64,000 nucleotides of DNA from Paenibacillus alkaliterrae. GTDB lineage: Bacteria; Bacillota; Bacilli; Paenibacillales; Paenibacillaceae. Shown here in pieces: positions 1 through 64,000 of the stretch; the first letter of the stretch is position 1; every line of letters begins with the position of its first letter. Under the pieces are notes generated by a model. It saw only the letters and a program-made list of their open reading frames with translations, was not told the DNA's origin and did not search any database. A program made the position numbers and the translations under genes. The stretch covers positions 186,001-250,000 of the forward strand of contig NZ_JAKGAP010000002.1 of assembly GCF_021532375.1 (NCBI RefSeq), given 5' to 3'.

Positions 1-1
1 C

Positions 2-649
2 AGTACTTCGACGGGTACTGCGGGACAAGCAGGCGGCGTCGCTGGGACGGGTGAAACCGACGTTCCCGGTTATGAAGCATCATCCGCTGGCGAGAGTTCA
101 TCGGAAACAAGCTCCCAAATTCGAAATTACGAGGTTAACCGGATTAATAACAGCATTATTTCCGGCCCATTCGTTTTAAAAGACCTTAATATTAGTATCG
201 GCATCGAGCAATCCGAAATGAATGATGAATCAAGCAGAACCGCAATAATGACTTATTTAACGGCTCTGGTTAGAGCGCAGCTTGCTGACTCAGGTCAAGA
301 TGTGAATGACGATATATTAATGGGCAAAAAAGTAGCGTTGATAGCACGGACATTCTCAGGAAGTGATTCAGCCAATCAAACAGCCGGTCTGTCTATGCCG
401 TGGATTATTGGTTTAGGCGTTGCGGCCCTCGCGCTTATCGGCGGTCTTGTCTATATGCTTGTACGCAAACGCAAAAAAGCGGAGGAAGAAGAGATCGAAT
501 TGGAGACACCTGTAAAAACGGAGTATCCAACGCTTGATTTGGAGAGTATCAGCAACGATAGCCAAGCTCGTAAAAATCTTGAAACACTCGCTAAACGCAA
601 ACCGGATGAGTTTGTTAATCTTCTTCGCACATGGCTTGTTGACGAATAG
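2..649 (+). CDS. fliF: Flagellar MS-ring protein FliF, C-terminal part
   Basis: This is the 3' end of fliF, open from the first base of the window (215 codons visible). FliF forms the membrane MS ring on which the rotor and export apparatus are built. The visible part begins with a Gly/Ser/Thr-rich stretch. It continues with the periplasmic motif NYEVNRINNSI, then a second transmembrane helix (about nt 392-460, beginning MPWIIGLGVAAL) followed by a basic stop-transfer RKRKK. The acidic cytoplasmic tail ending TWLVDE is the part that docks FliG in this family. fliG follows within a dozen bases. The N-terminus and first transmembrane helix lie outside the window. Identification is firm from the tail and the position before fliG. 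Confidence 0.93.
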   Translation, partial: STSTGTAGQAGGVAGTGETDVPGYEASSAGESSSETSSQIRNYEVNRINNSIISGPFVLKDLNISIGIEQSEMNDESSRTAIMTYLTALVRAQLADSGQDVNDDILMGKKVALIARTFSGSDSANQTAGLSMPWIIGLGVAALALIGGLVYMLVRKRKKAEEEEIELETPVKTEYPTLDLESISNDSQARKNLETLAKRKPDEFVNLLRTWLVDE

Positions 650-660
650 AGGTGGTTCAA

Positions 661-1674
661 TTGTCAAAATCAATGCAAGGATTGACTGGTCGGCAGAAAG
701 CGGCAATACTGCTCATTACGCTAGGACCGGAAGTATCTGCACAAATATTTAAACATTTGCGCGACGAGGAAATAGAGCAATTGACTTTGGAAATTGCCAA
801 TGTCCGAAAGGTCGATAGTTTAGACCGGGAAACGATATTAAGTGAATTCCATCAAATATGTATGGCGCAGGAGTATATTACGCAAGGCGGTATCACTTAC
901 GCGAAGGACATATTGGAGAAAGCGCTTGGCGAACAGAAGGCTCTTGAAGTGATTAATAGATTGACGGCTACGCTGCAGGTTAGGCCTTTTGACTTTGCGA
1001 GAAAAGCAGAGCCTACTCAAATCTTGAACTTTATCCAGAATGAGAATTCCCAGACGATTGCACTCGTGCTTTCCTATTTGCAATCCGAACAATCGTCGCA
1101 TATTTTGTCTTCCCTTCCTCAAGAGAAGCAAGCCGATGTTGCCAGAAGAATTGCACTGATGGACAGTACCTCGCCTGAAGTAATCTCGCAAGTCGAACGG
1201 GTGCTCGAACAGAAGCTGTCGGCAACGGTTACGCAGGATTACACAAATGCGGGCGGTATTGATTCGATCGTACAAATTTTGAACGGCGTCGACAGGGGAA
1301 CGGAACGTACGATATTGGATGCGCTCGAGATTCAAGATCCGGAGCTTGCGGAGGAAATCAAGAAGCGGATGTTCGTCTTCGAGGATATTGTCAATATCGA
1401 CAACCGTTCCATTCAGCGCATTATCCGCGATATCGAGAATGCCGATCTGCAGCTTGCGCTTAAAGTGGCAAGCGAAGAGGTTCGGGAAGCGATATTCCGA
1501 AATATGTCAAAGCGCATGGCAGAGACTTTCAAGGAAGAAATGGAATTCATGGGCCCTGTGCGGCTGCGGGATGTAGAAGAAGCGCAAACACGTATCGTTG
1601 CTACGATTCGCCGATTAGAAGAGTCTGGCGAAATCATCATAGCACGCGGCGGAGGAGACGATATCATTGTCTAA
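661..1674 (+). CDS. fliG: Flagellar motor switch protein FliG
   Basis: Rotor protein that couples FliF to FliM/FliY and meets the stator through its C-terminal charged helix. The 337 aa product has N-, middle and C-terminal FliG domains. It starts with LTGRQKAAILLITLGPE and has the C-domain charged segment around RDIENADLQLALK. I chose TTG at 661 because AGAGGTGG (649-655) sits 5 nt upstream; an in-frame GTG at 652 overlaps that site. The middle domain reads ENSQTIALVLSYL at residues 128-140, where FliG proteins normally have EHPQ, the FliM contact motif. The 3' end overlaps fliH by 8 nt, which suggests coupled translation. Confidence 0.95.
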   Translation: MSKSMQGLTGRQKAAILLITLGPEVSAQIFKHLRDEEIEQLTLEIANVRKVDSLDRETILSEFHQICMAQEYITQGGITYAKDILEKALGEQKALEVINRLTATLQVRPFDFARKAEPTQILNFIQNENSQTIALVLSYLQSEQSSHILSSLPQEKQADVARRIALMDSTSPEVISQVERVLEQKLSATVTQDYTNAGGIDSIVQILNGVDRGTERTILDALEIQDPELAEEIKKRMFVFEDIVNIDNRSIQRIIRDIENADLQLALKVASEEVREAIFRNMSKRMAETFKEEMEFMGPVRLRDVEEAQTRIVATIRRLEESGEIIIARGGGDDIIV

Positions 1675-2506
1675 TTTGATTAAATCCTCGAGTGTCGTTT
1701 CTCTTGAACAGCTTAAGCATCTGCATTGGCTGCATCAACGGAATTTAGTTGTCGAGGATGAAATTGATGAGCAGATTGAAGAAGAGTCTGTACCCGATGA
1801 AGAAACGCTCTCCTTGCGAGATCAAATTTTAGGTGACGCTCAACTATTTGCAGAGGAACAACTTCGTGAAGCTGCACAAGCTAGCGAACAGCTTCTTGCG
1901 GAGACGCAGCAGCAAATTGAGGTCTGGTGGCTGCAAAAGCGTGCAGAAGATGAAGCAGCCGCGGAAGCATCCAAACAAGCCGGCTTCAAGCTTGGTTATT
2001 CCGAAGGTGCCGCCCAATCGGAAAAGGAAATGCGCGAGCAATGGGATCAGAAGCTCTCTGAAGCGGCTGCCGTTCTGAAATCCTCCTATGAGATGCGAGA
2101 GCAAATTATTAGCGAGGCAGAACCTTTCTTAGTCGAATTAAGCTGCTCGATTGCCGAGAAAATTATTGGGCTGCAGCTTACGTTAGCTCCTGAAATTATG
2201 ATCGATCTTATTCGCAAATCATTGTCGAGACGCAGAGAACAAGGCGTTATTACTTTATGCGTTGCACCTGGTCAGCTGGCATTCGTGCAAGCGGCGCGTG
2301 AAGAGCTGCTATTCGCTATCGACTCTCAGGCTGAGTTGCAAATCTTGCCTGATTCGACGGTGAAGGATAGCGGCTGCGTTATACGCTCTTCATTTGGCAG
2401 TATTGACGCACGTATAGATACTCAATTGACGGAAATCAAACGCGAATTAATTCATCTGGCCCATCATAGCGGCGATGAACGAGGTCATTTTGATGATAGT
2501 GAATAA
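1667..2506 (+). CDS. fliH: Flagellar export ATPase regulator FliH
   Basis: Cytoplasmic stator-like partner of the FliI ATPase, resembling the b/delta subunits of F-type ATPases. The 279 aa product has a long Glu/Gln/Ala-rich helical middle (about residues 45-150) and a C-terminal FliH/YscL domain (SCSIAEKIIGLQL onward). The TTG start at 1667 has GGAGGAG at 1651-1657 and lies inside the last codons of fliG. The end overlaps fliI by about 14 nt. FliH proteins are poorly conserved, so the call leans on both the domain and the invariant fliG-fliH-fliI order. Confidence 0.9.
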   Translation: MSNLIKSSSVVSLEQLKHLHWLHQRNLVVEDEIDEQIEEESVPDEETLSLRDQILGDAQLFAEEQLREAAQASEQLLAETQQQIEVWWLQKRAEDEAAAEASKQAGFKLGYSEGAAQSEKEMREQWDQKLSEAAAVLKSSYEMREQIISEAEPFLVELSCSIAEKIIGLQLTLAPEIMIDLIRKSLSRRREQGVITLCVAPGQLAFVQAAREELLFAIDSQAELQILPDSTVKDSGCVIRSSFGSIDARIDTQLTEIKRELIHLAHHSGDERGHFDDSE

Positions 2507-3818
2507 TCTTGATGTATTAAAGTATATCGAACATTTGCAGCCGTTTGATCCCGTAAGAGTGAATGGCAAGGTTACCCAGGTTATTGGATTGACGGTCGAA
2601 TCGGAAGGCCCTGACTCAAGTATCGGAGATGTTTGCTTCATCTACCCGTCGAAGGGCGCCAAGCCGATTAAGGCAGAGGTTGTCGGTTTCCGGGATAACA
2701 AAGTCATTTTAATGCCTCTCGGCGATCTTCATGCGATTAGTCCTGGCTGCGACGTCGTCGGTACAGGCAAGCCGTTATCTGTACAGGTCGGATCTGAGCT
2801 GCTGGGAAAGGTGCTGGACGGATTGGGCAACCCTTTGGATGGATCCTTTTTGCCAAGGCGGATGCCTCATTATTCGACTCATAATGAACCGAGCAACCCT
2901 TTAATGCGCCCTCGCGTTGTCGAACCGCTCGGAATTGGCGTTCGAGCGATTGACGGATTGTTGACGGTTGGCCGTGGCCAACGTGTAGGGATTTTTGCCG
3001 GCTCAGGCGTTGGCAAGAGTACCTTGCTTGGCATGATTGCCCGCAATACATCGGCAGATGTCAATGTAATTGCGCTTATCGGCGAGCGCGGCAGAGAAGT
3101 GCTCGAATTTATGGAAAAGGATCTTGGTCCGGAAGGGCTTGCCCGTTCAGTCGTTATTGTTGCTACATCTGATCAGCCTGCATTAATTCGTATGAAGGGC
3201 GCGTTGATTGCAACCTCCATTGCTGAATATTTTCGCGACCGCGGTCTAAACGTCATGCTGATGATGGATTCGGTAACGCGTTATGCAATGGCTCTTCGAG
3301 AGGTTGGACTAGCCATTGGCGAACCGCCTGCAACCCGCGGCTATACGCCATCCGTATTTGCAGCGCTGCCTAAGCTTCTGGAACGGGCCGGGACAGGTCC
3401 TGCCGGTTCCATAACGGCTTTCTATACCGTACTCGTCGATGGCGATGACATGAATGAGCCGATTGCCGACGCCGTTCGCGGTATTTTGGACGGTCACATT
3501 GTGTTGAGCAGACATTTGGCGCATAAGGGACATTTTCCAGCGATTGACGTATTAGCCTCCGTTAGTCGAGTCATGAAGGAAATCGTAACGGAAGAGCAGC
3601 AAGATGCGGCCAATGAATTGAAAAAACTTCTAGCTATATATAAAGATTCGGAAGACTTGATCAATATCGGGGCGTACCAACGAGGTTCAAATGCAGAAAT
3701 TGATATGGCGCTGCAATCTATAGACACTATCCATGCTTATACAAAGCAGAAGACTAGTGAAAAAGTTAATCTGGAGGAAGCACAGCATCAATTAATAACG
3801 AATTTCTACAGGAGTTGA
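2493..3818 (+). CDS. fliI: Flagellum-specific export ATPase FliI
   Basis: Hexameric ATPase that energises and unfolds substrates at the flagellar type III export gate. The 441 aa product is of normal length. The Walker A motif GSGVGKST is at residues 170-177, Walker B is in the VMLMMDSVTRYAMA segment, and the ATPase alpha/beta signature PSVFAALPKLLERAG follows. I chose ATG at 2493 because GAGGT (2481-2485) is 7 nt upstream; ATG at 2475 has no usable ribosome site. FliH and FliJ, its partners, flank it. Confidence 0.97.
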   Translation: MIVNNLDVLKYIEHLQPFDPVRVNGKVTQVIGLTVESEGPDSSIGDVCFIYPSKGAKPIKAEVVGFRDNKVILMPLGDLHAISPGCDVVGTGKPLSVQVGSELLGKVLDGLGNPLDGSFLPRRMPHYSTHNEPSNPLMRPRVVEPLGIGVRAIDGLLTVGRGQRVGIFAGSGVGKSTLLGMIARNTSADVNVIALIGERGREVLEFMEKDLGPEGLARSVVIVATSDQPALIRMKGALIATSIAEYFRDRGLNVMLMMDSVTRYAMALREVGLAIGEPPATRGYTPSVFAALPKLLERAGTGPAGSITAFYTVLVDGDDMNEPIADAVRGILDGHIVLSRHLAHKGHFPAIDVLASVSRVMKEIVTEEQQDAANELKKLLAIYKDSEDLINIGAYQRGSNAEIDMALQSIDTIHAYTKQKTSEKVNLEEAQHQLITNFYRS

Positions 3819-3826
3819 ACCGTTAG

Positions 3827-4273
3827 ATGGCATCGTTTCGATATACATTTCAAAAGGTTATTGATCTCAAGTCAAGTGAGAAGACGCAAGCGGAATGGCT
3901 GCTATCCTCCGCGATTGGCGCGCTTGCTGCCGAGGAGCAAACGTTGGAACAGCTGCGTTCGGAGCAAGAAGCATGGGAACAAAAGCTGCATGACAGTGCG
4001 CTGTCGGCTGTCCCGCTTTCTGAACTTCAGCTAATTCAGCACTATTTGGATTATTTAGTCACTTGTATTTCGAGTAAATTGACTGATGTGTTACATGCAC
4101 AGAAGGCGGTTGACCAAAGCAGAGTAAAGCTTTCCGACAAAATGAAGGACGAGAAGGTATGGCTTAAAGCAAAGGAGCATGCGCGCGAGCGGTTCCAGTA
4201 TGCCATGCAAATAAAAGATCAGAATGAGCTGGATGAGCTGGCAAGTGTCCGTTTCATGTTATCAACCCCATAA
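3827..4273 (+). CDS. fliJ: Flagellar export chaperone FliJ
   Basis: Small coiled-coil protein that sits in the FliI hexamer like the gamma subunit of F1-ATPase and links it to FlhA. The 148 aa product is almost wholly helical with heptad patterns (EEQTLEQLRSEQEAWEQKL; VWLKAKEHARERFQYAM). AGGAG lies about 11 nt before the ATG, and the gene starts 8 nt after fliI stops. Sequence conservation is low in this family; length, coiled-coil content and position decide the call. Confidence 0.88.
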   Translation: MASFRYTFQKVIDLKSSEKTQAEWLLSSAIGALAAEEQTLEQLRSEQEAWEQKLHDSALSAVPLSELQLIQHYLDYLVTCISSKLTDVLHAQKAVDQSRVKLSDKMKDEKVWLKAKEHARERFQYAMQIKDQNELDELASVRFMLSTP

Positions 4274-4304
4274 AGTGATGAGTGACACCGGCTAGAGGGA
4301 GTGA

Positions 4305-5216
4305 ATGAAATTGGCTGGACCGAATTTGGAAAAGCAAGGCTACAGCGCATTAGAACGGATCATGTTTATGATGACGCCGATTTTATTTGCGATTGTATTG
4401 CTTGGAGTAATGTATACCCTCTTTAATATTGATTTTCGCAACAGAATGCTCGAAGCAGGCCAATCTTTACCTATTTTAAAAGACGTGCTTCCTGAACCAA
4501 ATGTTGCAGGCGGCAATCTTGACGATCATGAGCTGAAGACAGCTAACATGTCCGCTAAAATCGCGGATCTTCAATCACAGCTCACAGCGATAGAAACAGA
4601 GCTTGCGGCCGCCAATCAGACGAAGGCAGCGCTTGAACAAGAGGTCAAGGATTTGCAGAGCGATAATTCAGAGCTCCAAACCGTGAATGAAGAGCAGCTG
4701 CTTGAGGATGAGCAATATCAAGCGAAAATTCAAGAGCTGGCGAGCACGTTTTCCAAGATTATGCCAAGCAAGGCCGCACCCATTTTGCAGAGCATGACAC
4801 TCGAGGAAATGGTTCTCGTATTTTCAAGTATGCGGCCCGATGACAGAGTTCGGATTATGGAGAAGATGAATCCACAAACGGCTGCTGACGCGGCCATGAT
4901 GCTGAAAGATAATGTCAAGACGAAGGATTTGCAAATAGCGGCGCTTCAAGCAAGATTGAATACGCAAAAGGCGCCTGAAACGAAGCCGGCATCCTCGGTT
5001 CTTGATCAAGAGCAGCTAAGCGCAACCTTTACGGCTATGGACGCAAAAAGCGCAGCCGAGCTGCTTATCAAAATGGTAGACGTCAGCCCTAGTAAAGTAT
5101 TGCGTATTCTTAATGCTGTAAATAATGTAACGCGATCTGCGATAATTGCCGAAATGTCGGGCATTAATGAAACGGCGACGGCACAGCTTGTAACTAAACT
5201 GATGACCGGCAATTAA
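4305..5216 (+). CDS. ylxF: YlxF/MotE-like flagellar operon protein
   Basis: Membrane-anchored protein of the fliJ-fliK interval, equivalent in position to B. subtilis YlxF. One transmembrane helix lies near residues 19-40 (IMFMMTPILFAIVLLGVMYTL). A coiled coil follows at about 80-130 (KIADLQSQLTAIETELAAA). Then come two repeats resembling the MgtE N-terminal domain (MPSKAAPILQSMTLEEMVLVFSSMR region and a second copy after residue 235). Family knowledge points to a stator-associated or chaperone role, but the function is not settled by sequence. GAGGGA precedes the ATG at 4305. Confidence 0.85.
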   Translation: MKLAGPNLEKQGYSALERIMFMMTPILFAIVLLGVMYTLFNIDFRNRMLEAGQSLPILKDVLPEPNVAGGNLDDHELKTANMSAKIADLQSQLTAIETELAAANQTKAALEQEVKDLQSDNSELQTVNEEQLLEDEQYQAKIQELASTFSKIMPSKAAPILQSMTLEEMVLVFSSMRPDDRVRIMEKMNPQTAADAAMMLKDNVKTKDLQIAALQARLNTQKAPETKPASSVLDQEQLSATFTAMDAKSAAELLIKMVDVSPSKVLRILNAVNNVTRSAIIAEMSGINETATAQLVTKLMTGN

Positions 5217-5264
5217 TTTTCATAAAATCCTTCTTAGCTCTACATTAGAAAGGAGGTGAAAAAA

Positions 5265-6635
5265 ATGGAAATGATGATTCCGCAAATCGTCGCATCCCAG
5301 CCGCAAGCACAGGCAGCAAGCAATAGTAATGCTGGCAAAGGCGCCAGCGGGGCCGGTTTTCAGAAAACGCTATTTCAACAGATCATAAGCGGTACAGCGG
5401 GCACTCCTTCAGCTGTACAGCCTGTACAACTGGTGGCCAATGTAATGAATACAGAGGTTCTCGCAGTCGATGAAAATCTGGCCGAAGCATCGCTTTCTGA
5501 CATGCTTGCCATAATCGATGGACTAATCGATCAGCTTGAAGCCCCGGTAACAGAGGATAGTGAGAAAGTGCTGGAGGTTGAGGAGCAGATCAGGCAATTG
5601 GAAACAGCTCTCGAGCAAATGACAGCTCTACTTGCATTAATCGGAATGCCCGCTGCGCTTATCCAGTCTTTAGTTCCGGCAACAGATCTTAGTCAACGAG
5701 CCCAAGAGGTGAACCCGAATACAGTGCAAGCTTCAGCTCTGAAGGACAGTCTGCAGGATAGCCTGCTTCAATTGCAGGCCGTGCTTCAGCAAGGCAGCAT
5801 GAAGCGTGTACAGCAGCAGGAGCCGGTTGCATTTGTAGGGCAACAGCTTCAAGCTCTAACAGCGATTTTGGAAGGCGATCCGGTGGATATGAAAAAAATG
5901 CAAACGAAATCGGACGCATTCACACAACAACTGTTCATAGCTCAAAGCGCTCCGCAAGCGGAGGTTAACACCTTATTAAAGCGTTTATCCCAACAAGCCG
6001 TGCATCCGTCTTATCTGGCATCTAACATCCAAACGAATGAGCCATCGGTACATAATGAAGCAGCAGGTTCAGCTCTAGAATCGATTAACCCATTTCAATT
6101 AGGCGCTAACAGTTCTGAGAACCTTCGGGGATTAACGCCGGTCGCGGTAAATGCAGCAGCAGCGACCTCTTTTGTAGCAGCTGATGAATTTGCTCAATCC
6201 ATGACAGGATTAATCGTTCAAAAGTTTGAGCTAACCACTTTAAACGGGGTATCTGAAGCTAAGCTGATGCTGTTTCCGGAGCATTTGGGACAAGTAGACG
6301 TACGGATTACGATGCAAAATGGACTTTTAACGGCTATTTTCCAAACGGATACGGCCATGGCTAAGGATATGCTCGATAATCAAATGGCGCAATTAAGACT
6401 AGCGCTGCAAGCGCAAGGGTTAACAGTCGATAAGCTTGAAGTGTCCCAAGGACAACCGTCCGCCCAGCTATCCCATCAGCAGCATGGACAAGGCGGCAAT
6501 CAACAACAAGCTTCTTCAAGATCGTCCTTTAAAGGGGAAAACGGATCTAACGAAACTCAAATTGAAGCCGACATGGTCGAACAAGCAGCCGTACAAGGTC
6601 TTGGATATGGCAGGGCGATAAACGTCAAGGCATAA
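5265..6635 (+). CDS. fliK: Flagellar hook-length control protein FliK
   Basis: Secreted ruler protein that ends hook growth and switches export specificity. The 456 aa product has a low-complexity Gln/Ala-rich N-terminal two thirds and a conserved C-terminal FliK domain (about residues 320-400, with KLMLFPEHLGQVDVRI and the downstream MLDNQMAQLRLALQAQG). The tail is Gln/His/Ser-rich. I chose ATG 5265 with AGGAGG at 5251-5256; the in-frame GTG at 5256 falls inside that ribosome site. The N-terminal region is not recognisable by sequence, as usual for FliK. Confidence 0.92.
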   Translation: MEMMIPQIVASQPQAQAASNSNAGKGASGAGFQKTLFQQIISGTAGTPSAVQPVQLVANVMNTEVLAVDENLAEASLSDMLAIIDGLIDQLEAPVTEDSEKVLEVEEQIRQLETALEQMTALLALIGMPAALIQSLVPATDLSQRAQEVNPNTVQASALKDSLQDSLLQLQAVLQQGSMKRVQQQEPVAFVGQQLQALTAILEGDPVDMKKMQTKSDAFTQQLFIAQSAPQAEVNTLLKRLSQQAVHPSYLASNIQTNEPSVHNEAAGSALESINPFQLGANSSENLRGLTPVAVNAAAATSFVAADEFAQSMTGLIVQKFELTTLNGVSEAKLMLFPEHLGQVDVRITMQNGLLTAIFQTDTAMAKDMLDNQMAQLRLALQAQGLTVDKLEVSQGQPSAQLSHQQHGQGGNQQQASSRSSFKGENGSNETQIEADMVEQAAVQGLGYGRAINVKA

Positions 6636-6676
6636 TGGCTGATTGGTACCGCCTGAAGGTCTGGAGGTGATCAGAT

Positions 6677-7150
6677 ATGACAGATAGCGTTTCGACACGT
6701 ACGGTTTGGCCAAATTATAGTGCGGCCAACGTGCAGGCAGCAGCCGCCAAAAAAAACTCGGATACGCTGGGTAAAGACCAGTTTCTTAGTATTCTTGTTA
6801 CGCAGCTTCGTAATCAGGATCCTATGCAGCCGCTGCAGGATAAGGATTTCATTGCGCAAATGGCTCAATTCACGTCGGTTGAACAGCTTATGAATATGGC
6901 AACAGAGATCACATTATTGCGTCAGAGCATTGGCTCGGCCTCCAGTCTGATCGGAAAATCGATTGAATGGAACGAGTATGACGACTCAGGTGAGGTTGTT
7001 GCCGTTAAAGGTGTCGTAGATTCCATCCTTTCGAAGGATGGCATCCTGTATGCATCGGTCGGAGGAACGGAGACAGCATTAGATTATGTAACTTCCATTT
7101 CCGAAAAAAATGATGCGGAGGATGAGCCTCGAGTTTCAAAAAATGCTTGA
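6677..7150 (+). CDS. flgD: Flagellar hook capping/assembly protein FlgD
   Basis: Scaffold cap that lets hook subunits polymerise. The 157 aa product carries the N-terminal FlgD signature LGKDQFLSILVTQLRNQDPMQPLQDKDFIAQMAQFTSVEQL (residues about 33-75, shown here in pieces of the family pattern: KDQFL, NQDP, DFIAQMAQF). It has only a short C-terminal beta segment, as in B. subtilis-type FlgD. GGAGGTGAT precedes the ATG. The 3' end overlaps the next small gene by about 40 nt. Confidence 0.95.
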   Translation: MTDSVSTRTVWPNYSAANVQAAAAKKNSDTLGKDQFLSILVTQLRNQDPMQPLQDKDFIAQMAQFTSVEQLMNMATEITLLRQSIGSASSLIGKSIEWNEYDDSGEVVAVKGVVDSILSKDGILYASVGGTETALDYVTSISEKNDAEDEPRVSKNA

Positions 7151-7412
7151 TGCTCAAGTTCTTAAGTTTAGCCATCATGCGGAAGTTCGGATGCAGCAGC
7201 GGGGGATAAAGCTGCAACCGGAATCACTCACAAAAATTATGAACGCCGTGGAAGAAGCAGCGTCGAAAGGCGCACAGGATTCCTTAGTCGTGTTTCGGGA
7301 TATTGCAATGATCGTAAACGTGCCAAGCCGCACGGTTGTGACGGCAATGGATGGCGGACAAATGAAAAGTAACATATTTACGCAAATCGATAGCGCGATT
7401 ATTTTATCGTAA
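7110..7412 (+). CDS. Small flagellar operon protein (TIGR02530-like)
   Basis: This 100 aa protein matches the small flagellar-operon family found between flgD and flgE in Firmicutes, from motifs FSHHAEVRMQQRGIKL, IVNVPSRTVVTAMDG and FTQIDSAI. Function is unknown. It overlaps the end of flgD by 41 nt. The start is uncertain: ATG codons at 7110, 7113, 7122 and 7143 share the frame and none has a well-spaced ribosome site. A stop at 7089 rules out a longer N-terminus. As I recall the family, members usually have 20-40 extra residues before the FxKLL segment, so this copy looks shortened at the front. Confidence 0.8.
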   Translation: MMRRMSLEFQKMLDAQVLKFSHHAEVRMQQRGIKLQPESLTKIMNAVEEAASKGAQDSLVVFRDIAMIVNVPSRTVVTAMDGGQMKSNIFTQIDSAIILS

Positions 7413-7530
7413 GGCTGGACCGAACAGGAAGCCTCATGCTGCGGACCGACGGAAGCAGCAATTAATCGTGTGTTTGTCTCTTTCAATTAGAATAGGAACT
7501 CATTTCGATCATTCGGGAGGAAAAACGTAA

Positions 7531-8349
7531 ATGCTAAGATCGATGTATTCGGGCGTTTCCGGTATGCGCGGTTTTCAAACTAAGCTTGACGTCATTGGAA
7601 ACAATATTGCGAATGTCAACACGGTCGGATTTAAGGCGGGACGTGTCATGTTTAAAGATATACTTAGCCAAACCGTTGCAGGAATTACGGCGCCTGAGGA
7701 AGGCGTTAGAGGCGGCGTAAATGCAAAGCAAATTGGTTTAGGCGTGTCTATCGGTTCTATTGATACGGTACATACGGCAGGCAGTGCAATGACGACGAAT
7801 CAAGCGACAGATCTTCGAATCGACGGTGACGGTTTTTTCGTGGTAAGAGCAAATGAGGAATCCGAAATGCTCCTTACGCGTGCCGGAAACTTTACGCTTG
7901 ATGCGAACAGACAGCTTGTAACAGGTGACGGTTACTTCGTCTTAACGGCAGAGGGAGAAACCATTACTCTCGATGAAGCGATCACGGCTTTCTCAATTGG
8001 ACAAGATGGAACGATCATGGGCGTAACCGTTGATGGTACTGAAGCTATCGCACAGCTTGGCGTTGCTAAGGTAGTTAACCCAAGCGGTCTGGAGAAGCTT
8101 GGAGGAAATATGTACCGTGTAACGGCAAATGCTAATCCCGATGCTTCGATTGAGGATTTCTTAACCTTTGCAGGCGATCCTGAATTCGGTACTGGCGCAA
8201 TCATTTCCGGGCAATTAGAAATGTCAAATGTCGATCTTACGGCTGAGTTTACGGAGATGATCGTGGCACAGCGCGGCTTCCAAGCGAATTCGCGAATTAT
8301 TACGACTTCTGATGAGATTTTGCAAGAGGTCGTTAACTTAAAACGTTAG
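7531..8349 (+). CDS. flgE: Flagellar hook protein FlgE (FlgE/F/G family)
   Basis: Extracellular hook or rod-type axial protein. The 272 aa product has the N-terminal rod signature (SGVSGMRGFQTKLDVIGNNIANVNTVGFK), the central DLRIDGDGFFVV motif and the C-terminal axial helix ending ANSRIITTSDEILQEVVNLKR. Its length suits the short hook protein of the B. subtilis operon, long annotated FlgG there; FlgG itself is the alternative. GGGAGG precedes the ATG by about 10 nt. Its neighbours FlgD and FliK are hook-assembly factors. Confidence 0.88.
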   Translation: MLRSMYSGVSGMRGFQTKLDVIGNNIANVNTVGFKAGRVMFKDILSQTVAGITAPEEGVRGGVNAKQIGLGVSIGSIDTVHTAGSAMTTNQATDLRIDGDGFFVVRANEESEMLLTRAGNFTLDANRQLVTGDGYFVLTAEGETITLDEAITAFSIGQDGTIMGVTVDGTEAIAQLGVAKVVNPSGLEKLGGNMYRVTANANPDASIEDFLTFAGDPEFGTGAIISGQLEMSNVDLTAEFTEMIVAQRGFQANSRIITTSDEILQEVVNLKR

Positions 8350-8409
8350 GTAAATGATAAAGAACGGGAGGCTTCAGGTCTCCCTGATAGGCGTGGGGGG
8401 GGGTAACTG

Positions 8410-8637
8410 ATGATTACTGTAACGCGTTTAAACGGAACAAAAGTCACAATTAATGCTCTATTAATTGAAGTGATTGAGGAGTCTGCAGATACGGTTATAA
8501 CGCTTACGACAGGCAAGAAGCTGGTTGTGAAGGAAAAATCAGCAGAGCTGTTGTTGCTAAATCAGCAGTATATTCGTTCAATTGGCCTCATAGCGGCGGC
8601 CCAAAAGAGTGAGCAAACGGAGGGGCCCTCAGCATGA
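8410..8637 (+). CDS. flbD: FlbD/SwrD family flagellar protein
   Basis: Small 75 aa protein of the FlbD family, called SwrD (YlzI) in B. subtilis, where it supports full flagellar torque in swarming. Recognised from MITVTRLNGTKVTINALLIE at the start, the TTGKKLVVKE segment and the location between flgE and fliL. The ribosome site is formed by an uninterrupted run of nine G (8395-8403) about 6 nt before the ATG. The stop overlaps the fliL start (ATGA). Confidence 0.9.
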   Translation: MITVTRLNGTKVTINALLIEVIEESADTVITLTTGKKLVVKEKSAELLLLNQQYIRSIGLIAAAQKSEQTEGPSA

Positions 8638-9098
8638 AAAAAATGATTCCATGGTTAATCACCATACTGTTAGCCATCACGTTGATCGCAATTGTATCCA
8701 TCATATTGTTTAAATCGTTTTTTACGGATCCTAAAGAGCAAGCGACTGAAACAGAAACCATCGAGGTAAAGGTATTAACTGCAGATGAACGTGTGGAAGT
8801 AACGTCCGAATTAAAAGATTTCAGAAGAAACTTAAAGGATCCGGAATATATCGTTGTCATGAGTTTTGCTTTCCAGCTTGACAGCAAGAAAACAAAGGAA
8901 GATTTCGATAAGCTGCTTGAAATTGAAGTTAGGCCGATCATTAACCGCACTTTGGCCGATATGACAGCTGATGAGCTGAAAGGCTCCCAGGGTGAAGATG
9001 CGTTTGAATCCAGGTTGCTGAACTTAATAAATCCAATCATTCCGAAAGGGAAATTAGTAAAAGTTGAAATTACTAACTTTATTATTACAGAAATTTAA
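8634..9098 (+). CDS. fliL: Flagellar basal body protein FliL
   Basis: Single-pass membrane protein that associates with the stator around the basal body. The 154 aa product has one transmembrane helix at about residues 5-28 (IPWLITILLAITLIAIVSIILF) and a periplasmic FliL domain (YIVVMSFAFQLD; the C-terminal ITNFIITEI strand). The ATG overlaps the flbD stop codon, and GGAGG lies upstream inside flbD. Confidence 0.93.
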   Translation: MKKMIPWLITILLAITLIAIVSIILFKSFFTDPKEQATETETIEVKVLTADERVEVTSELKDFRRNLKDPEYIVVMSFAFQLDSKKTKEDFDKLLEIEVRPIINRTLADMTADELKGSQGEDAFESRLLNLINPIIPKGKLVKVEITNFIITEI

Positions 9099-9135
9099 AT
9101 GACTACGCCGACATTCCTCGAAGGAGGTGAGATAT

Positions 9136-10137
9136 TTGGTTGATGTTTTATCGCAAAATGAAATTGATGCGCTGCTTGCTGCTTTATCTTCCGGAGAAAT
9201 GGATGCCGAGGATTTAAAAAAGGAAGAGACAACCCGCAAAGTCAGTGTGTACGATTTCAAGCGCGCCGTTCGTTTTTCGAAGGATCATATTCGAAGCTTG
9301 ACCCGCATTCACGAAAACTTCGCGCGATATTTAACAACCTATTTCTCAGCGCAACTCCGCACATTTGTTCAGATCAATGTCGTGCAGGTTGAGCAATTGC
9401 CCTATGACGAATTTATTCGTTCAATTCCGAAGATGACGATTCTGAACATATTTGAGGCGGAACCGCTGGAAGGGCGAATGGTGCTTGAAGTTCATCCGAA
9501 CGTAGCTTATGCCATGTTGGATAGAATGTTAGGCGGACAAGGTACAGCACCCTCGAAAATAAATAACTTAACCGAGATAGAAACCATCGTTATGGAGCGT
9601 ATATTCAGTCGTACGTTTGAGAGTCTGCAGGAAGCTTGGAGAACGATCATAGATATTTCTCCAAGACTGGAGGCGTTGGAAACAAATCCGCAGTTTATGC
9701 AAATTGTATCTCCGAACGAGACGATAGCGCTTATTTCATTCAGCACTAAAATAGGTGATACGACAGGAATGATAAACCTATGTATTCCACATGTCGTCAT
9801 TGAACCTATCATGTCAAGATTGTCCGTCCATCATTGGTTCGTTTCACAGAAGAAAGCCCGCGCTCCTGAAGAGGTTGAAATATTGGAGCAGCGTGTTCAT
9901 AAAGCGAAGCTTCCAATCGTAGCTGAGCTCGGCGAATCTTCGATAACGATCAAAGAGTTTCTTGGATTGAATATTGGCGATGTCATTTCATTGAACAAGT
10001 CGGTAGACGAAGGACTGAAAATCAAGGTCGGCGAGAAGCTTAAATTTCTCGGCAGTCCCGGCTCTGTAAAAGATCGGCTGGCTGTACAAGTGGATGAGGT
10101 CATCAGCGAAGGAGTGGAAGAAGAACATGACGAGTAA
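9136..10137 (+). CDS. fliM: Flagellar motor switch protein FliM
   Basis: C-ring protein that binds CheY-P and FliG. The 333 aa product begins VDVLSQNEIDALLAAL, the N-terminal CheY-binding peptide. A CheC-like middle domain with the LGGQG motif (MLDRMLGGQGT) follows, then a C-terminal FliN-like domain (about residues 250-325). I chose TTG 9136 because AAGGAGG (9121-9127) is 8 nt upstream; the in-frame GTG at 9127 is part of that site. It overlaps fliY by 11 nt. Confidence 0.95.
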   Translation: MVDVLSQNEIDALLAALSSGEMDAEDLKKEETTRKVSVYDFKRAVRFSKDHIRSLTRIHENFARYLTTYFSAQLRTFVQINVVQVEQLPYDEFIRSIPKMTILNIFEAEPLEGRMVLEVHPNVAYAMLDRMLGGQGTAPSKINNLTEIETIVMERIFSRTFESLQEAWRTIIDISPRLEALETNPQFMQIVSPNETIALISFSTKIGDTTGMINLCIPHVVIEPIMSRLSVHHWFVSQKKARAPEEVEILEQRVHKAKLPIVAELGESSITIKEFLGLNIGDVISLNKSVDEGLKIKVGEKLKFLGSPGSVKDRLAVQVDEVISEGVEEEHDE

Positions 10138-11395
10138 GGATTATTTGTCGCAAGAGGAAATTGATGCATTGCTCCGTCAAACCGCCAATGAGCCTGAGCC
10201 TGTGCAATCAGCCTCGAATGCAGCTCAACTTTCAGATTATTTATCGTCTTTAGAGCAAGATGCCCTCGGTGAAATCGGTAATATTACGTTTGGCAGCGCG
10301 GCGACCGCTCTTTCCACGTTGCTTGGCAAGAAGGTGGATATAACAACGCCCCAGGTAACGTTAGTCAAAAAGGAAGAGCTTGCTGATATATTTCCTAAAC
10401 CGCATGTCGCAGTGAGCGTACAATATGTCGATGGCTTCCAAGGCATTAATTCACTTGTTATCAAAACGAAGGATGCTCAAATCATTGCAGATCTTATGCT
10501 TGGCGGAGACGGTGAAATTACGTTGGAGGAGCTAAATGAAATTCATATTAGCGCCGTTCAGGAAGCAATGAACCAGATGATGGGCTCATCGGCTACATCC
10601 ATGTCGACGATCTTCAATCGTTTCGTGAACATTTCGCCGCCAGGAATCGACATTTTGAATATAAATAGCGGCGATGGAATGGATCACCTGCCGCAAGTTG
10701 ATTTATTTATTAAGATCTCTTTCCGTTTAACGATCGGGGATTTGATTGATTCAACGATTATGCAACTGCTTCCCATCTCCTTTGCGAAGCAAATGGTGGA
10801 CATCTTGATGGGCGTAGTGGAAGAAGCGCCGGCGCAGCCAAGCGCACCGACTCCTCCGCCGGCGGCAGCGCAGCAAGCCGCTGCTATGCAGCAAGCCGTT
10901 GCTATGCAGCAGACAGCTGCCGCGCAGATGAACGCCATACCGTCGCAGATGAGTCAAATGGTGCCGCCGATGCAGGAAATGCCTTTTATGGGCTATCAAT
11001 CTCCTCCGGCAGGCTATGACTATTCGATGCAGCCGCCAGGACCTCATACATATGGTCAAGCCGTTAATCGAAATGTAAATGTTCAGTCCGTGCAATTTGC
11101 AAATTTTGGAAATGCACCCTATATACAACCTGATGAAACAAACCTCAATTTACTTCTCGACATACCGCTTAAGGTCACTGTAGAATTAGGTAGGACCCAG
11201 AAGCAAATTAAGGATATTTTGGAGCTGTCGCAAGGCTCGATTATCGAGCTGGACAAGCTGGCCGGCGAGCCTGTAGACATATTGGTGAACAACAAGCTAA
11301 TCGCGAAAGGCGAGGTTGTTGTCATAGATGAAAACTTTGGCGTCCGGGTAACGGATATCGTAAGTCAATGGGACCGCATTCAAAAATTACAATAG
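10127..11395 (+). CDS. fliY: Flagellar motor switch phosphatase FliY
   Basis: Switch-complex protein of Gram-positives that combines a CheC-type CheY-P phosphatase with a FliN domain. The 422 aa product starts with a FliM-like peptide (YLSQEEIDALL). Two CheC active-site helices follow (LGEIGNITFGSAATAL and AVQEAMNQMMGSSATSM), each with the E-x2-N pattern. A Pro/Gln/Ala/Met-rich linker lies at about residues 237-335, and a FliN domain from about 340 to the end. ATG 10127 has GAAGGAG about 10 nt upstream. cheY follows directly, which suits its phosphatase role. Confidence 0.95.
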   Translation: MTSKDYLSQEEIDALLRQTANEPEPVQSASNAAQLSDYLSSLEQDALGEIGNITFGSAATALSTLLGKKVDITTPQVTLVKKEELADIFPKPHVAVSVQYVDGFQGINSLVIKTKDAQIIADLMLGGDGEITLEELNEIHISAVQEAMNQMMGSSATSMSTIFNRFVNISPPGIDILNINSGDGMDHLPQVDLFIKISFRLTIGDLIDSTIMQLLPISFAKQMVDILMGVVEEAPAQPSAPTPPPAAAQQAAAMQQAVAMQQTAAAQMNAIPSQMSQMVPPMQEMPFMGYQSPPAGYDYSMQPPGPHTYGQAVNRNVNVQSVQFANFGNAPYIQPDETNLNLLLDIPLKVTVELGRTQKQIKDILELSQGSIIELDKLAGEPVDILVNNKLIAKGEVVVIDENFGVRVTDIVSQWDRIQKLQ

Positions 11396-11415
11396 CATCC
11401 TAGGAGGATAAAAAG

Positions 11416-11778
11416 ATGGCAAACCGCATTCTTATCGTAGACGACGCAGCATTCATGCGCATGATGATTCGAGACATTTTATCAAAGAACGGCTACGAAG
11501 TCGTCGGTGAAGCCCCTGATGGCGCTCAGGCGGTCGAAAAGTACAAGGAATTGAAGCCAGATCTAACAACAATGGATATTACGATGCCCGAAATGGACGG
11601 CATATCGGCTTTGAAAGAAATCAAAAAGCTCGATGGCAACGCGAAGGTTATTATGTGTTCGGCAATGGGTCAGCAAGCAATGGTTATTGATGCGATTCAA
11701 GCAGGCGCTAAAGATTTTATCGTAAAGCCTTTTCAAGCCGATCGCGTAATTGAAGCGATTAAGAAAACGCTCGGATAA
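11416..11778 (+). CDS. cheY: Chemotaxis response regulator CheY
   Basis: Single-domain receiver, 120 aa, that carries phosphate from CheA to the FliM/FliY switch. Acid pocket D9/D10, phospho-acceptor D54 (TTMDITMPEMDG), S83 (MCSAMG) and the conserved Lys of FIVKPF near residue 105 are all present. TAGGAGG lies about 9 nt before the ATG. It sits between its phosphatase FliY and the export genes, as in B. subtilis. Confidence 0.96.
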   Translation: MANRILIVDDAAFMRMMIRDILSKNGYEVVGEAPDGAQAVEKYKELKPDLTTMDITMPEMDGISALKEIKKLDGNAKVIMCSAMGQQAMVIDAIQAGAKDFIVKPFQADRVIEAIKKTLG

Positions 11779-11790
11779 AGATAAACCACG

Positions 11791-12435
11791 ATGTTTAACT
11801 TACATACGCGCATTTCAATGGTGTCTGCTCTTGGAATGGCGATTTGTCCCCGCTTTGCGGCTGCTGCTGCAGCAAACGGCAGCAGCGCAAACAGTGACGA
11901 ACAAATCGTGTTTTCGGGATCACAAAATGTCGCCGGGAGCTTGATCTGGGTCATTATCTCGCTCGCCATCGTTATCGTATTAATTATTTTTGTTATTAAA
12001 TGGTTGTCTCAGCGCAGCCGAACATGGGGCACGAATCGTTCGCTTCGTTCGCTTGGCGGTATTGCGCTCGGACAAAACAACTCGCTGCAGGTCGTTGAAG
12101 TTGCGGGAAAAATTTATATCGTGGGCGTAGGCGAGAGCATTACGCTGATTGATAAGCTGGATGACCCCGAAGAAGTCCGTTCAGCGATCGAGGCTATAGA
12201 ACGGCAACCAGAATCGGCATGGCCGCAAAATTTTCTAACGCAGCTAATCGGCAAAATGAAAAGTCGAAACGGAAAGACTGGACCTGAGCCGTCAAATGAG
12301 CAATGGAATCAAGGTTCATCCTTCCAGCATATGCTTCAAAGCAAGCTCAGTCAGCAAGCTGACCGGAAACAACAATTGGAATCATTGCTGCATGTCTCTA
12401 AATCAAATGAACGGTTGATGGATGATGAAAAATAA
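11791..12435 (+). CDS. fliO: Flagellar biosynthesis protein FliO (FliZ type)
   Basis: Membrane protein that helps assemble FliP into the export gate. The 214 aa product has an N-terminal hydrophobic segment with an Ala-rich cleavage-like region (residues about 10-30). A transmembrane helix lies at about 50-71 (GSLIWVIISLAIVIVLIIFVI), followed by a FliO domain with GQNNSLQVVEVAGKIYIVGVGE. The C-terminus is long, polar and Gln-rich. The ribosome site is weak (GGATAAAG). It overlaps fliP by 14 nt. Confidence 0.87.
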   Translation: MFNLHTRISMVSALGMAICPRFAAAAAANGSSANSDEQIVFSGSQNVAGSLIWVIISLAIVIVLIIFVIKWLSQRSRTWGTNRSLRSLGGIALGQNNSLQVVEVAGKIYIVGVGESITLIDKLDDPEEVRSAIEAIERQPESAWPQNFLTQLIGKMKSRNGKTGPEPSNEQWNQGSSFQHMLQSKLSQQADRKQQLESLLHVSKSNERLMDDEK

Positions 12436-13180
12436 GTGGTGGATATCAATCGTTGCGCTGCAGTTGCTTTCTATGATTATTCATAATGAAGCTTTTGCGG
12501 AGCCTTTGCCAGACGTATCCATAAACATTGGTGACGGAAGCGGCGAAGCGCCTGGCACCAGCGCCTTGTCCATACTGCTGCTGATTACCGTATTAAGCGT
12601 AGCGCCGGCTATACTGGTGCTAATGACAAGTTTCACGCGCATTGTCATCGTACTTGGTTTTGTCAGAACGTCACTCGGCACGCAGCAAATGCCGCCGAAT
12701 CAAGTGATCATTGGTCTAGCGATGTTTTTAACCTTTTTTATTATGGCGCCAACGTTCTCCCAAGTGAATGAGGCAGCGCTTCAGCCGTATTTAAAGGGAG
12801 AAATTTCACAAACCGAAGCCTTTGAGCAAGCCTCTATACCGATGAAGAAGTTTATGTTTTCCCATACGAGGGAAAAGGATTTGCTTCTGTTTATGAATTA
12901 TACGAAGACCGAGAAGCCGTCTTCTTATGAAGACATTCCCTTGACGGTGTTAATTCCCGCCTATGCGATTAGTGAGCTTAAGACCGCTTTTCAAATGGGG
13001 TTCATGATCTTTATTCCTTTTTTAGTCATCGATATGATCGTAGCGAGCACCTTGATGGCGATGGGGATGATGATGCTGCCTCCGGTAATGATTTCATTGC
13101 CGTTCAAATTGCTGTTATTTGTATTGGTAGACGGCTGGTACTTAATCGTTAAGTCTTTATTGTTGAGCTTCAACACGTGA
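12422..13180 (+). CDS. fliP: Flagellar type III export protein FliP
   Basis: Core channel subunit of the export gate (FliP5-FliQ4-FliR1). The 252 aa product has a cleavable signal peptide (MMKNKWWISIVALQLL... ending near AFA), four hydrophobic helices and the family signatures VLMTSFTRIVIVLGFVRTSLGTQQ (in part) and GWYLIVKSLLLSF. ATG codons at 12422 and 12425 are both possible. fliQ and fliR follow. Confidence 0.96.
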   Translation: MMKNKWWISIVALQLLSMIIHNEAFAEPLPDVSINIGDGSGEAPGTSALSILLLITVLSVAPAILVLMTSFTRIVIVLGFVRTSLGTQQMPPNQVIIGLAMFLTFFIMAPTFSQVNEAALQPYLKGEISQTEAFEQASIPMKKFMFSHTREKDLLLFMNYTKTEKPSSYEDIPLTVLIPAYAISELKTAFQMGFMIFIPFLVIDMIVASTLMAMGMMMLPPVMISLPFKLLLFVLVDGWYLIVKSLLLSFNT

Positions 13181-13202
13181 TGAGAGCAAGGAGGAACGTT
13201 TC

Positions 13203-13472
13203 ATGAGTACTGACTTCATAATCGGATTGGCTGGTGAAGCCGTCTTCGTGGTTTTGAAAGCCAGTGCGCCGATGCTCGCTCTTGCTTTAATCGTAGGTCT
13301 ACTCGTCAGCATATTTCAAGCGACAACACAGATTCAGGAGCAGACGCTGGCCTTTGTTCCCAAAATAGTAGCCGTTTTCGTATCCATCATCGTTTTTGGA
13401 CCGTGGATTCTAAATACGATTATCGACTTCACTTACAATCTGCTGAATAATCTTCATCAATATATCGGTTAG
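13203..13472 (+). CDS. fliQ: Flagellar type III export protein FliQ
   Basis: Small export-gate subunit, 89 aa with two transmembrane helices (about residues 15-38 and 50-75). The typical motif SIFQATTQIQEQTLAFVPKI is visible. AAGGAGG lies about 8 nt before the ATG. It is in the invariant fliP-fliQ-fliR order. Confidence 0.96.
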   Translation: MSTDFIIGLAGEAVFVVLKASAPMLALALIVGLLVSIFQATTQIQEQTLAFVPKIVAVFVSIIVFGPWILNTIIDFTYNLLNNLHQYIG

Positions 13473-13483
13473 GTTGTGAAGCG

Positions 13484-14278
13484 ATGAATGTGATCGTACA
13501 GGGGTTTCCTATTTTTTTATTGATCTTTTGTCGAATAACAGCGTTTTTCGTCGTGGCGCCGCTTTTCTCTTCCCGTGGCGTACCGAATACGTTCAAAATC
13601 GGACTCGGCTTTTTCATTTCGTTTATCGTTTTTCTAACGTACGGTATGAAGCAATCGATTGTACCGGATGCAGAGTACATACTTGTGTTGCTTCGCGAAA
13701 TTTTAGTCGGCTTACTGATGGGCTATGCGGTTTATTTGTTTTTTACAGTCGTTCAAACCGCTGGCGCATTTATGGATTTGCAGGTAGGTTTCGCGATGGT
13801 TAACATCGTTGACCCTCATACGGGGACATCGGCGCCTTTGCTGGGCAACTTTAAATACATGCTTCTAATCGTCGTCTTTCTGATGATGAACGGTCATCAT
13901 TTTCTATTAACCGGCTTGATGGACAGCTACCAATGGATGCCATTATCGAATGATCTTTTCAGCAGGCTTATGAATGGCAGCGTGACGGACTTTCTAACGA
14001 GAATGGTAGCAAATACATTTTTGTTAGCGATCCAAATTGCCGCTCCACTAGTCGTTGCTATGTTTCTAACCGATGTGGGCTTGGGTTTTTTGACGAAGAC
14101 AGCGCCGCAGTTCAACGTATTTGTAATCGGCATACCGCTGAAGCTTATCATCGGCATGATTTTATTGATATTGCTAATGCCGAGCTTAGCAGGTATTTTC
14201 GAAAGACTGTTTTCGATTATGTTCGATGCTTTGGAGCAGCTATTCGGAATCGTACAAGGACCGCCGCCTGAAGGGTAA
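13484..14278 (+). CDS. fliR: Flagellar type III export protein FliR
   Basis: Multi-pass export-gate protein that caps the FliP ring. The 264 aa product has about six hydrophobic helices and family segments such as FCRITAFFVVAPLFSSRGVP and LQVGFAMVNIVDPHTG. ATG at 13484 follows a short GGTTGTGAAGCG stretch, a modest ribosome site. It lies 11 nt after fliQ. Confidence 0.95.
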   Translation: MNVIVQGFPIFLLIFCRITAFFVVAPLFSSRGVPNTFKIGLGFFISFIVFLTYGMKQSIVPDAEYILVLLREILVGLLMGYAVYLFFTVVQTAGAFMDLQVGFAMVNIVDPHTGTSAPLLGNFKYMLLIVVFLMMNGHHFLLTGLMDSYQWMPLSNDLFSRLMNGSVTDFLTRMVANTFLLAIQIAAPLVVAMFLTDVGLGFLTKTAPQFNVFVIGIPLKLIIGMILLILLMPSLAGIFERLFSIMFDALEQLFGIVQGPPPEG

Positions 14279-14293
14279 TGGGAGGATGCTATC

Positions 14294-15391
14294 GTGCGCA
14301 ATTACCGCCTGAAGCTGGATCTTCAATTATTCAGTCAGGAGAAGACTGAGAAGGCTACACCGAAGAAACAAGGCGATGCAAGAAAGAAAGGCCAAGTCGC
14401 TAGATCCGCAGATCTGCCAGGCTCATTTATCCTGCTGTTCACTTTCATGGGATTTATTATGCTGGGCGGCTATTACAAGCAGCATATAATGATGCTTTTC
14501 GGCAATCTGTTTGAGGATTGGCTGCTAATGGACCTGACAACCGGTAATGTCATGACGCTTTTCAATGATGTGACGCTTGAGCTTCTGCTGATACTCATGC
14601 CCATTTTTGCGGTAGCCGTCATTATTGGGATATTGGGGAACATCGTGCAGTTTGGTTTCCTTCTAACTGGCGAGCCTCTAAAAATGCAGCTTAGCAAGAT
14701 GAATCCCATCAAAGGTTTTAAGCAGATTTTCTCTGCAAGAACTCTAGTCGAATTTTTGAAAAGCGTTTTGAAGCTGCTCATTATCGGTATATTGGTTTTT
14801 ATGGCGATCACGAAGGAATGGGAACGTATTCTAGTGCTGGCCAGCTTGCCGATTCAACATATTTTCAGCTTTACAGCTGGCCTTACCGTTAAGTTGGGCA
14901 TCGAAATAGGCGCGGTGCTAACGGTGCTTGCGCTGGCAGATTATTTTTATCAGCGTTACGAGCATAGCAAGAGTTTAAGAATGTCAAAGCAAGATATTAA
15001 AGATGAATATAAGAAATCTGAAGGCGATCCGCTTATTAAGGGCAAGATTCGTGAACGGCAGCGAAGAATGGCGCTTCAAAGAATGATGCAAGAGGTGCCA
15101 AAAGCCGATGTCATTATTACGAATCCGACCCACTTTGCCATTGCGTTGAAATATGACTCCTCACAGATGGAGGCGCCCAAAATTATCGCAAAGGGTATGA
15201 ATCATGTCGCCTTGCGCATAAGAGAGGTTGCTAAAGAAAACGGCATTGTCATGATGGAAAATAAGCCGCTCGCGAGAGCGCTTTATGAACGGGCAGAAAT
15301 TGGAGATGTAATCCCTCCGGATTTGTTCCAGGCTGTGGCCGAGGTGCTCGCATATGTATATAAAATGAAGGGTCGTGTAAAGTCGTCATAA
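14294..15391 (+). CDS. flhB: Flagellar export specificity switch FlhB
   Basis: Export-gate protein that switches from rod/hook to filament substrates. The 365 aa product has the N-terminal KTEKATPKKQGDARKKGQV motif, four transmembrane helices and a cytoplasmic C-terminal domain. The autocleavage site N277-P278-T279-H280 (TNPTHFAIAL) is intact. GTG start at 14294 with GGGAGG upstream (14280-14285). Confidence 0.96.
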   Translation: MRNYRLKLDLQLFSQEKTEKATPKKQGDARKKGQVARSADLPGSFILLFTFMGFIMLGGYYKQHIMMLFGNLFEDWLLMDLTTGNVMTLFNDVTLELLLILMPIFAVAVIIGILGNIVQFGFLLTGEPLKMQLSKMNPIKGFKQIFSARTLVEFLKSVLKLLIIGILVFMAITKEWERILVLASLPIQHIFSFTAGLTVKLGIEIGAVLTVLALADYFYQRYEHSKSLRMSKQDIKDEYKKSEGDPLIKGKIRERQRRMALQRMMQEVPKADVIITNPTHFAIALKYDSSQMEAPKIIAKGMNHVALRIREVAKENGIVMMENKPLARALYERAEIGDVIPPDLFQAVAEVLAYVYKMKGRVKSS

Positions 15392-15412
15392 TTCAGGGGG
15401 GGAGGCAGCGTC

Positions 15413-17443
15413 GTGAAAGCAAGAGACTTTATTATTCTTTTCGGAGTAATCGGAATTGTACTCATGATGATAATCCCGATCCCGGTACTTCTGCTTGATG
15501 TACTAATTATACTTAATATATCGATGGGTCTGATGATTTTACTTATTGCCATGAATACACGGGAAGCGCTTGACTTCTCTATATTTCCCGCAATTCTGTT
15601 AATAACGACCTTATTTCGGCTAGCTCTTAACGTATCGACAACAAGAAATATATTGTCTCATGCCGAGGCCGGAGAAGTCGTGGCCACGTTTGGCAGCTGG
15701 GTTGGCGGCGGACAAATCGCAATCGGGTTTATCGTTTTCCTTATTCTTGTGGTCGTTCAATTTATCGTTATCACAAAAGGCTCGGAACGGGTTGCCGAGG
15801 TCGCGGCAAGATTCACGCTGGATGCGATGCCTGGTAAGCAAATGAGTATCGACGCAGATTTAAATGCCGGCTTGATTAACGAACAGCAGGCTAAAGAGCG
15901 CCGATCGAAAATCGAACGTGAAGCCGACTTTTATGGCGCCATGGACGGCGCGAGTAAATTCGTTAAAGGCGATGCGATCGCATCGATCATTATCCTAATA
16001 ATCAATTTAGTAGGCGGCTTTATTATCGGGATGGCTATCCATGAATTGAGCTTTGGAGAGTCGCTCTCGACGTTCTCGATTCTTACGATTGGCGACGGAT
16101 TAGTCAGCCAAATACCTGCATTGCTTATTTCCACGGCAGCCGGACTTATCGTTACGAGAGCGGCATCTGACGGCAACCTAGCTGAAGATATAACCTCACA
16201 ATTGTTCAAGTATCCGAAGCTGCTCTTTGTAGCCGCGGGAACAATCGCTCTTTTGGGGCTGACGCCTATCGGTCCGCTTAGGACATGGCCGTTCGCCATT
16301 TTGCTGGCGTACGGAGGATGGTTTATGCAGAAGGCTATAAACAAGCGGCAGGAGCAAGAGGAAATGCTTGTCGAGGAGCAGCAAATCGAAGAGGTTCGCA
16401 GCCCTGAAAGCGTCATTAGCCTTTTACAGGTCGATCCAATTGAATTTGAATTCGGTTATGGTTTGATTCCGCTTGCGGATACGCAGCAGGGGGGCGATTT
16501 GCTGGACAGGATCATTATGATTCGCAGGCAATGCGCGCTTGAGCTCGGACTGGTCGTTCCCGTCATTCGTATTCGAGATAACATTCAATTAAAACCGAAT
16601 GAATATGTCATCAAGATAAAAGGAAATACCGTTGCGCGCGGCGATTTGCTGCTTAATCACTATTTAGCAATGAGCCCTGGATTTGAAGACGATTCGGTTG
16701 TCGGCATTGAAACGACCGAGCCAGCCTTCGGCTTGCCGGCCATTTGGATTGATGAACAGATGAAGGAACGCGCAGAATTGTCGGGCTACACGGTAGTCGA
16801 TCCTCCATCCGTCGTTGCTACTCATCTTACAGAGATTATTAAACGTCATGCACATGAGCTAATCGGACGTCAGGAAGCGAAGCTGCTTGTAGAAAATGTG
16901 AAGGAATCGTATCCGGCACTTATCGAAGAGCTCATTCCATCCATATTGACAGTAGGGGATGTGCAGAAAGTGCTTGCGAAGCTTCTTCGCGAGAAAGTAT
17001 CCATTCGGGACCTGGTTACCATATTTGAAGCATTAGCCGACCATGGAAATTATACGAAGGATCCCGATATTCTTACCGAATATGTTCGTCAGGCTTTGTC
17101 GAGACAAATTACGCAGCAGTTCTCATCAGGCGGCGATACGCTCCGTGTCATTACGGTCGGGCCTCAGCTTGAGAAGAAAATCGCGGAATCCGTTCAACAG
17201 TCAGATCAAGGAAGCTATATCGCTTTGGATCCCGTTTCTACGCAGCAGATTTATCAGAAGCTTAATGAGCATGTAAACCGTCAAATTCAATCGGGACAAC
17301 AGCCTGTTGTATTGGCCTCACCGACAATCCGTATGTATTTGAGACAAATTATCGAGAGAACGATGCAGGATGTGCCCGTGCTTTCTTACAGTGAGCTAGA
17401 GCCTAACATTGAAGTCCAAAGCGTCGGGGTGGTGAACCTATGA
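15413..17443 (+). CDS. flhA: Flagellar export gate protein FlhA
   Basis: Large export-gate protein, 676 aa: about eight N-terminal transmembrane helices to residue ~310, then a cytoplasmic domain that forms the nonameric ring and binds chaperones. The FHIPEP-type loop is recognisable (TLDAMPGKQMSIDADLNAG, about residues 140-158). GTG start; a G-rich ribosome site (G7 then AGG, 15396-15404) lies 8 nt upstream. It overlaps flhF by 4 nt. Confidence 0.96.
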   Translation: MKARDFIILFGVIGIVLMMIIPIPVLLLDVLIILNISMGLMILLIAMNTREALDFSIFPAILLITTLFRLALNVSTTRNILSHAEAGEVVATFGSWVGGGQIAIGFIVFLILVVVQFIVITKGSERVAEVAARFTLDAMPGKQMSIDADLNAGLINEQQAKERRSKIEREADFYGAMDGASKFVKGDAIASIIILIINLVGGFIIGMAIHELSFGESLSTFSILTIGDGLVSQIPALLISTAAGLIVTRAASDGNLAEDITSQLFKYPKLLFVAAGTIALLGLTPIGPLRTWPFAILLAYGGWFMQKAINKRQEQEEMLVEEQQIEEVRSPESVISLLQVDPIEFEFGYGLIPLADTQQGGDLLDRIIMIRRQCALELGLVVPVIRIRDNIQLKPNEYVIKIKGNTVARGDLLLNHYLAMSPGFEDDSVVGIETTEPAFGLPAIWIDEQMKERAELSGYTVVDPPSVVATHLTEIIKRHAHELIGRQEAKLLVENVKESYPALIEELIPSILTVGDVQKVLAKLLREKVSIRDLVTIFEALADHGNYTKDPDILTEYVRQALSRQITQQFSSGGDTLRVITVGPQLEKKIAESVQQSDQGSYIALDPVSTQQIYQKLNEHVNRQIQSGQQPVVLASPTIRMYLRQIIERTMQDVPVLSYSELEPNIEVQSVGVVNL

Positions 17444-18642
17444 GAGTAAAGCGATATGTCGTAAATGCGCTGCCTGAAGCTGTATCCATAATACGCAGCG
17501 AGCTCGGCAAGGACGCGGTTATATTAAATACGAAGGAAATCAAGGTTGGCGGCTTTATGGGCATGTTTTGCAAGAAAAAAATGGAAGTAATCGCAGCCAT
17601 CGAAACGAATAAAGCGCAAGCGCCTGTCCAGCAGTCTCCTAAATCTACGCCTAAGGTGAATGCGGCTATTGAACAAATTTTAAAAGGCGCTCAGCGAAAT
17701 GCGACAGCTGTCATGGAGCCTCCTCCAGGCGCACAAGCGGAGACGCGGGATGAAAGAGCAGATCGCGAGCAATTTATCATCGATGAAATTCGCGATTTAA
17801 GACAATTAATGGTCAAGCTCTCGAAGCAGGATAGTGATCGCGCCGCGATGTCCGATCAACTGCTTGAGCTTAAAGCTCATTTAGAGGAGCAGGAGTTGGA
17901 TTCGCAGTGGCTTGATCGATTGCTCCAGTCGATTGTGGACAAGCAATTTGAGGATCAGACCGAATACACGAAAGAACAGGTATGGGAGCACGCAGCCGCG
18001 CAGCTTGAAGAGTGGCTTCACCCATTCGCCGACCAGGAAATTAGTCGTGAAGCGCGCGTTATCCATTTCGTAGGTCCTACCGGAGTAGGTAAGACGACGA
18101 CAATCGCGAAGCTGGCCGCTGAGCAAACGATCAAGCAAGGCCGTAAGGTTGGGTTCATTACTTCCGATACGTACCGTATTGCCGCCGTTGATCAACTTCG
18201 AACGTATGCGAATATTTTGAATGTTCCATTGGAGGTCGTTTTCTCGCAGATGGATTTACCGAAAGCCTTTAAGCAGCTTGCTGAGCGGGATTTGATTTAT
18301 ATGGATACGGCTGGACGCAATTTTCGGAGCGAGCTCCATGTGTCTGAAGTGAACAGTCTGCTGCAATCAAGCGAGCCAAGCGAAACGGTTTTAGTACTTA
18401 GCATGACTGGAAAAACGAAGGATATGGCTGCGGTTGCGGATCATTTTAGTAAGTATGGCGTTCGAAAGGTATTGTTTACGAAGCTTGATGAAACGGCCGT
18501 TTATGGGGCGATCTTTAACCTGATCATGAATTTCGAACTGTATCCAACGTATATGGCAAGCGGCCAAACCGTTCCCGATGATATCAATAGGTTCCAGGTC
18601 CGTTCGTACATCCAGCATTTGTTAGGGAGCGGCAGCCGATGA
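17440..18642 (+). CDS. flhF: Flagellar SRP-type GTPase FlhF
   Basis: SRP-family GTPase that sets flagellar position and number together with FlhG. The 400 aa product has a basic N-terminal domain (MRVKRYVVNALPEAVSIIRSEL), a variable middle, an N-domain and a G-domain. G1 is GPTGVGKTT (residues 212-220, K218), followed by the TSDTYRIAAVDQLRTYA and DTAGR segments. Its ATG overlaps the flhA stop, and its own stop overlaps the flhG start. Confidence 0.95.
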   Translation: MRVKRYVVNALPEAVSIIRSELGKDAVILNTKEIKVGGFMGMFCKKKMEVIAAIETNKAQAPVQQSPKSTPKVNAAIEQILKGAQRNATAVMEPPPGAQAETRDERADREQFIIDEIRDLRQLMVKLSKQDSDRAAMSDQLLELKAHLEEQELDSQWLDRLLQSIVDKQFEDQTEYTKEQVWEHAAAQLEEWLHPFADQEISREARVIHFVGPTGVGKTTTIAKLAAEQTIKQGRKVGFITSDTYRIAAVDQLRTYANILNVPLEVVFSQMDLPKAFKQLAERDLIYMDTAGRNFRSELHVSEVNSLLQSSEPSETVLVLSMTGKTKDMAAVADHFSKYGVRKVLFTKLDETAVYGAIFNLIMNFELYPTYMASGQTVPDDINRFQVRSYIQHLLGSGSR

Positions 18643-19508
18643 ACGATCAAGCTGAAGCATTACGTCATTTAATTAAACAGCGAGAGCTTCAAGAAGAGGG
18701 ACGTACGACTCGCGTCATCACAGTAACAAGCGGGAAAGGCGGCGTAGGTAAATCGAATTTCAGTCTGAACTTCGCCTTGACGCTGCAAAAGCTGGGCAAA
18801 AAGGTGCTCGTATTTGATGCCGATATCGGGATGGCTAATATCGATGTGCTCATGGGCATAACATCGCAGTATAATTTGTATCACCTGCTTAAACAGGAAA
18901 AGACGATTTGGGATATCGTTCAGGAGGGACCTGAAGGACTCCATTTTATTGCCGGAGGCTCAGGCTTCAAAGACCTGCTGGATTTATCTCCTGAACAATT
19001 AGATGGCTTCGCCGAAGAAATAAGCAAGCTGCATGGTAAATATGATGTCATCCTGTTTGATACAGGGGCCGGTTTATCCAAGGAAACGGTTAAGTTTATT
19101 ACCGCCGCACAGGAAACGATCGTTGTAACGACGCCGGAACCTACTTCTATAACGGATGCTTACGCGCTTATTAAAATGGTAAAAGGGATGAATGCAGACG
19201 TTCAGTTCAAGCTTATTGTCAATCGGGCATCCGATTATCGAGAAGGAAAGCAAACAGCAGATAAGATCAGTTTAGTCGCAGAACGGTTTCTGAAATCGAA
19301 ACTGCCATCCTTAGGAATCGTGCCGGATGATCCTAACGTTTCTAAAGCAGTAAAACGTCAGGTTCCGTTTTCCGTCGCCTTTCCGGGAAGCGAAGCAACC
19401 GCTGCCATTGAGAGGATTGCCAAGCAATATCTCGAATTACCGCAGAGCCGTGCGGATAGCGGCGGCGTCAAAGGATTTTTGCATAAAATGTTCAGGCTTT
19501 CAAGATAA
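18639..19508 (+). CDS. flhG: MinD-like ATPase FlhG (YlxH/FleN)
   Basis: ParA/MinD-type ATPase that activates FlhF and limits flagellar number. The 289 aa product has the deviant Walker A KGGVGKSN (K33...K38), the switch motif VLVFDADIGMANIDVLMG and a C-terminal amphipathic helix (KGFLHKMFRLSR) that would bind membrane as in MinD. N-terminal residues (about 1-20) carry the DQAEALR pattern that contacts FlhF. Overlap of 4 nt with flhF suggests matched synthesis. Confidence 0.94.
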   Translation: MNDQAEALRHLIKQRELQEEGRTTRVITVTSGKGGVGKSNFSLNFALTLQKLGKKVLVFDADIGMANIDVLMGITSQYNLYHLLKQEKTIWDIVQEGPEGLHFIAGGSGFKDLLDLSPEQLDGFAEEISKLHGKYDVILFDTGAGLSKETVKFITAAQETIVVTTPEPTSITDAYALIKMVKGMNADVQFKLIVNRASDYREGKQTADKISLVAERFLKSKLPSLGIVPDDPNVSKAVKRQVPFSVAFPGSEATAAIERIAKQYLELPQSRADSGGVKGFLHKMFRLSR

Positions 19509-19534
19509 TCCTTTGAATGAAAGGAGGGAATAGA

Positions 19535-20743
19535 ATGGCTCCCTATCGCGTACTTGTTGTCGATGATTCCGCTTTTATGCGAAAAATAATAAGCGATCTG
19601 ATCGTGCAGGATCCTCAGTTTACAATTGTTGCTACTGCAGGCAATGGCCAAGAGGCTATTGAGGCGATTCACGTATGGAAGCCCGATGCGGTTACATTAG
19701 ATTTAGAAATGCCGTTAATGAACGGCATTGAAGCTCTGCAGCAAATCATGCAGTTCAACCCGATACCTGTTATTATGCTTTCGGGAATTAGCGAAGACAA
19801 CACGAGAGAGACGATTAAAGCGCTGCAATTCGGTGCGTTCGATTTTATACGCAAGCCTTCCAGTACCCTGTCGAACGACATTCATCAAGTAGGCGAGGTT
19901 TTGCTTGAAAAACTGCGGATTGCCGTTAAGGTACGGTTAGAGCCAAACCTATCAGTAAATAGGGATAATCAGCCGATAAAGCCGACGGCCGCCCCTTTAC
20001 ATACTACTTCTGTAGATTATAAATCTGAGCAAGCGGCGACTAGTAAAGTGAAATCGACATATGTGCCGCGGAAACCGACGGTTAAAGATGTGCAGGCGGA
20101 CTCTTCGGCAACCGCTGTCGAACCTGCCGTACCGCATAAGCCAAAAGGTATTGGGCAGAGAACAGCATTCCGGCATATCGTTGCAATGGGTACCTCGACG
20201 GGCGGACCACGGGCCTTGCATGAGGTGATTACTTCCTTGCCCGAAGATTTTCCGGCTCCGGTGCTTGTGGTTCAGCATATGCCTCCTAAATTCACAAAAT
20301 CACTTGCGCAGCGGCTTGATAGCTTCAGTGAGCTGAAGGTCGTTGAGGCCGAGCAAGGCGCAAAAGTGTCCGCAGGAGTCGTTTACATTGCTCCGGGCGG
20401 TTATCACATGGAGCTCATGAAGGACAGTTCAGGTTACTCGATATTACTCACGGAGCAACCGCAGCGCAATGGCCATCGTCCTTCTGTAGATGTTCTATTT
20501 GAATCCTTGACCACGTTTCGTGAGCTGAAACGACATGCGGTGATCATGACTGGAATGGGCAGCGATGGTGCCAAAGGGATGAAGCTGCTAGTGGAGAGCG
20601 GCGTCGATTCTACAATTGCAGAAGCCGAGGAAACCTGCGTGGTATATGGTATGCCGCGTTCTGCAATTGAAGCGGGGCATGTCAATACGATATTACCTTT
20701 GCAACACATTGCATCTCATTTAATACATGCAATGTTGAAATAA
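19535..20743 (+). CDS. cheB: Chemotaxis methylesterase CheB
   Basis: Receptor glutamate methylesterase/glutamine deamidase. The 402 aa product has an N-terminal receiver domain (D10, D11, phospho-site D56), a linker of about 80 residues and a C-terminal CheB catalytic domain. Catalytic S221 lies in GTSTGGPRAL, followed by VVQHMPPKFT and the GMGSDGA motif. I chose ATG 19535 because AAGGAGGG (19520-19527) is 7 nt upstream; the ATG at 19517 lies before that site. The linker is longer than in enteric CheB. Confidence 0.95.
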   Translation: MAPYRVLVVDDSAFMRKIISDLIVQDPQFTIVATAGNGQEAIEAIHVWKPDAVTLDLEMPLMNGIEALQQIMQFNPIPVIMLSGISEDNTRETIKALQFGAFDFIRKPSSTLSNDIHQVGEVLLEKLRIAVKVRLEPNLSVNRDNQPIKPTAAPLHTTSVDYKSEQAATSKVKSTYVPRKPTVKDVQADSSATAVEPAVPHKPKGIGQRTAFRHIVAMGTSTGGPRALHEVITSLPEDFPAPVLVVQHMPPKFTKSLAQRLDSFSELKVVEAEQGAKVSAGVVYIAPGGYHMELMKDSSGYSILLTEQPQRNGHRPSVDVLFESLTTFRELKRHAVIMTGMGSDGAKGMKLLVESGVDSTIAEAEETCVVYGMPRSAIEAGHVNTILPLQHIASHLIHAMLK

Positions 20744-20786
20744 TCAGGCTAAACCTGCTCGACATACTAACAGGAGGTGCTAGGAA

Positions 20787-22862
20787 ATGGATATGAATGC
20801 CTATCTGTCGATGTTTATCGATGAGTCAAATGATCACCTGCAATCCTTGAATGAAAATTTACTGCGACTTGAAAGCGAGCCGGAGGAGCTTAGTATTGTT
20901 CAGACCATATTTCGTTCAGCTCATACGCTGAAAGGGATGTCTGCCACAATGGGATATGAAGATTTGGCGGCGCTGACCCACGAGATGGAAAATGTGCTTG
21001 ATCTCGTTCGAAACAGCAAGCTTAAAATGGACAGCTTTATTTTTGACACCTTATTCAAAGGTTTGGATGCTCTTGAAACGATGGTGCAGGATATTGTTGG
21101 AGGAGGCACAGGAAAAGCTGATGTAACAGCAATCGTTACCTCGTTGCAGCTCATTTTGAAAAGCGATTACAGTGCGGGCAAAGCCGCTCAGCCTCCTTTG
21201 GAGGCTGCAGTAACGACGGTCGACGGATCAACAAGCGCATCTGGCGGGATGCTTCTCGATGAGTTTCAGTCCTCCATCCTGCTGCAGTCTATTGAAGCGG
21301 GACTTCATGTATATCATGTTCATGTGACCATTCGCAATAATTGCTTGCTGAAAGCGGTTCGCGCGTATATGGTATTCGAAGTGCTGGAGCGAAACGGTGA
21401 AGTTATTAAATCCGTACCGTCCGTCCAGGATATCGAGCAGGAGAAGTTTGATTTCACCTTCTCGGTATTTACGATTTCGGGTTTGACTCAAGAAGAGCTG
21501 CAAGGACAACTTTTAAATATATCGGAAATTGAAGCTATAGTTGTTACGGCGCTTGACTCAGAGACATTGGCTGTACTCAGCAACGCGCCTGCCGCGGCGG
21601 CTGCGGAAGCAGTCGAAGCAACGGTAGAGTCCTCTGCGGTGAAGCCAAAGGCTGAAATTGCCCGTGAAGCTGCTCCTAGAAAAGGACAAGCCGCACCTGC
21701 ACCTGCAAACGTTTCTCGTACGATACGCGTAGATATCGAAAGACTGGATATGTTAATGAATCTGTTCAGTGAACTGCTCATAGACCGCGTTAGGCTCGAG
21801 CAGCTATCTAGTGAGATTAAACGTTCTGATTTAACGGAAACGGTTGAGCATATGACTCGCGTAAGTTCGGACTTGCAAAGCATTGTCCTTAAGCTGCGCA
21901 TGGTACCGGTCGATTCGGTATTTAATCGTTTCCCTCGGATGATTCGTGATTTGGCTAAATCATTAGATAAGAAGATTGAACTTGTTATTACTGGCGCAGA
22001 TACAGAGCTTGATCGAACGGTTATTGATGAGATCGGCGATCCGCTTGTTCATTTGCTTCGCAACTCTGTTGACCATGGGATTGAAACCGTTGAAGAGAGA
22101 ATTGCAGCAGGCAAGCCGGAAACGGGTACCATTTATTTAAGAGCCTATCACAGCGGCAATCATGTCTTCATCGAGGTGGAGGAAGACGGTAGAGGCATTC
22201 ATCATGAGCGCGTTTTGAAGACGGCCATTAAGAATGGCGTCGTTACGGAGGAGCAAGCTAAACAGCTGTCTCCAGACGAAATCAATATGCTAATCTTTGC
22301 AGCCGGATTTAGCACGGCCGATAAAATATCTGATATCTCGGGCCGCGGCGTTGGACTTGATGTCGTGAAATCGAAGATTACCTCTTTAGGCGGTAATGTA
22401 ACGATTGATTCTGCTTTTGGAAGAGGGACAAAGTTCTCGGTTCAGCTGCCTTTGACCTTGTCTATTATTTCAGCCATGCTGATCAAGCTTGGTTCGGAGA
22501 AATACGCGATACCTCTTTCATCAATCGTCGAAACAGGTATATTGCGCAAAGAGCAAATTATAAATGTACATGGAAATCGAATGATAGAGTTCCGAAACGG
22601 TATTATCCCATTAATATCTTTAAGTAAAGTGCTGGATTCTCCAGATTTCAACGAAAATGACGAAGATGAAACGGAAATTGTCGTTGTCCGCAAGGGCGAA
22701 AAGTGGGCAGCCGTTATGGTTGATGAATTTATCGGACAAAGCGAAATTGTCTTAAAGTCATTAGGGAAATATTTAACCAATATCGAAACGATTTCTGGCG
22801 CAACGATACTTGGAGACGGCTATGTCGCACTTATAGTAGATCCGAATTCACTGATCAAATAG
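20787..22862 (+). CDS. cheA: Chemotaxis histidine kinase CheA
   Basis: Sensor kinase of the chemoreceptor array, 691 aa. P1 phosphotransfer domain with H46 (SAHTLKGMSATMG), a P2 domain for CheY/CheB docking (about 145-270), P3 dimerisation (about 310-375), P4 ATPase with N-box LLRNSVDHGIE and G-boxes SGRGVGLDVV and GRGTKFSVQLP, and P5 CheW-like domain (about 555-691). AGGAGG lies about 11 nt before the ATG. An Ala/Lys/Pro linker joins P2 to P3. Confidence 0.97.
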   Translation: MDMNAYLSMFIDESNDHLQSLNENLLRLESEPEELSIVQTIFRSAHTLKGMSATMGYEDLAALTHEMENVLDLVRNSKLKMDSFIFDTLFKGLDALETMVQDIVGGGTGKADVTAIVTSLQLILKSDYSAGKAAQPPLEAAVTTVDGSTSASGGMLLDEFQSSILLQSIEAGLHVYHVHVTIRNNCLLKAVRAYMVFEVLERNGEVIKSVPSVQDIEQEKFDFTFSVFTISGLTQEELQGQLLNISEIEAIVVTALDSETLAVLSNAPAAAAAEAVEATVESSAVKPKAEIAREAAPRKGQAAPAPANVSRTIRVDIERLDMLMNLFSELLIDRVRLEQLSSEIKRSDLTETVEHMTRVSSDLQSIVLKLRMVPVDSVFNRFPRMIRDLAKSLDKKIELVITGADTELDRTVIDEIGDPLVHLLRNSVDHGIETVEERIAAGKPETGTIYLRAYHSGNHVFIEVEEDGRGIHHERVLKTAIKNGVVTEEQAKQLSPDEINMLIFAAGFSTADKISDISGRGVGLDVVKSKITSLGGNVTIDSAFGRGTKFSVQLPLTLSIISAMLIKLGSEKYAIPLSSIVETGILRKEQIINVHGNRMIEFRNGIIPLISLSKVLDSPDFNENDEDETEIVVVRKGEKWAAVMVDEFIGQSEIVLKSLGKYLTNIETISGATILGDGYVALIVDPNSLIK

Positions 22863-22875
22863 GGAGGTTTTTACG

Positions 22876-23337
22876 ATGGGAGAAGAGTTAAAGGTTATCG
22901 TATTTGCGCTTGGCAACGAAGAGTATGGGATTGAAGTCGATAAGGTTCGAACAATTGAAAGATTGTCTCCAATTACACGCGTACCCAAAACAGCAAGCTT
23001 TATTAAAGGCGTTATTAATTTGCGCGGTGTCGTCGTTCCAGTCCTCGACCTGCGCGGACGTTTTAACCTATCGGAAACAACGGCAACCGAAAACTCCAGA
23101 ATCATCGTTGTATCCGTCGCAGACATTGAGGTTGGTTTTATCGTTGATTCGGCGAACGATGTTATCGATATTGACTCCGATACGATCGATTTGCCGCCTG
23201 AAATAGTCGGAGGGATTAAAGCAAAATATTTGAGAGGCATTGCGAAGCTTGGTGAAGGTCGACTTCTCATCATGTTGAATTTGTCTGAAGTACTGAATAA
23301 AAATGAAATCATTCAACTCGAACAGCTTGAGGTATAG
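22876..23337 (+). CDS. cheW: Chemotaxis coupling protein CheW
   Basis: Adaptor that joins CheA to chemoreceptors. The 153 aa product is a single CheW domain: EYGIEVDKVRTIERLSPITRVP, then INLRGVVVPVLDLR and a C-terminal GRLLIMLNLSEVL. AGGGAGG precedes the ATG. It lies 13 nt after cheA and 3 nt before cheC. Confidence 0.96.
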   Translation: MGEELKVIVFALGNEEYGIEVDKVRTIERLSPITRVPKTASFIKGVINLRGVVVPVLDLRGRFNLSETTATENSRIIVVSVADIEVGFIVDSANDVIDIDSDTIDLPPEIVGGIKAKYLRGIAKLGEGRLLIMLNLSEVLNKNEIIQLEQLEV

Positions 23338-23340
23338 CTA

Positions 23341-23961
23341 GTGAGTCTATATAGCCGTTTTGAAGCATTTGAATTAGATGTTCTAAAAGAAGTCGGCAAC
23401 ATCGGTGCAGGAAATGCCGCAACGGCATTGTCCCGCTTGATAGACAAGCCTGTAGACATGGCGGTTCCTAAAGTAAGCCTGCTTCCTTTTGAGGAAGTAG
23501 CGGAACGTGTTGGCGGCTCGGAGCAAATCGTAATCGCGGTGTTCTTACGTGTAGAAGGCGAAGCCCCGGGCAACATGTTTTTTATTATAGAAGAAGCTTC
23601 TGCCAAACGGCTTCTCCGTCAACTGCTTTCGATAAAAGCAGAGGTACAAGAAGGTTACTCCGAGATGGAACTGTCGGCTTTATGTGAGATAGGAAATATT
23701 TTGGCGGGTTCGTATTTATCTTCTTTGGCGGACTTCACTCACTTGTCGATGGCACCTTCCGTTCCAGCTGTCGCGGTCGACATGGCAGGTGCAATTCTCA
23801 GCTATGGACTCATGCAATATGGCGAGATGGGCGACTCAGCCTTACTAATTGAAACGACTTTTCTGGAGGATCATCAGTCGCTTGAAGGTCATTTCTTTCT
23901 TATTCCTGATCCGGAATCGTTCGATAAAATTTTTAGAGCTTTGGGAGTCGTCGGCGAATGA
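23341..23961 (+). CDS. cheC: CheY-P phosphatase CheC
   Basis: Dephosphorylates CheY-P and binds CheD. The 206 aa product has both CheC active-site helices: LKEVGNIGAGNAATALS (E-x2-N with a proline about 22 residues on) and LCEIGNILAGSYLSSL. GTG start at 23341, with GAGGT inside the end of cheW as ribosome site. The 3' end overlaps cheD by 4 nt, matching their physical partnership. Confidence 0.95.
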   Translation: MSLYSRFEAFELDVLKEVGNIGAGNAATALSRLIDKPVDMAVPKVSLLPFEEVAERVGGSEQIVIAVFLRVEGEAPGNMFFIIEEASAKRLLRQLLSIKAEVQEGYSEMELSALCEIGNILAGSYLSSLADFTHLSMAPSVPAVAVDMAGAILSYGLMQYGEMGDSALLIETTFLEDHQSLEGHFFLIPDPESFDKIFRALGVVGE

Positions 23962-24452
23962 TACAACAAAATTTGATCAAGGTTGGCATGGCAGACTTAA
24001 ATATCGCAACGGAAGGAGCCGTTCTGAAAACGACCGGATTAGGATCTTGCGTAGGGCTTACGTTGTTTGATCCGATTCGAAAGGTGGCTGGAATGGCGCA
24101 TGTCATGCTGCCATCTTCAGATATTGCCCGAGAGACCAAGATGAATCTTGCAAAATATGCGGATACTGCCATACCTGAGCTGCTTGATCGAATGGTTGCA
24201 GCAGGAGCTTACATAGAGCGGATGAAAGCTAAAATGGCTGGCGGCGCACAAATGTTTGCGATGTCCGGTCATTCCGATTCCTTGAGAATTGGTCCGCGCA
24301 ATGTGGAATCATGCATCGAAATGCTGCACAAGTTTAAAATACCGATTTTAGCTCAGGATACGGGCGGAAGTTTTGGACGCACGATTGAATTTGACAGCAC
24401 GAATGGATTGCTTTCGATCAGAAGTGTGCAGTTTGGTATAAAGGAGATTTGA
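23958..24452 (+). CDS. cheD: Chemoreceptor glutamine deamidase CheD
   Basis: Deamidates receptor glutamines and modulates CheC. The 164 aa product has the catalytic pair C31 (GLGSCVGLTLFD) and H48 (GMAHVMLP). The conserved RNVES segment and the C-terminal strand region are present. The start overlaps cheC by 4 nt. Confidence 0.95.
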   Translation: MIQQNLIKVGMADLNIATEGAVLKTTGLGSCVGLTLFDPIRKVAGMAHVMLPSSDIARETKMNLAKYADTAIPELLDRMVAAGAYIERMKAKMAGGAQMFAMSGHSDSLRIGPRNVESCIEMLHKFKIPILAQDTGGSFGRTIEFDSTNGLLSIRSVQFGIKEI

Positions 24453-24453
24453 T

Positions 24454-24891
24454 ATGCTGGGAACATGGCGATGGAATGTCGTATTTGGACTGATCGGCAC
24501 CGTACTTACGGTAGCTTTCTCAATCGGCAATAATCCGATTTCGGTCATGCTGCTTAGAAGTGTGTATGCTTTCATCGCTTTTTTTGTTCTTGCGTATGGC
24601 GTACGCGTAGTGTTGGCCTTCATCCTTCAGCCTCCGTCCCTGGTCGGAGAGCATTCGGAGCAGGATGTTGGTAAAGGAAACCAGTTTGACATGCAGACGC
24701 CTGATGAGACGTATGATCTGAATCAATTGCTTAAATCGCAGCTGCAGGATGGGGCGATACCGCCGTCCGTTGAAACTCCATCCAATGAGGCAGCAGACTT
24801 TCGGCCTTTAAATCCTCCTCAATTGTTATCTGCAAAAAATACTCAGCCTGAGGAATTGGTTAAAGCCATTCGTCACCTGACAGGAGAGTGA
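24454..24891 (+). CDS. Unknown two-TM protein between cheD and sigD
   Basis: I do not recognise this 145 aa protein. It has two hydrophobic helices near residues 5-22 and 27-50 (VFGLIGTVLTVAF; YAFIAFFVLAYGVRVVLAFIL), then a polar Asp/Gln/Pro-rich cytoplasmic-type tail. The tail ends with a compact motif, PEELVKAIRHLTGE, that could be a docking peptide. AAGGAGAT precedes the ATG. It starts 1 nt after cheD and ends 4 nt before sigD, so it is surely co-expressed with the motility genes. Codon usage looks like that of its neighbours. B. subtilis has no gene in this slot. Confidence 0.8.
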   Translation: MLGTWRWNVVFGLIGTVLTVAFSIGNNPISVMLLRSVYAFIAFFVLAYGVRVVLAFILQPPSLVGEHSEQDVGKGNQFDMQTPDETYDLNQLLKSQLQDGAIPPSVETPSNEAADFRPLNPPQLLSAKNTQPEELVKAIRHLTGE

Positions 24892-24895
24892 GTCG

Positions 24896-25681
24896 ATGAT
24901 TGAGCAGAAGACGCTTCATTTGACAAACTTCCATTTGTGGCAAGCCTGGAAGGAACAAAGCGATTTGGAAGCAAAGAAGCAGCTAATCGAACAATACTTG
25001 CCGCTCGTAGATTATGTTACAAACCGTATGGCAATCGGACTTCCGAAAAATGTGATTAAAGACGATCTAGCCAGCAACGGCGTTATGGGGCTGATCGACG
25101 CGATTGAGAAGTTCGATTATTGCCGGGGCTTGCAATTTGAAACCTATGCTTCATGGCGCATTCGCGGAGCAATAATTGACGGCTTAAGGCAAGGGGATTG
25201 GGTTCCGCGTTCGGTACGTGAAAAGGCGAAAAAAGTAGAAGAGGCGTATCAGTACTTGGAGCAGCATTATCTGCGTTCGGTAACCGATGCCGAGATTAGC
25301 GAGTACTTGCAAGTATCGGAAAAGGAATTTATAAGTATGCTCCAGGATATCGCGGTAACAACCGTATTTTCTTTAGAGGATCCGATACGCGATGAGGAAT
25401 CAGAAACAAGAATGTCGCTGCTTGTCGATGACAAGGCAAAAAACCCGGACTATAAAGTGCATGAATTTTATTTGAAGGAATCGTTGATAAATGGGATTGA
25501 ACGATTGACCGAAAAGGAACGTACCGTCGTTTCTCTGTTCTATTATGAGGAACTGTCACTAAGTGAGATTGCTGAGGTTATGTCACTGTCACCTTCGAGA
25601 ATTTCCCAGCTCCATTCGAAAGCCATCTTGCGGCTTCGCGGAGCGTTGGCTAAAAATAAAGATCAACTCATGCAGCATTAG
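24896..25681 (+). CDS. sigD: Flagellar sigma factor SigD (FliA/WhiG family)
   Basis: Sigma-28 type factor for late flagellar, autolysin and chemotaxis genes. The 261 aa product has region 2 (LPLVDYVTNRMAIGLP; GLQFETYASWRIRGAIIDGLR), region 3 (AEISEYLQVSEKEF) and region 4 with a helix-turn-helix (LSLSEIAEVMSLSPSRISQLHSKAI, in part). The ribosome site is GGAGAGTGAG just before the ATG. It is translationally close to the upstream two-TM gene. No FlgM gene is in this window. Confidence 0.96.
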   Translation: MIEQKTLHLTNFHLWQAWKEQSDLEAKKQLIEQYLPLVDYVTNRMAIGLPKNVIKDDLASNGVMGLIDAIEKFDYCRGLQFETYASWRIRGAIIDGLRQGDWVPRSVREKAKKVEEAYQYLEQHYLRSVTDAEISEYLQVSEKEFISMLQDIAVTTVFSLEDPIRDEESETRMSLLVDDKAKNPDYKVHEFYLKESLINGIERLTEKERTVVSLFYYEELSLSEIAEVMSLSPSRISQLHSKAILRLRGALAKNKDQLMQH

Positions 25682-25697
25682 AGAGGGGGGGAGTAAG

Positions 25698-27104
25698 GTG
25701 GACAATCAACAATTGGAATCATACCTGCGTATTCAAACATCAGTCGATAAGCTGTCTGCCTTTTTAACATTTAACCGAATGACAGATGAGTTTGCCTGTA
25801 ACGCAGAAGAGCTTGAGCGTTTCTTGCACAGCAAAGGTATTATCCATGGACTCCGAGCTGAAGTGCTGAGTCAAATTGGAACTAACCCGCTTGCTTACTG
25901 CAAGGAACAAACGCTCATTGCCCAGGGTGATCCGCCCGTTCCGGGGAATGACGGATTCGTAAAGCTAGTTTATGATATGGAGAAAAAGTACAATCGTCCT
26001 GCTGAGCTCGAAGATGGAAAGGTAGATTTCAAGGAAGTCGTCCAGCTTAAAAACGTAAAGCGAGGACAATTGATTGCAGAGCGATTCGAACCTCAGCCTG
26101 GACCGGCAGGCAAGACAGTAACGGGGGAGTTGATACCTCCTAAGCTTGGCAAGCAGGCCAGGTTCAAGGTGGGTAAAAACGTCGTAGTCAATGTTGATCA
26201 GACCGCTATGTATGCCGCTATTGACGGTTTAATAACGATGACTGACAAAGAGAAAATAAATGTTTTTCCGGTATATGAAGTAAACGGCGATGTGGATTAC
26301 AGCATTGGAAACATTGATTTTGTCGGAACCGTCGTCATTCGCGGTAATGTGCTCAGCGGTTTTCGCATCCGGGCTTCGGGCGATATTAGAGTAATTGGCG
26401 GAGTAGAAGGTGCAGAAATTGAATCGGAAGGCTCTGTTGAAATAACGGGCGGAATCTTAGCTGGTAATAAAGGTTATGTGAAAGCAGGACGGAATGTCCG
26501 CTGCTCCTTTATTCAGGATGGGAACGTAATCGCCGGCGAAGACGTGCTCGTGTCGCAAAGCATCATGCATTCACATGTGAAGGCTGGCAAAAGCGTCATT
26601 TGCTCAGGCGCTAAAGGGTTAATCGTAGGGGGGAGCATACAGGCAGGAGATCTCGTTAGTGCGAGAACTATCGGAAATTCCATGTCAACCGCAACCTCAA
26701 TCGAGGTAGGGGTGAAACCCGAATATCGGACCGAGCTGCTTGAATTAAGGATGAATATCAAGCAACATGCAGATAATTTGGACAAAACGGATAAAGCGCT
26801 GGCGATACTCGACCAATTAGCGGCTTCAGGTCTTATAACGCAAGATAAACTCGCATTGAGGATTAAGCTAACGGCTACGAAGCGACAAACGGTTCTGGAG
26901 AACGATCAAGCAAAAGAACGGATTCTCGAAATTGAAAGAACGCTTGAGGACAGCGACAGTTCCAAGGTTGACGTAACTAACACTGTATTTGGCGGCACGA
27001 AAATCGTAATCGGCAGATATACCAAGTTTGTAAAGGATTCTGCTCAGCGTGTTTCGTTCCGTTACTCGGAGGGGGATATTGTGCTGATGCCGTATTCTAC
27101 TTGA
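25698..27104 (+). CDS. FapA family (DUF342) flagellar operon protein
   Basis: This 468 aa protein belongs to the FapA/DUF342 family. The centre is a beta-helix-like run of repeated short strands rich in Gly and Val (IRGNVLSGFRIRASGDIRVIGG; VEITGGILAGNKGYVKAG; VICSGAKGLIVGGSIQAG). A helical C-terminal region follows (about 345-420). The N-terminal 100 residues are mixed. I chose GTG 25698, with a G-run ribosome site (25685-25692) about 5 nt upstream; longer in-frame starts lie inside sigD. Family members have been tied to polar flagellar placement in Gammaproteobacteria, but the role here is inferred from context only. Confidence 0.85.
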   Translation: MDNQQLESYLRIQTSVDKLSAFLTFNRMTDEFACNAEELERFLHSKGIIHGLRAEVLSQIGTNPLAYCKEQTLIAQGDPPVPGNDGFVKLVYDMEKKYNRPAELEDGKVDFKEVVQLKNVKRGQLIAERFEPQPGPAGKTVTGELIPPKLGKQARFKVGKNVVVNVDQTAMYAAIDGLITMTDKEKINVFPVYEVNGDVDYSIGNIDFVGTVVIRGNVLSGFRIRASGDIRVIGGVEGAEIESEGSVEITGGILAGNKGYVKAGRNVRCSFIQDGNVIAGEDVLVSQSIMHSHVKAGKSVICSGAKGLIVGGSIQAGDLVSARTIGNSMSTATSIEVGVKPEYRTELLELRMNIKQHADNLDKTDKALAILDQLAASGLITQDKLALRIKLTATKRQTVLENDQAKERILEIERTLEDSDSSKVDVTNTVFGGTKIVIGRYTKFVKDSAQRVSFRYSEGDIVLMPYST

Positions 27105-27169
27105 ATAACCCGAATGCGCCGCAAAAAAGGAGTGAATGATTATGACTTTCGAAAGGCAGGTATGAAGCG

Positions 27170-27691
27170 ATGCAACCTTACTTACCATATCTATTATTGC
27201 TCGGTGCGGTTGTCTTTGTTGGCGCTATGGTGATGCCGCGCAAGAAACAGAACGTTATGCTACCAGATCAGACCGTGCAAAACATGGAAAACGCACTTGA
27301 GCAGTTTATGGAAAACATGGAGAAGGATAATCAGGAACTCGTTCAACTTGTAACGAATGCGCAGCAGGCTGCTAAAAAGGATGCTGATCACAAGGAGAAG
27401 CGTATAGTTGAACTTGAACGCATTTGCGAATCGCTAACAGAACAGCTTAAGTTAACGAATGAAAGGCCTGTTGTCCAGCTTCTTTCAGAAACTCCGAAGA
27501 AGCAGCTCACAGAAGCAGTAATAATGGAGCCTGTCTCTATCCCTACCATCCATGCTCGTTATTCAGAGCTTTTTCTACTATATGATCAAGGAAAATCGAT
27601 TGAATCGATTTCCAAAAAACTAGGGATGAATAAAGGAGAGGTTCAGCTCATTATTCAGCTTGCGAAGCAGGAGGCGGCTGCTCATGCTTAA
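27170..27691 (+). CDS. SwrB-like (DUF6115) motility protein
   Basis: The 173 aa protein has an N-terminal transmembrane helix (residues 3-22), a coiled coil (about 40-105) and a C-terminal helix-turn-helix-like segment (YDQGKSIESISKKLGMNKGEVQLI). This layout and the C-terminal motif match B. subtilis SwrB, which lies after sigD there and promotes assembly of the export apparatus. The assignment rests on architecture and position. The ribosome site (GGCAGG) is moderate, and a tiny ORF with a better site ends 4 nt upstream. Confidence 0.78.
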   Translation: MQPYLPYLLLLGAVVFVGAMVMPRKKQNVMLPDQTVQNMENALEQFMENMEKDNQELVQLVTNAQQAAKKDADHKEKRIVELERICESLTEQLKLTNERPVVQLLSETPKKQLTEAVIMEPVSIPTIHARYSELFLLYDQGKSIESISKKLGMNKGEVQLIIQLAKQEAAAHA

Positions 27692-28271
27692 AAACCGAAT
27701 ATTTTTAATGGGCTTCGGCGCAGGTATTATTTTAGGCGCATTACTATTTCAACTCATGCTGCTCGGAGAGCAAAGCAACCAGAATCTGAAGCAAATTAAT
27801 AACGACACGAGTGAGAAGCTATTTACGCAGGCTGAAGTGGATGCACTGCTGAAGGCAGAGCGTGACTCTGCCAAAATAGACGAGCAAACGAAGAAAGAAG
27901 CAGAGGTTGAAATCGAGCCGCCTGCTACTACGAAACAGCCCGCTGAAAGCAGTAAAGAAGCAGCCGAGAATGATGATCAATTTGCTGCGATAGAAGAAAA
28001 AGCCATGACGAAGCCGGCGGTCAGGCATGTCATTCATATTGAAGCGGGCTCCAGTCTGACCGTAACGGCGGATTTGCTTGCGAAGCACAACGTTATTCAG
28101 AGCAATACCGCATTCGTAAATCAAATGAAAAAGTCGAAAAAACTGGTCCGCGCCGGTTATTTTTTATTTCATGAAGGTATATCCGTCGACGAAGCGATTA
28201 CAATCGTGACTGGTCAGCCATTAACAAAGCAACAAGCGGATTCACTCACGGATGAGACTTCAACGGACTAG
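27684..28271 (+). CDS. MltG-like N-terminal domain membrane protein
   Basis: The 195 aa product has an N-terminal transmembrane helix (about residues 5-25), a polar Lys/Glu/Ala linker (35-110) and a C-terminal domain. That domain resembles the LysM-like N-terminal part of endolytic transglycosylase MltG (GSSLTVTADLLAKHNVIQ; VRAGYFLFHEGISVDEAITIVTG). The catalytic YceG half is absent, so it is unlikely to cut peptidoglycan. ATG 27684 has AGGAGG 9 nt upstream, within the previous gene. It is the last gene of the motility operon. The function is not known to me. Confidence 0.78.
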   Translation: MLKNRIFLMGFGAGIILGALLFQLMLLGEQSNQNLKQINNDTSEKLFTQAEVDALLKAERDSAKIDEQTKKEAEVEIEPPATTKQPAESSKEAAENDDQFAAIEEKAMTKPAVRHVIHIEAGSSLTVTADLLAKHNVIQSNTAFVNQMKKSKKLVRAGYFLFHEGISVDEAITIVTGQPLTKQQADSLTDETSTD

Positions 28272-28293
28272 CTTGTGTTTTTGTAAACGAATG

Positions 28294-28322
28294 TTGCGCA
28301 AGGAATGTATATATGGTATATT
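28294..28322 (+). promoter_or_regulatory. Candidate sigma-A promoter for rpsB
   Basis: TTGCGC (28294-28299) and TATATT (28317-28322) are separated by 17 nt, with a TGG extended -10 just before. It lies in the 178-nt gap between the motility operon and rpsB, which has no obvious terminator, so readthrough from upstream is also possible. The -35 match is poor (3 of 6). Confidence 0.5.
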
Positions 28323-28354
28323 AATTGACGGTGTTAAAAACGCACGCAGGTCAA

Positions 28355-28397
28355 TTTTGTCAAATGGTGCTTTCGCCCGGCGGAAGTTTTGACAAAA
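28355..28397 (+). promoter_or_regulatory. Long hairpin in the rpsB leader
   Basis: A perfect 10-bp outer stem (TTTTGTCAAA at 28355-28364 with TTTGACAAAA at 28388-28397) encloses a 7-bp inner stem (CTTTCGC/GCGGAAG, one G-U pair, loop CCG). An asymmetric bulge TGGTG lies on the 5' side. No U-tract follows, so it is not a simple terminator. It starts about 50 nt before rpsB and is a candidate binding site for autoregulation by S2. Confidence 0.6.
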
Positions 28398-28449
28398 GAT
28401 GCGACTAGCGGAGGAGCACTAAAAAACCATTACAGGAGGTGTTGAAGAA

Positions 28450-29148
28450 ATGGCGGTTATTTCCATGAAACAGCTATTAGAAGCTGGGGTACACTTCGGT
28501 CATCAGACTCGTCGTTGGAACCCGAAGATGGATCGTTATATCTTCACAGAAAGAAACGGAATCTACATTATCGATTTGCAAAAAACGGTTAAGAAAGTTG
28601 ACGAAGCTTACAACTTTGTTAAATCGATTGCAGCGGACGGCGGCACTATGTTGTTCGTTGGTACGAAGAAACAAGCTCAAGATTCCGTGAAAGAAGAAGC
28701 AGAACGTTGCGGCAACTTCTACATTAACCAACGTTGGTTAGGCGGAACTTTGACAAACTTCCAAACGATTCAAAAGCGTATCGACCGTTTGAAGCAGCTA
28801 GAGAAATGGGAAGAGGACGGCACTTTCGAGGTTCTGCCTAAGAAAGAAGTAATCATTCTTCGCAAAGAAAAAGACCGTTTGGAGAAATTCCTTGGCGGCA
28901 TTAAAGGGATGAAAGGATTGCCAAGCGCGTTGTTCATTATCGATCCGCGCAAAGAGCGTATTGCAGTTGCAGAAGCTCGTAAACTTGGTATTCCAATCGT
29001 TGGTATCGTCGATACGAACTGTGATCCAGACGAAATCGATTATGTAATTCCTGGTAACGATGATGCGATTCGTGCCGTTAAATTGTTGACGTCGAAAATG
29101 GCTGATGCAATCGTTGAAGCTAATCAAGGCGAGCAAACAACGGCTTAA
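28450..29148 (+). CDS. rpsB: 30S ribosomal protein S2
   Basis: Small-subunit protein S2, 232 aa. Typical N-terminus [26 protein letters not shown] and the segments [25 protein letters not shown] and [20 protein letters not shown] (read in parts) are intact. ACAGGAGGT lies about 9 nt before the ATG. tsf follows after a hairpin with a T-run, so S2 can be made in excess over EF-Ts. Confidence 0.98.
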
Positions 29149-29172
29149 ATTAGAGATGTTTAGCTAGTCAGC

Positions 29173-29216
29173 AAAGGGTGGTCAGATGGTGATAAACCTC
29201 TCACTGCCCTTTTTTT
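29173..29216 (+). terminator. Hairpin with T-run between rpsB and tsf
   Basis: AAAGGGTGGT pairs with ACTGCCCTTT, using two G-U pairs, with an extra short stem inside. It is followed by T7 (29210-29216). Likely a partial terminator within the rpsB-tsf unit. Confidence 0.6.
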
Positions 29217-29260
29217 GAACGCAATTCAACAGTGAAAATTGGTAAAAGATCCAACAAGTA

Positions 29261-29291
29261 CATCATTACGAAGCAAAGTCAGCTTCGTGAA
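29261..29291 (+). repeat. ACGAAGC hairpin upstream of tsf
   Basis: ACGAAGC (29268-29274) and GCTTCGT (29282-29288) form a perfect 7-bp stem with a 7-nt loop. It is preceded by CATCATT and lies 22 nt before the tsf start. It shares ATTACGAAGC...GCTTCG with the four tandem units ahead of the RNase J gene at 60429-60578. Confidence 0.65.
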
Positions 29292-29310
29292 ACCTATAGG
29301 AGGGCTTATA

Positions 29311-29961
29311 ATGGCAGTTAGTGCTAGCGCGGTAAAGGAACTACGGGAAAGAACAGGAGCAGGTATGCTCGATTGCAAGAAAGCTTTGGATGAAACAAAC
29401 AACGATATCGATAAAGCGATTGCTTTGCTTCGTGAGAAAGGTTTGGCAGCAGCAGCTAACAAAGCTGGACGTATTGCGACAGAAGGCGTAGTTGAGTCAT
29501 ACATCCATGCTGGCGGACGTATTGGTGTAATCGTTGAAGTTAACTGCGAAACGGACTTCGTTGCTAAGACGGATCAATTCCGTGAATTCGCTAGAGACGT
29601 TGCGATGCAAATCGCTGCAGCTAATCCGAAATTCGTTCGTCGTGAAGAGGTTCCTGGCGATGAGCTTGAAAAAGAACGCGAAATTTTGAAGGCTCAAGCA
29701 CTTAATGAAGGTAAGCCTGAGAAAATCGTTGAGAAAATGGTTGAAGGCCGTATTTCAAAATACTATGAAGAGTATTGCTTGCTTGAGCAATCCTTCATTA
29801 AAGATCCAGATAAAACGATCTCGACTTTGCTGAATGAAAAAATTAGCGCTATTGGCGAGAATATATCGATCCGTCGCTTTGTTCGTTACGAACTCGGTGA
29901 AGGCCTTGAGAAAAAAGTAGACAACTTCGTAGAAGAAGTAATGGCTCAAGCGAAACTTTAA
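29311..29961 (+). CDS. tsf: Translation elongation factor Ts
   Basis: Nucleotide exchange factor for EF-Tu, 216 aa, the usual short Firmicute form. The N-terminal UBA domain ([19 protein letters not shown]) and the core motifs [13 protein letters not shown] and [11 protein letters not shown] are present. I chose ATG 29311, with AGGAGGG 8 nt upstream; an in-frame extension to 29239 would run through the hairpin and has no ribosome site. Confidence 0.97.
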
Positions 29962-29972
29962 TCCGAACGCAT

Positions 29973-29999
29973 AGGCGGGGCGGGGCGTCCGCCCCGCCT
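29973..29999 (+). terminator. GC-rich hairpin after tsf
   Basis: AGGCGGGGCG and CGCCCCGCCT form a perfect 10-bp stem with a 7-nt loop, 12 nt after the tsf stop. Only a weak T-rich stretch (GCTTGTATGATT) follows, so it may attenuate or protect the 3' end rather than terminate fully before pyrH. Confidence 0.55.
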
Positions 30000-30061
30000 G
30001 CTTGTATGATTAGAACATATTTGAAGGACCTCAGCAGCTGAGGTGCGTGATGGAGGTATAA

Positions 30062-30792
<731 letters not shown>

Positions 30793-30793
<1 letters not shown>

Positions 30794-31347
30794 TGCCTCA
30801 GGATATCAAAAAAAATGCAGAAGAGCGCATGGAAAAAGCCATTGCGGCAATGAAGCGCGATTTATCGTCGCTGCGCGCAGGCAAAGCGAATCCAGCATTA
30901 CTTGATCGTATACAAGTCGAGTATTACGGTGCAATGACGCCCCTTAATCAGCTGGCTAATATTAATACGCCTGATTCCCGCACGCTGTTCATACAGCCTT
31001 GGGATAAATCGTCCATGAGCGCAATAGAGAAAGCGATCATGAAATCGGATTTAGGCCTTAATCCTTCAAATGACGGTGTGTCGATTCGTATTTCTATCCC
31101 GCCGCTTACGGAAGAACGTCGCGCGGAGCTGGTGAAGACATCGAAGAAGTTCGGCGAGGAAGCAAAGGTAGCGATCCGTAACATCCGACGTGACGCTAAT
31201 GACGCGATTAAGAAGCTGGAAAAAACAGCGATTTCCGAAGATGAATCCCGCGGCCATCAAGAAGATATTCAAAAGGCAACGGATAAATTCATAGCTGAAG
31301 TAGATAAAGTGCTATCAGCCAAAGAGAAAGAAATTATGGAAGTATAA
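30793..31347 (+). CDS. frr: Ribosome recycling factor
   Basis: Splits post-termination ribosomes with EF-G. 184 aa, standard length. Recognised from [21 protein letters not shown] (in part), [16 protein letters not shown] and [15 protein letters not shown]. Translation is coupled to pyrH through the TAATG overlap; GGAAGTG lies just upstream. Confidence 0.97.
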
Positions 31348-31359
31348 TGAAACTCTGGG

Positions 31360-31388
31360 CCCCTCCGACAGGTGGGGTTTGGTTTTGA
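31360..31388 (+). terminator. Weak hairpin between frr and uppS
   Basis: CCCCTCC (31360-31366) pairs with GGTGGGG (31371-31377) with one mismatch and a GACA loop, then an interrupted T-rich stretch TTTGGTTTTG. Possibly a partial terminator. Confidence 0.35.
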
Positions 31389-31408
31389 TTTCGGTTGGGG
31401 GGAGTAAG

Positions 31409-32173
31409 ATGATCGAGCGACTTTGGGCCAAATTTGGCAAATCATCCCTACAGCCGAATGAACCTGGGGCCATTGAGAATGTGCCTGAGCATGTTGCCAT
31501 TATAATGGACGGGAACGGCCGCTGGGCTAAAGATCGTGGATTGCCACGAATGGCAGGTCATCATTCCGGCATGAAAGCGGTCAAACGTATTACAATTGAA
31601 GCAGATCGGCTTGGCGTCAAATATTTGACGTTGTATGCATTTTCAACTGAAAATTGGAAACGCCCGAAAGCTGAAGTGGATTTTCTTATGAAATTGCCCC
31701 AACAGTTTTTGGAAATTGAATTAGAAGAACTAATTGCGAATAACGTACAGGTTCGAATGATGGGACAAAAAAAGGATTTGCCATCGTTTACGATAAGCGC
31801 AGTGGATGAGGCAATCGTCAAAACGGCAAATAATACCGGACTTGTACTTAATTTCGCTTTAAATTACGGAAGCCGCAAAGAAATGCTGGAAGCCGTGAAA
31901 GATATCGCTGCTGATGTACAGCAAGGACGTATAGCTATAGAGGATATTGACGATAAAGTTATGGCAGATCGATTGCTGACAAGCGGCATGCCGGACCCAG
32001 ATTTGCTTATCCGTACGAGCGGTGAACTACGTCTTAGCAATTTTATGATGTGGCAGTTAGCGTATAGCGAATTATGGTTTACCGATGTGTATTGGCCCGA
32101 ATTTACGGAAAAGCATTTTCAGCAGGCTATTTTGGAATATCAGCGCCGTGCACGTCGATATGGTGGATTGTAG
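31409..32173 (+). CDS. uppS: Undecaprenyl diphosphate synthase
   Basis: Cis-prenyltransferase that makes the C55 lipid carrier for cell-wall synthesis. 254 aa. Catalytic D34 in IIMDGNGRWAK, then GHHSGMKAV, the TLYAFSTENWKRP block and the C-terminal PDLLIRTSGELRLSNFMMWQ region (in part). ATG 31409 follows a G6-AG ribosome site at 31397-31404; earlier in-frame starts lie in the hairpin region. Confidence 0.97.
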   Translation: MIERLWAKFGKSSLQPNEPGAIENVPEHVAIIMDGNGRWAKDRGLPRMAGHHSGMKAVKRITIEADRLGVKYLTLYAFSTENWKRPKAEVDFLMKLPQQFLEIELEELIANNVQVRMMGQKKDLPSFTISAVDEAIVKTANNTGLVLNFALNYGSRKEMLEAVKDIAADVQQGRIAIEDIDDKVMADRLLTSGMPDPDLLIRTSGELRLSNFMMWQLAYSELWFTDVYWPEFTEKHFQQAILEYQRRARRYGGL

Positions 32174-32200
32174 CTTCAAGTAACGGAGTGTGACTTTTCA

Positions 32201-32995
32201 TTGAAACAACGAATTATTACGGGCGTTATAGCAGGGGCTCTGTTCATTAGCATAGCCATATTCGGAGGGTGGTTATATACCGGATTATTGGTTCTGCTGG
32301 CGATCATCGGTTTTACAGAATATGTGCGAATGAATGGAGTAGCATGGTCGGATCCGTCTTCATTGCTCGGATATGCGAGCGTGCTTCTGTTCGTGCTGCC
32401 ATGGGCCGAGTGGGGAATCAAAATGCCTTCGGATTTAACGATTCTTTGGATGCTGGCGTTCCTATTGCTTGCGGTAACTGTCATTACAAAAAACAGAACG
32501 ACCCTTGACGGCGCCGCGCTCATGTTGCTTGGCGCTTTATATGTAGGTTACGGCTTTGTTGCTATGATTGAGATTAGACAAATGGAGCAGAATGGACTGT
32601 TTTGGACATTCCTTACCTTTTTCTGCATCTGGGCATCGGATATCGGCGCTTATTTTTTTGGCCGCGCATTCGGTAAAACGAAGCTTTGGCCGTCTATTAG
32701 TCCAAATAAGACCATTGAAGGAGCTTTAGGCGGTGTATTATTATCGCTTGCAGTATCCGCTGTGTTCGCTTTGACGGCTTCTGAGCTTATTGAATGGCCA
32801 AAAGCATTGCTTATTGGATTAATAGCAGCCGTAGCGGGTCAGTTCGGAGATTTAATTCAATCGGCCTACAAGCGTGTCAGAAATATTAAGGATACAGGTT
32901 CGCTGTTACCGGGACATGGCGGTGTCCTTGACCGTTGTGACAGTTGGCTTATCGTATTTCCGTTGTTATGGCTAACGGAGCTTCTCCCCGTTTAA
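32201..32995 (+). CDS. cdsA: Phosphatidate cytidylyltransferase
   Basis: Makes CDP-diacylglycerol from phosphatidic acid in the membrane. 264 aa with about seven hydrophobic helices. Family motifs are SDIGAYFFGRAFGKTK, SPNKTIEGALGG and the C-terminal signature GHGGVLDRCDSW. TTG start at 32201 with CGGAG about 12 nt upstream. It is in the standard uppS-cdsA-dxr order. Confidence 0.95.
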   Translation: MKQRIITGVIAGALFISIAIFGGWLYTGLLVLLAIIGFTEYVRMNGVAWSDPSSLLGYASVLLFVLPWAEWGIKMPSDLTILWMLAFLLLAVTVITKNRTTLDGAALMLLGALYVGYGFVAMIEIRQMEQNGLFWTFLTFFCIWASDIGAYFFGRAFGKTKLWPSISPNKTIEGALGGVLLSLAVSAVFALTASELIEWPKALLIGLIAAVAGQFGDLIQSAYKRVRNIKDTGSLLPGHGGVLDRCDSWLIVFPLLWLTELLPV

Positions 32996-33011
32996 CTCAG
33001 GAGGGTTTTAT

Positions 33012-34151
33012 ATGAAAAAAATAAGCATATTGGGCTCGACGGGCTCTGTCGGAACCCAAACGCTGGATATTATTGCACATGACCCGGAACGGTATAAGGT
33101 TGTAGCGCTTTCCGCAGGTTCTAACGTGGATTTGATCATAGAACAAGCGAAGCAATTCAAACCTGCTATCGTGAGCCTTGCGTCTAAAATGGACGCAGAT
33201 GCCGTTAAACCTCATTTGCCTGCAGGTACAAGAGTCGTTTACGGCGAAGAGGGGCTGATAGAGGTAGCCGCCGGTACTGAAGCAGATATCGTCGTGACAG
33301 CTATCGTTGGAAGCCGAGGGCTGCCGGCTACATTGGCGGCTATTCATGCAGGGAAGACGATTGGCTTGGCAAACAAAGAAACGTTAGTTACGGCTGGGCA
33401 TATCGTTATGGAGCGGGCGAAGCAACGTAATGTAAAGATACTGCCGATAGACAGCGAACACTCAGCCATCTTTCAATGTTTGAACGGGGAAAATCGCCAA
33501 GCCGTGAAGCAAATTACGCTTACAGCATCAGGCGGCTCCTTTCGTGACCGCAGCAGGGAACAGCTGGAGGGCGTAACGGTCGCCGAAGCGTTGAATCATC
33601 CGAATTGGTCAATGGGCGCAAAAATTACGATCGATTCCGCAACGATGGTCAATAAAGGCTTGGAAGTCATCGAGGCAAGATGGCTGTTTGATGTTACATA
33701 TGAGCAAATAGATGTCATTATTCATCCGGAAAGCATTATTCATTCTTATGTGGAGTTTTCTGATCACAGCATTATTGCTCAGCTTGGATTGCCGGACATG
33801 CGTATTCCGATTCAATATGCTTTATCCCATCCGGAACGTAATGCGACTCCGACAAACAGGCTCCAATTAGCCGAAATCGGCAAGCTGCATTTTAGAGAGA
33901 TGGATTTTGCCAGATATCCCTGCTTAAGGTTGGCCTTTGAATGTGGCCGAATGGGACAATCAGCACCTACCGTCTTTAATGCAGCGAACGAAGTAGCAGT
34001 CGCCCGCTTTTTAAAGGGTGAAATCGCATTTCTTGATATCGAACGAATTTTGGAGACGGTACTCGGTAAGCATGAAGTTTCCGATTTGAATGATTTGCAG
34101 ATGATAGCAGAAGTGGATGCATGGGCTCGAAGGTTGGCAGAATCCGTGTAA
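33012..34151 (+). CDS. dxr: 1-deoxy-D-xylulose-5-phosphate reductoisomerase
   Basis: Second step of the MEP isoprenoid pathway, NADPH-dependent. 379 aa. The dinucleotide motif GSTGSVGTQTLD is near the start. NKETLVTAG, the catalytic-loop segment SEHSAIFQCL, and NHPNWSMGAKITIDSATMVNKGLE (in part) follow. AGGAGG lies 6-7 nt before the ATG. It feeds precursors to UppS two genes upstream. Confidence 0.97.
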   Translation: MKKISILGSTGSVGTQTLDIIAHDPERYKVVALSAGSNVDLIIEQAKQFKPAIVSLASKMDADAVKPHLPAGTRVVYGEEGLIEVAAGTEADIVVTAIVGSRGLPATLAAIHAGKTIGLANKETLVTAGHIVMERAKQRNVKILPIDSEHSAIFQCLNGENRQAVKQITLTASGGSFRDRSREQLEGVTVAEALNHPNWSMGAKITIDSATMVNKGLEVIEARWLFDVTYEQIDVIIHPESIIHSYVEFSDHSIIAQLGLPDMRIPIQYALSHPERNATPTNRLQLAEIGKLHFREMDFARYPCLRLAFECGRMGQSAPTVFNAANEVAVARFLKGEIAFLDIERILETVLGKHEVSDLNDLQMIAEVDAWARRLAESV

Positions 34152-34240
34152 TTGAGCATGAAAAAACGGTTCTCTTGTATCGGACGGGAGAATAATGATA
34201 ATCTATGTACAGGCCGTAACGAACAGGAGGCTTAAGCTTA

Positions 34241-35515
34241 ATGCATATGATTCAAGTCGTCTTTTTGACTATACTCGTTTTTTTCGTTATCGTAACGATT
34301 CATGAATGGGGTCATTACTTTTTCGCGAAACGCGCAGGTATATTAGTTCGTGAGTTTGCCATAGGTTTCGGGCCTAAGCTGTTTTCCATCAAACGGGGAG
34401 AGACGAGATATACGCTAAGACTTATTCCGGCAGGCGGTTTCGTTCGCATGGCGGGTGAAGATCCGGAGATCGTCGATGTACAGGCAGGCCAAACGATTGC
34501 CATGCGAGTGAAGGAAAACTTGGTTACGAGACTTTATTTAGATCGACTTGATGAACGGAGCGGCGTTATTCGCGGCGAAGTTGTTCATATTGATTTGGAA
34601 CGCAAGCTTTCCGTTACCTTGAATGTAGAAGGTGATAACGAGACTTACTCGGTGCATCCTCAAGCATTAATGATAACCAAAGGAAAAGAAACGCAGATTG
34701 CTCCCGTTGACAGGCAGTTTGGAAGCAAGACGGTCGGGCAACGCGCGCTCGCTATATTTGCCGGTCCGTTAATGAACTTTGTTCTTGCCTTCGTATTGTT
34801 CGCCGCATACATTCAAATGGCGGGTATTCCGGTTGAATCGCCGGATAAGCTATTCGTTAATGAAATTACAGACGGTATGCCCGCGGACAAAGCGAATTTG
34901 CGTAAGGGAGACGTTATTGATGCGGTTAACGGAGTTAAAATCGGTGCCGATTTTGATAAAATGATCGATATAATCGGTAAATCACCTAATGTCCCTGTTA
35001 AAATGGATATTATTCGTGACGGCAAAGCTCAGCAAATCGAGATTACCCCTCAGCCTAACGAAGAGGGAGTGGGCAAGGTGGGAATCACCGCGGCATTGCC
35101 GACTCGTGCCGCTACGTTCTCAGAAACGTTTACAGGTGCGGCTAAGCTCATGAAAAATATGACGATCAGCATATTTGAAGGCTTCAAAAAGCTAATTTTT
35201 GGTGAATTCAAGTTGGATGATTTGGGCGGGCCTGTGCGAACTGCGGAAGTCACGAGTCAAATTGCACAGCAGGGCATTGCACAGCTTACGTCTTGGACAG
35301 CATTACTCAGTCTGTATTTAGGGATATTTAATTTGCTTCCTATACCGGCGCTTGACGGAAGCCGTCTGATTTTCCTCGGGATTGAAGCGATTCGACGTCG
35401 TCCCATTGATCCTAACCGGGAGAGCATGGTCCATTTCGTAGGCTTTGCGCTCATCATGCTGTTGATGCTGGTTGTAACCTATAATGATATTTTACGATTG
35501 GTAAGAGGGGAGTAG
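34241..35515 (+). CDS. rseP: Site-2 metalloprotease RseP/RasP
   Basis: Intramembrane zinc protease that releases membrane-held regulators such as anti-sigma factors. 424 aa. The zinc motif H21-E22-W23-G24-H25 lies in the first transmembrane helix. A PDZ domain follows (about 205-280, GMPADKANLRKGDVI), then the C-terminal motif NLLPIPALDGSRL. AGGAGG is about 10 nt before ATG 34241; ATG 34247 is a second option. The unit between the first helix and PDZ has an inserted beta segment (about 85-145), a feature also seen in other Bacillales RasP-type proteins. Confidence 0.95.
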   Translation: MHMIQVVFLTILVFFVIVTIHEWGHYFFAKRAGILVREFAIGFGPKLFSIKRGETRYTLRLIPAGGFVRMAGEDPEIVDVQAGQTIAMRVKENLVTRLYLDRLDERSGVIRGEVVHIDLERKLSVTLNVEGDNETYSVHPQALMITKGKETQIAPVDRQFGSKTVGQRALAIFAGPLMNFVLAFVLFAAYIQMAGIPVESPDKLFVNEITDGMPADKANLRKGDVIDAVNGVKIGADFDKMIDIIGKSPNVPVKMDIIRDGKAQQIEITPQPNEEGVGKVGITAALPTRAATFSETFTGAAKLMKNMTISIFEGFKKLIFGEFKLDDLGGPVRTAEVTSQIAQQGIAQLTSWTALLSLYLGIFNLLPIPALDGSRLIFLGIEAIRRRPIDPNRESMVHFVGFALIMLLMLVVTYNDILRLVRGE

Positions 35516-35519
35516 TCAG

Positions 35520-36974
35520 TTGCTTATGTCTAAAGATAAACAGTTTGTAACGGAAATCACGCCGCAAAGTGAGGATTTCTCCAGATGGTATTTAGATGTT
35601 ATTAAAAAAGCAGAGCTTATGGATTACTCGCCGGTACGCGGCTGTATCGTATTCCGTCCGGAGGGCTATGAGCTTTGGGAAAATATCCAACGTGATCTCG
35701 ATCGTAGATTTAAGGAAACCGGTCACCGGAATGCCTATTTTCCATTATTTATTCCGGAGAGCTTCTTCCAGAAAGAGAAGGAGCATGTCGAAGGCTTCAA
35801 CCCTGAGCTGCCTTGGGTAACTGAAGCTGCAGGCGAGAAGCTGGAGGAGCGGCTCGCTATCCGTCCGACCTCGGAAACGATGTTCGGGCATATGTATTCG
35901 AAATGGATTCAATCGTATCGCGATTTGCCATTGCTGATCAATCAGTGGGCAAACGTGGTACGTTGGGAGAAGCGGACGATGCCTTTCTTGCGGACAAGCG
36001 AATTTCTGTGGCAGGAAGGCCACACCGCTCATGAAACGGAAGAGGACGCTCGTCAAGAAACGATGCAAATGCTGGAAGTTTACACGCAATTCGTAGAGGA
36101 ATTCCTTGCGATACCGGTCATAAAAGGCGAGAAAACGCCATCGGAGAGATTTGCGGGCGCGGTTGATACGTATTCAATCGAGGCGATGATGAAGGACGGA
36201 AAGGCCGTGCAAGCGGGCACCTCGCATTATTTGGGCACGAAGTTTGCTGTCGCTTTCGACATTAAGTTTCTGGACCGTGAAAATACGCTTCAATTTGCTC
36301 ATACCACATCTTGGGGAGTAAGCACGCGTCTTATCGGTGCGCTTATTATGGTTCATGGCGATGATCGCGGTCTTGCATTGCCGCCGAAGGTAGCTCCGAC
36401 GCAAGTTATCATGATTCCGATTGGACCTGCGAAAATGCGCGAGCAGGTTGTTGGCCGCGTTGATGAGCTTTACGCCGAACTGAAAAAAGCAGGCGTGCGT
36501 GTTCGCGTTGACGACCGCGCTGACGTTAGTCCGGGTTGGAAATTCAATGAATATGAAATGCGCGGCGTACCGCTGCGTCTTGAGCTCGGACCTCGCGATA
36601 TGGAAAATGGACAAGTTGTCCTTGTTTCACGCATAACTGGTGAGAAACGTATCGTGCAGCAATCGATTCTAGTAGCCGAAGTCGAGGCTTTCTTAGCAGA
36701 AACTCATGACGAAATGTTCAATCGGGCTAAACAATTCCGTATCGATAATTCGCGTTCAGTAGATACTTTGGATGAAATGAGAAGCTTCCTCGAGGAGCAG
36801 CGCGGTTTTGTAGAAGCCGGATGGTGCGGCTCCGCAGCATGCGAGAAGCAGGTAAAAGAAGAAACGGGCGCGACAAGTCGTAATATTCCTTTTGCGCCGA
36901 CCGTTCAGAAGAAAACATGTTTGGTGTGCGGAGATGGTGCTCAGCATACTGTCGTATTTGCACGTGCTTATTAA
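35520..36974 (+). CDS. proS: Prolyl-tRNA synthetase, archaeal/eukaryotic type
   Basis: Charges tRNA-Pro. The 484 aa product is the short class without the editing insertion of bacterial-type ProRS. It has class II motifs (motif 2 around RWEKRTMPFLRTSEFLWQEGHTAH, in part; GVSTRLIGALIMVHGDD near motif 3), an anticodon domain and a C-terminal zinc domain with CGSAAC and CLVCG pairs. It ends in tyrosine (ARAY), as in T. thermophilus ProRS. TTG 35520 has GGGGAG 7 nt upstream; ATG 35526 is the alternative, with 13-nt spacing. It occupies the slot where B. subtilis carries a bacterial-type proS. Confidence 0.96.
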   Translation: MLMSKDKQFVTEITPQSEDFSRWYLDVIKKAELMDYSPVRGCIVFRPEGYELWENIQRDLDRRFKETGHRNAYFPLFIPESFFQKEKEHVEGFNPELPWVTEAAGEKLEERLAIRPTSETMFGHMYSKWIQSYRDLPLLINQWANVVRWEKRTMPFLRTSEFLWQEGHTAHETEEDARQETMQMLEVYTQFVEEFLAIPVIKGEKTPSERFAGAVDTYSIEAMMKDGKAVQAGTSHYLGTKFAVAFDIKFLDRENTLQFAHTTSWGVSTRLIGALIMVHGDDRGLALPPKVAPTQVIMIPIGPAKMREQVVGRVDELYAELKKAGVRVRVDDRADVSPGWKFNEYEMRGVPLRLELGPRDMENGQVVLVSRITGEKRIVQQSILVAEVEAFLAETHDEMFNRAKQFRIDNSRSVDTLDEMRSFLEEQRGFVEAGWCGSAACEKQVKEETGATSRNIPFAPTVQKKTCLVCGDGAQHTVVFARAY

Positions 36975-37017
36975 GGACTGAAGCTAGTTCGGTTCGGATC
37001 TTAAGGAGTGGAGTTTT

Positions 37018-40000
37018 ATGAGCCAAACCGCAGCCAAGAGGCAGCGCTTTGAACTGCTATTACAGCAGTCAGAGCTGCCGCAGGAACTTATTCTTACTTA
37101 TTTTCAAGATGGTTATATGGATCAAGTTATCGTTAGCAACAGCAACAGGGAATGGACGTTTTGCATCGGCAAAACGTCCATGGTTCCTTTACAGGCCTAT
37201 AACGGCTTTTGTCAAGCGGTAAGAATGAAATTCGAGCATATCGCCAAGGTTTCATTTGTGTTCGTCTATGATCCGATTGTGGAAACCGAGTCAATCGTTC
37301 AGCAATATTGGGGATTGTTTATGGAATGGGCGCAGCGAGAAATAGCTTCCGCTAACGGCTGGCTGCAAAAAGCGAGTATCGAGGTCCAGGGCGATGTATT
37401 GACGTTATCTCTTCTCGATAACACCGGTCTCGAAATGGCCCGCAAAAAACGTCTGGACGATGAAATTATCCGTTTTTACAGTCATTATTTTCAACGCTCA
37501 TGCAAAGTGAAAATGATTGTAAGTGAAACAAGGCAAGAAATCATTGATGAGTACGCCCTTCGTATTATGCAAGAAGAACGTGAGTATGTGCAGCAGCTAA
37601 TGGCCAGTTCGCAATCGGAATCGGAATCGGATCCCGTGGATGAGGGAGAGGTTCGTCTCGCAGTCGGCTATGATATTAAAGAAGAGCCTGTCCCGCTGAT
37701 GAACATTATGGAGGAAGAGAAGAAAATAACGGTTCAGGGTGCCGTGTTTGGCCTTGATGTGAAAGAGCTGCGCAACGGCAGCACACTATTTACCTTTAAC
37801 GTAACGGATTTCTCGGATTCCATCGCGATGAAAATGTTTGCAAAGACGAAGGACGACGTTAAAATTTTAAATCAGCTTGCTAACGGAAAATGGGTCAAGG
37901 CGCGCGGACGTATCGAGTATGACCGCTTTATGCAGGAGCCCGAGCTTGTGATGATGCCAAACGACCTGCATGAGGTTAAGTCGCCTCCAGACCGAATGGA
38001 TAAAGCGGAGGAGAAGAGAGTGGAATTTCACCTCCATACGACAATGAGCGCGATGGACGCCGTTACCCCCGTAGATGTATATGTGAAAACAGCGGCAAAA
38101 TGGGGGCATAAGGCCATTGCCATAACCGATCACAGCAACGTGCAATGTTATCCGGATGCGAATAAAGCGGCGAAAAAAAACGGCATAAAAGTACTCTTCG
38201 GGCTAGAAGCAAATGTCGTGAATGATGCGGTTCCAATGGTGCTGGAGTCTAGGCCTGAGCCGCTGGCTTCGGCAACGTATGTCGTATTCGATATAGAGAC
38301 GACCGGTTTATCGGTCATTAATAATAAGATTATTGAGCTCGCCGGCGTTAAAATGCGTGAAGGCAAAGAAATCGACCGATTTTCGACTCTGATCGATCCG
38401 CATGAGAAAATACCTTATCACATCACTCAGTTAACGAATATTACCGACGATATGGTCAAAGGCCAGCCTGAGCTGGAGCCAAAGCTGCGTGAATTCGTTG
38501 AATTTATCGGTGATGACGTACTTGTCGCGCATAATGCGCGCTTCGATATCGGCTTCATGCAAGCTAATTGCAAAGCGCTCGGAATGCCCGAGCTTAAAAA
38601 TCCTGTTCTGGATACACTGGAGCTTGCACGCTTTATCCATCCTTCTCTAAAAAACCACCGTCTTAATACGCTTGCCGACAAATACAAGATCAGCCTTGAA
38701 AATCATCACCGCGCGGTCGATGACTCACTAGCATTAGGCGGTATTTTGTACGGTCTGATCGCCGATGCAGCTGAACGAAACATTACGAATCTGCATCAAT
38801 TAAACGATTATGTGGGCATGGACTTATCGAATTCACGCCCTTTCCATTGCAATATTTACGCTTTGAATGCGGCAGGAAAGAAAAATCTGTTTAAACTCAT
38901 TTCGCTTTCGCACACGGAATTTTTCAAAAGGGTGGCTACCATACCGAAAAGCAAGCTTGTTGAATTGCGTGAAGGTATACTCGTTATTTCCGGCTGCGAG
39001 AAAGGCGAGTTTTTTGAAACGGTACTGAATAAGTCGTATGAGGAAGCCGTTGAGGTAGCGCGTTTCTACGATGTGCTCGAGATTCAGCCGATTGATTTTT
39101 ATATGCATCTAGTGGAAAAGGGCTTAGTCGGAAGCAGAGCCGAAATTGAACAAGCGCATCGGCGTATATGCCAAATTGGTGATGAGCTTGGAAAACCTGT
39201 CATCGCGACTGGCAATGTCCATTACTTGAATCCGCGCGACAAGATGTACCGTGATATTACAATTCACGGCATTACAGGCTTCAGCCCGCTCAAGAGTATA
39301 CGGAAACCTGATGCTCATTTCCGGACAACGGAAGAAATGCTGGAAGAATTCGCTTTCTTAGGAGAGGCGAGAGCGCGTGAAGTCGTCGTGACGAATACGG
39401 TCGAGCTTGCGGACCGTTTTGAACCCTACGATATGTTCCCAACCGGACTTTTCGCGCCAAACATTGAAGGTGCCGACGAGGAAATTCGAAACACATGCTA
39501 CGATACGGCAAAGTCGATGTATGGAGAGAATCTTCCGCAAGTCGTTATCGATCGTTTGGAGAAAGAGCTTATTCCTATCATTAAATTTAAATTTTCGGCC
39601 AATTACCTCATTTCGGAAAAGCTCGTGAAAAAATCGAATGCGGACGGATATCTCGTAGGCTCTAGGGGCTCAGTCGGTTCATCGGTCGTAGCTACTTTTC
39701 TCGGTATTTCCGAGGTTAATCCGCTGCCCGCCCACTATTTGTGTAAAAACTCAGAATGCCGTCACAGCGAATGGTTCTTGGATGGCAGCATACCAAGCGG
39801 ATTCGATTTACCTGACAAGCTATGCCCGAATTGCGGTAAACCGATGAAGGGGGAAGGTCAGGACATTCCGTTTGAAACGTTCCTTGGCTTTAAAGGCGAT
39901 AAGGTCCCCGATATCGATCTTAACTTTTCCGGTGACTACCAGCCGATAGCGCATAACTATACGAAAGTACTGTTTGGCGAGAAAAGCGTATTCCGTGCGG

Positions 40001-41331
40001 GTACGATCGGAACAGTCGCTGAGAAAACGGCATACGGCTTTGCGAAAAAATATGAAGAAGAGCATAACAAAAAATGGCGCGGGGCTGAGCTTTCAAGACT
40101 TGCAAGCGGCTGTACGGGAGTTAAGCGCAGTACGGGCCAGCATCCAGGCGGTATCGTTGTTGTTCCGGATTACATTGAAGTTGAAGATATCACGCCGGTC
40201 CAGTTTCCTGCAGACGATGTAAATGCAGAATGGAAAACGACCCATTTTGATTACCATGCTTTCGATGAGAATCTGCTCAAGCTCGATATTCTCGGGCACG
40301 ATGATCCAACCATGATGCGGATGCTGCAGGACTTAACGGGCATTGATCCAACGACGATTCCCATGAACGATCCCAAGGTAATGAGCATGTTTAACTCAAC
40401 GGCAGCACTTAAAGTGCCAGGCGAAAAGATACGTTCATCGGTAGCTACTTACGGCGTTCCCGAGATGGGAACCAAATTCGTTCGTCAGATGCTTCAGGAA
40501 ACGCAGCCTTCTTCGTTTGCGGATTTACTGCAAATTTCCGGACTGTCGCATGGCACTGGAGTTTGGCTGGGCAACGCTCAGGAGCTTATCAAAAACGGCA
40601 CATGTAACATTAAGACAGTAATCGGCTGTCGTGATGATATTATGCTTTATTTAATATATAAGGCAGGCATGGACGCAGGTCTCGCATTCAAAATAACGGA
40701 AAGCGTACGTAAAGGTAAAGGTCTTACACCGGAGTGGATCGAAGAAATGAAGCGCTGCAAGGTGCCTCAATGGTATATTGATTCTTGTTTGCGCATTGAG
40801 TATATGTTCCCGAAGGCCCATGCGGCAGCATACGTCATTTCGGCTGTTCGAACCGCATATTTCAAGCTGTATCACCCCATCGAATATTATGCGACGTACT
40901 TCACGGTACGTGCCGATGATTTTGATCTGGAACTGCTTTGCCAAGGCTATGATGCGATCCTGCGCAAGTTGATCGAAATAGAAGCGAAAGGCTTTAACGC
41001 GCTGCCGAAAGAGAAAAATATGGTCTCGCAATTGGAGATGTCGCTGGAAATGACAGCGCGGGGTTTCTCCTTTAAACCGATCGACCTGTACCGGTCAGAT
41101 GCAACGAAATTTCTTGTTGACGGAGATTCGCTCATTCCGCCGTTTGCTGCAATTGCCGGAATCGGTGATAATGCAGCCCGTAATATCGCTGCTTCCAGAG
41201 CGGAAGGCGAGTACCTGTCAATTGAGGATTTCCAAATGAAATCCAAGGCGACTAAAACGATTATTGAGGTGCTCGGGAGTATGGGATGCTTCCGCGGATT
41301 GCCGGAATCGAATCAGCTTTCGTTGTTTTGA
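37018..41331 (+). CDS. polC: DNA polymerase III PolC (alpha subunit with exonuclease)
   Basis: Replicative polymerase of low-GC Gram-positives, 1437 aa. N-terminal helical domain, OB fold (about 235-330), and PHP domain starting VEFHLHTTMSAMD (about 337), interrupted by the DEDDh exonuclease (D425 and E427 in VVFDIETTGL, HNARFDIGFM, NHHRAVDD). The polymerase domain has a zinc site (CKNSECRHSEW...CPNCG) and catalytic D965/D967 (PDIDLNF). The Tyr/Gly-rich C-terminal part ends SNQLSLF, a beta-clamp-binding peptide (QLSLF). GGAG lies before the ATG. Length and motifs are normal. Confidence 0.98.
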   Translation: MSQTAAKRQRFELLLQQSELPQELILTYFQDGYMDQVIVSNSNREWTFCIGKTSMVPLQAYNGFCQAVRMKFEHIAKVSFVFVYDPIVETESIVQQYWGLFMEWAQREIASANGWLQKASIEVQGDVLTLSLLDNTGLEMARKKRLDDEIIRFYSHYFQRSCKVKMIVSETRQEIIDEYALRIMQEEREYVQQLMASSQSESESDPVDEGEVRLAVGYDIKEEPVPLMNIMEEEKKITVQGAVFGLDVKELRNGSTLFTFNVTDFSDSIAMKMFAKTKDDVKILNQLANGKWVKARGRIEYDRFMQEPELVMMPNDLHEVKSPPDRMDKAEEKRVEFHLHTTMSAMDAVTPVDVYVKTAAKWGHKAIAITDHSNVQCYPDANKAAKKNGIKVLFGLEANVVNDAVPMVLESRPEPLASATYVVFDIETTGLSVINNKIIELAGVKMREGKEIDRFSTLIDPHEKIPYHITQLTNITDDMVKGQPELEPKLREFVEFIGDDVLVAHNARFDIGFMQANCKALGMPELKNPVLDTLELARFIHPSLKNHRLNTLADKYKISLENHHRAVDDSLALGGILYGLIADAAERNITNLHQLNDYVGMDLSNSRPFHCNIYALNAAGKKNLFKLISLSHTEFFKRVATIPKSKLVELREGILVISGCEKGEFFETVLNKSYEEAVEVARFYDVLEIQPIDFYMHLVEKGLVGSRAEIEQAHRRICQIGDELGKPVIATGNVHYLNPRDKMYRDITIHGITGFSPLKSIRKPDAHFRTTEEMLEEFAFLGEARAREVVVTNTVELADRFEPYDMFPTGLFAPNIEGADEEIRNTCYDTAKSMYGENLPQVVIDRLEKELIPIIKFKFSANYLISEKLVKKSNADGYLVGSRGSVGSSVVATFLGISEVNPLPAHYLCKNSECRHSEWFLDGSIPSGFDLPDKLCPNCGKPMKGEGQDIPFETFLGFKGDKVPDIDLNFSGDYQPIAHNYTKVLFGEKSVFRAGTIGTVAEKTAYGFAKKYEEEHNKKWRGAELSRLASGCTGVKRSTGQHPGGIVVVPDYIEVEDITPVQFPADDVNAEWKTTHFDYHAFDENLLKLDILGHDDPTMMRMLQDLTGIDPTTIPMNDPKVMSMFNSTAALKVPGEKIRSSVATYGVPEMGTKFVRQMLQETQPSSFADLLQISGLSHGTGVWLGNAQELIKNGTCNIKTVIGCRDDIMLYLIYKAGMDAGLAFKITESVRKGKGLTPEWIEEMKRCKVPQWYIDSCLRIEYMFPKAHAAAYVISAVRTAYFKLYHPIEYYATYFTVRADDFDLELLCQGYDAILRKLIEIEAKGFNALPKEKNMVSQLEMSLEMTARGFSFKPIDLYRSDATKFLVDGDSLIPPFAAIAGIGDNAARNIAASRAEGEYLSIEDFQMKSKATKTIIEVLGSMGCFRGLPESNQLSLF

Positions 41332-41356
41332 CGAAGAGCCGACTAGAAAAGATTTC

Positions 41357-41385
41357 TTGTCACCCTTATGCGGTTATGTTATAAT
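41357..41385 (+). promoter_or_regulatory. Sigma-A promoter of the rimP-nusA-infB operon
   Basis: TTGTCA (41357-41362), 17-nt spacer, TATAAT (41380-41385). This is the best promoter match in the window and lies in the 169-nt gap after polC. Transcription would begin near 41392, giving a leader of about 110 nt. Confidence 0.85.
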
Positions 41386-41422
41386 TTTTCTGGCAATGAT
41401 GATGATAAAGACTTTGATGCAG

Positions 41423-41444
41423 AAGAGTGGGGAAACCCACTCTT
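41423..41444 (+). terminator. Leader hairpin upstream of rimP (candidate attenuator)
   Basis: AAGAGTGGG and CCCACTCTT form a perfect 9-bp stem closed by a GAAA tetraloop. The sequence TTACGTTTTGTATTTGG follows, an interrupted T-rich tract. It lies inside the transcribed leader, so it could act as an attenuator of the operon rather than ending the polC transcript alone. Confidence 0.6.
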
Positions 41445-41500
41445 TACGTTTTGTATTTGGCAAAATGGCATAGTGCGTATAAACAGGAGGTCAACCCAAT

Positions 41501-41962
41501 TTGAGTACACCCAAAATCAAAACCGCCGTTGAGGAAATGGTTGGGCCCTATCTCAACAGTAATGGATTTGAACTGGTTGATATTGAATATGTAAAAGAAG
41601 GAAGCCATTTCTTCTTACGGATATTCGTGGATAAAGAAGGCGGCATCGATATCGATGATTGCGGCCGTATTAGTGAATTCGTAAGCGAACAATTGGATAA
41701 GAACGATCCGATTACAGACGCTTATTTTCTAGAGGTTTCTTCGCCCGGGGCAGAGAGACCGCTCAAGAAACAAGAAGATGTGACGAAAGCAATCGGTAAG
41801 CACGTTTACATAACGACATATGAACCGATTAGCGGCGCTAAAGAATTTGAAGGGCTGCTGCTTTCATTTGACGGTGAAGATGTGATTATTCGCGTCGGCA
41901 AGAAGGACCATACGATTCCCTATACGAAGGTTGCAAGCGCAAGATTAGCAATCGTTTTCTAA
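41501..41962 (+). CDS. rimP: Ribosome maturation factor RimP
   Basis: 30S assembly factor, 153 aa. Recognised from [22 protein letters not shown] (in part), [18 protein letters not shown] and [17 protein letters not shown] start at 41501, with AGGAGGT about 9 nt upstream. First gene of the nusA operon. Confidence 0.96.
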
Positions 41963-42014
41963 GATTATCCGGCAAGCAATCGTTTTATATATTGAAAGGG
42001 GGAACTCCATTCCG

Positions 42015-43112
42015 ATGAGCATGGATTTTATTGAAGCATTGCAGGAAATCGAAAGAGATAAGGGGATTACCAAAGACGTTCTCCTGGAGGCGATCGAGGC
42101 TGCGCTTATCTCAAGCTACAAACGAAACTTTAATACGGCGCAAAACGTTCGTGTCGATATCAATCGCCATACTGGCGTAATAAAAGTATATGCGCGCAAA
42201 ACGGTCGTTGACGAGGTGCTTGATCCGCGTCTGGAAATTACAGTGGAGGCGTCACGCGAAATTAATCCTCATTATCAGCTCGATGATGTTGCGGAAATCG
42301 AGGTTACACCGCGTGATTTCGGAAGAATTGCTGCCCAAACGGCAAAGCAGGTCGTCACGCAGCGCATTCGCGAAGCAGAGCGGGGGCTTATTTACAACGC
42401 GTTTATCGACAAAGAAGAAGATATCGTGAATGGGATCGTTCAGCGTCAGGATGTACGTAATTTATTTGTGGATTTAGGCAAGGTTGAAGCCGTGATGCCG
42501 CTGACTGAGCTTATGCCGACTGACAAGTTTAAGCATGGCGATCGCGTCAAATCGTATATTACGAAGGTTGAGAATACGACCAAAGGCCCTCAAATCATTT
42601 TATCTCGTACGCATCCAGGCCTCTTAAAACGACTTTTCGAGCTTGAAGTTCCAGAAATTTATGACGGCGTCGTTGAAATCCGTTCAGTTGCCCGGGAAGC
42701 CGGCTTCCGTTCCAAGATTGCTGTCCATACGCGTAATTCCGAGGTTGATCCTGTCGGTTCTTGCGTCGGACAAAAAGGGTTGCGCGTTCAAACGATCGTA
42801 AATGAACTCAAAGGCGAGAAAATCGATATCGTACGCTGGTCTGAAAATGTGGACGAATATGTTGCGAATGCGCTTAGCCCCTCCAAGGTTCTTGAGGTAA
42901 TTGTATTCGAGCAGGAGAAGATGGCTAGAGTAATCGTTCCGGATTATCAGCTGTCGCTTGCGATCGGAATCAAAGGACAGAACGCAAGGCTTGCCGCTAA
43001 GCTTACCGGCTGGAAAATTGATATTAAGAGCGAGACGCAGGCGGAGCAAGAATACGGCCGTCCAAAATCGTTGACAACGATTATGCATCAAGACTCGGTT
43101 TCCATCGATTAA
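42015..43112 (+). CDS. nusA: Transcription termination/antitermination factor NusA
   Basis: RNA polymerase-binding pausing and termination factor, 365 aa, the short Firmicute form. N-terminal polymerase-binding domain (EALQEIERDKGITKD; NFNTAQNVRVDINRHTG), S1 domain (about 135-200, NGIVQRQDVRNLFVDLG) and two KH domains (PVGSCVGQKGLRVQTI; AIGIKGQNARLAAKLTGW). The ribosome site GGGGG sits about 13-15 nt from ATG 42015, so ATG 42021 remains possible. Confidence 0.97.
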   Translation: MSMDFIEALQEIERDKGITKDVLLEAIEAALISSYKRNFNTAQNVRVDINRHTGVIKVYARKTVVDEVLDPRLEITVEASREINPHYQLDDVAEIEVTPRDFGRIAAQTAKQVVTQRIREAERGLIYNAFIDKEEDIVNGIVQRQDVRNLFVDLGKVEAVMPLTELMPTDKFKHGDRVKSYITKVENTTKGPQIILSRTHPGLLKRLFELEVPEIYDGVVEIRSVAREAGFRSKIAVHTRNSEVDPVGSCVGQKGLRVQTIVNELKGEKIDIVRWSENVDEYVANALSPSKVLEVIVFEQEKMARVIVPDYQLSLAIGIKGQNARLAAKLTGWKIDIKSETQAEQEYGRPKSLTTIMHQDSVSID

Positions 43113-43155
43113 TAGATTGGAAAACGTCAATTAAGCTGCAGAGGAGGGGTGTACG

Positions 43156-43470
43156 GTGAGACCGAGAAAAGTACCGCTTCGCAAGTGCGTCGCTTGTCAG
43201 GAGATGATGCCGAAGAAGGAACTCATCCGGATTGTGCGGACACCGGCCGACGAGGTGCAAATTGACCTGTCTGGCAAGAAGGCGGGACGCGGCGCTTATT
43301 TATGCGGCAAAGTGAATTGCTTCAAGCTGGCCAAAAAGTCGAAGGCGCTTGATCGAGCGCTTAAGCATCATGTAGGAGATCATATTTATGATCAGCTGGA
43401 GCAGGATTTTGTTGCGGTAGAGGAGCAGTTTATCGCGGGCAAGGAGCTGGTAAGCGATGAACCCGAATAA
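43156..43470 (+). CDS. ylxR: YlxR family RNA-binding protein
   Basis: Small DUF448 protein, 104 aa, found between nusA and infB in most Firmicutes. Motifs LRKCVACQEMMPKKELIRIVR (in part) and GRGAYLCG are present; the fold is reported to suit RNA binding. GTG start with AGGAGGGG about 9 nt upstream. It overlaps the next gene by 14 nt. Its precise role is not evident from sequence. Confidence 0.93.
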   Translation: MRPRKVPLRKCVACQEMMPKKELIRIVRTPADEVQIDLSGKKAGRGAYLCGKVNCFKLAKKSKALDRALKHHVGDHIYDQLEQDFVAVEEQFIAGKELVSDEPE

Positions 43471-43789
43471 GAGCTTATCAACACTCGGCATGGCCATGCG
43501 CGCCGGTAAATTGATCACAGGCGATGAACTTGTTCTCAAAGCCGTTCGGAGCAAGCAAGCGCATCTCGTTATTATTGCTGGAGATGCTTCGTCTAATACG
43601 AAAAAAAAATTTCGTGATAAATGCAGCACCTACGGGATACAACTCGCCGAAGCATTCGACCGTGAGCAACTAGGAAAGGCGATAGGTAAGCCAGAACGCG
43701 TTGTGCTTGCGGTAACCGATGCGAATTTCGGAAAAATGATTGCGAGTCATCTGAGCCATAATACGGAGGTGGATCATATTGGACAATAA
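43457..43789 (+). CDS. ylxQ: YlxQ, L7Ae-type ribosomal-like RNA-binding protein
   Basis: 110 aa member of the L7Ae/L30e family, whose members bind kink-turn RNA. Motifs [20 protein letters not shown] (in part), [17 protein letters not shown] and a YGI-like segment are present. AAGGAG lies about 10 nt before the ATG, inside ylxR. It overlaps the infB start by 11 nt. Confidence 0.92.
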
Positions 43790-46400
43790 ACAAGACAGCA
43801 AGGAAAGTAAAGATAAGCTGCGCGTTTACGAGTACGCCAAATCACTCAATATGAGCAGCAAAGAAATTATTACGATTCTTAAACGGCTGGACCTGCCCGT
43901 AAATAACCATATGAGTGTGATGGAGAACGAAATGGTGAGCAAGGTCGAGGGATTTTTCCGGAATATTAAGCAGAATGCTGCCGCCAAACGGGCTCAGGAT
44001 TCGACAAGCGTAGCCGTATCCTCAACACAACCGACTGCAAGCAGGCCGCAATCGCAGCAGCCGCCGCAGCAAACGGGACGGGATAACAAAAATTCAAATC
44101 AAGATAGACAGGGGCCTATGAATTCTATTAATACAAAAACACAAACCAACCAACCGCAGAGTGAAACAAGAGCAGCAGGCAATCAAAACAGTCGTCCGTC
44201 ACATCAATCAAGTAATAACCGACCTTCCCAAGGGAACTCGAATAGCGCTCGTCCGAACCAAGGACAAGGCGGTCAAGGTAATCGTCAGGGGCAAACGGGC
44301 AGCAGCCCGAATCGTCCCGCACAAGGCGCGGGCGGGCAAAATAACCGCCCTGCTCCATCCGGTCAGAACCGCAGCACGCAAGGCGGACAAGGGACTTCAA
44401 GCAGTCGTCCGGGCGCGCCTCGCCAAGATGCCGGAAGTCGTCCAGCACCGCAAGGTCAGAGCCGTTCTTTCGACTCCAGACCTGCGCAAGGACAAGGACG
44501 CAGCAGTGACGATGCTAAGAAAAATACAAGACCGGGCCAAAAGCGGTTTGACGATGGAAAACCAAACGGATATAGAGGGAATAACCGTGGACCGAAGGGG
44601 CGCGGAGGAAAGTTCCAACAACAGCCGCCGCGTGAAAAAATCGATAATACGCCTAAGAAAATTATCGTTCGCGGTACTATGACCGTTGGGGATTTGGCCA
44701 AATTGCTTCATAAGGATGCTTCCGAAGTTATCAAAAAGCTCATTTTCCTTGGCGTAATGGCTACGATCAACCAAGAAATCGATATGGATGCGATTCATTT
44801 GATCGCTACTGACTATGGTGTAGAGGTAGAAGTGAAAATCCCTGTCGAGGAAGATTCGTTTGAAACGGTGGAAGAAACCGATGAAGATGGAGACTTGGTT
44901 TCGCGTCCGCCGGTTGTTACAATCATGGGTCACGTTGACCATGGTAAAACAACCTTACTTGATGCTATTCGCAAGACAAATGTTACGGGCGGCGAAGCTG
45001 GAGGCATCACTCAGCATATCGGTGCTTATCAGGTCGAAATCAATTCTAAAAAAATCACATTCCTCGATACACCTGGTCATGAGGCCTTTACATTAATGCG
45101 TGCCCGCGGTGCCCAGGTTACCGACATTACGATCATTGTCGTAGCTGCCGATGACGGCATCATGCCTCAGACGGTGGAGGCCATCAACCATGCCAAAGCA
45201 GCAGGAGTGCCAATAATCGTAGCCGTCAACAAAATTGATAAGCCTGAAGCTAATGTAGACAAAATCAAGCAAGAAATGACCGAGTATGAGCTCGTTCCCG
45301 AGGAGTGGGGCGGCGATACGATTTTCGTTGAGGTTTCTGCAAAGCAGCGGATCGGCTTGGAAGGACTTCTTGAAATGATTTTGCTAGTCGCTGAGGTTAA
45401 CGACTACAAGGCAAATCCCGACAAACGTGCTCGCGCTACGGTTATCGAAGCGGAGCTTGATAAAGGTAAAGGACCTGTCGCTCGCATACTCGTACAACAC
45501 GGAACTCTTAAAATCGGAGATGCATTCGTCGCTGGCAACTGCTTCGGCCGCGTAAGAGCGATGGTTAACGATAAAGGCCGCCGATTAAAAGAAGCTGGCC
45601 CATCGACTCCGATCGAGATTACTGGCTTAACAGAAGTTCCACAAGCTGGAGATCCGTTTATGGTGTTCGAAGATGAGCGTAAAGCACGTGCGATCGCTGA
45701 TCGCCGCTCAATTAAACAACGCCAATCCGATATGGGAGCAAATACTCGCGTTACTCTTGACGATCTGTATAGTCACATCAAAGATGGTGAAATTAAAGAT
45801 CTGAACGTTATTATTAAATCCGACGTTCAAGGTTCGTCCGAAGCACTTAAAGGCTCGCTAGCCAAGATTGAAATTGAAGGCGTTCGCGTGAAAATCATCC
45901 ATAGCGGCGTAGGCGCGATTACGGAATCGGACATTATTTTGGCGTCAGCCTCCAATGCCATCGTTATCGGTTTTAACGTCCGGCCAGACCCGCAGGCGGA
46001 AGCAACCATTGCACAAGAAAAGGTCGACGTACGTATGCATCGCGTAATTTACAACGTAATCGATGAAATTGAGCAAGCAATGAAGGGTATGCTGGATCCA
46101 ATCTTCAAAGAGGTTGTAATCGGCCATGCAGAGGTTCGAAACGTATTTAAAGTGACGAAGGTAGGCGCGATTGCCGGTTGTATGATTACTTCCGGTAAAA
46201 TCACGCGTAATGCCGAAGCGCGGCTTATCCGCGGCGGTATCGTCGTTTTCACGGGTAAGATTGATTCCCTTAAACGCTTCAAAGATGATGCAAAAGAAGT
46301 TGCGCAAGGCTACGAATGCGGGATCACGCTTGATCGTTACAACGATGTAAGAGAGGGCGATACGATCGAAGCGTTTGTCATGGAATCCGTAGAGAGGTGA
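43779..46400 (+). CDS. infB: Translation initiation factor IF-2
   Basis: GTPase that brings initiator tRNA to the 30S subunit. The 873 aa product has an N-terminal IF2N helical domain ([21 protein letters not shown]) and a long disordered region (about residues 75-290) made of Gln, Asn, Gly, Arg, Ser and Pro. A second IF2N domain comes before the G domain (G1 [11 protein letters not shown] from 384; [14 protein letters not shown]), followed by domains II-IV. TTG start at 43779 with CGGAGGTGG upstream. No internal start with a strong site was noted. Confidence 0.97.
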
Positions 46401-46409
46401 GTATATAGC

Positions 46410-46766
46410 ATGGCGAAAATTCGGGTAGGACGGGTCGGCGAGCAAATAAAAAAAGAGCTGAGCCAAATTATTCAAACGGAACTTAAAGATCCGAGAATCG
46501 GCTTTATTACCGTCACGGGTGTCGAAACGTCGAGCGATTTATCGCAAGCGAAAGTTTATCTTAGCGTACTTGGCAGCGATGAGCAGAAGGAAGCTACGCT
46601 GAAGGCTCTGGCAAGCGGAACGGGCTTCATCCGTACTGAGCTTGGTAAGCGGATGCGCCTTCGTCATACACCTGTTCTTTTGTTTAAGTTTGACAGCAGT
46701 ATTGAATACGGCAGCCGAATTGAGGCTCTTCTTGAAAACATCAACAGCGGGAACCAAACACGATGA
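46410..46766 (+). CDS. rbfA: Ribosome-binding factor A
   Basis: Late 30S maturation factor, 118 aa, KH-like fold. Motifs [31 protein letters not shown] (read in parts) and [20 protein letters not shown]. The ribosome site is GAGAGGTGAG. It overlaps nrnA by 4 nt. Confidence 0.96.
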
Positions 46767-47755
46767 CAGTACGGGACAGTTATTTGAAGCAGTTGGACGA
46801 AGCGCTGACGTTTATGAGAGATGCGAACAACTTTCTCGTCGTATCGCATGTTCAGCCGGACGGCGATGCAATCAGCTCTACTTTAGTTGTTGATTGGCTG
46901 CTTCAGAAGCTGGGCAAAACGGCAGTTCTTATGAATGAAAGCGAGCTGCCGTCCAGGCTGAGTTACCTGAATGGCTTCGATAAAATCATTCTTTATAAAC
47001 AAGCTGCTCTGGTCCTGAAATTCGACTTCATTATAGCGGTCGATTGTGCGGATTTCAGACGTATTGGGGAAGCAGCAAGCAGCTTTGCTCCAGATGCAAA
47101 GCTGCTAAATATCGATCATCATCCGACAAATAATTCGTTTGGCGCCGTAAATGTTATCCGACCAGAAGCTGCTGCTACCGTTGAAATCTTGTTCGATTTA
47201 ATCGAAAGAGCAGGCATATTGCTTGAATTAAGCTGTGCCACGGCAATTTATACAGGACTTTTGACGGATACTGGCGGGTTCAGATATTCAAATACGAGTC
47301 CGCGTGTCATGGAGATCGCTTCGCAGCTTCTTGCGATAGGGGTGTCTGGAAATGAGCTTGCCGATCATTTGCTTGAGAAAATGACAATGGCCAAGCTTAA
47401 GCTTTTACAAACGGCACTTAATCGTCTTACTTTTTCGGAAAATCTTGAAATCGGTTGGGTCTTTATTGGCAAAGAAGACCTGCGAGAGACAGGAGCCGTT
47501 TCGGAGGATCTTGAAGGTATCGTTAACTATGCGCTTAACGTTGACGGTGTTGAAGTCGGCATATTATTTAAGGAAGCAGAAGATGGCGGCGTTAAAGCAA
47601 GTCTTCGCTCTGCAGGCAAAGTAAATGTGGCTGCAATCGCGCAATCCTTTGGCGGAGGCGGACATGTTAGGGCTGCTGGTTGCAGGTTAGACGGTCCGCT
47701 GCCAGAGGCTATTCAACAGCTGGTGGATGCGGTTAGAAAGGCGTTGATTGAATAG
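46763..47755 (+). CDS. nrnA: NanoRNase/pAp phosphatase NrnA (DHH family)
   Basis: Degrades very short RNAs and dephosphorylates pAp. 330 aa. DHH domain motifs: D33-G-D35 ([12 protein letters not shown]), VDCAD, the eponymous IDHHPTNN, and [12 protein letters not shown]. The DHHA1 domain ends with [10 protein letters not shown]. Translation is coupled to rbfA; truB starts directly after the stop codon. Confidence 0.95.
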
Positions 47756-48670
47756 ATGGACGGCATTTTGGCAGTTTGGAAGCCTGAAGGCTGGACTTCT
47801 CACGATGTTGTTGCGAAAGTTCGGCGCATATTGAAGATGAAGCGGATCGGTCATGCAGGAACGCTTGATCCGATGGTAACGGGCGTATTGCCGTTATGTC
47901 TCGGACGTGCAACGAGAGTAGTCGAATATATTCAAGAGAGGCCTAAAGCTTATGAGGCCGTACTCCAATTAGGCATCGCAACCGACACCGAAGATATCAC
48001 CGGAACGGTCATTGAGCGTCAATCCTCTATTGCTGTTTCGGAGGATGATATTCGTGAAGCTCTTGAACGGTTTATAGGTGAAATTGAACAGGTACCGCCT
48101 ATGTATTCAGCAATTAAAATCGACGGCAAGCGTCTGTACGAGCTGGCTAGAGAAGGTAAAACGGTCGAGCGAAAGTCAAGAAAGGTTACGATTCACCAAA
48201 TAGAGCTGATCGAAGCGCAGCTTAAGCAGGAACAACCGAAAATAACATTTTCGGTCGTTTGTTCAAAAGGCACTTACATTCGGACCCTATGTGTTGACAT
48301 TGGCAAAGCGCTGGGTGTTCCGGCAACAATGGCTCATCTTACGAGAACAATGTCTGGCGGCATAACGAAAGAAAGCTGCCTGAGCCTCGAGCAAATTGAA
48401 CAATTGCAGCTAGCTGGCGAACTGAGTGAGCATTTGATTGAAGCGGATCATGCGATTACTCATTTGAAGCAAGCAGTAGTGCCGACAGCGATTGGAAGGC
48501 TTGCGCTGCTCGGCCAGAAGGTTGGTTTAGAGCATGCTGACATGAATCCGGATGACATGAAGGATGGTCAATTCGTCCGTTTATATAATGTGGAACAAAC
48601 CTTTCTGGGCATCTACCAGATCGATACGTCATTAGCTGTCATCAAGCCAGTTAAAGTGTTTTCAACATAA
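47756..48670 (+). CDS. truB: tRNA pseudouridine-55 synthase
   Basis: Forms psi-55 in the T-loop of tRNAs. 304 aa. Catalytic D38 in GHAGTLDPMVTGVLP, then KAYEAVLQLGIATDTEDITG (in part), PMYSAIKIDGKRLYELAREG and CSKGTYIRTLCVDIG. ATG follows the nrnA stop with no gap. Confidence 0.97.
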   Translation: MDGILAVWKPEGWTSHDVVAKVRRILKMKRIGHAGTLDPMVTGVLPLCLGRATRVVEYIQERPKAYEAVLQLGIATDTEDITGTVIERQSSIAVSEDDIREALERFIGEIEQVPPMYSAIKIDGKRLYELAREGKTVERKSRKVTIHQIELIEAQLKQEQPKITFSVVCSKGTYIRTLCVDIGKALGVPATMAHLTRTMSGGITKESCLSLEQIEQLQLAGELSEHLIEADHAITHLKQAVVPTAIGRLALLGQKVGLEHADMNPDDMKDGQFVRLYNVEQTFLGIYQIDTSLAVIKPVKVFST

Positions 48671-48713
48671 TCGATTGATTAAGAAGTTAATAGGAAATGC
48701 AGGTGTTTCAGCG

Positions 48714-49661
48714 ATGGAAATTATACCATTAAGTTATCCTTTAAACGGTTTGTCCACATTATCGCTGGACAAGCCGCTTTCCATAGCTATCGGTCATTTT
48801 GACGGCGTTCATCGCGGGCACCAGAATGTCATTCGCCAGGCTGTCCGAGAGGCGAAGGAGGCCGATTTGCTATCTGCGGTTTTAACATTTGATCCCCACC
48901 CGAAGGAAGTACTCGGGCAAGGCGATCAATATTACCACTGCTTAACGCCGTTAAACGTTAAAATGGCTTTGTTTGCGGAGCTAGGTATAGATCTTGTATT
49001 TATTATGAGATTTAATACTGAGTTTGCTGCCGTATCTCCTAAACGTTTTGTGGATGAAGTTCTACGTACGCTTCGCGCAAAGCAGGTAGTTGTAGGGTTT
49101 GATTTCAACTTCGGTCATCGCGGTGAAGGAGATACAGAAGCATTAAAGCAATTGGGACAACCAGATATTGCTGTGCATGTCGTAGAACCGTTGTTCGAGA
49201 ACGGAATTAAGGTTAGCAGCACTTACGTTCGAGAATCATTGGAACAGGGAGATTTGAAATTAGCAGAACGTTTGCTGGGAAGGCTCTATGAAGTCGCAGG
49301 TACGGTCGTTCATGGCGATGGAAGAGGAAGAACAATTGGTTTTCCAACGGCTAATCTGCATTTCAAGCATCCCTATATCGCACCAAGACTTGGCGTCTAT
49401 GCGATTACGGCGTGGATCGGCGATGTCGCTTATCCAGGCGTATTAAACCACGGTTTAAAACCTACCTTTAACAAGCAAGAGGTGCAGCCTGTTATGGAGG
49501 CACATCTCTTTGATTTCAATGGCGATATCTATGGCGAGCAGCTGCGTATTCAATTCCGATCCTTCATCCGTTCGGAGCGTAAATTCAATTCAATAAATGA
49601 GCTTGTCAAGCAAATAGAAGCTGACTCTCTCGAGGCCAGAAACTTAGCGGGACTTCATTGA
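48714..49661 (+). CDS. ribF: Bifunctional riboflavin kinase/FAD synthetase
   Basis: Converts riboflavin to FMN and FAD. 315 aa. N-terminal nucleotidyltransferase domain (IGHFDGVHRGHQNVI; GFDFNFGHRGEGD; SSTYVRESLEQG) and C-terminal kinase domain (GRTIGFPTANL; GVLNHGLKPTF). I chose ATG 48714 with AGGTG about 9 nt upstream; an in-frame TTG at 48675 would add 13 residues and has no ribosome site. Confidence 0.96.
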   Translation: MEIIPLSYPLNGLSTLSLDKPLSIAIGHFDGVHRGHQNVIRQAVREAKEADLLSAVLTFDPHPKEVLGQGDQYYHCLTPLNVKMALFAELGIDLVFIMRFNTEFAAVSPKRFVDEVLRTLRAKQVVVGFDFNFGHRGEGDTEALKQLGQPDIAVHVVEPLFENGIKVSSTYVRESLEQGDLKLAERLLGRLYEVAGTVVHGDGRGRTIGFPTANLHFKHPYIAPRLGVYAITAWIGDVAYPGVLNHGLKPTFNKQEVQPVMEAHLFDFNGDIYGEQLRIQFRSFIRSERKFNSINELVKQIEADSLEARNLAGLH

Positions 49662-49718
49662 TTTTCCTGCATGAAATGGCTGCATTTTATCGTTAAAATC
49701 AAGAAGCTTACGATTGCC

Positions 49719-49748
49719 TCGACAAGTGTACTTCTAATATGTTATACT
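49719..49748 (+). promoter_or_regulatory. Candidate sigma-A promoter for rpsO
   Basis: TCGACA (49719-49724), 18-nt spacer, TATACT (49743-49748). Five of six matches at each box. It lies in the 212-nt gap between ribF and rpsO and would give a leader of about 120 nt. Confidence 0.7.
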
Positions 49749-49800
49749 TTACAACGTTGTGAGTAGACATACATTAAGCATGTCCTGCACATAAACTTAA

Positions 49801-49846
49801 CCTTAGCTTGGGTGTCCGATCTCACCGGCGGCAGCGAGGCTAATGG
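49801..49846 (+). promoter_or_regulatory. Structured rpsO leader, candidate S15 autoregulatory site
   Basis: TTAGCTT (49803-49809) pairs with AGGCTAA (49837-49843), seven pairs with one G-U. It encloses a second stem GGTG/CACC (49811-49814 with 49823-49826) and a GGCGGCAGC single strand. The structure ends about 15 nt before the AAGGAGG of rpsO. S15 is known to control its own mRNA through leader structures in several bacteria; the assignment here is inference. Confidence 0.5.
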
Positions 49847-49873
49847 CGATTATCTAGAAGGAGGTGAATTAGG

Positions 49874-50143
49874 ATGGCAATTACACAAGAACGTAAACAT
49901 GAACTGATTGAGACGCATAAAACACATGCAACGGATACTGGTTCTCCAGAGGTTCAAGTCGCTATCCTGACTGAAAACATCGTTAACTTGACTCAACATT
50001 TGCGGGAGCACAAGAAAGATCACCATTCCCGTCGTGGTTTGCTCAAGATGGTAGGCCAGCGCCGTAAGCTGCTTGCATACTTGAAGAATAATGATGTTAG
50101 ACGTTACAGCGCATTGATCGAAAAACTCGGCCTTCGCCGATAA
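49874..50143 (+). CDS. rpsO: 30S ribosomal protein S15
   Basis: Primary-binding 30S protein, 89 aa. Classic motifs [24 protein letters not shown] (in part), [35 protein letters not shown] precedes the ATG. It is flanked by its own promoter and terminator, and pnp follows as in most bacteria. Confidence 0.98.
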
Positions 50144-50156
50144 AACATGCGTAATG

Positions 50157-50220
50157 AAAAGCAACCTGGTTGTCCTGCCGTCCGGGAATATCGGATACGC
50201 GCGGAATCGGGTTGCTTTTT
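50157..50220 (+). terminator. rpsO terminator
   Basis: AAAAGCAACC (50157-50166) and GGTTGCTTTT (50210-50219) form a perfect 10-bp stem. A 43-nt loop holds a small TCCG/CGGA hairpin, and the stem ends in T5. Confidence 0.85.
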
Positions 50221-50297
50221 GTAATAGGAAAAGACTCAGAAAAAATATCCAATTAATTCATGAAATAAACCTTTGAATAATAAATAGGAGGGATAAA

Positions 50298-52397
50298 ATG
50301 GTACAACGAATTGAAATGACGGTAGGCGGAAGACCGCTGTCGATCGAAACGGGTCGTCTTGCTAAGCAAGCGAATGCTGCTGTAACCGTACAATATGGCG
50401 ATACTGTCGTTTTATGTACAGTAACGGCATCTGCAGGACCAAAAGATTTAGATTTCTTCCCACTGACAGTTAACTACGAAGAACGCTTGTACGCTGTCGG
50501 GAAAATTCCAGGCGGATTTATCAAACGTGAAGGCCGTCCAAGCGAGAAGGCTATTTTGTCCAGCCGTCTTACCGACAGGCCTATTCGTCCGTTATTCCCG
50601 GAAGGCTTCAGGAATGATGTGCAAGTGATGAATATGGTCATGAGCGTGGATCAAGACTGCTCACCGGAAATTGCTGCTATGATCGGTACATCAGCTGCTT
50701 TGTCGATTTCCGACGTGCCGTTTGACGGTCCGATCGGCGGTGTTATCGTAGCTCGCGTGGACGGTCAGTTTCTTATTAACCCGACCGTTGATCAAGAACA
50801 GAAAACCGATCTTTTTGTCGTAGTTGCAGGTACCAAGGATGCAATTATGATGGTTGAGGCGGAAGCGAATGAGGTTACAGAGGATGTCATGCTGGAAGCC
50901 ATTATGTTCGGACATGACGAAATCAAGAACATCGTAGCCAAAATCGAAGAGCTGCAAGCGATAGCCGGCAAACCGAAAATGGAAGTTAAGCTACATACCG
51001 TTAACGAGCAAGTGAGTGCCGACGTTCGCGCGTTTGCATCCACCGAGCTTATTGCAGCGATTAGAGTTGAAGAGAAGCATGCTCGCCAAGATGCGATCGA
51101 TGCTGTGAACAGCGCAGCAGCCGCTCATTTCGAAGAGCAATATGCAGATACGCCTGAGCTGCTTTCCGATGTGAAGGAAGTCCTTTATGATATCGTGAAG
51201 GAAGAGGTTCGCCGTCTTATTTCACATGACAAAGTACGTCCCGACGGCCGCAAGCTTGAAGAAATTCGTCCTATCGATTGCGACGTGGCGCTCTTGCCTC
51301 GTACACATGGATCCGGCTTGTTCACCCGCGGACAAACACAAGCGCTAAGTGTTTGTACGCTCGGAGCAATGGGTGATGTTCAAATTTTGGACGGCATTTC
51401 ACCTGAGGAAACGAAACGCTTCATGCATCATTATAACTTTCCGCCGTTCAGCGTTGGCGAGGCTCGTCCTCTTCGTCCGCCAGGACGCCGCGAAATTGGT
51501 CACGGTGCGCTTGGAGAACGTGCGCTTTCCAAAGTAATTCCATCGGAAGCGGATTTCCCTTATACGATTCGTCTCGTTTCTGAAGTATTGGAATCGAACG
51601 GGTCATCGTCTCAAGCAAGTATTTGTGCAAGCACACTTGCCATGATGGATGCGGGTGTACCAATCAAGGCACCTGTGGCAGGTATTGCAATGGGACTTAT
51701 CAAGGATGGCGACCAATTCGCTATTTTGTCCGATATACAAGGAATGGAAGATCATCTCGGCGATATGGACTTTAAGGTTGCGGGTACCGCTGAAGGCGTT
51801 ACAGCTATCCAGATGGATATTAAAATTGCAGGTATTAACCGTGCGATCCTGCAGCAGTCGCTCGAGCAGGCTCGCCAAGGCCGGCTTTTCATTTTAAACA
51901 AAATGCTTGAAAGCTTGCCAACTTCGCGTACAAGCTTATCCAAATATGCTCCGAAAATTTTGACGCTTCGCATTAACCCGGACAAAATCCGTGACGTTAT
52001 TGGCGCAGGCGGTAAAATCATTAACAAGATTATCGAAGAAACCGGAGTAAAAATCGATATCGAGCAAGATGGTATGGTATTCATTGCTTCCTCTAACGAA
52101 GAAATGAACCAGAAGGCAAAATCGATTATCGAAGGCATCGTGAAGGAAGTTGTAGTAGGTGAAATTTATGTTGGTACCGTTAAACGCGTAGAGAAATTCG
52201 GTGCGTTCGTAGAAATTTTGCCGAACAAGGATGGACTTGTCCATATTTCCCAACTTTCAACAGAGCGCGTTGCCAAAACTGAGGATGTCGTCAACATTGG
52301 CGACCAAATCAAGGTAAAAGTAACGGAGATCGATCAACAAGGCAGAATTAATCTGTCTGCAAAAGTACTTATGACACAAGAAGCAGCTCCGCAGTAA
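50298..52397 (+). CDS. pnp: Polynucleotide phosphorylase
   Basis: 3'-5' phosphorolytic exoribonuclease, 699 aa. Two RNase PH domains ([20 protein letters not shown] and [14 protein letters not shown], in parts), a helical linker, a KH domain ([22 protein letters not shown]) and an S1 domain ([18 protein letters not shown]). AGGAGGG precedes the ATG. It works on transcripts whose 5' ends are handled by RNase J, also encoded in this window. Confidence 0.98.
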
Positions 52398-52431
52398 GCG
52401 GCCGGCTTTTGTCGTCCCTATAGTATGAGAG

Positions 52432-52463
52432 AAAAGAGTCAGATTAGATCTGTCTCTTTTTGT
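52432..52463 (+). terminator. pnp terminator
   Basis: AAAAGAGTCAGAT (52432-52444) and ATCTGTCTCTTTT (52448-52460) form a 13-position stem with a single T-T mismatch and a TAG loop, running into a T-tract (TTTTTGTTTT). Confidence 0.9.
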
Positions 52464-52564
52464 TTTCCGCATAATCTCGTCCTATTTTTCATAAGTATGG
52501 ATGAACGTGCATCCTTGTGGCTGGATCACAGGTGCATGAGAGACCGCTTATGGGAGTGGGGATA

Positions 52565-53569
52565 ATGATAGTTAGAAAAGCTGCTGCAATCGCAGCAAGC
52601 ATGCTCATTGTATTAATATTCGTGAGTATGAATAGTGATGTATCCCGTTTTCTTGCCACTTTGAAATACGGTGAAGCAAGTCCTGTAATATCCAAAGCAA
52701 TCTATTCCGAATCGGTCAAGCTGGAATTGCTTCAGATCATAAAAAGCGAAGCGGAGAAACGAAAAATTGCTCCTGTGAATGCTAAAATCGATCGGGTATG
52801 GAAAGCAATTCCAGGTTATAACGGGCTTGAGGTTGATGTTGACAAATCGCTTGAAGCCACGCTGTTAGCTCCAGCCTCTAATACGATCCGTTATGTTTAT
52901 AGAGAAGTGAAACCGAAAATTTCGTTGGAGGATTTGGGGCCGTATCCTATTTATCGCGGAAATCCGAACAAAAAAATGATTTCTTTGATGATCAATGTAG
53001 CGTGGGGAAACGAATACATAGATTCTATTTTAAACACACTTAAGCGGGAAAACGTGAAGGCTACCTTTTTTCTTGATGGAAGCTGGTTGAAAAAATACCC
53101 TGAAATTGCAAAGCGAATCCAGTCCTACGGCCATGAAATGTCAAATCATGCGTATACTCATCCCGATATGAGAATGCTAAGCAGACAGGAAGCGTACAAA
53201 CAAATTTCGAAAACGGAAGACCTGTTAAAGTCAACGCTAAAGGTGCAAAATAAATGGTTTGCTCCACCTTCAGGCTCATTCAGTCAAGCTACGGTGCAAA
53301 TCGCTGAGGAGCAAGGCTTAAAAACCGTATTGTGGACGATTGACACCATTGACTGGAAGAATCCATCAGCCGATACAATCTTGCGTAGCGTTTCGGCAAA
53401 GCTTGAGCCGGGCGCCCTTATCTTGATGCATCCCACATCTTCGACCCGAGATGCAATCGGAGGTATAATTGCCGCCGCTAAGGCTAAGGGTTACATGATC
53501 GGAACGGTAAGTGAAACGCTTTCGTCTGCCCGTATTCCCACTGTTGTTGAGGGGACAGATGGTTTCTGA
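52565..53569 (+). CDS. ylxY: YlxY-type polysaccharide deacetylase-like protein
   Basis: Secreted or membrane-anchored protein with an N-terminal hydrophobic segment (residues 5-22) and a NodB-type domain from about 135 to 325. The HxxxH-type metal motif is present (SNHAYTHPD), as are LWTIDTIDWKNP and LILMHP. At the first active-site motif, where deacetylases have TFDDG, this protein reads INVAWGNEY and so lacks both aspartates. Deacetylase activity is therefore doubtful. I chose ATG 52565 with GGGAGTGGGG upstream; ATG 52550 is an alternative. A YlxY homologue sits between pnp and the M16 protease in B. subtilis too. Confidence 0.88.
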   Translation: MIVRKAAAIAASMLIVLIFVSMNSDVSRFLATLKYGEASPVISKAIYSESVKLELLQIIKSEAEKRKIAPVNAKIDRVWKAIPGYNGLEVDVDKSLEATLLAPASNTIRYVYREVKPKISLEDLGPYPIYRGNPNKKMISLMINVAWGNEYIDSILNTLKRENVKATFFLDGSWLKKYPEIAKRIQSYGHEMSNHAYTHPDMRMLSRQEAYKQISKTEDLLKSTLKVQNKWFAPPSGSFSQATVQIAEEQGLKTVLWTIDTIDWKNPSADTILRSVSAKLEPGALILMHPTSSTRDAIGGIIAAAKAKGYMIGTVSETLSSARIPTVVEGTDGF

Positions 53570-53645
53570 TATAGTAAAAATATTGTTGTTTAGAGCGCAT
53601 GTATACGAAACCAGCTTTGCTTACAAAGCTTTAGGAGGACACTTG

Positions 53646-54914
53646 ATGAAAAAATATAAGCTAAGCAATGGATTGCGAGTGGTCGTTGAATATATCCCGA
53701 CCGTACGATCGGTATCCTTCGGCATTTGGGTAAAAACGGGTTCGCGCAATGAGACACCGGATAATAACGGCATTTCACATTTTATAGAACATATGCTCTT
53801 TAAGGGAACGGAAGCCCGTTCAGCAAAGGATATTGCTGATTTATTCGACGGCATTGGCGGAAATGTCAATGCTTTTACATCTAAAGAGTACACCTGCTAT
53901 TTCGCAAAGGTGCTGGATGAGCATTTGCCGCTGGCCGTTGATGCGCTTTCGGATATGTTTTTTCATTCTCAACTTGATCCGGAGGAGCTTGCGAAGGAAA
54001 AAAACGTTATTCTTGAAGAAATCTCCATGTACGAGGATACACCGGACGATAAGGTGCATGACGAGGCCTCGCGGGCTGCCTTCGGGGAGCATGCGCTTGC
54101 TTATTCCATCCTTGGACTTAAAGATCGTTTAGCGGCGATGCATTCCGATACGCTTCGCGGTTATATGAATGATATGTACACGCTGGAAAATACCGTTATC
54201 AGCGTTGCGGGCAACGTAGAGGAGAGCGCCTTGCTTGCTCTGCTCGAAAAGCATTTTGGTGAATTTACGAACAGCAAGCCAACAGTGACGATTGGCGCTT
54301 CCCCAACGTTTAAGGGCGATAATTTGTTTTTTAAAAAGAAGACCGAGCAGAATCATTTATGCATATCTTTTCCCGGCTGCTCGATCACGGATTCGAAATT
54401 ATATGCAATGATTTTACTTAATAATGCGCTTGGCGGCGGCATGAGTTCGCGCCTGTTCCAAGATATTAGAGAAAAGCGTGGACTTGCATATTCCGTTTAT
54501 TCCTACCATACCTCTTACGCGGATACAGGCTTGTTTACAATTTATGCGGGTACGGCACCGAAGCAGACAAAGGAAGTGCTTGACCTGACTATGGAGCAGT
54601 TAAGCGAGCTATCCGTGAAAGGCTTGGCTGAAGAAGAGCTTCATCGCGGCAAGGAGCAGCTTAAAGGCAGCTTGATTTTAAGTTTGGAAAGCACGAGCAG
54701 CAGGATGAATCGGTTAGGGAAAAATGAGCTTATGCTAGGTCAGCATTATACGCTTGACGAGCTGCTTCTACGAATCGATTCGGTAACGATGGCGGATGTG
54801 CAAGACGTGACTAAACGCATGTTATCCGTTCCTTTTTCGGTTGCAATGGTAGGGTCAAACGATAAGGCGGCAGCACAACTCAGGAGGGATCAATTTGTAT
54901 CAAGTATTGTTTAA
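53646..54914 (+). CDS. mlpA: M16 family zinc peptidase (YmxG/MlpA)
   Basis: Processing-peptidase-like metalloprotease, 422 aa. The inverted zinc motif H45-F-I-E48-H49 ([14 protein letters not shown]) and the downstream glutamate region ([12 protein letters not shown]) are present. The C-terminal half has the [21 protein letters not shown] block. I chose ATG 53646 with TTAGGAGGA upstream; longer frames overlap the preceding gene without a ribosome site. It overlaps dut by 20 nt. No signal peptide is seen, so it is probably cytoplasmic. Confidence 0.93.
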
Positions 54915-55338
54915 GCGTCTAGAAGGAAATGAGGATATCGCGATTCCTCGCAAGATGTCAGAATGGGCTGCCGGCTTTGATTTGCAAGCAGCTGTTGGAG
55001 AGCCTGTCGTTCTTCAGCCAGGAGAGCGTCAGCTTATTCCAACCGGATTTGCGATGGCCATGCCAGGGGAACTGGAAGCTCAGATAAGGCCGCGCAGCGG
55101 ACTTGCCTATAAACACGGCATCACATGCCTGAATTCGCCAGGAACGATTGATGCGGACTATCGGGGCGAAGTGAAGGTACTGCTTATTAATTTAGGCCAG
55201 CAGCCATTTACGATTACACGCGGAGAGCGAATAGCGCAGATGCTATTCCAGAAGGTTCCAGCCGTTACAATTTCGGAGGCGGAGGAACTGCCCGATACGC
55301 TTCGAGGCGCAGGCGGATTTGGTCATACTGGAGTTTAA
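54895..55338 (+). CDS. dut: dUTP diphosphatase
   Basis: Hydrolyses dUTP to dUMP, keeping uracil out of DNA. 147 aa trimeric dUTPase with the five motifs: [43 protein letters not shown] and [13 protein letters not shown] start at 54895 with AGGAGGG about 7 nt upstream, inside the end of the M16 peptidase gene. A strong terminator follows. Confidence 0.96.
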
Positions 55339-55369
55339 TCAAAGTCATTATTGTAATTAAAATTAGCAT

Positions 55370-55403
55370 AGATCGGGGCATTTGCCCCGATCTTTATTTA
55401 TTT
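55370..55403 (+). terminator. dut terminator
   Basis: AGATCGGGGC (55370-55379) and GCCCCGATCT (55384-55393) form a perfect 10-bp stem with an ATTT loop, followed by TTATTTATTTTT. Confidence 0.93.
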
Positions 55404-55406
55404 TTC

Positions 55407-55434
55407 ACCCCGCTCTGGGCGCAAGCATAAGATG
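55407..55434 (+). promoter_or_regulatory. Possible sigma-K-type promoter for dpaA
   Basis: AC (55407-55408), 17 nt, then CATAAGATG (55426-55434), close to the sigma-K pattern AC-N16/17-CATANNNTA with one mismatch. It lies between the dut terminator and dpaA. In B. subtilis the dipicolinate operon is transcribed by sigma-K in the mother cell. Short, degenerate pattern; weak evidence. Confidence 0.3.
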
Positions 55435-55469
55435 ATCTAGAGCTAGTAGCAAGAAAGGAGTGAAGCTTG

Positions 55470-56369
55470 ATGCTAACAGGCGTTCAAGTACTGTTGCTTG
55501 GCGGTGATGCAAGACAGCTGGAGGTCATACGCAAGCTGACTGAACTGGATGCTTTGGTCACCGTTTCCGGCTTTGACGGTCTGCATTCATCGTTGGATGG
55601 GGCCGTGCAAGCCGAGTTTGAGGAACAGTTGTTTGAGGGTGTAGATGCACTATTGCTTCCTGCTGTAGGTACTGACGATCAAGGCTTCATCCATGCTGTG
55701 TTCAGCGATCGTCAAATGCAGCTTACAGACAGCCACTTTGCAAAGCTGCCAAAGCATTGCACCGTATATACGGGCATGGCGAAGCCATATCTAAAGCAGT
55801 TATGCAAGCAAAATAACTTAACGTTGGTAGAGCTGTTCGACCGCGATGACGTCGCGATATACAACTCGATTCCAACAGCAGAAGGCGCCTTGATGATGGC
55901 GATTCAGAATACGGATATTACTATTCACGGTTCATCCTCGATGGTGCTCGGATTCGGACGAACCGGCTTTACGATGGCCCGTACGCTTCAAGGTCTGGGG
56001 TCGAAGGTGAAGGTGGGCGTTCGTCGTTCGGAGCATTTTGCAAGAGCGGCGGAAATGGGCTTTGAGCCTTTCTACATCAGTGGTTTGTTGCTGTATGTGA
56101 GCAATATTGACTTGCTTTTTAATACAATTCCGACTATGATAATCACAGCACAAATTATCGCTAATTTACCTTCGCGAGCCGTTATAATTGACCTTGCATC
56201 GAAGCCTGGCGGAACAGATTTCCGCTTCGCGGAGAAAAGGGGAATTAAGGCGATGCTTGCACCCGGACTTCCCGGTATCGTCGCACCGAAAACAGCTGGA
56301 CGTATCATGGCGGAATGCTTATCACAGCTGATTTTGGAAGAAACGATCAAGCGGGGGAATGGGATATGA
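55470..56369 (+). CDS. dpaA: Dipicolinate synthase subunit A
   Basis: Oxidises dihydrodipicolinate to dipicolinic acid in the mother cell, with DpaB. 299 aa. N-terminal domain (QVLLLGGDARQLEVIRKLTEL), then a NAD(P)-binding Rossmann motif (VLGFGRTGFTMARTLQGLG), FNTIPTMI and DLASKPGGTDF. ATG 55470 has AAAGGAG 9 nt upstream; TTG 55467 is the alternative. It overlaps dpaB (ATGA). Its presence marks the organism as spore-forming. Confidence 0.95.
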   Translation: MLTGVQVLLLGGDARQLEVIRKLTELDALVTVSGFDGLHSSLDGAVQAEFEEQLFEGVDALLLPAVGTDDQGFIHAVFSDRQMQLTDSHFAKLPKHCTVYTGMAKPYLKQLCKQNNLTLVELFDRDDVAIYNSIPTAEGALMMAIQNTDITIHGSSSMVLGFGRTGFTMARTLQGLGSKVKVGVRRSEHFARAAEMGFEPFYISGLLLYVSNIDLLFNTIPTMIITAQIIANLPSRAVIIDLASKPGGTDFRFAEKRGIKAMLAPGLPGIVAPKTAGRIMAECLSQLILEETIKRGNGI

Positions 56370-56956
56370 ATTGGAATGGGATCACAGTAGGCTATGCTTT
56401 ATCTGGTTCGCACTGTACATTTGCTGAGGTTATGCCTGAGATTAAACGGTTCGTCGATGCGGGCGCGAATGTCGTGCCGATCGTTTCGAATACTCTAATG
56501 ACAACGGACACGAGGTTCGGCAAGTCTGAGGATTGGCAAACCCAGCTTAAGGCGATTACAGGTAATGAGCTAATATCAACGATTGTGCAGGCGGAACCGT
56601 TAGGGCCGTCTAAGCTTCTTGACGTTCTTGTCATAGCACCTTGTACAGGCAACACTACGAGCAGACTGGCAAATGCCATAACGGATAGCGCAGTGCTAAT
56701 GGCAGCTAAAGCGCAAATGCGAAATGGCCGCCCGCTCGTATTAGCTATTTCAACAAATGATGGTCTTGGTTTAAATGCCGCTAACATAGCGAAGCTACTA
56801 GTGGCTAAACATATTTATTTCGTTCCGTTCGGCCAAGATAACCCGGTGCAGAAGCCAAATTCGCTTGTTGCCCGAATGGATTTAGTCTTGGAAGCATGCG
56901 AAGCTGCCTTACAAGGAAAGCAGCTGCAGCCTCTGCTTGTCGAACGGCATCAGTGA
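56366..56956 (+). CDS. dpaB: Dipicolinate synthase subunit B
   Basis: Flavoprotein-fold subunit of dipicolinate synthase, 196 aa. Motifs VGYALSGSHCTFAEVMPEI, ANVVPIVSNTL, LDVLVIAPCTGNTTSRLANAITDS (in part) and FVPFGQDNP. ATG 56366 overlaps the dpaA stop, with a GGGGGAATGGG site upstream. Confidence 0.95.
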   Translation: MNWNGITVGYALSGSHCTFAEVMPEIKRFVDAGANVVPIVSNTLMTTDTRFGKSEDWQTQLKAITGNELISTIVQAEPLGPSKLLDVLVIAPCTGNTTSRLANAITDSAVLMAAKAQMRNGRPLVLAISTNDGLGLNAANIAKLLVAKHIYFVPFGQDNPVQKPNSLVARMDLVLEACEAALQGKQLQPLLVERHQ

Positions 56957-56985
56957 CACATGTATGAGAGGGGAGACGACAACAA

Positions 56986-58020
56986 ATGTCGAATCAGAAA
57001 TTGTTTAATGTTGCAGTTGTAGGAGCAACGGGCGCAGTAGGGGAACAAATATTGAAATTACTAGAGTCAAGAAACTTCCCGATTCAAGAGCTTAAGCTAT
57101 TATCATCTGCTCGTTCAGCAGGAACAAAAATTACATTTAAAGGTCAAGAGTATACGGTTCAGGAAGCTGCCCCTGACAGTTTCAAAGGCGTAGATATCGC
57201 TTTGTTCAGTGCTGGCGGAGACGTTTCGAAAGCTCTGGCGCCTCATGCTGTAGAACATGGTGCGGTATGTATCGATAACACAAATGCTTACCGGATGGAT
57301 CCAAACACACCGCTTGTTGTACCAGAGGTAAATATCGAGAAAGTAAGCGAGCACCAAGGCATCATCGCAAATCCTAACTGCTCGACGATTCAAATGGTTG
57401 CAGCTCTAAAGCCGCTTCAGGATCGTTATGGCATTTCCCGAATTATCGTATCGACTTACCAAGCTGTATCCGGGGCGGGCAGCCGAGCTATCGATGAGAT
57501 GCTGCGTCAAACCCAAGCTGCGCTTAATGGCGAATCCGTAAATCCGGATATATTACCGGTTGGAGCTTTGCCTGTTAAGCATCAAATCGCTTTTAATGCG
57601 ATACCGCAAATCGACAAATTCCAAGAGAATGGTTATACGCTCGAGGAAATGAAGATGGTTCGCGAGACGAAAAAAATTATGGGTGACGAGTCCATAGAGG
57701 TTACGGCAACATGCGTGCGTATTCCTGTCGTATATGGTCACTCTGAGTCTTTATTTGTAGAGCTTAAAAACAACTACGATTTGGAAGAGGTTAAGCAGCT
57801 GTTAGCGGATGCTCCGGGCATTACGCTCGTTGACGACCCTGCGAACCAGCAATACCCGCTCGCAACCGATGCAGCCGGTAAGCCGGATGTTTTTGTCGGT
57901 CGTCTGAGACGCGATCTAGGACACGAGCGCGGACTTAATATGTGGATCGTCTCCGATAACCTGCTCAAAGGCGCAGCATGGAACGCCGTACAAATCGCTG
58001 AACACATCGCAAAAGGTTAA
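56986..58020 (+). CDS. asd: Aspartate-semialdehyde dehydrogenase
   Basis: Reduces aspartyl phosphate to the semialdehyde, for lysine, DAP and dipicolinate. 344 aa. NADP motif VGATGAVGEQ near the start, catalytic C132 in ANPNCSTIQM, and the ETKKIMGD and PVVYGHSES segments. GAGGGGAG lies about 9 nt before the ATG. Confidence 0.97.
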   Translation: MSNQKLFNVAVVGATGAVGEQILKLLESRNFPIQELKLLSSARSAGTKITFKGQEYTVQEAAPDSFKGVDIALFSAGGDVSKALAPHAVEHGAVCIDNTNAYRMDPNTPLVVPEVNIEKVSEHQGIIANPNCSTIQMVAALKPLQDRYGISRIIVSTYQAVSGAGSRAIDEMLRQTQAALNGESVNPDILPVGALPVKHQIAFNAIPQIDKFQENGYTLEEMKMVRETKKIMGDESIEVTATCVRIPVVYGHSESLFVELKNNYDLEEVKQLLADAPGITLVDDPANQQYPLATDAAGKPDVFVGRLRRDLGHERGLNMWIVSDNLLKGAAWNAVQIAEHIAKG

Positions 58021-58074
58021 ACTATTAAGTAAACCTGCTGCTTCTTCCTGGGATCGATTACGGAGGAGAACGAT

Positions 58075-59289
58075 ATGCGCATCCTGATTCAAAAATTCGG
58101 GGGCACCTCTCTATCAAGCGATCATGCCAGAGATCATGTTATCCGTCACATAAGCAGAGAACGAAGCAATGGTTTTTCAGTTGTAGTCGTCGTTTCGGCT
58201 ATGGGCCGCAAGGGGGATCCTTATGCAACGGATACGTTGCTGCAGCTTATCCGAGAAAACGGGGATAAGCTGCCGGCTCGTGAACGGGATATGCTGTTAG
58301 GCTGCGGAGAAGTGATTTCCGCAGCCGCTTTATGCAGCTTGCTCATAGCTAACGGCATTCCCTCCGTCGTTTTGACCGGCGGACAGGCGGGCATGCTTAC
58401 AGACGAGCAATTCGGGCATGCCCGAATAAAGGAGATTCGCCCAGAGAAGGTCCTTAACCATTTGGGGGCAGGCTCCGTCGTCATCGTAACAGGCTTTCAA
58501 GGCAGTACGGCACAAGGTGACATAACTACATTAGGCAGGGGCGGCAGCGACACATCTGCTACGGCACTAGGTGCAGCGCTCCGTGCTGAAATGGTTGATA
58601 TTTATACGGACGTTAACGGTATATTGACAGCTGATCCGCGCATTGTCGAAGAAGCAAAACCATTGCCGGTAGTCAGCTATGCAGAAATATGCAATATGGC
58701 TCGGCAGGGGGCTAAAGTTATCCATCCGCGAGCTGTTGAAATAGCGCAGCAAGCCAAGGTTCCGCTTCGTGTACGCTCTACCTTCTCGGAGGAGACAGGT
58801 ACGCTTGTCACGGACTTATCTACAATAAAAATGGAATTATCCGTTAAAGACCGTCATGTGACTGGCATTGCTCATGTTTCCGGTATTACACAAATATCGG
58901 TAAAGGCCATTAAGGGCAGAAATGATGTGCAGCTGCAGGTTTTTCAATCCATGGCAAAGCATCATATTAGTGTCGATTTCATCAATGTAACACCTAGCGG
59001 TGCCGTATATACCGTTTTTGACAAAGATGCTGAACGTGCAGTTCGAGTGTTGCAGGATGGCGGATATGCCCCTTCTGCCATAAATGGCTGCGCAAAAGTG
59101 TCCGTAATTGGCGGAGGAATGAATGGGGAGCCGGGTGTCATGGCGCGTATTGTGGAAGCGCTGACGGAGCAAGGGATAACCATCATGCAATCTGCCGATT
59201 CTAATACAACGATTTGGGTGCTCGTACGGGAAGCAGACATGGCAGAGGCCCTTCGTGCTTTGCATGCAAAATTCGAGCTTCATCGATAG
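58075..59289 (+). CDS. dapG: Aspartokinase I (DAP-type)
   Basis: Phosphorylates aspartate as the first step to DAP and dipicolinate. 404 aa. Kinase motif QKFGGTSLSS, substrate segment TLGRGGSDTSATALGAAL and MARQGAKVIHPRAVE, and two C-terminal ACT domains (about 255-404) that carry feedback control. CGGAGGAG lies about 6 nt before the ATG. Position between asd and dapA matches B. subtilis dapG. Confidence 0.95.
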   Translation: MRILIQKFGGTSLSSDHARDHVIRHISRERSNGFSVVVVVSAMGRKGDPYATDTLLQLIRENGDKLPARERDMLLGCGEVISAAALCSLLIANGIPSVVLTGGQAGMLTDEQFGHARIKEIRPEKVLNHLGAGSVVIVTGFQGSTAQGDITTLGRGGSDTSATALGAALRAEMVDIYTDVNGILTADPRIVEEAKPLPVVSYAEICNMARQGAKVIHPRAVEIAQQAKVPLRVRSTFSEETGTLVTDLSTIKMELSVKDRHVTGIAHVSGITQISVKAIKGRNDVQLQVFQSMAKHHISVDFINVTPSGAVYTVFDKDAERAVRVLQDGGYAPSAINGCAKVSVIGGGMNGEPGVMARIVEALTEQGITIMQSADSNTTIWVLVREADMAEALRALHAKFELHR

Positions 59290-59316
59290 ACAGCAACACT
59301 TTTAGGAGGAATTCAG

Positions 59317-60192
59317 ATGGAATTTGGAAGATTGATTACCGCAATGGTAACTCCATTCGATGCGGACGGTCAAATTGATTGGCCTACGACTGGCCGATTA
59401 ATTGATTATTTAATTGAGGAGCAGCAAAGCGATAGTCTCGTCGTTTCTGGAACAACCGGCGAATCGCCGACGCTGTCGGATGAAGAGAAGCTGGAGTTGT
59501 TTCGATTTGCTGTCAAGCATGCGAATGGTCGTTGCAAAATTATTGCGGGTACGGGCAGTAATAACACGGCCCATTCCATCCATTTGACGAAAGACGCGGA
59601 AGCTGCAGGTGTAGACGGTATTTTACTGGTTGCGCCATATTATAACCGCCCGAGTCAGGAAGGTCTTTATCAGCATTTTAAGGCGGTAGCTGAAGCGGCT
59701 TCTTTGCCAATAATGCTATACAACGTTGAAGGCCGGACAGGTGTGAATCTCTCTGTTCATACAACTCTTCGTTTAGCGGAGATCGATAATATTGTTGCTA
59801 CCAAAGATTGCGCGAACACTGACCAGCTTACACAAATCATCAGCGGGGCTCCTGCAGGCTTTAAGGTTTACAGCGGTGAAGACAGCTTTACGCTTCCTGC
59901 TCTTTCCGTAGGAGCGTACGGAATTGTCAGCGTTGCAAGCCATGTCATCGGAGCTGAGATGAAGCAGCTAATTACAGCCTATGTCGATGGAAACGTCCAA
60001 GAGGCTGCTAAGCTAAATGGGGAATGCCACCCTATTTTCAAAGGGCTGTTCGCTTGTCCTCATCCTGTTCCTAACCCGGTAGCTGTGAAATACGCGCTTG
60101 GTTTGAAAGGCTTTTCAGTAGGAGGAGTTAGGCTGCCGCTAGTAACCGTAACCGAGGCAGAAGCCACATTCTTACGCAATTTGATCGTTTGA
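59317..60192 (+). CDS. dapA: 4-hydroxy-tetrahydrodipicolinate synthase
   Basis: Condenses pyruvate with aspartate semialdehyde. 291 aa. Schiff-base K163 (IVATKDCANTDQ), Y135 (LYNVEGRTGVN; most enzymes have P in place of this E), SGTTGESPTL, and GVDGILLVAPYYNRP. AGGAGG lies 8 nt before the ATG. It is the last gene of the dipicolinate unit and is followed by a strong terminator. Confidence 0.97.
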   Translation: MEFGRLITAMVTPFDADGQIDWPTTGRLIDYLIEEQQSDSLVVSGTTGESPTLSDEEKLELFRFAVKHANGRCKIIAGTGSNNTAHSIHLTKDAEAAGVDGILLVAPYYNRPSQEGLYQHFKAVAEAASLPIMLYNVEGRTGVNLSVHTTLRLAEIDNIVATKDCANTDQLTQIISGAPAGFKVYSGEDSFTLPALSVGAYGIVSVASHVIGAEMKQLITAYVDGNVQEAAKLNGECHPIFKGLFACPHPVPNPVAVKYALGLKGFSVGGVRLPLVTVTEAEATFLRNLIV

Positions 60193-60216
60193 ATAAACTT
60201 AAATCGTTGATTGCAG

Positions 60217-60247
60217 CCGGTGCATCCAGCATCGGTTTTATTTTTTT
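60217..60247 (+). terminator. dapA terminator
   Basis: CCGGTGC (60217-60223) and GCATCGG (60229-60235) form a 7-bp stem with one G-U pair and loop ATCCA, followed by TTTTATTTTTTT. Confidence 0.92.
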
Positions 60248-60284
60248 GGGAAGCATATTGAAAAGCAGCTTTAACGGGTTTCAC

Positions 60285-60314
60285 TTGTATTCCATCTTTT
60301 TCTTCATGTATAAT
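60285..60314 (+). promoter_or_regulatory. Candidate sigma-A promoter for the RNase J gene
   Basis: TTGTAT (60285-60290), 18-nt spacer, TATAAT (60309-60314). Perfect -10 and weak -35. It would start a leader of about 280 nt that contains a CGTCAGA/TCTGACG hairpin (60359-60378) and four tandem hairpin repeats. This promoter and leader account for the 401-nt gene-free stretch 60193-60593 together with the dapA terminator. Confidence 0.55.
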
Positions 60315-60428
60315 GATTTCAAGTGACTGGGTGCGGCAAATATGAATAATGAACAAAACGTCAGAGCGGCATCTGACGATAACAGCACATATGAATGATT
60401 TTTGTTCGGTTCAAACACAATCAATTGG

Positions 60429-60578
60429 ATGATTACGGGGCATCTTTTGCCTCGCAAAAATAAGAAGATGAAATCGAAGCCAACTCGCTTCGCTAATATC
60501 AGGTGATGCTTACGAAGCGGATTGCTTCGCGAAATTAAACTGATGATTACGAAGAGAATTTGCTTCGCAAAATTTAAG
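60429..60578 (+). repeat. Four tandem hairpin repeats in the rnjB leader
   Basis: Four imperfect units of 37-39 nt, each with an inverted repeat. Unit 1 CGGGGC/GCCTCG (60436-60441 with 60449-60454). Unit 2 CGAAGC/GCTTCG (60475-60480 with 60487-60492). Unit 3 CGAAGC/GCTTCG (60513-60518 with 60524-60529). Unit 4 CGAAG/CTTCG (60550-60554 with 60563-60567). Units share the frame GATG(A/C)TTACG...TCGC(A/G)AAA. The last unit ends at the AAGGAGGT ribosome site of the gene. The same hairpin occurs once before tsf. Confidence 0.8.
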
Positions 60579-60593
60579 GAGGTAAAGATACAC

Positions 60594-62273
60594 TTGTCTA
60601 AGAAGAACAACCAGGATAAACTGCTCATTTTTGCACTAGGCGGAGTAGGCGAGATCGGTAAAAACATGTACGTTATTCAGTACAATAATGACATTGTCGT
60701 TGTCGACTCGGGATTGAAGTTCCCGGAAGAGGATATGCTCGGCATAGATATTGTTATTCCGGATATTTCATACTTAACTGAAAATCGCGATAAAGTACGT
60801 GCCATCATCATTACTCACGGGCATGAGGATCACATCGGCGGGTTACCGTACGTATTGAAAAATCTAAACGTACCTATCTATGCAACGAAGCTGACACTTG
60901 GCCTTATTGAAGGAAAATTGAAGGAAGCGGGCTTGCTTGGAGAAACAAAACGGATACTTATCAATGCGGATTCTGAAATCCAGCTTGGAACGATTCGCGC
61001 TTCTTTCTTCAAAACAAACCACAGTATACCCGATTCCGTCGGCGTATGCTTGGATACGCCGGAAGGTACAATCGTACACACGGGCGACTTTAAATTTGAC
61101 CATACGCCAGTAAATGAGCAATTTGCTGATTTACAGCGTATCGCCGAAATCGGTAAGCGCGGGGTATTGGCGTTATTGTCGGATAGTACCAACGCAGAGC
61201 GTCCAGGCTACACGCCTTCAGAGGCACAGGTCGGCGACAATCTTGAGGATATATTCCGCAAATCCTCGCAGCGAGTGGTCGTAGCAACATTCGCATCAAA
61301 TGTACACCGGATTCAACAAATTATTAATGCCGCAATAGCAACTCGCCGCAAGATTGCTGTTGTTGGACGCAGTATGGTTAACGTCGTAGGTATCGCATCA
61401 GATCTCGGTTATTTAAACATTCCGGAAGGAATGATAATAGAACCGGAAGATGTAAACAAACTGGCAGCTGATCGTGTTGTTATTTTGTGTACGGGCAGTC
61501 AAGGCGAGCCCATGTCAGCGCTAACAAGAATGGCACGTTCGACACACCGCAAGGTTGATATTTTACCGGGAGATACCGTAATCATTGCTGCAACGCCGAT
61601 TCCGGGTAATGAACGTTATGTCGGCCGTACAGTCGATGAATTGTTCCGTTTAGGTGCTAACGTGATATACGGTAACGGCTCGGTGTCGGGCGTGCATGTA
61701 TCAGGTCATGGCAGTCAAGAAGAATTGAAACTCATGCTTAATCTGATTAAGCCTAAATATTTTATTCCTATTCACGGCGAATACCGTATGCTGCGTCAAC
61801 ATGGCAAGCTTGGCGAAGCGATCGGAATTGAACGCGAAAATATTTTCATCGTGGATAACGGAGATACGATTGAGTTTCAAAATGGAAGCGGCCGTAAAGG
61901 CTCGAAGGTACAAGCTGGTAACGTGTTAATTGATGGATTGGGCGTAGGCGATGTTGGAAATATCGTTCTTCGTGACCGCAAGCTGCTTTCGCAAGATGGC
62001 ATACTTGTGGTAGTCGTCACTTTAAGCAAGCAGGATGGAGCCATTATGTCAGGTCCGGATATCATTTCACGCGGCTTCGTTTATGTGCGTGAGTCTGAAG
62101 GACTTTTGGATGAAGCTAACCGTATAGTAACATCTACTTTAACCCGTTTAATGAACGATAAAGTAAATGAATGGGCATCCTTGAAAACGAACGTAAAAGA
62201 TGCGCTTGGCCGCTTCTTATATGAACAAACTCGTCGTCGCCCAATGATTTTGCCGATAATTATGGAAGTATAA
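60594..62273 (+). CDS. rnjB: Ribonuclease J
   Basis: Metallo-beta-lactamase/beta-CASP ribonuclease, 559 aa, with 5'-3' exonuclease and endonuclease activity in RNA decay and maturation. Zinc motif H75-G-H77-E-D79-H80 (IITHGHEDHIGG), HTGDFKFDH, LSDSTNAERPG, beta-CASP motifs (CTGSQGEP; HVSGHGSQEE; IPIHGEYRM) and a C-terminal domain. TTG 60594 has TAAGGAGGT upstream; an ATG at 60543 in the last repeat would add 17 residues. The position after dapA matches B. subtilis rnjB; J1 versus J2 identity cannot be told without the second paralogue. Confidence 0.93.
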   Translation: MSKKNNQDKLLIFALGGVGEIGKNMYVIQYNNDIVVVDSGLKFPEEDMLGIDIVIPDISYLTENRDKVRAIIITHGHEDHIGGLPYVLKNLNVPIYATKLTLGLIEGKLKEAGLLGETKRILINADSEIQLGTIRASFFKTNHSIPDSVGVCLDTPEGTIVHTGDFKFDHTPVNEQFADLQRIAEIGKRGVLALLSDSTNAERPGYTPSEAQVGDNLEDIFRKSSQRVVVATFASNVHRIQQIINAAIATRRKIAVVGRSMVNVVGIASDLGYLNIPEGMIIEPEDVNKLAADRVVILCTGSQGEPMSALTRMARSTHRKVDILPGDTVIIAATPIPGNERYVGRTVDELFRLGANVIYGNGSVSGVHVSGHGSQEELKLMLNLIKPKYFIPIHGEYRMLRQHGKLGEAIGIERENIFIVDNGDTIEFQNGSGRKGSKVQAGNVLIDGLGVGDVGNIVLRDRKLLSQDGILVVVVTLSKQDGAIMSGPDIISRGFVYVRESEGLLDEANRIVTSTLTRLMNDKVNEWASLKTNVKDALGRFLYEQTRRRPMILPIIMEV

Positions 62274-62290
62274 TACTAAACCTATAGATG

Positions 62291-62351
62291 AAGAGGGTTG
62301 CTTGTCCTAACCGCATTTGCCGCCGCGGATGGAAGCGATCCTCTTTTTTTT
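62291..62351 (+). terminator. rnjB terminator
   Basis: AAGAGGGTTGCTT (62291-62303) pairs with AAGCGATCCTCTT (62333-62345), 13 pairs with two G-U, followed by T-rich TTTTTTTT. The loop is about 29 nt. Confidence 0.92.
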
Positions 62352-62436
62352 GTCTAATTGTGAAAAATAATTTGAATAAATTTGAACAGAGACCTCATAC
62401 TATGACGAGCATTATTTTTGAGGGGGACTGTAAGCG

Positions 62437-63186
62437 ATGTGGCAAACACAAGACAATTTTACTTCTGAACATCCCGATCCAAACGCTGATGACAAAAAAA
62501 AGATGAATGGTGTTGTTGAGACGATACAACAGCTTGGCCAAACATCTACGCCCGCGCCAGCGGAGTCGAACATATTCTGCATGACTATCATCGGTCAAAT
62601 AGAAGGTCATCTTGTTTTACCTCCGCAAAATAAAACGACAAAGTATGAGCACATTATTCCTCAATTAGTAGCAGCAGAGCAAAATCAAAAAATTGAAGGC
62701 GTGTTAATCGTACTGAATACGGTAGGAGGTGACGTTGAAGCAGGACTTGCCATCGCTGAAATGATCTCTTCCTTATCTAAACCGACGGTAACTTTAGTAC
62801 TGGGAGGAGGACATTCTATAGGCGTTCCTATTGCGGTTGCCGGAAATTTGTCTTTTATAGCGGAAACGGCCACAATGACGATTCACCCCATCCGTCTGAA
62901 CGGACTCGTTATTGGCGTACCGCAGACTTTTGAGTATTTGGACAAAATGCAGGAAAGGGTTGTTCGTTTTGTCACCTCGCATTCGAATGTAACCGAGCAA
63001 ATATTCAAGGAGCTCATGTTCAAGACCGGAGAATTAACGCGTGATATTGGTACGACAGTAATCGGCTCTGATGCGGTGAAGCATGGATTGATTGACAGAG
63101 TAGGCGGTTTAGGTGAAGCGCTTAAAGAATTAAATCGTCGCATAGAAGCTAATAAGCTCTTAAAGAATGAGGTGAACCGCGTATGA
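62437..63186 (+). CDS. tepA: ClpP-fold protease, TepA/YmfB-like
   Basis: Cytoplasmic ClpP/crotonase-fold serine peptidase, 249 aa, equivalent to B. subtilis TepA (YmfB), linked to protein export and spore biology. [17 protein letters not shown] is the oxyanion region, the nucleophile S127 lies in [11 protein letters not shown], and a histidine follows in TMTIHPIRL. The N-terminal 45 residues are polar and Pro/Asn-rich. GAGGGGG lies about 12 nt before the ATG. It overlaps ylzJ by 4 nt. Confidence 0.9.
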
Positions 63187-63407
63187 CCCTTTACACGAAT
63201 ATGCCCTTAGAGCTGGTATTAGAAGGCTTAAACGATGAAGCAGAGACGCTTCAGGAGGTATGGGCTAATGGCGTAAAAATGCAGGTTAGCCCCATTGCTC
63301 CAGGGATTGGTAAAATCGTGCGTTTATTGGAATGCAGCTTAGATGATTATTTAAACCCGAATTTGACTCCGGGAACGATAGTTAATTATCATGCTTCTCC
63401 AAACTGA
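63183..63407 (+). CDS. ylzJ: YlzJ-like small protein
   Basis: Small 74 aa protein that, like B. subtilis YlzJ, lies between the TepA-like protease gene and spoIIIE. Recognised from [15 protein letters not shown] and a C-terminal region with LSPTDPxxYLNPxxxPG-like character ([14 protein letters not shown]). The ATG overlaps the upstream stop, so synthesis is coupled to the protease. Function is unknown. Confidence 0.85.
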
Positions 63408-63446
63408 TGTTCGTACAAACGTCTCATAGGAACATTTCACCACCTA

Positions 63447-63455
63447 TGGTATAAT
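63447..63455 (+). promoter_or_regulatory. Extended -10 promoter for spoIIIE/ftsK
   Basis: TGG-TATAAT, an extended -10 box with TATAAT at 63450-63455, lies 21 nt before the next start codon. No good -35 is seen at 16-18 nt. The very short leader would begin with the AGAGGTGA ribosome site. Confidence 0.5.
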
Positions 63456-63476
63456 GTTTAACCAGAGGTGACTGAT

Positions 63477-64000
63477 TTGGCTAAGAAAAAGAGACGAAGA
63501 AAATCGATCGGTACAAGCTTAAAATATGAGGTTTACGGCATTTTGCTTATAACGATTTCAATTATAGCACTATCCGGTGAAGCGGCTGTCGGGCGCTCGT
63601 TATCCAAGCTATTCGGACTTGCGCTCGGCAAGTTTTATTTTGTGCTGGCTTTAGTTGGTATATTTATTGGATTGGTCGTTATGGTGAAGCGAGCTTGGCC
63701 GCGGGGATGGACAAATAAGCGAACAGGCTTGCTTGTTCTGGTTCTGGCATTTACGTTAATGAGCTCGATATCCGAAATCGATCAGAAGCTAAGGCCAAGC
63801 GTCGAGCTATCCGGCGGATTGATATGGAGCCAGCTTAGCTCTGATTTGCAATTAGATCTTATTCATGTTTCAGCAACAAATGATCTGCCAATCAGGGATA
63901 AACAAATTAGCGGCGGCTACATAGGTGCCTTGCAATATTCAGTTCTTTTTTCACTTTTCGGTTATTATGGCGCGAAGCTGATCATGTTCGTCATGTTTGC
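63477..64000 (+). CDS. spoIIIE: DNA translocase SpoIIIE/FtsK, N-terminal part
   Basis: 5' end of a FtsK/SpoIIIE gene, open to the last base (174 codons visible). TTG start at 63477 with CAGAGGTGA upstream. The product begins AKKKRRRKSIG and has four hydrophobic segments (about residues 22-36, 51-70, 82-95 and 150 to the edge), the membrane anchor of septal DNA translocases. The motor domain lies beyond the window. The tepA-ylzJ-spoIIIE order supports SpoIIIE, which pumps the chromosome into the forespore. FtsK-type naming is equally valid on this part alone. Confidence 0.88.
   Translation, partial: MAKKKRRRKSIGTSLKYEVYGILLITISIIALSGEAAVGRSLSKLFGLALGKFYFVLALVGIFIGLVVMVKRAWPRGWTNKRTGLLVLVLAFTLMSSISEIDQKLRPSVELSGGLIWSQLSSDLQLDLIHVSATNDLPIRDKQISGGYIGALQYSVLFSLFGYYGAKLIMFVMF

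Follow-up and report, generated by a model that had tools for sequence, protein, structure and literature searches.

The tandem repeats in the leader of the RNase J gene (rnj) of Paenibacillus alkaliterrae are almost certainly a four-unit, partly decayed member of a dispersed family of RNA cassettes of the Paenibacillales, located next to Shine-Dalgarno (SD) sites. One cassette consisted of the box GCUUACGAAG, a hairpin (mostly 7-9 bp with a loop of 3-4 nt), mostly 2-3 further nt and the SD. The features localised in the window, the whole stretch of 64,000 nt that was analysed, were the following (R1 is the covariance model described below):

53598 to 53632, + strand: second, degenerate copy of the cassette, hairpin AGCTTTG/CAAAGCT (R1)
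59317 to 60192: dapA, upstream neighbour of the rnj array
60285 to 60314, + strand: rnj promoter proposed by eye from the sequence, TTGTAT and TATAAT with a spacer of 18; not listed by the consensus promoter scan
60320 to 60336, + strand: rnj leader motif CAAGTGACTGGGTGCGG, separate from the array (motif count in rnj loci)
60428 to 60465, + strand: unit 1, stem CGGGGC/GCCTCG, also UUUUGC/GCAAAA (alignment A1)
60466 to 60502, + strand: unit 2, degenerate, stem CGAAGC/GCTTCG (alignment A1)
60503 to 60540, + strand: unit 3 (R1 match 60505-60538)
60541 to 60576, + strand: unit 4, terminal, adjoining the SD (R1 match 60542-60576)
60577 to 60582, + strand: SD AGGAGG of the RNase J gene (sequence and SD test)
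60594 to 62273, + strand: RNase J gene with a TTG start (TIGR00649, NF047419)

The identity of the gene was given by the RNase J family model TIGR00649 (689.7 bits, cut-off 400), and the RNase J1 model NF047419 scored 808.7 bits, just below its cut-off of 820. The units of the array started at 60429, 60467, 60505 and 60542, with a spacing of 37-38, and the last one continued into AAGGAGG (60576-60582), upstream of the TTG at 60594. When compared with the other units, unit 1 had one A-U pair replaced by G-C, with both sides changed, and one A-U pair replaced by G-U. The initial annotation had described tandem structured units in the RNase J leader, an array ending at the ribosome site and pairing retained in unit 1, and all three descriptions agreed with the unit starts, alignment A1, the R1 matches and these base changes.

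In order to search for related units, the covariance model R1 was built from 42 units located at genes other than RNase J, leaving the SD out. These remained from 52 extracted units after ten had been excluded, of which three belonged to RNase J, two were spurious rows on the reverse strand and five nearly duplicated a tandem neighbour. R1 matched unit 1 (60428-60462, 27.8 bits, E 3e-5), unit 3 (30.3 bits, E 5.8e-6) and unit 4 (35.7 bits, E 1.5e-7) in searches over 668 kb, and unit 2 was absent from the matches at E<=5. Because R1 contained no RNase J units, its matches to units 1, 3 and 4 indicated that the array is beyond chance. The isolated units 1 to 4 folded at -11.4, -9.9, -8.2 and -4.7 kcal/mol, and 6, 4, 17 and 53 of 200 shuffles, respectively, folded at least as well, which makes unit 4 unconvincing on its own. 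The minimum-energy fold of the whole leader had a z of -1.82 (equalled or bettered by 6/200 shuffles), and the four separate hairpins were not seen in it. Tandem Repeats Finder did not report the diverged array and a general repeat search gave fragments only. The unit pattern matched this genome three times, always in the rnj array, and neither the reverse search nor the backward control gave any match.

At least 35 R1 matches (E<=0.011), grouped in 30 arrays, were found in this genome, the best 150 candidates per genome having been scored in single-genome R1 searches such as this one and that of genome G300. Seven weaker matches (E >0.011) were inspected; three had an SD, one was followed by a unit and three had neither. 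The degenerate copy at 53598 scored 14.9 bits (E 0.16), which is weak taken alone; it adjoined AGGAGG (53633-53638), followed at 53646 by the ATG of a gene that was read by eye as peptidase-like. Protein-family matches were obtained for 24 of the 30 downstream genes, which encoded ribosomal proteins L27, L28 and L25, GrpE, RuvC, RapZ, an S1-domain protein, polyphosphate kinase, an electron-transfer flavoprotein, PEP carboxylase, a pyrimidine phosphorylase, an M24 peptidase, YabP, a cation transporter, RNase J and others, and no common pathway was found among these target genes. Further element-bearing genes, named by eye, were those of the ATP synthase gamma subunit, HU, DapA and DnaB. The first pattern matches, also read by eye, lay before dapA-, HU-, gltX-, accB-, flagellar, sporulation and transport-like genes, and nearly every last unit among them led into an SD. 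Among 80 rnj loci of relatives, R1 (E<0.01) matched units of the rnj leader in three (L004, L005 and L007). The other strong R1 matches in these loci belonged to two- and three-unit arrays (L012:1826-1904 and L022:1296-1412) that precede the rnj gene of other species by 1-1.7 kb and terminate at the SD of dapA-like genes.

The position of the cassette was evaluated with a strict test, in which the terminal unit had to be followed directly by an SD (AGGAGG, <=1 mismatch) and then, at normal spacing, by the start codon of an open reading frame of >=40 codons. Matches were clustered into arrays in three genomes, the present one, G031 and G300, using for the last one 96 of at least 100 R1 matches (E<=0.0058). 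The test was passed by 30/30, 46/51 and 37/38 arrays, respectively, so that 113 of 119 were in sense and adjacent to an SD; random positions in the loci of the present genome, taken on both strands, passed in 863 of 40000 cases (2.2%). All 30 arrays of this genome, that of rnj included, had the same direction as an otherwise unrelated downstream gene. Four of the six arrays that failed had SD-like sequences by eye (GAGGTG twice, AAGGGGG and GGGAAGGGG), and the remaining two (L366 and L367) resembled chance matches. Arrays reached nine units in G300. One near-consensus copy in another genome (L198, G095) had neither an SD nor a long open reading frame downstream and was an exception to the SD rule.

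The geometry was similarly constrained. In 106 arrays, the distance from the last paired base to AGGAGG was 3 nt in 44 and 2 nt in 18, and the distance from the last paired base to the start codon was 15 nt in 24 and 16 nt in 18 (mode 15, median 16, range 10-35 nt). A stem ending about 15-16 nt before the start lies near the upstream edge of the initiating ribosome, suggesting that the hairpin is flush with it. According to the available text of one study, RNase J1 of B. subtilis trims the rny mRNA to about -15, the probable position of the initiating ribosome (PMC10303841). The cassette thus has the hairpin upstream of a strong SD that is a feature of 5' stabilising stem-loops.

The stem common to the family was AGUUUUGC/GCAAAACU. 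In the 42 units of R1 (40 distinct), 97.5% of its cells were paired and three pairs were changed on both sides, none of 500 shuffles reaching any of five measures. A second set of extended units from the present and other genomes (A3, 52 of 59 units, without six of deviating length and one misplaced locus) gave 96.9% of paired cells and four double-changed pairs. The alternative stem S1 (CGAAGC/GCUUCG), in contrast, was paired in 87.5% of the cells of the 42 units, with no double change. The opposite was found in rnj units, where S1 was kept in 98.7% of cells and the family stem in 77.9%; this set (A4) comprised 23 of 24 extracted units plus two units of the window (L225 was dropped as not unit-like), and its units had been cut by a pattern favouring S1. 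The S1 covariation in rnj units was not above that of shuffles (117/500 reached it). The S1 stem, on which the repeat pattern of the initial annotation was based, was therefore retained in rnj units, with the extraction favouring it, whereas the family-wide support was for AGUUUUGC/GCAAAACU.

Two further structures were considered and are not claimed. One was an upstream hairpin, H1 (UAAGC/GCUUA), with 79.2% of cells paired and two double-changed pairs, and the other a family-wide bistable switch between S1 and the family stem, as S1 was broken in 12.5% of the cells of the 42 units. In a first composed consensus-like string S1 folded at -12.7 and the family stem at -12.4; in a second one S1 folded at -14.7 and the family stem was outside the eight listed folds. 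Some units were length variants in which the loop was replaced by about 15-25 nt (L164, L167, L205, L121 and L135), and the length-variant matches in genomes G013 and G029 spanned 57-66 nt; wherever checked, these variants ended at the SD.

The box was conserved in 107, 108, 113, 113, 95, 110, 115, 111, 104 and 113 of 117 units at its successive positions, the units having been selected by the model. Between orthologues of the three genomes it differed at 28/310 positions, and loops of the same length differed at 14/57. In the 179 base pairs of the orthologue stems, double changes numbered 31 and single ones 5; these values are indicative only, since pairing itself was used to find the stems and a change in length may count as double, and 2 of the 33 orthologue pairs were skipped.

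A test independent of the model was provided by atpG, whose loci were chosen by protein (30 loci from 119 genomes, 20 of them in one genus). The box and the hairpin were present at the SD in 23 of these loci, four others (L301, L302, L305 and L307) had the hairpin without the box right before the SD, and in the remaining three the arrangement was not seen. In the 23 loci (16 distinct) all 144 stem cells were paired and three pairs were double-changed. Pairing, number of double-changed cells and covariation score were not reached by any of 500 shuffles, and the other two measures were not above them (double-change pairs, 304/500; further pair types, 500/500). The four box-less loci suggest that the hairpin matters by itself at atpG.

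R1 matches were present in all 51 genomes of the genus, with at least 2 to at least 106 copies per genome, in at least 120 of 149 genomes of the order and in at least 5 of 249 of the phylum, four of these in the same family and one outside it, with no SD beside the match. Copy numbers are lower bounds, as the best 135, 46 and 27 candidates per genome were scored for genus, order and phylum, respectively. The unit pattern matched 64 of 295 family genomes, chance matches included, and its backward control matched 12. The element preceded 30 genes in the present genome, 47 in G031 and 37 in G300, and reciprocal best hits identified 11 shared element-bearing genes between the first two, 12 between the present genome and G300 and 13 between G031 and G300, three of the shared pairs having <40% identity. 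In the genus, 20 of 30 rnj leaders read by eye (30 of the 51 genomes) had at least one unit, some of them degenerate, and 10 had none. The partial overlap of the gene sets together with the variable presence at rnj indicated that sites have been partly inherited and partly gained and lost.

As to function, we propose that the hairpin lies flush against the initiating ribosome and thereby protects the downstream cistron or tunes its expression, a reading drawn from sequence comparison to which we give an even chance. The hairpin and the initiating ribosome together would leave almost no single-stranded gap, and the closed gap would shield the cistron against 5'-3' attack by RNase J while the SD stays free. 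This could operate either on an mRNA with its original 5' end or on the product of an upstream cut by an endonuclease such as RNase Y, for which the G/A step in the box, about 5 nt before the stem, would be a possible site. Tandem units would act as spare barriers, and a cassette at rnj could make its expression less sensitive to RNase J itself. In B. subtilis, the product of an RNase Y cut is described, in the text available, as stabilised against RNase J1 by a hairpin that follows the cleavage site (PMC11780869), and the hbs and aprE leaders discussed below are further precedents for the shield.

Several observations count against this shield. In the available part of a review, an ermC-derived mRNA of B. 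subtilis is said to have become less stable with a stem-loop placed too near the SD (PMC7509114). Promoter-like sites upstream of the cassette were only mildly enriched (24/69 against 14.0 expected, sd 3.3, the best of 200 shuffles also giving 24), so that many copies would not be near a 5' end. S1 folded as well as or better than the family stem in the composed strings, and it was S1, not the family stem, that was kept in rnj arrays. Finally, a pure shield needs no sequence conservation, and that of the box asks for a partner.

A factor that reads the box would be such a partner and is the chief alternative to the shield. Tentatively, the element may be a portable cassette of box, hairpin cap and SD, copied before up to about 100 genes per genome and multiplied in tandem, which would exert an order-specific global control of mRNA read by one trans factor (RNase, RNA-binding protein or small RNA). 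It is also possible, though we consider it rather unlikely, that the copies form a global post-transcriptional regulon with a CsrA-like logic, in which the hairpin presents the box to a reader of one of these three kinds, and translation or decay of dozens of genes is controlled together. The regulon is favoured by the conservation of the box at many genes and, at atpG, across three genera (A5), as well as by its lower divergence between orthologues when compared with the loops. However, its target genes had no common theme, the gene sets of the three genomes overlapped only partly, the hairpin was kept without the box at four atpG loci, and no partner was found when the box was compared with 16S rRNA. 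The longest run of box-16S rRNA pairing was 8, a length that 143 of 200 shuffled boxes equalled or exceeded, and this pairing was rejected.

A selfish or neutral repeat of the REP or BOX type, one that tends to land at ribosome sites, multiplies in tandem and does little for the host, seems improbable. It would fit elements that are dispersed and tandem, whose copy number varies widely within the genus, whose units are often identical inside an array (e.g. L117) and whose presence at a given gene varies among relatives. On the other hand, the arrays were in sense and locked to the SD, and their stems were compensated across genes and genera. The initial annotation had named a REP-like insertion as its alternative and had regarded genome-wide scatter with no preference for leaders as evidence against a leader element; the repeats were indeed scattered, but practically all arrays in the three genomes lay at translation starts. 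The Y1 transposase family includes the REP-associated transposases. Its domain PF01797 was detected in just 8 of the 51 genomes of the genus, all of which carry the element, and spread by Y1 transposases was rejected; the present genome gave one partial PF01797 match. No match was found in viral contigs with one exact pattern, nor in plasmids and phages by blastn with one array.

That the array is the site at which RNase J controls its own synthesis, as the initial annotation had proposed, is highly improbable: although the array ends at the rnj SD and S1 was kept in rnj units, unlike in the rest of the family, the cassette also stood before dozens of unrelated genes, one third of the rnj leaders read in the genus had no array, S1 covariation in rnj units did not exceed that of shuffles, and the widely kept part of rnj leaders was another motif.

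This motif, CAAGTGACTGG(G)TGCGG, was located in the 5' part of the leader in 51 of 80 rnj loci (plain count with <=4 errors allowed; some species contributed a second RNase J gene to the 80), and in all 51 a ATGTATAATG-like -10 hexamer was located 4-5 nt upstream of it. It reached Cohnella, Gorillibacterium, Saccharibacillus, Aneurinibacillus and an Alicyclobacillus MAG. No Rfam match was obtained for it in six rnj loci, and its RNAalifold consensus had no pairs. If RNase J does control its own leader here, CAAGTGACTGG(G)TGCGG would be, judging from its distribution in rnj loci, a better candidate than the array. The sequence TCGTCGTCMA was often seen near the SD in motif-bearing leaders (alignment A6), and a hairpin, CGTCAGAGCGGCATCTGACG (60359-60378), was observed downstream of the motif in the clade of the window.

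The cassette family is apparently undescribed. Rfam release 15 gave no match at the gathering cut-off in the window, in 10 element loci or in six rnj loci, and three chance-level matches only at E<=5. Searches of open-licence literature listed no description of such an element of Paenibacillus or of an SD-linked repeat, and the available part of a P. riograndensis RNA-seq paper (PMC5670726) does not mention the element. If the interpretation presented here is true, an RNA element that has escaped annotation marks the translation starts of tens of genes in each genome of a large group of soil bacteria. RNA annotation would gain a new family, and the copies, graded in number, would be ribosome-site insulators of natural origin. 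One could then also test whether bacteria with RNase J generally have a shield against 5'-3' decay in the form of a hairpin flush with the initiating ribosome.

The comparison with characterised systems shows partial likeness to each of them. Stabilising hairpins close to the SD are known one gene at a time, and we know of no sequence-related, sense-only cassette locked to the SD at tens to a hundred genes. In Bacillus, the aprE leader, the hbs mRNA and STAB-SD are described, in the available texts, as cases in which a hairpin and/or an SD-bound ribosome guards against 5'-3' decay by RNase J1 (PMC3997798, PMC7509114). The cassette resembles them in having a leader hairpin at the SD, from which protection may be supposed; however, those are single cases with no shared sequence, whereas the cassette recurs at tens to about 100 places per genome.

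The BOX elements of Streptococcus pneumoniae are, in the part of the source available, dispersed and modular, with a variable number of tandem middle modules, and transcribed with genes; they are reported to change the expression of their neighbours, and are considered probably parasitic, lying upstream, downstream and within reading frames (PMC3049150). Both BOX and the cassette are dispersed, modular and tandem, but only the cassette is found exclusively in sense and ending at an SD. REP and BIME sequences are intergenic, and neither their position nor their orientation is fixed with respect to the start site. The cassette is like them in being a short, palindromic, dispersed repeat outside genes, and unlike them in being sense-only, locked to the SD (113/119 arrays) and not tied to Y1 transposases. 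Finally, a hairpin in the 5' UTR of rne of Escherichia coli senses RNase E and mediates autoregulation, according to the available texts (PMC3997798, PMC7509114). The rnj array is likewise located in the structured leader of the gene of a major RNase; a leader structure at one RNase gene, however, need not concern that RNase and, unlike that of rne, the cassette is common to unrelated genes, being neither specific to RNases nor always kept at rnj.
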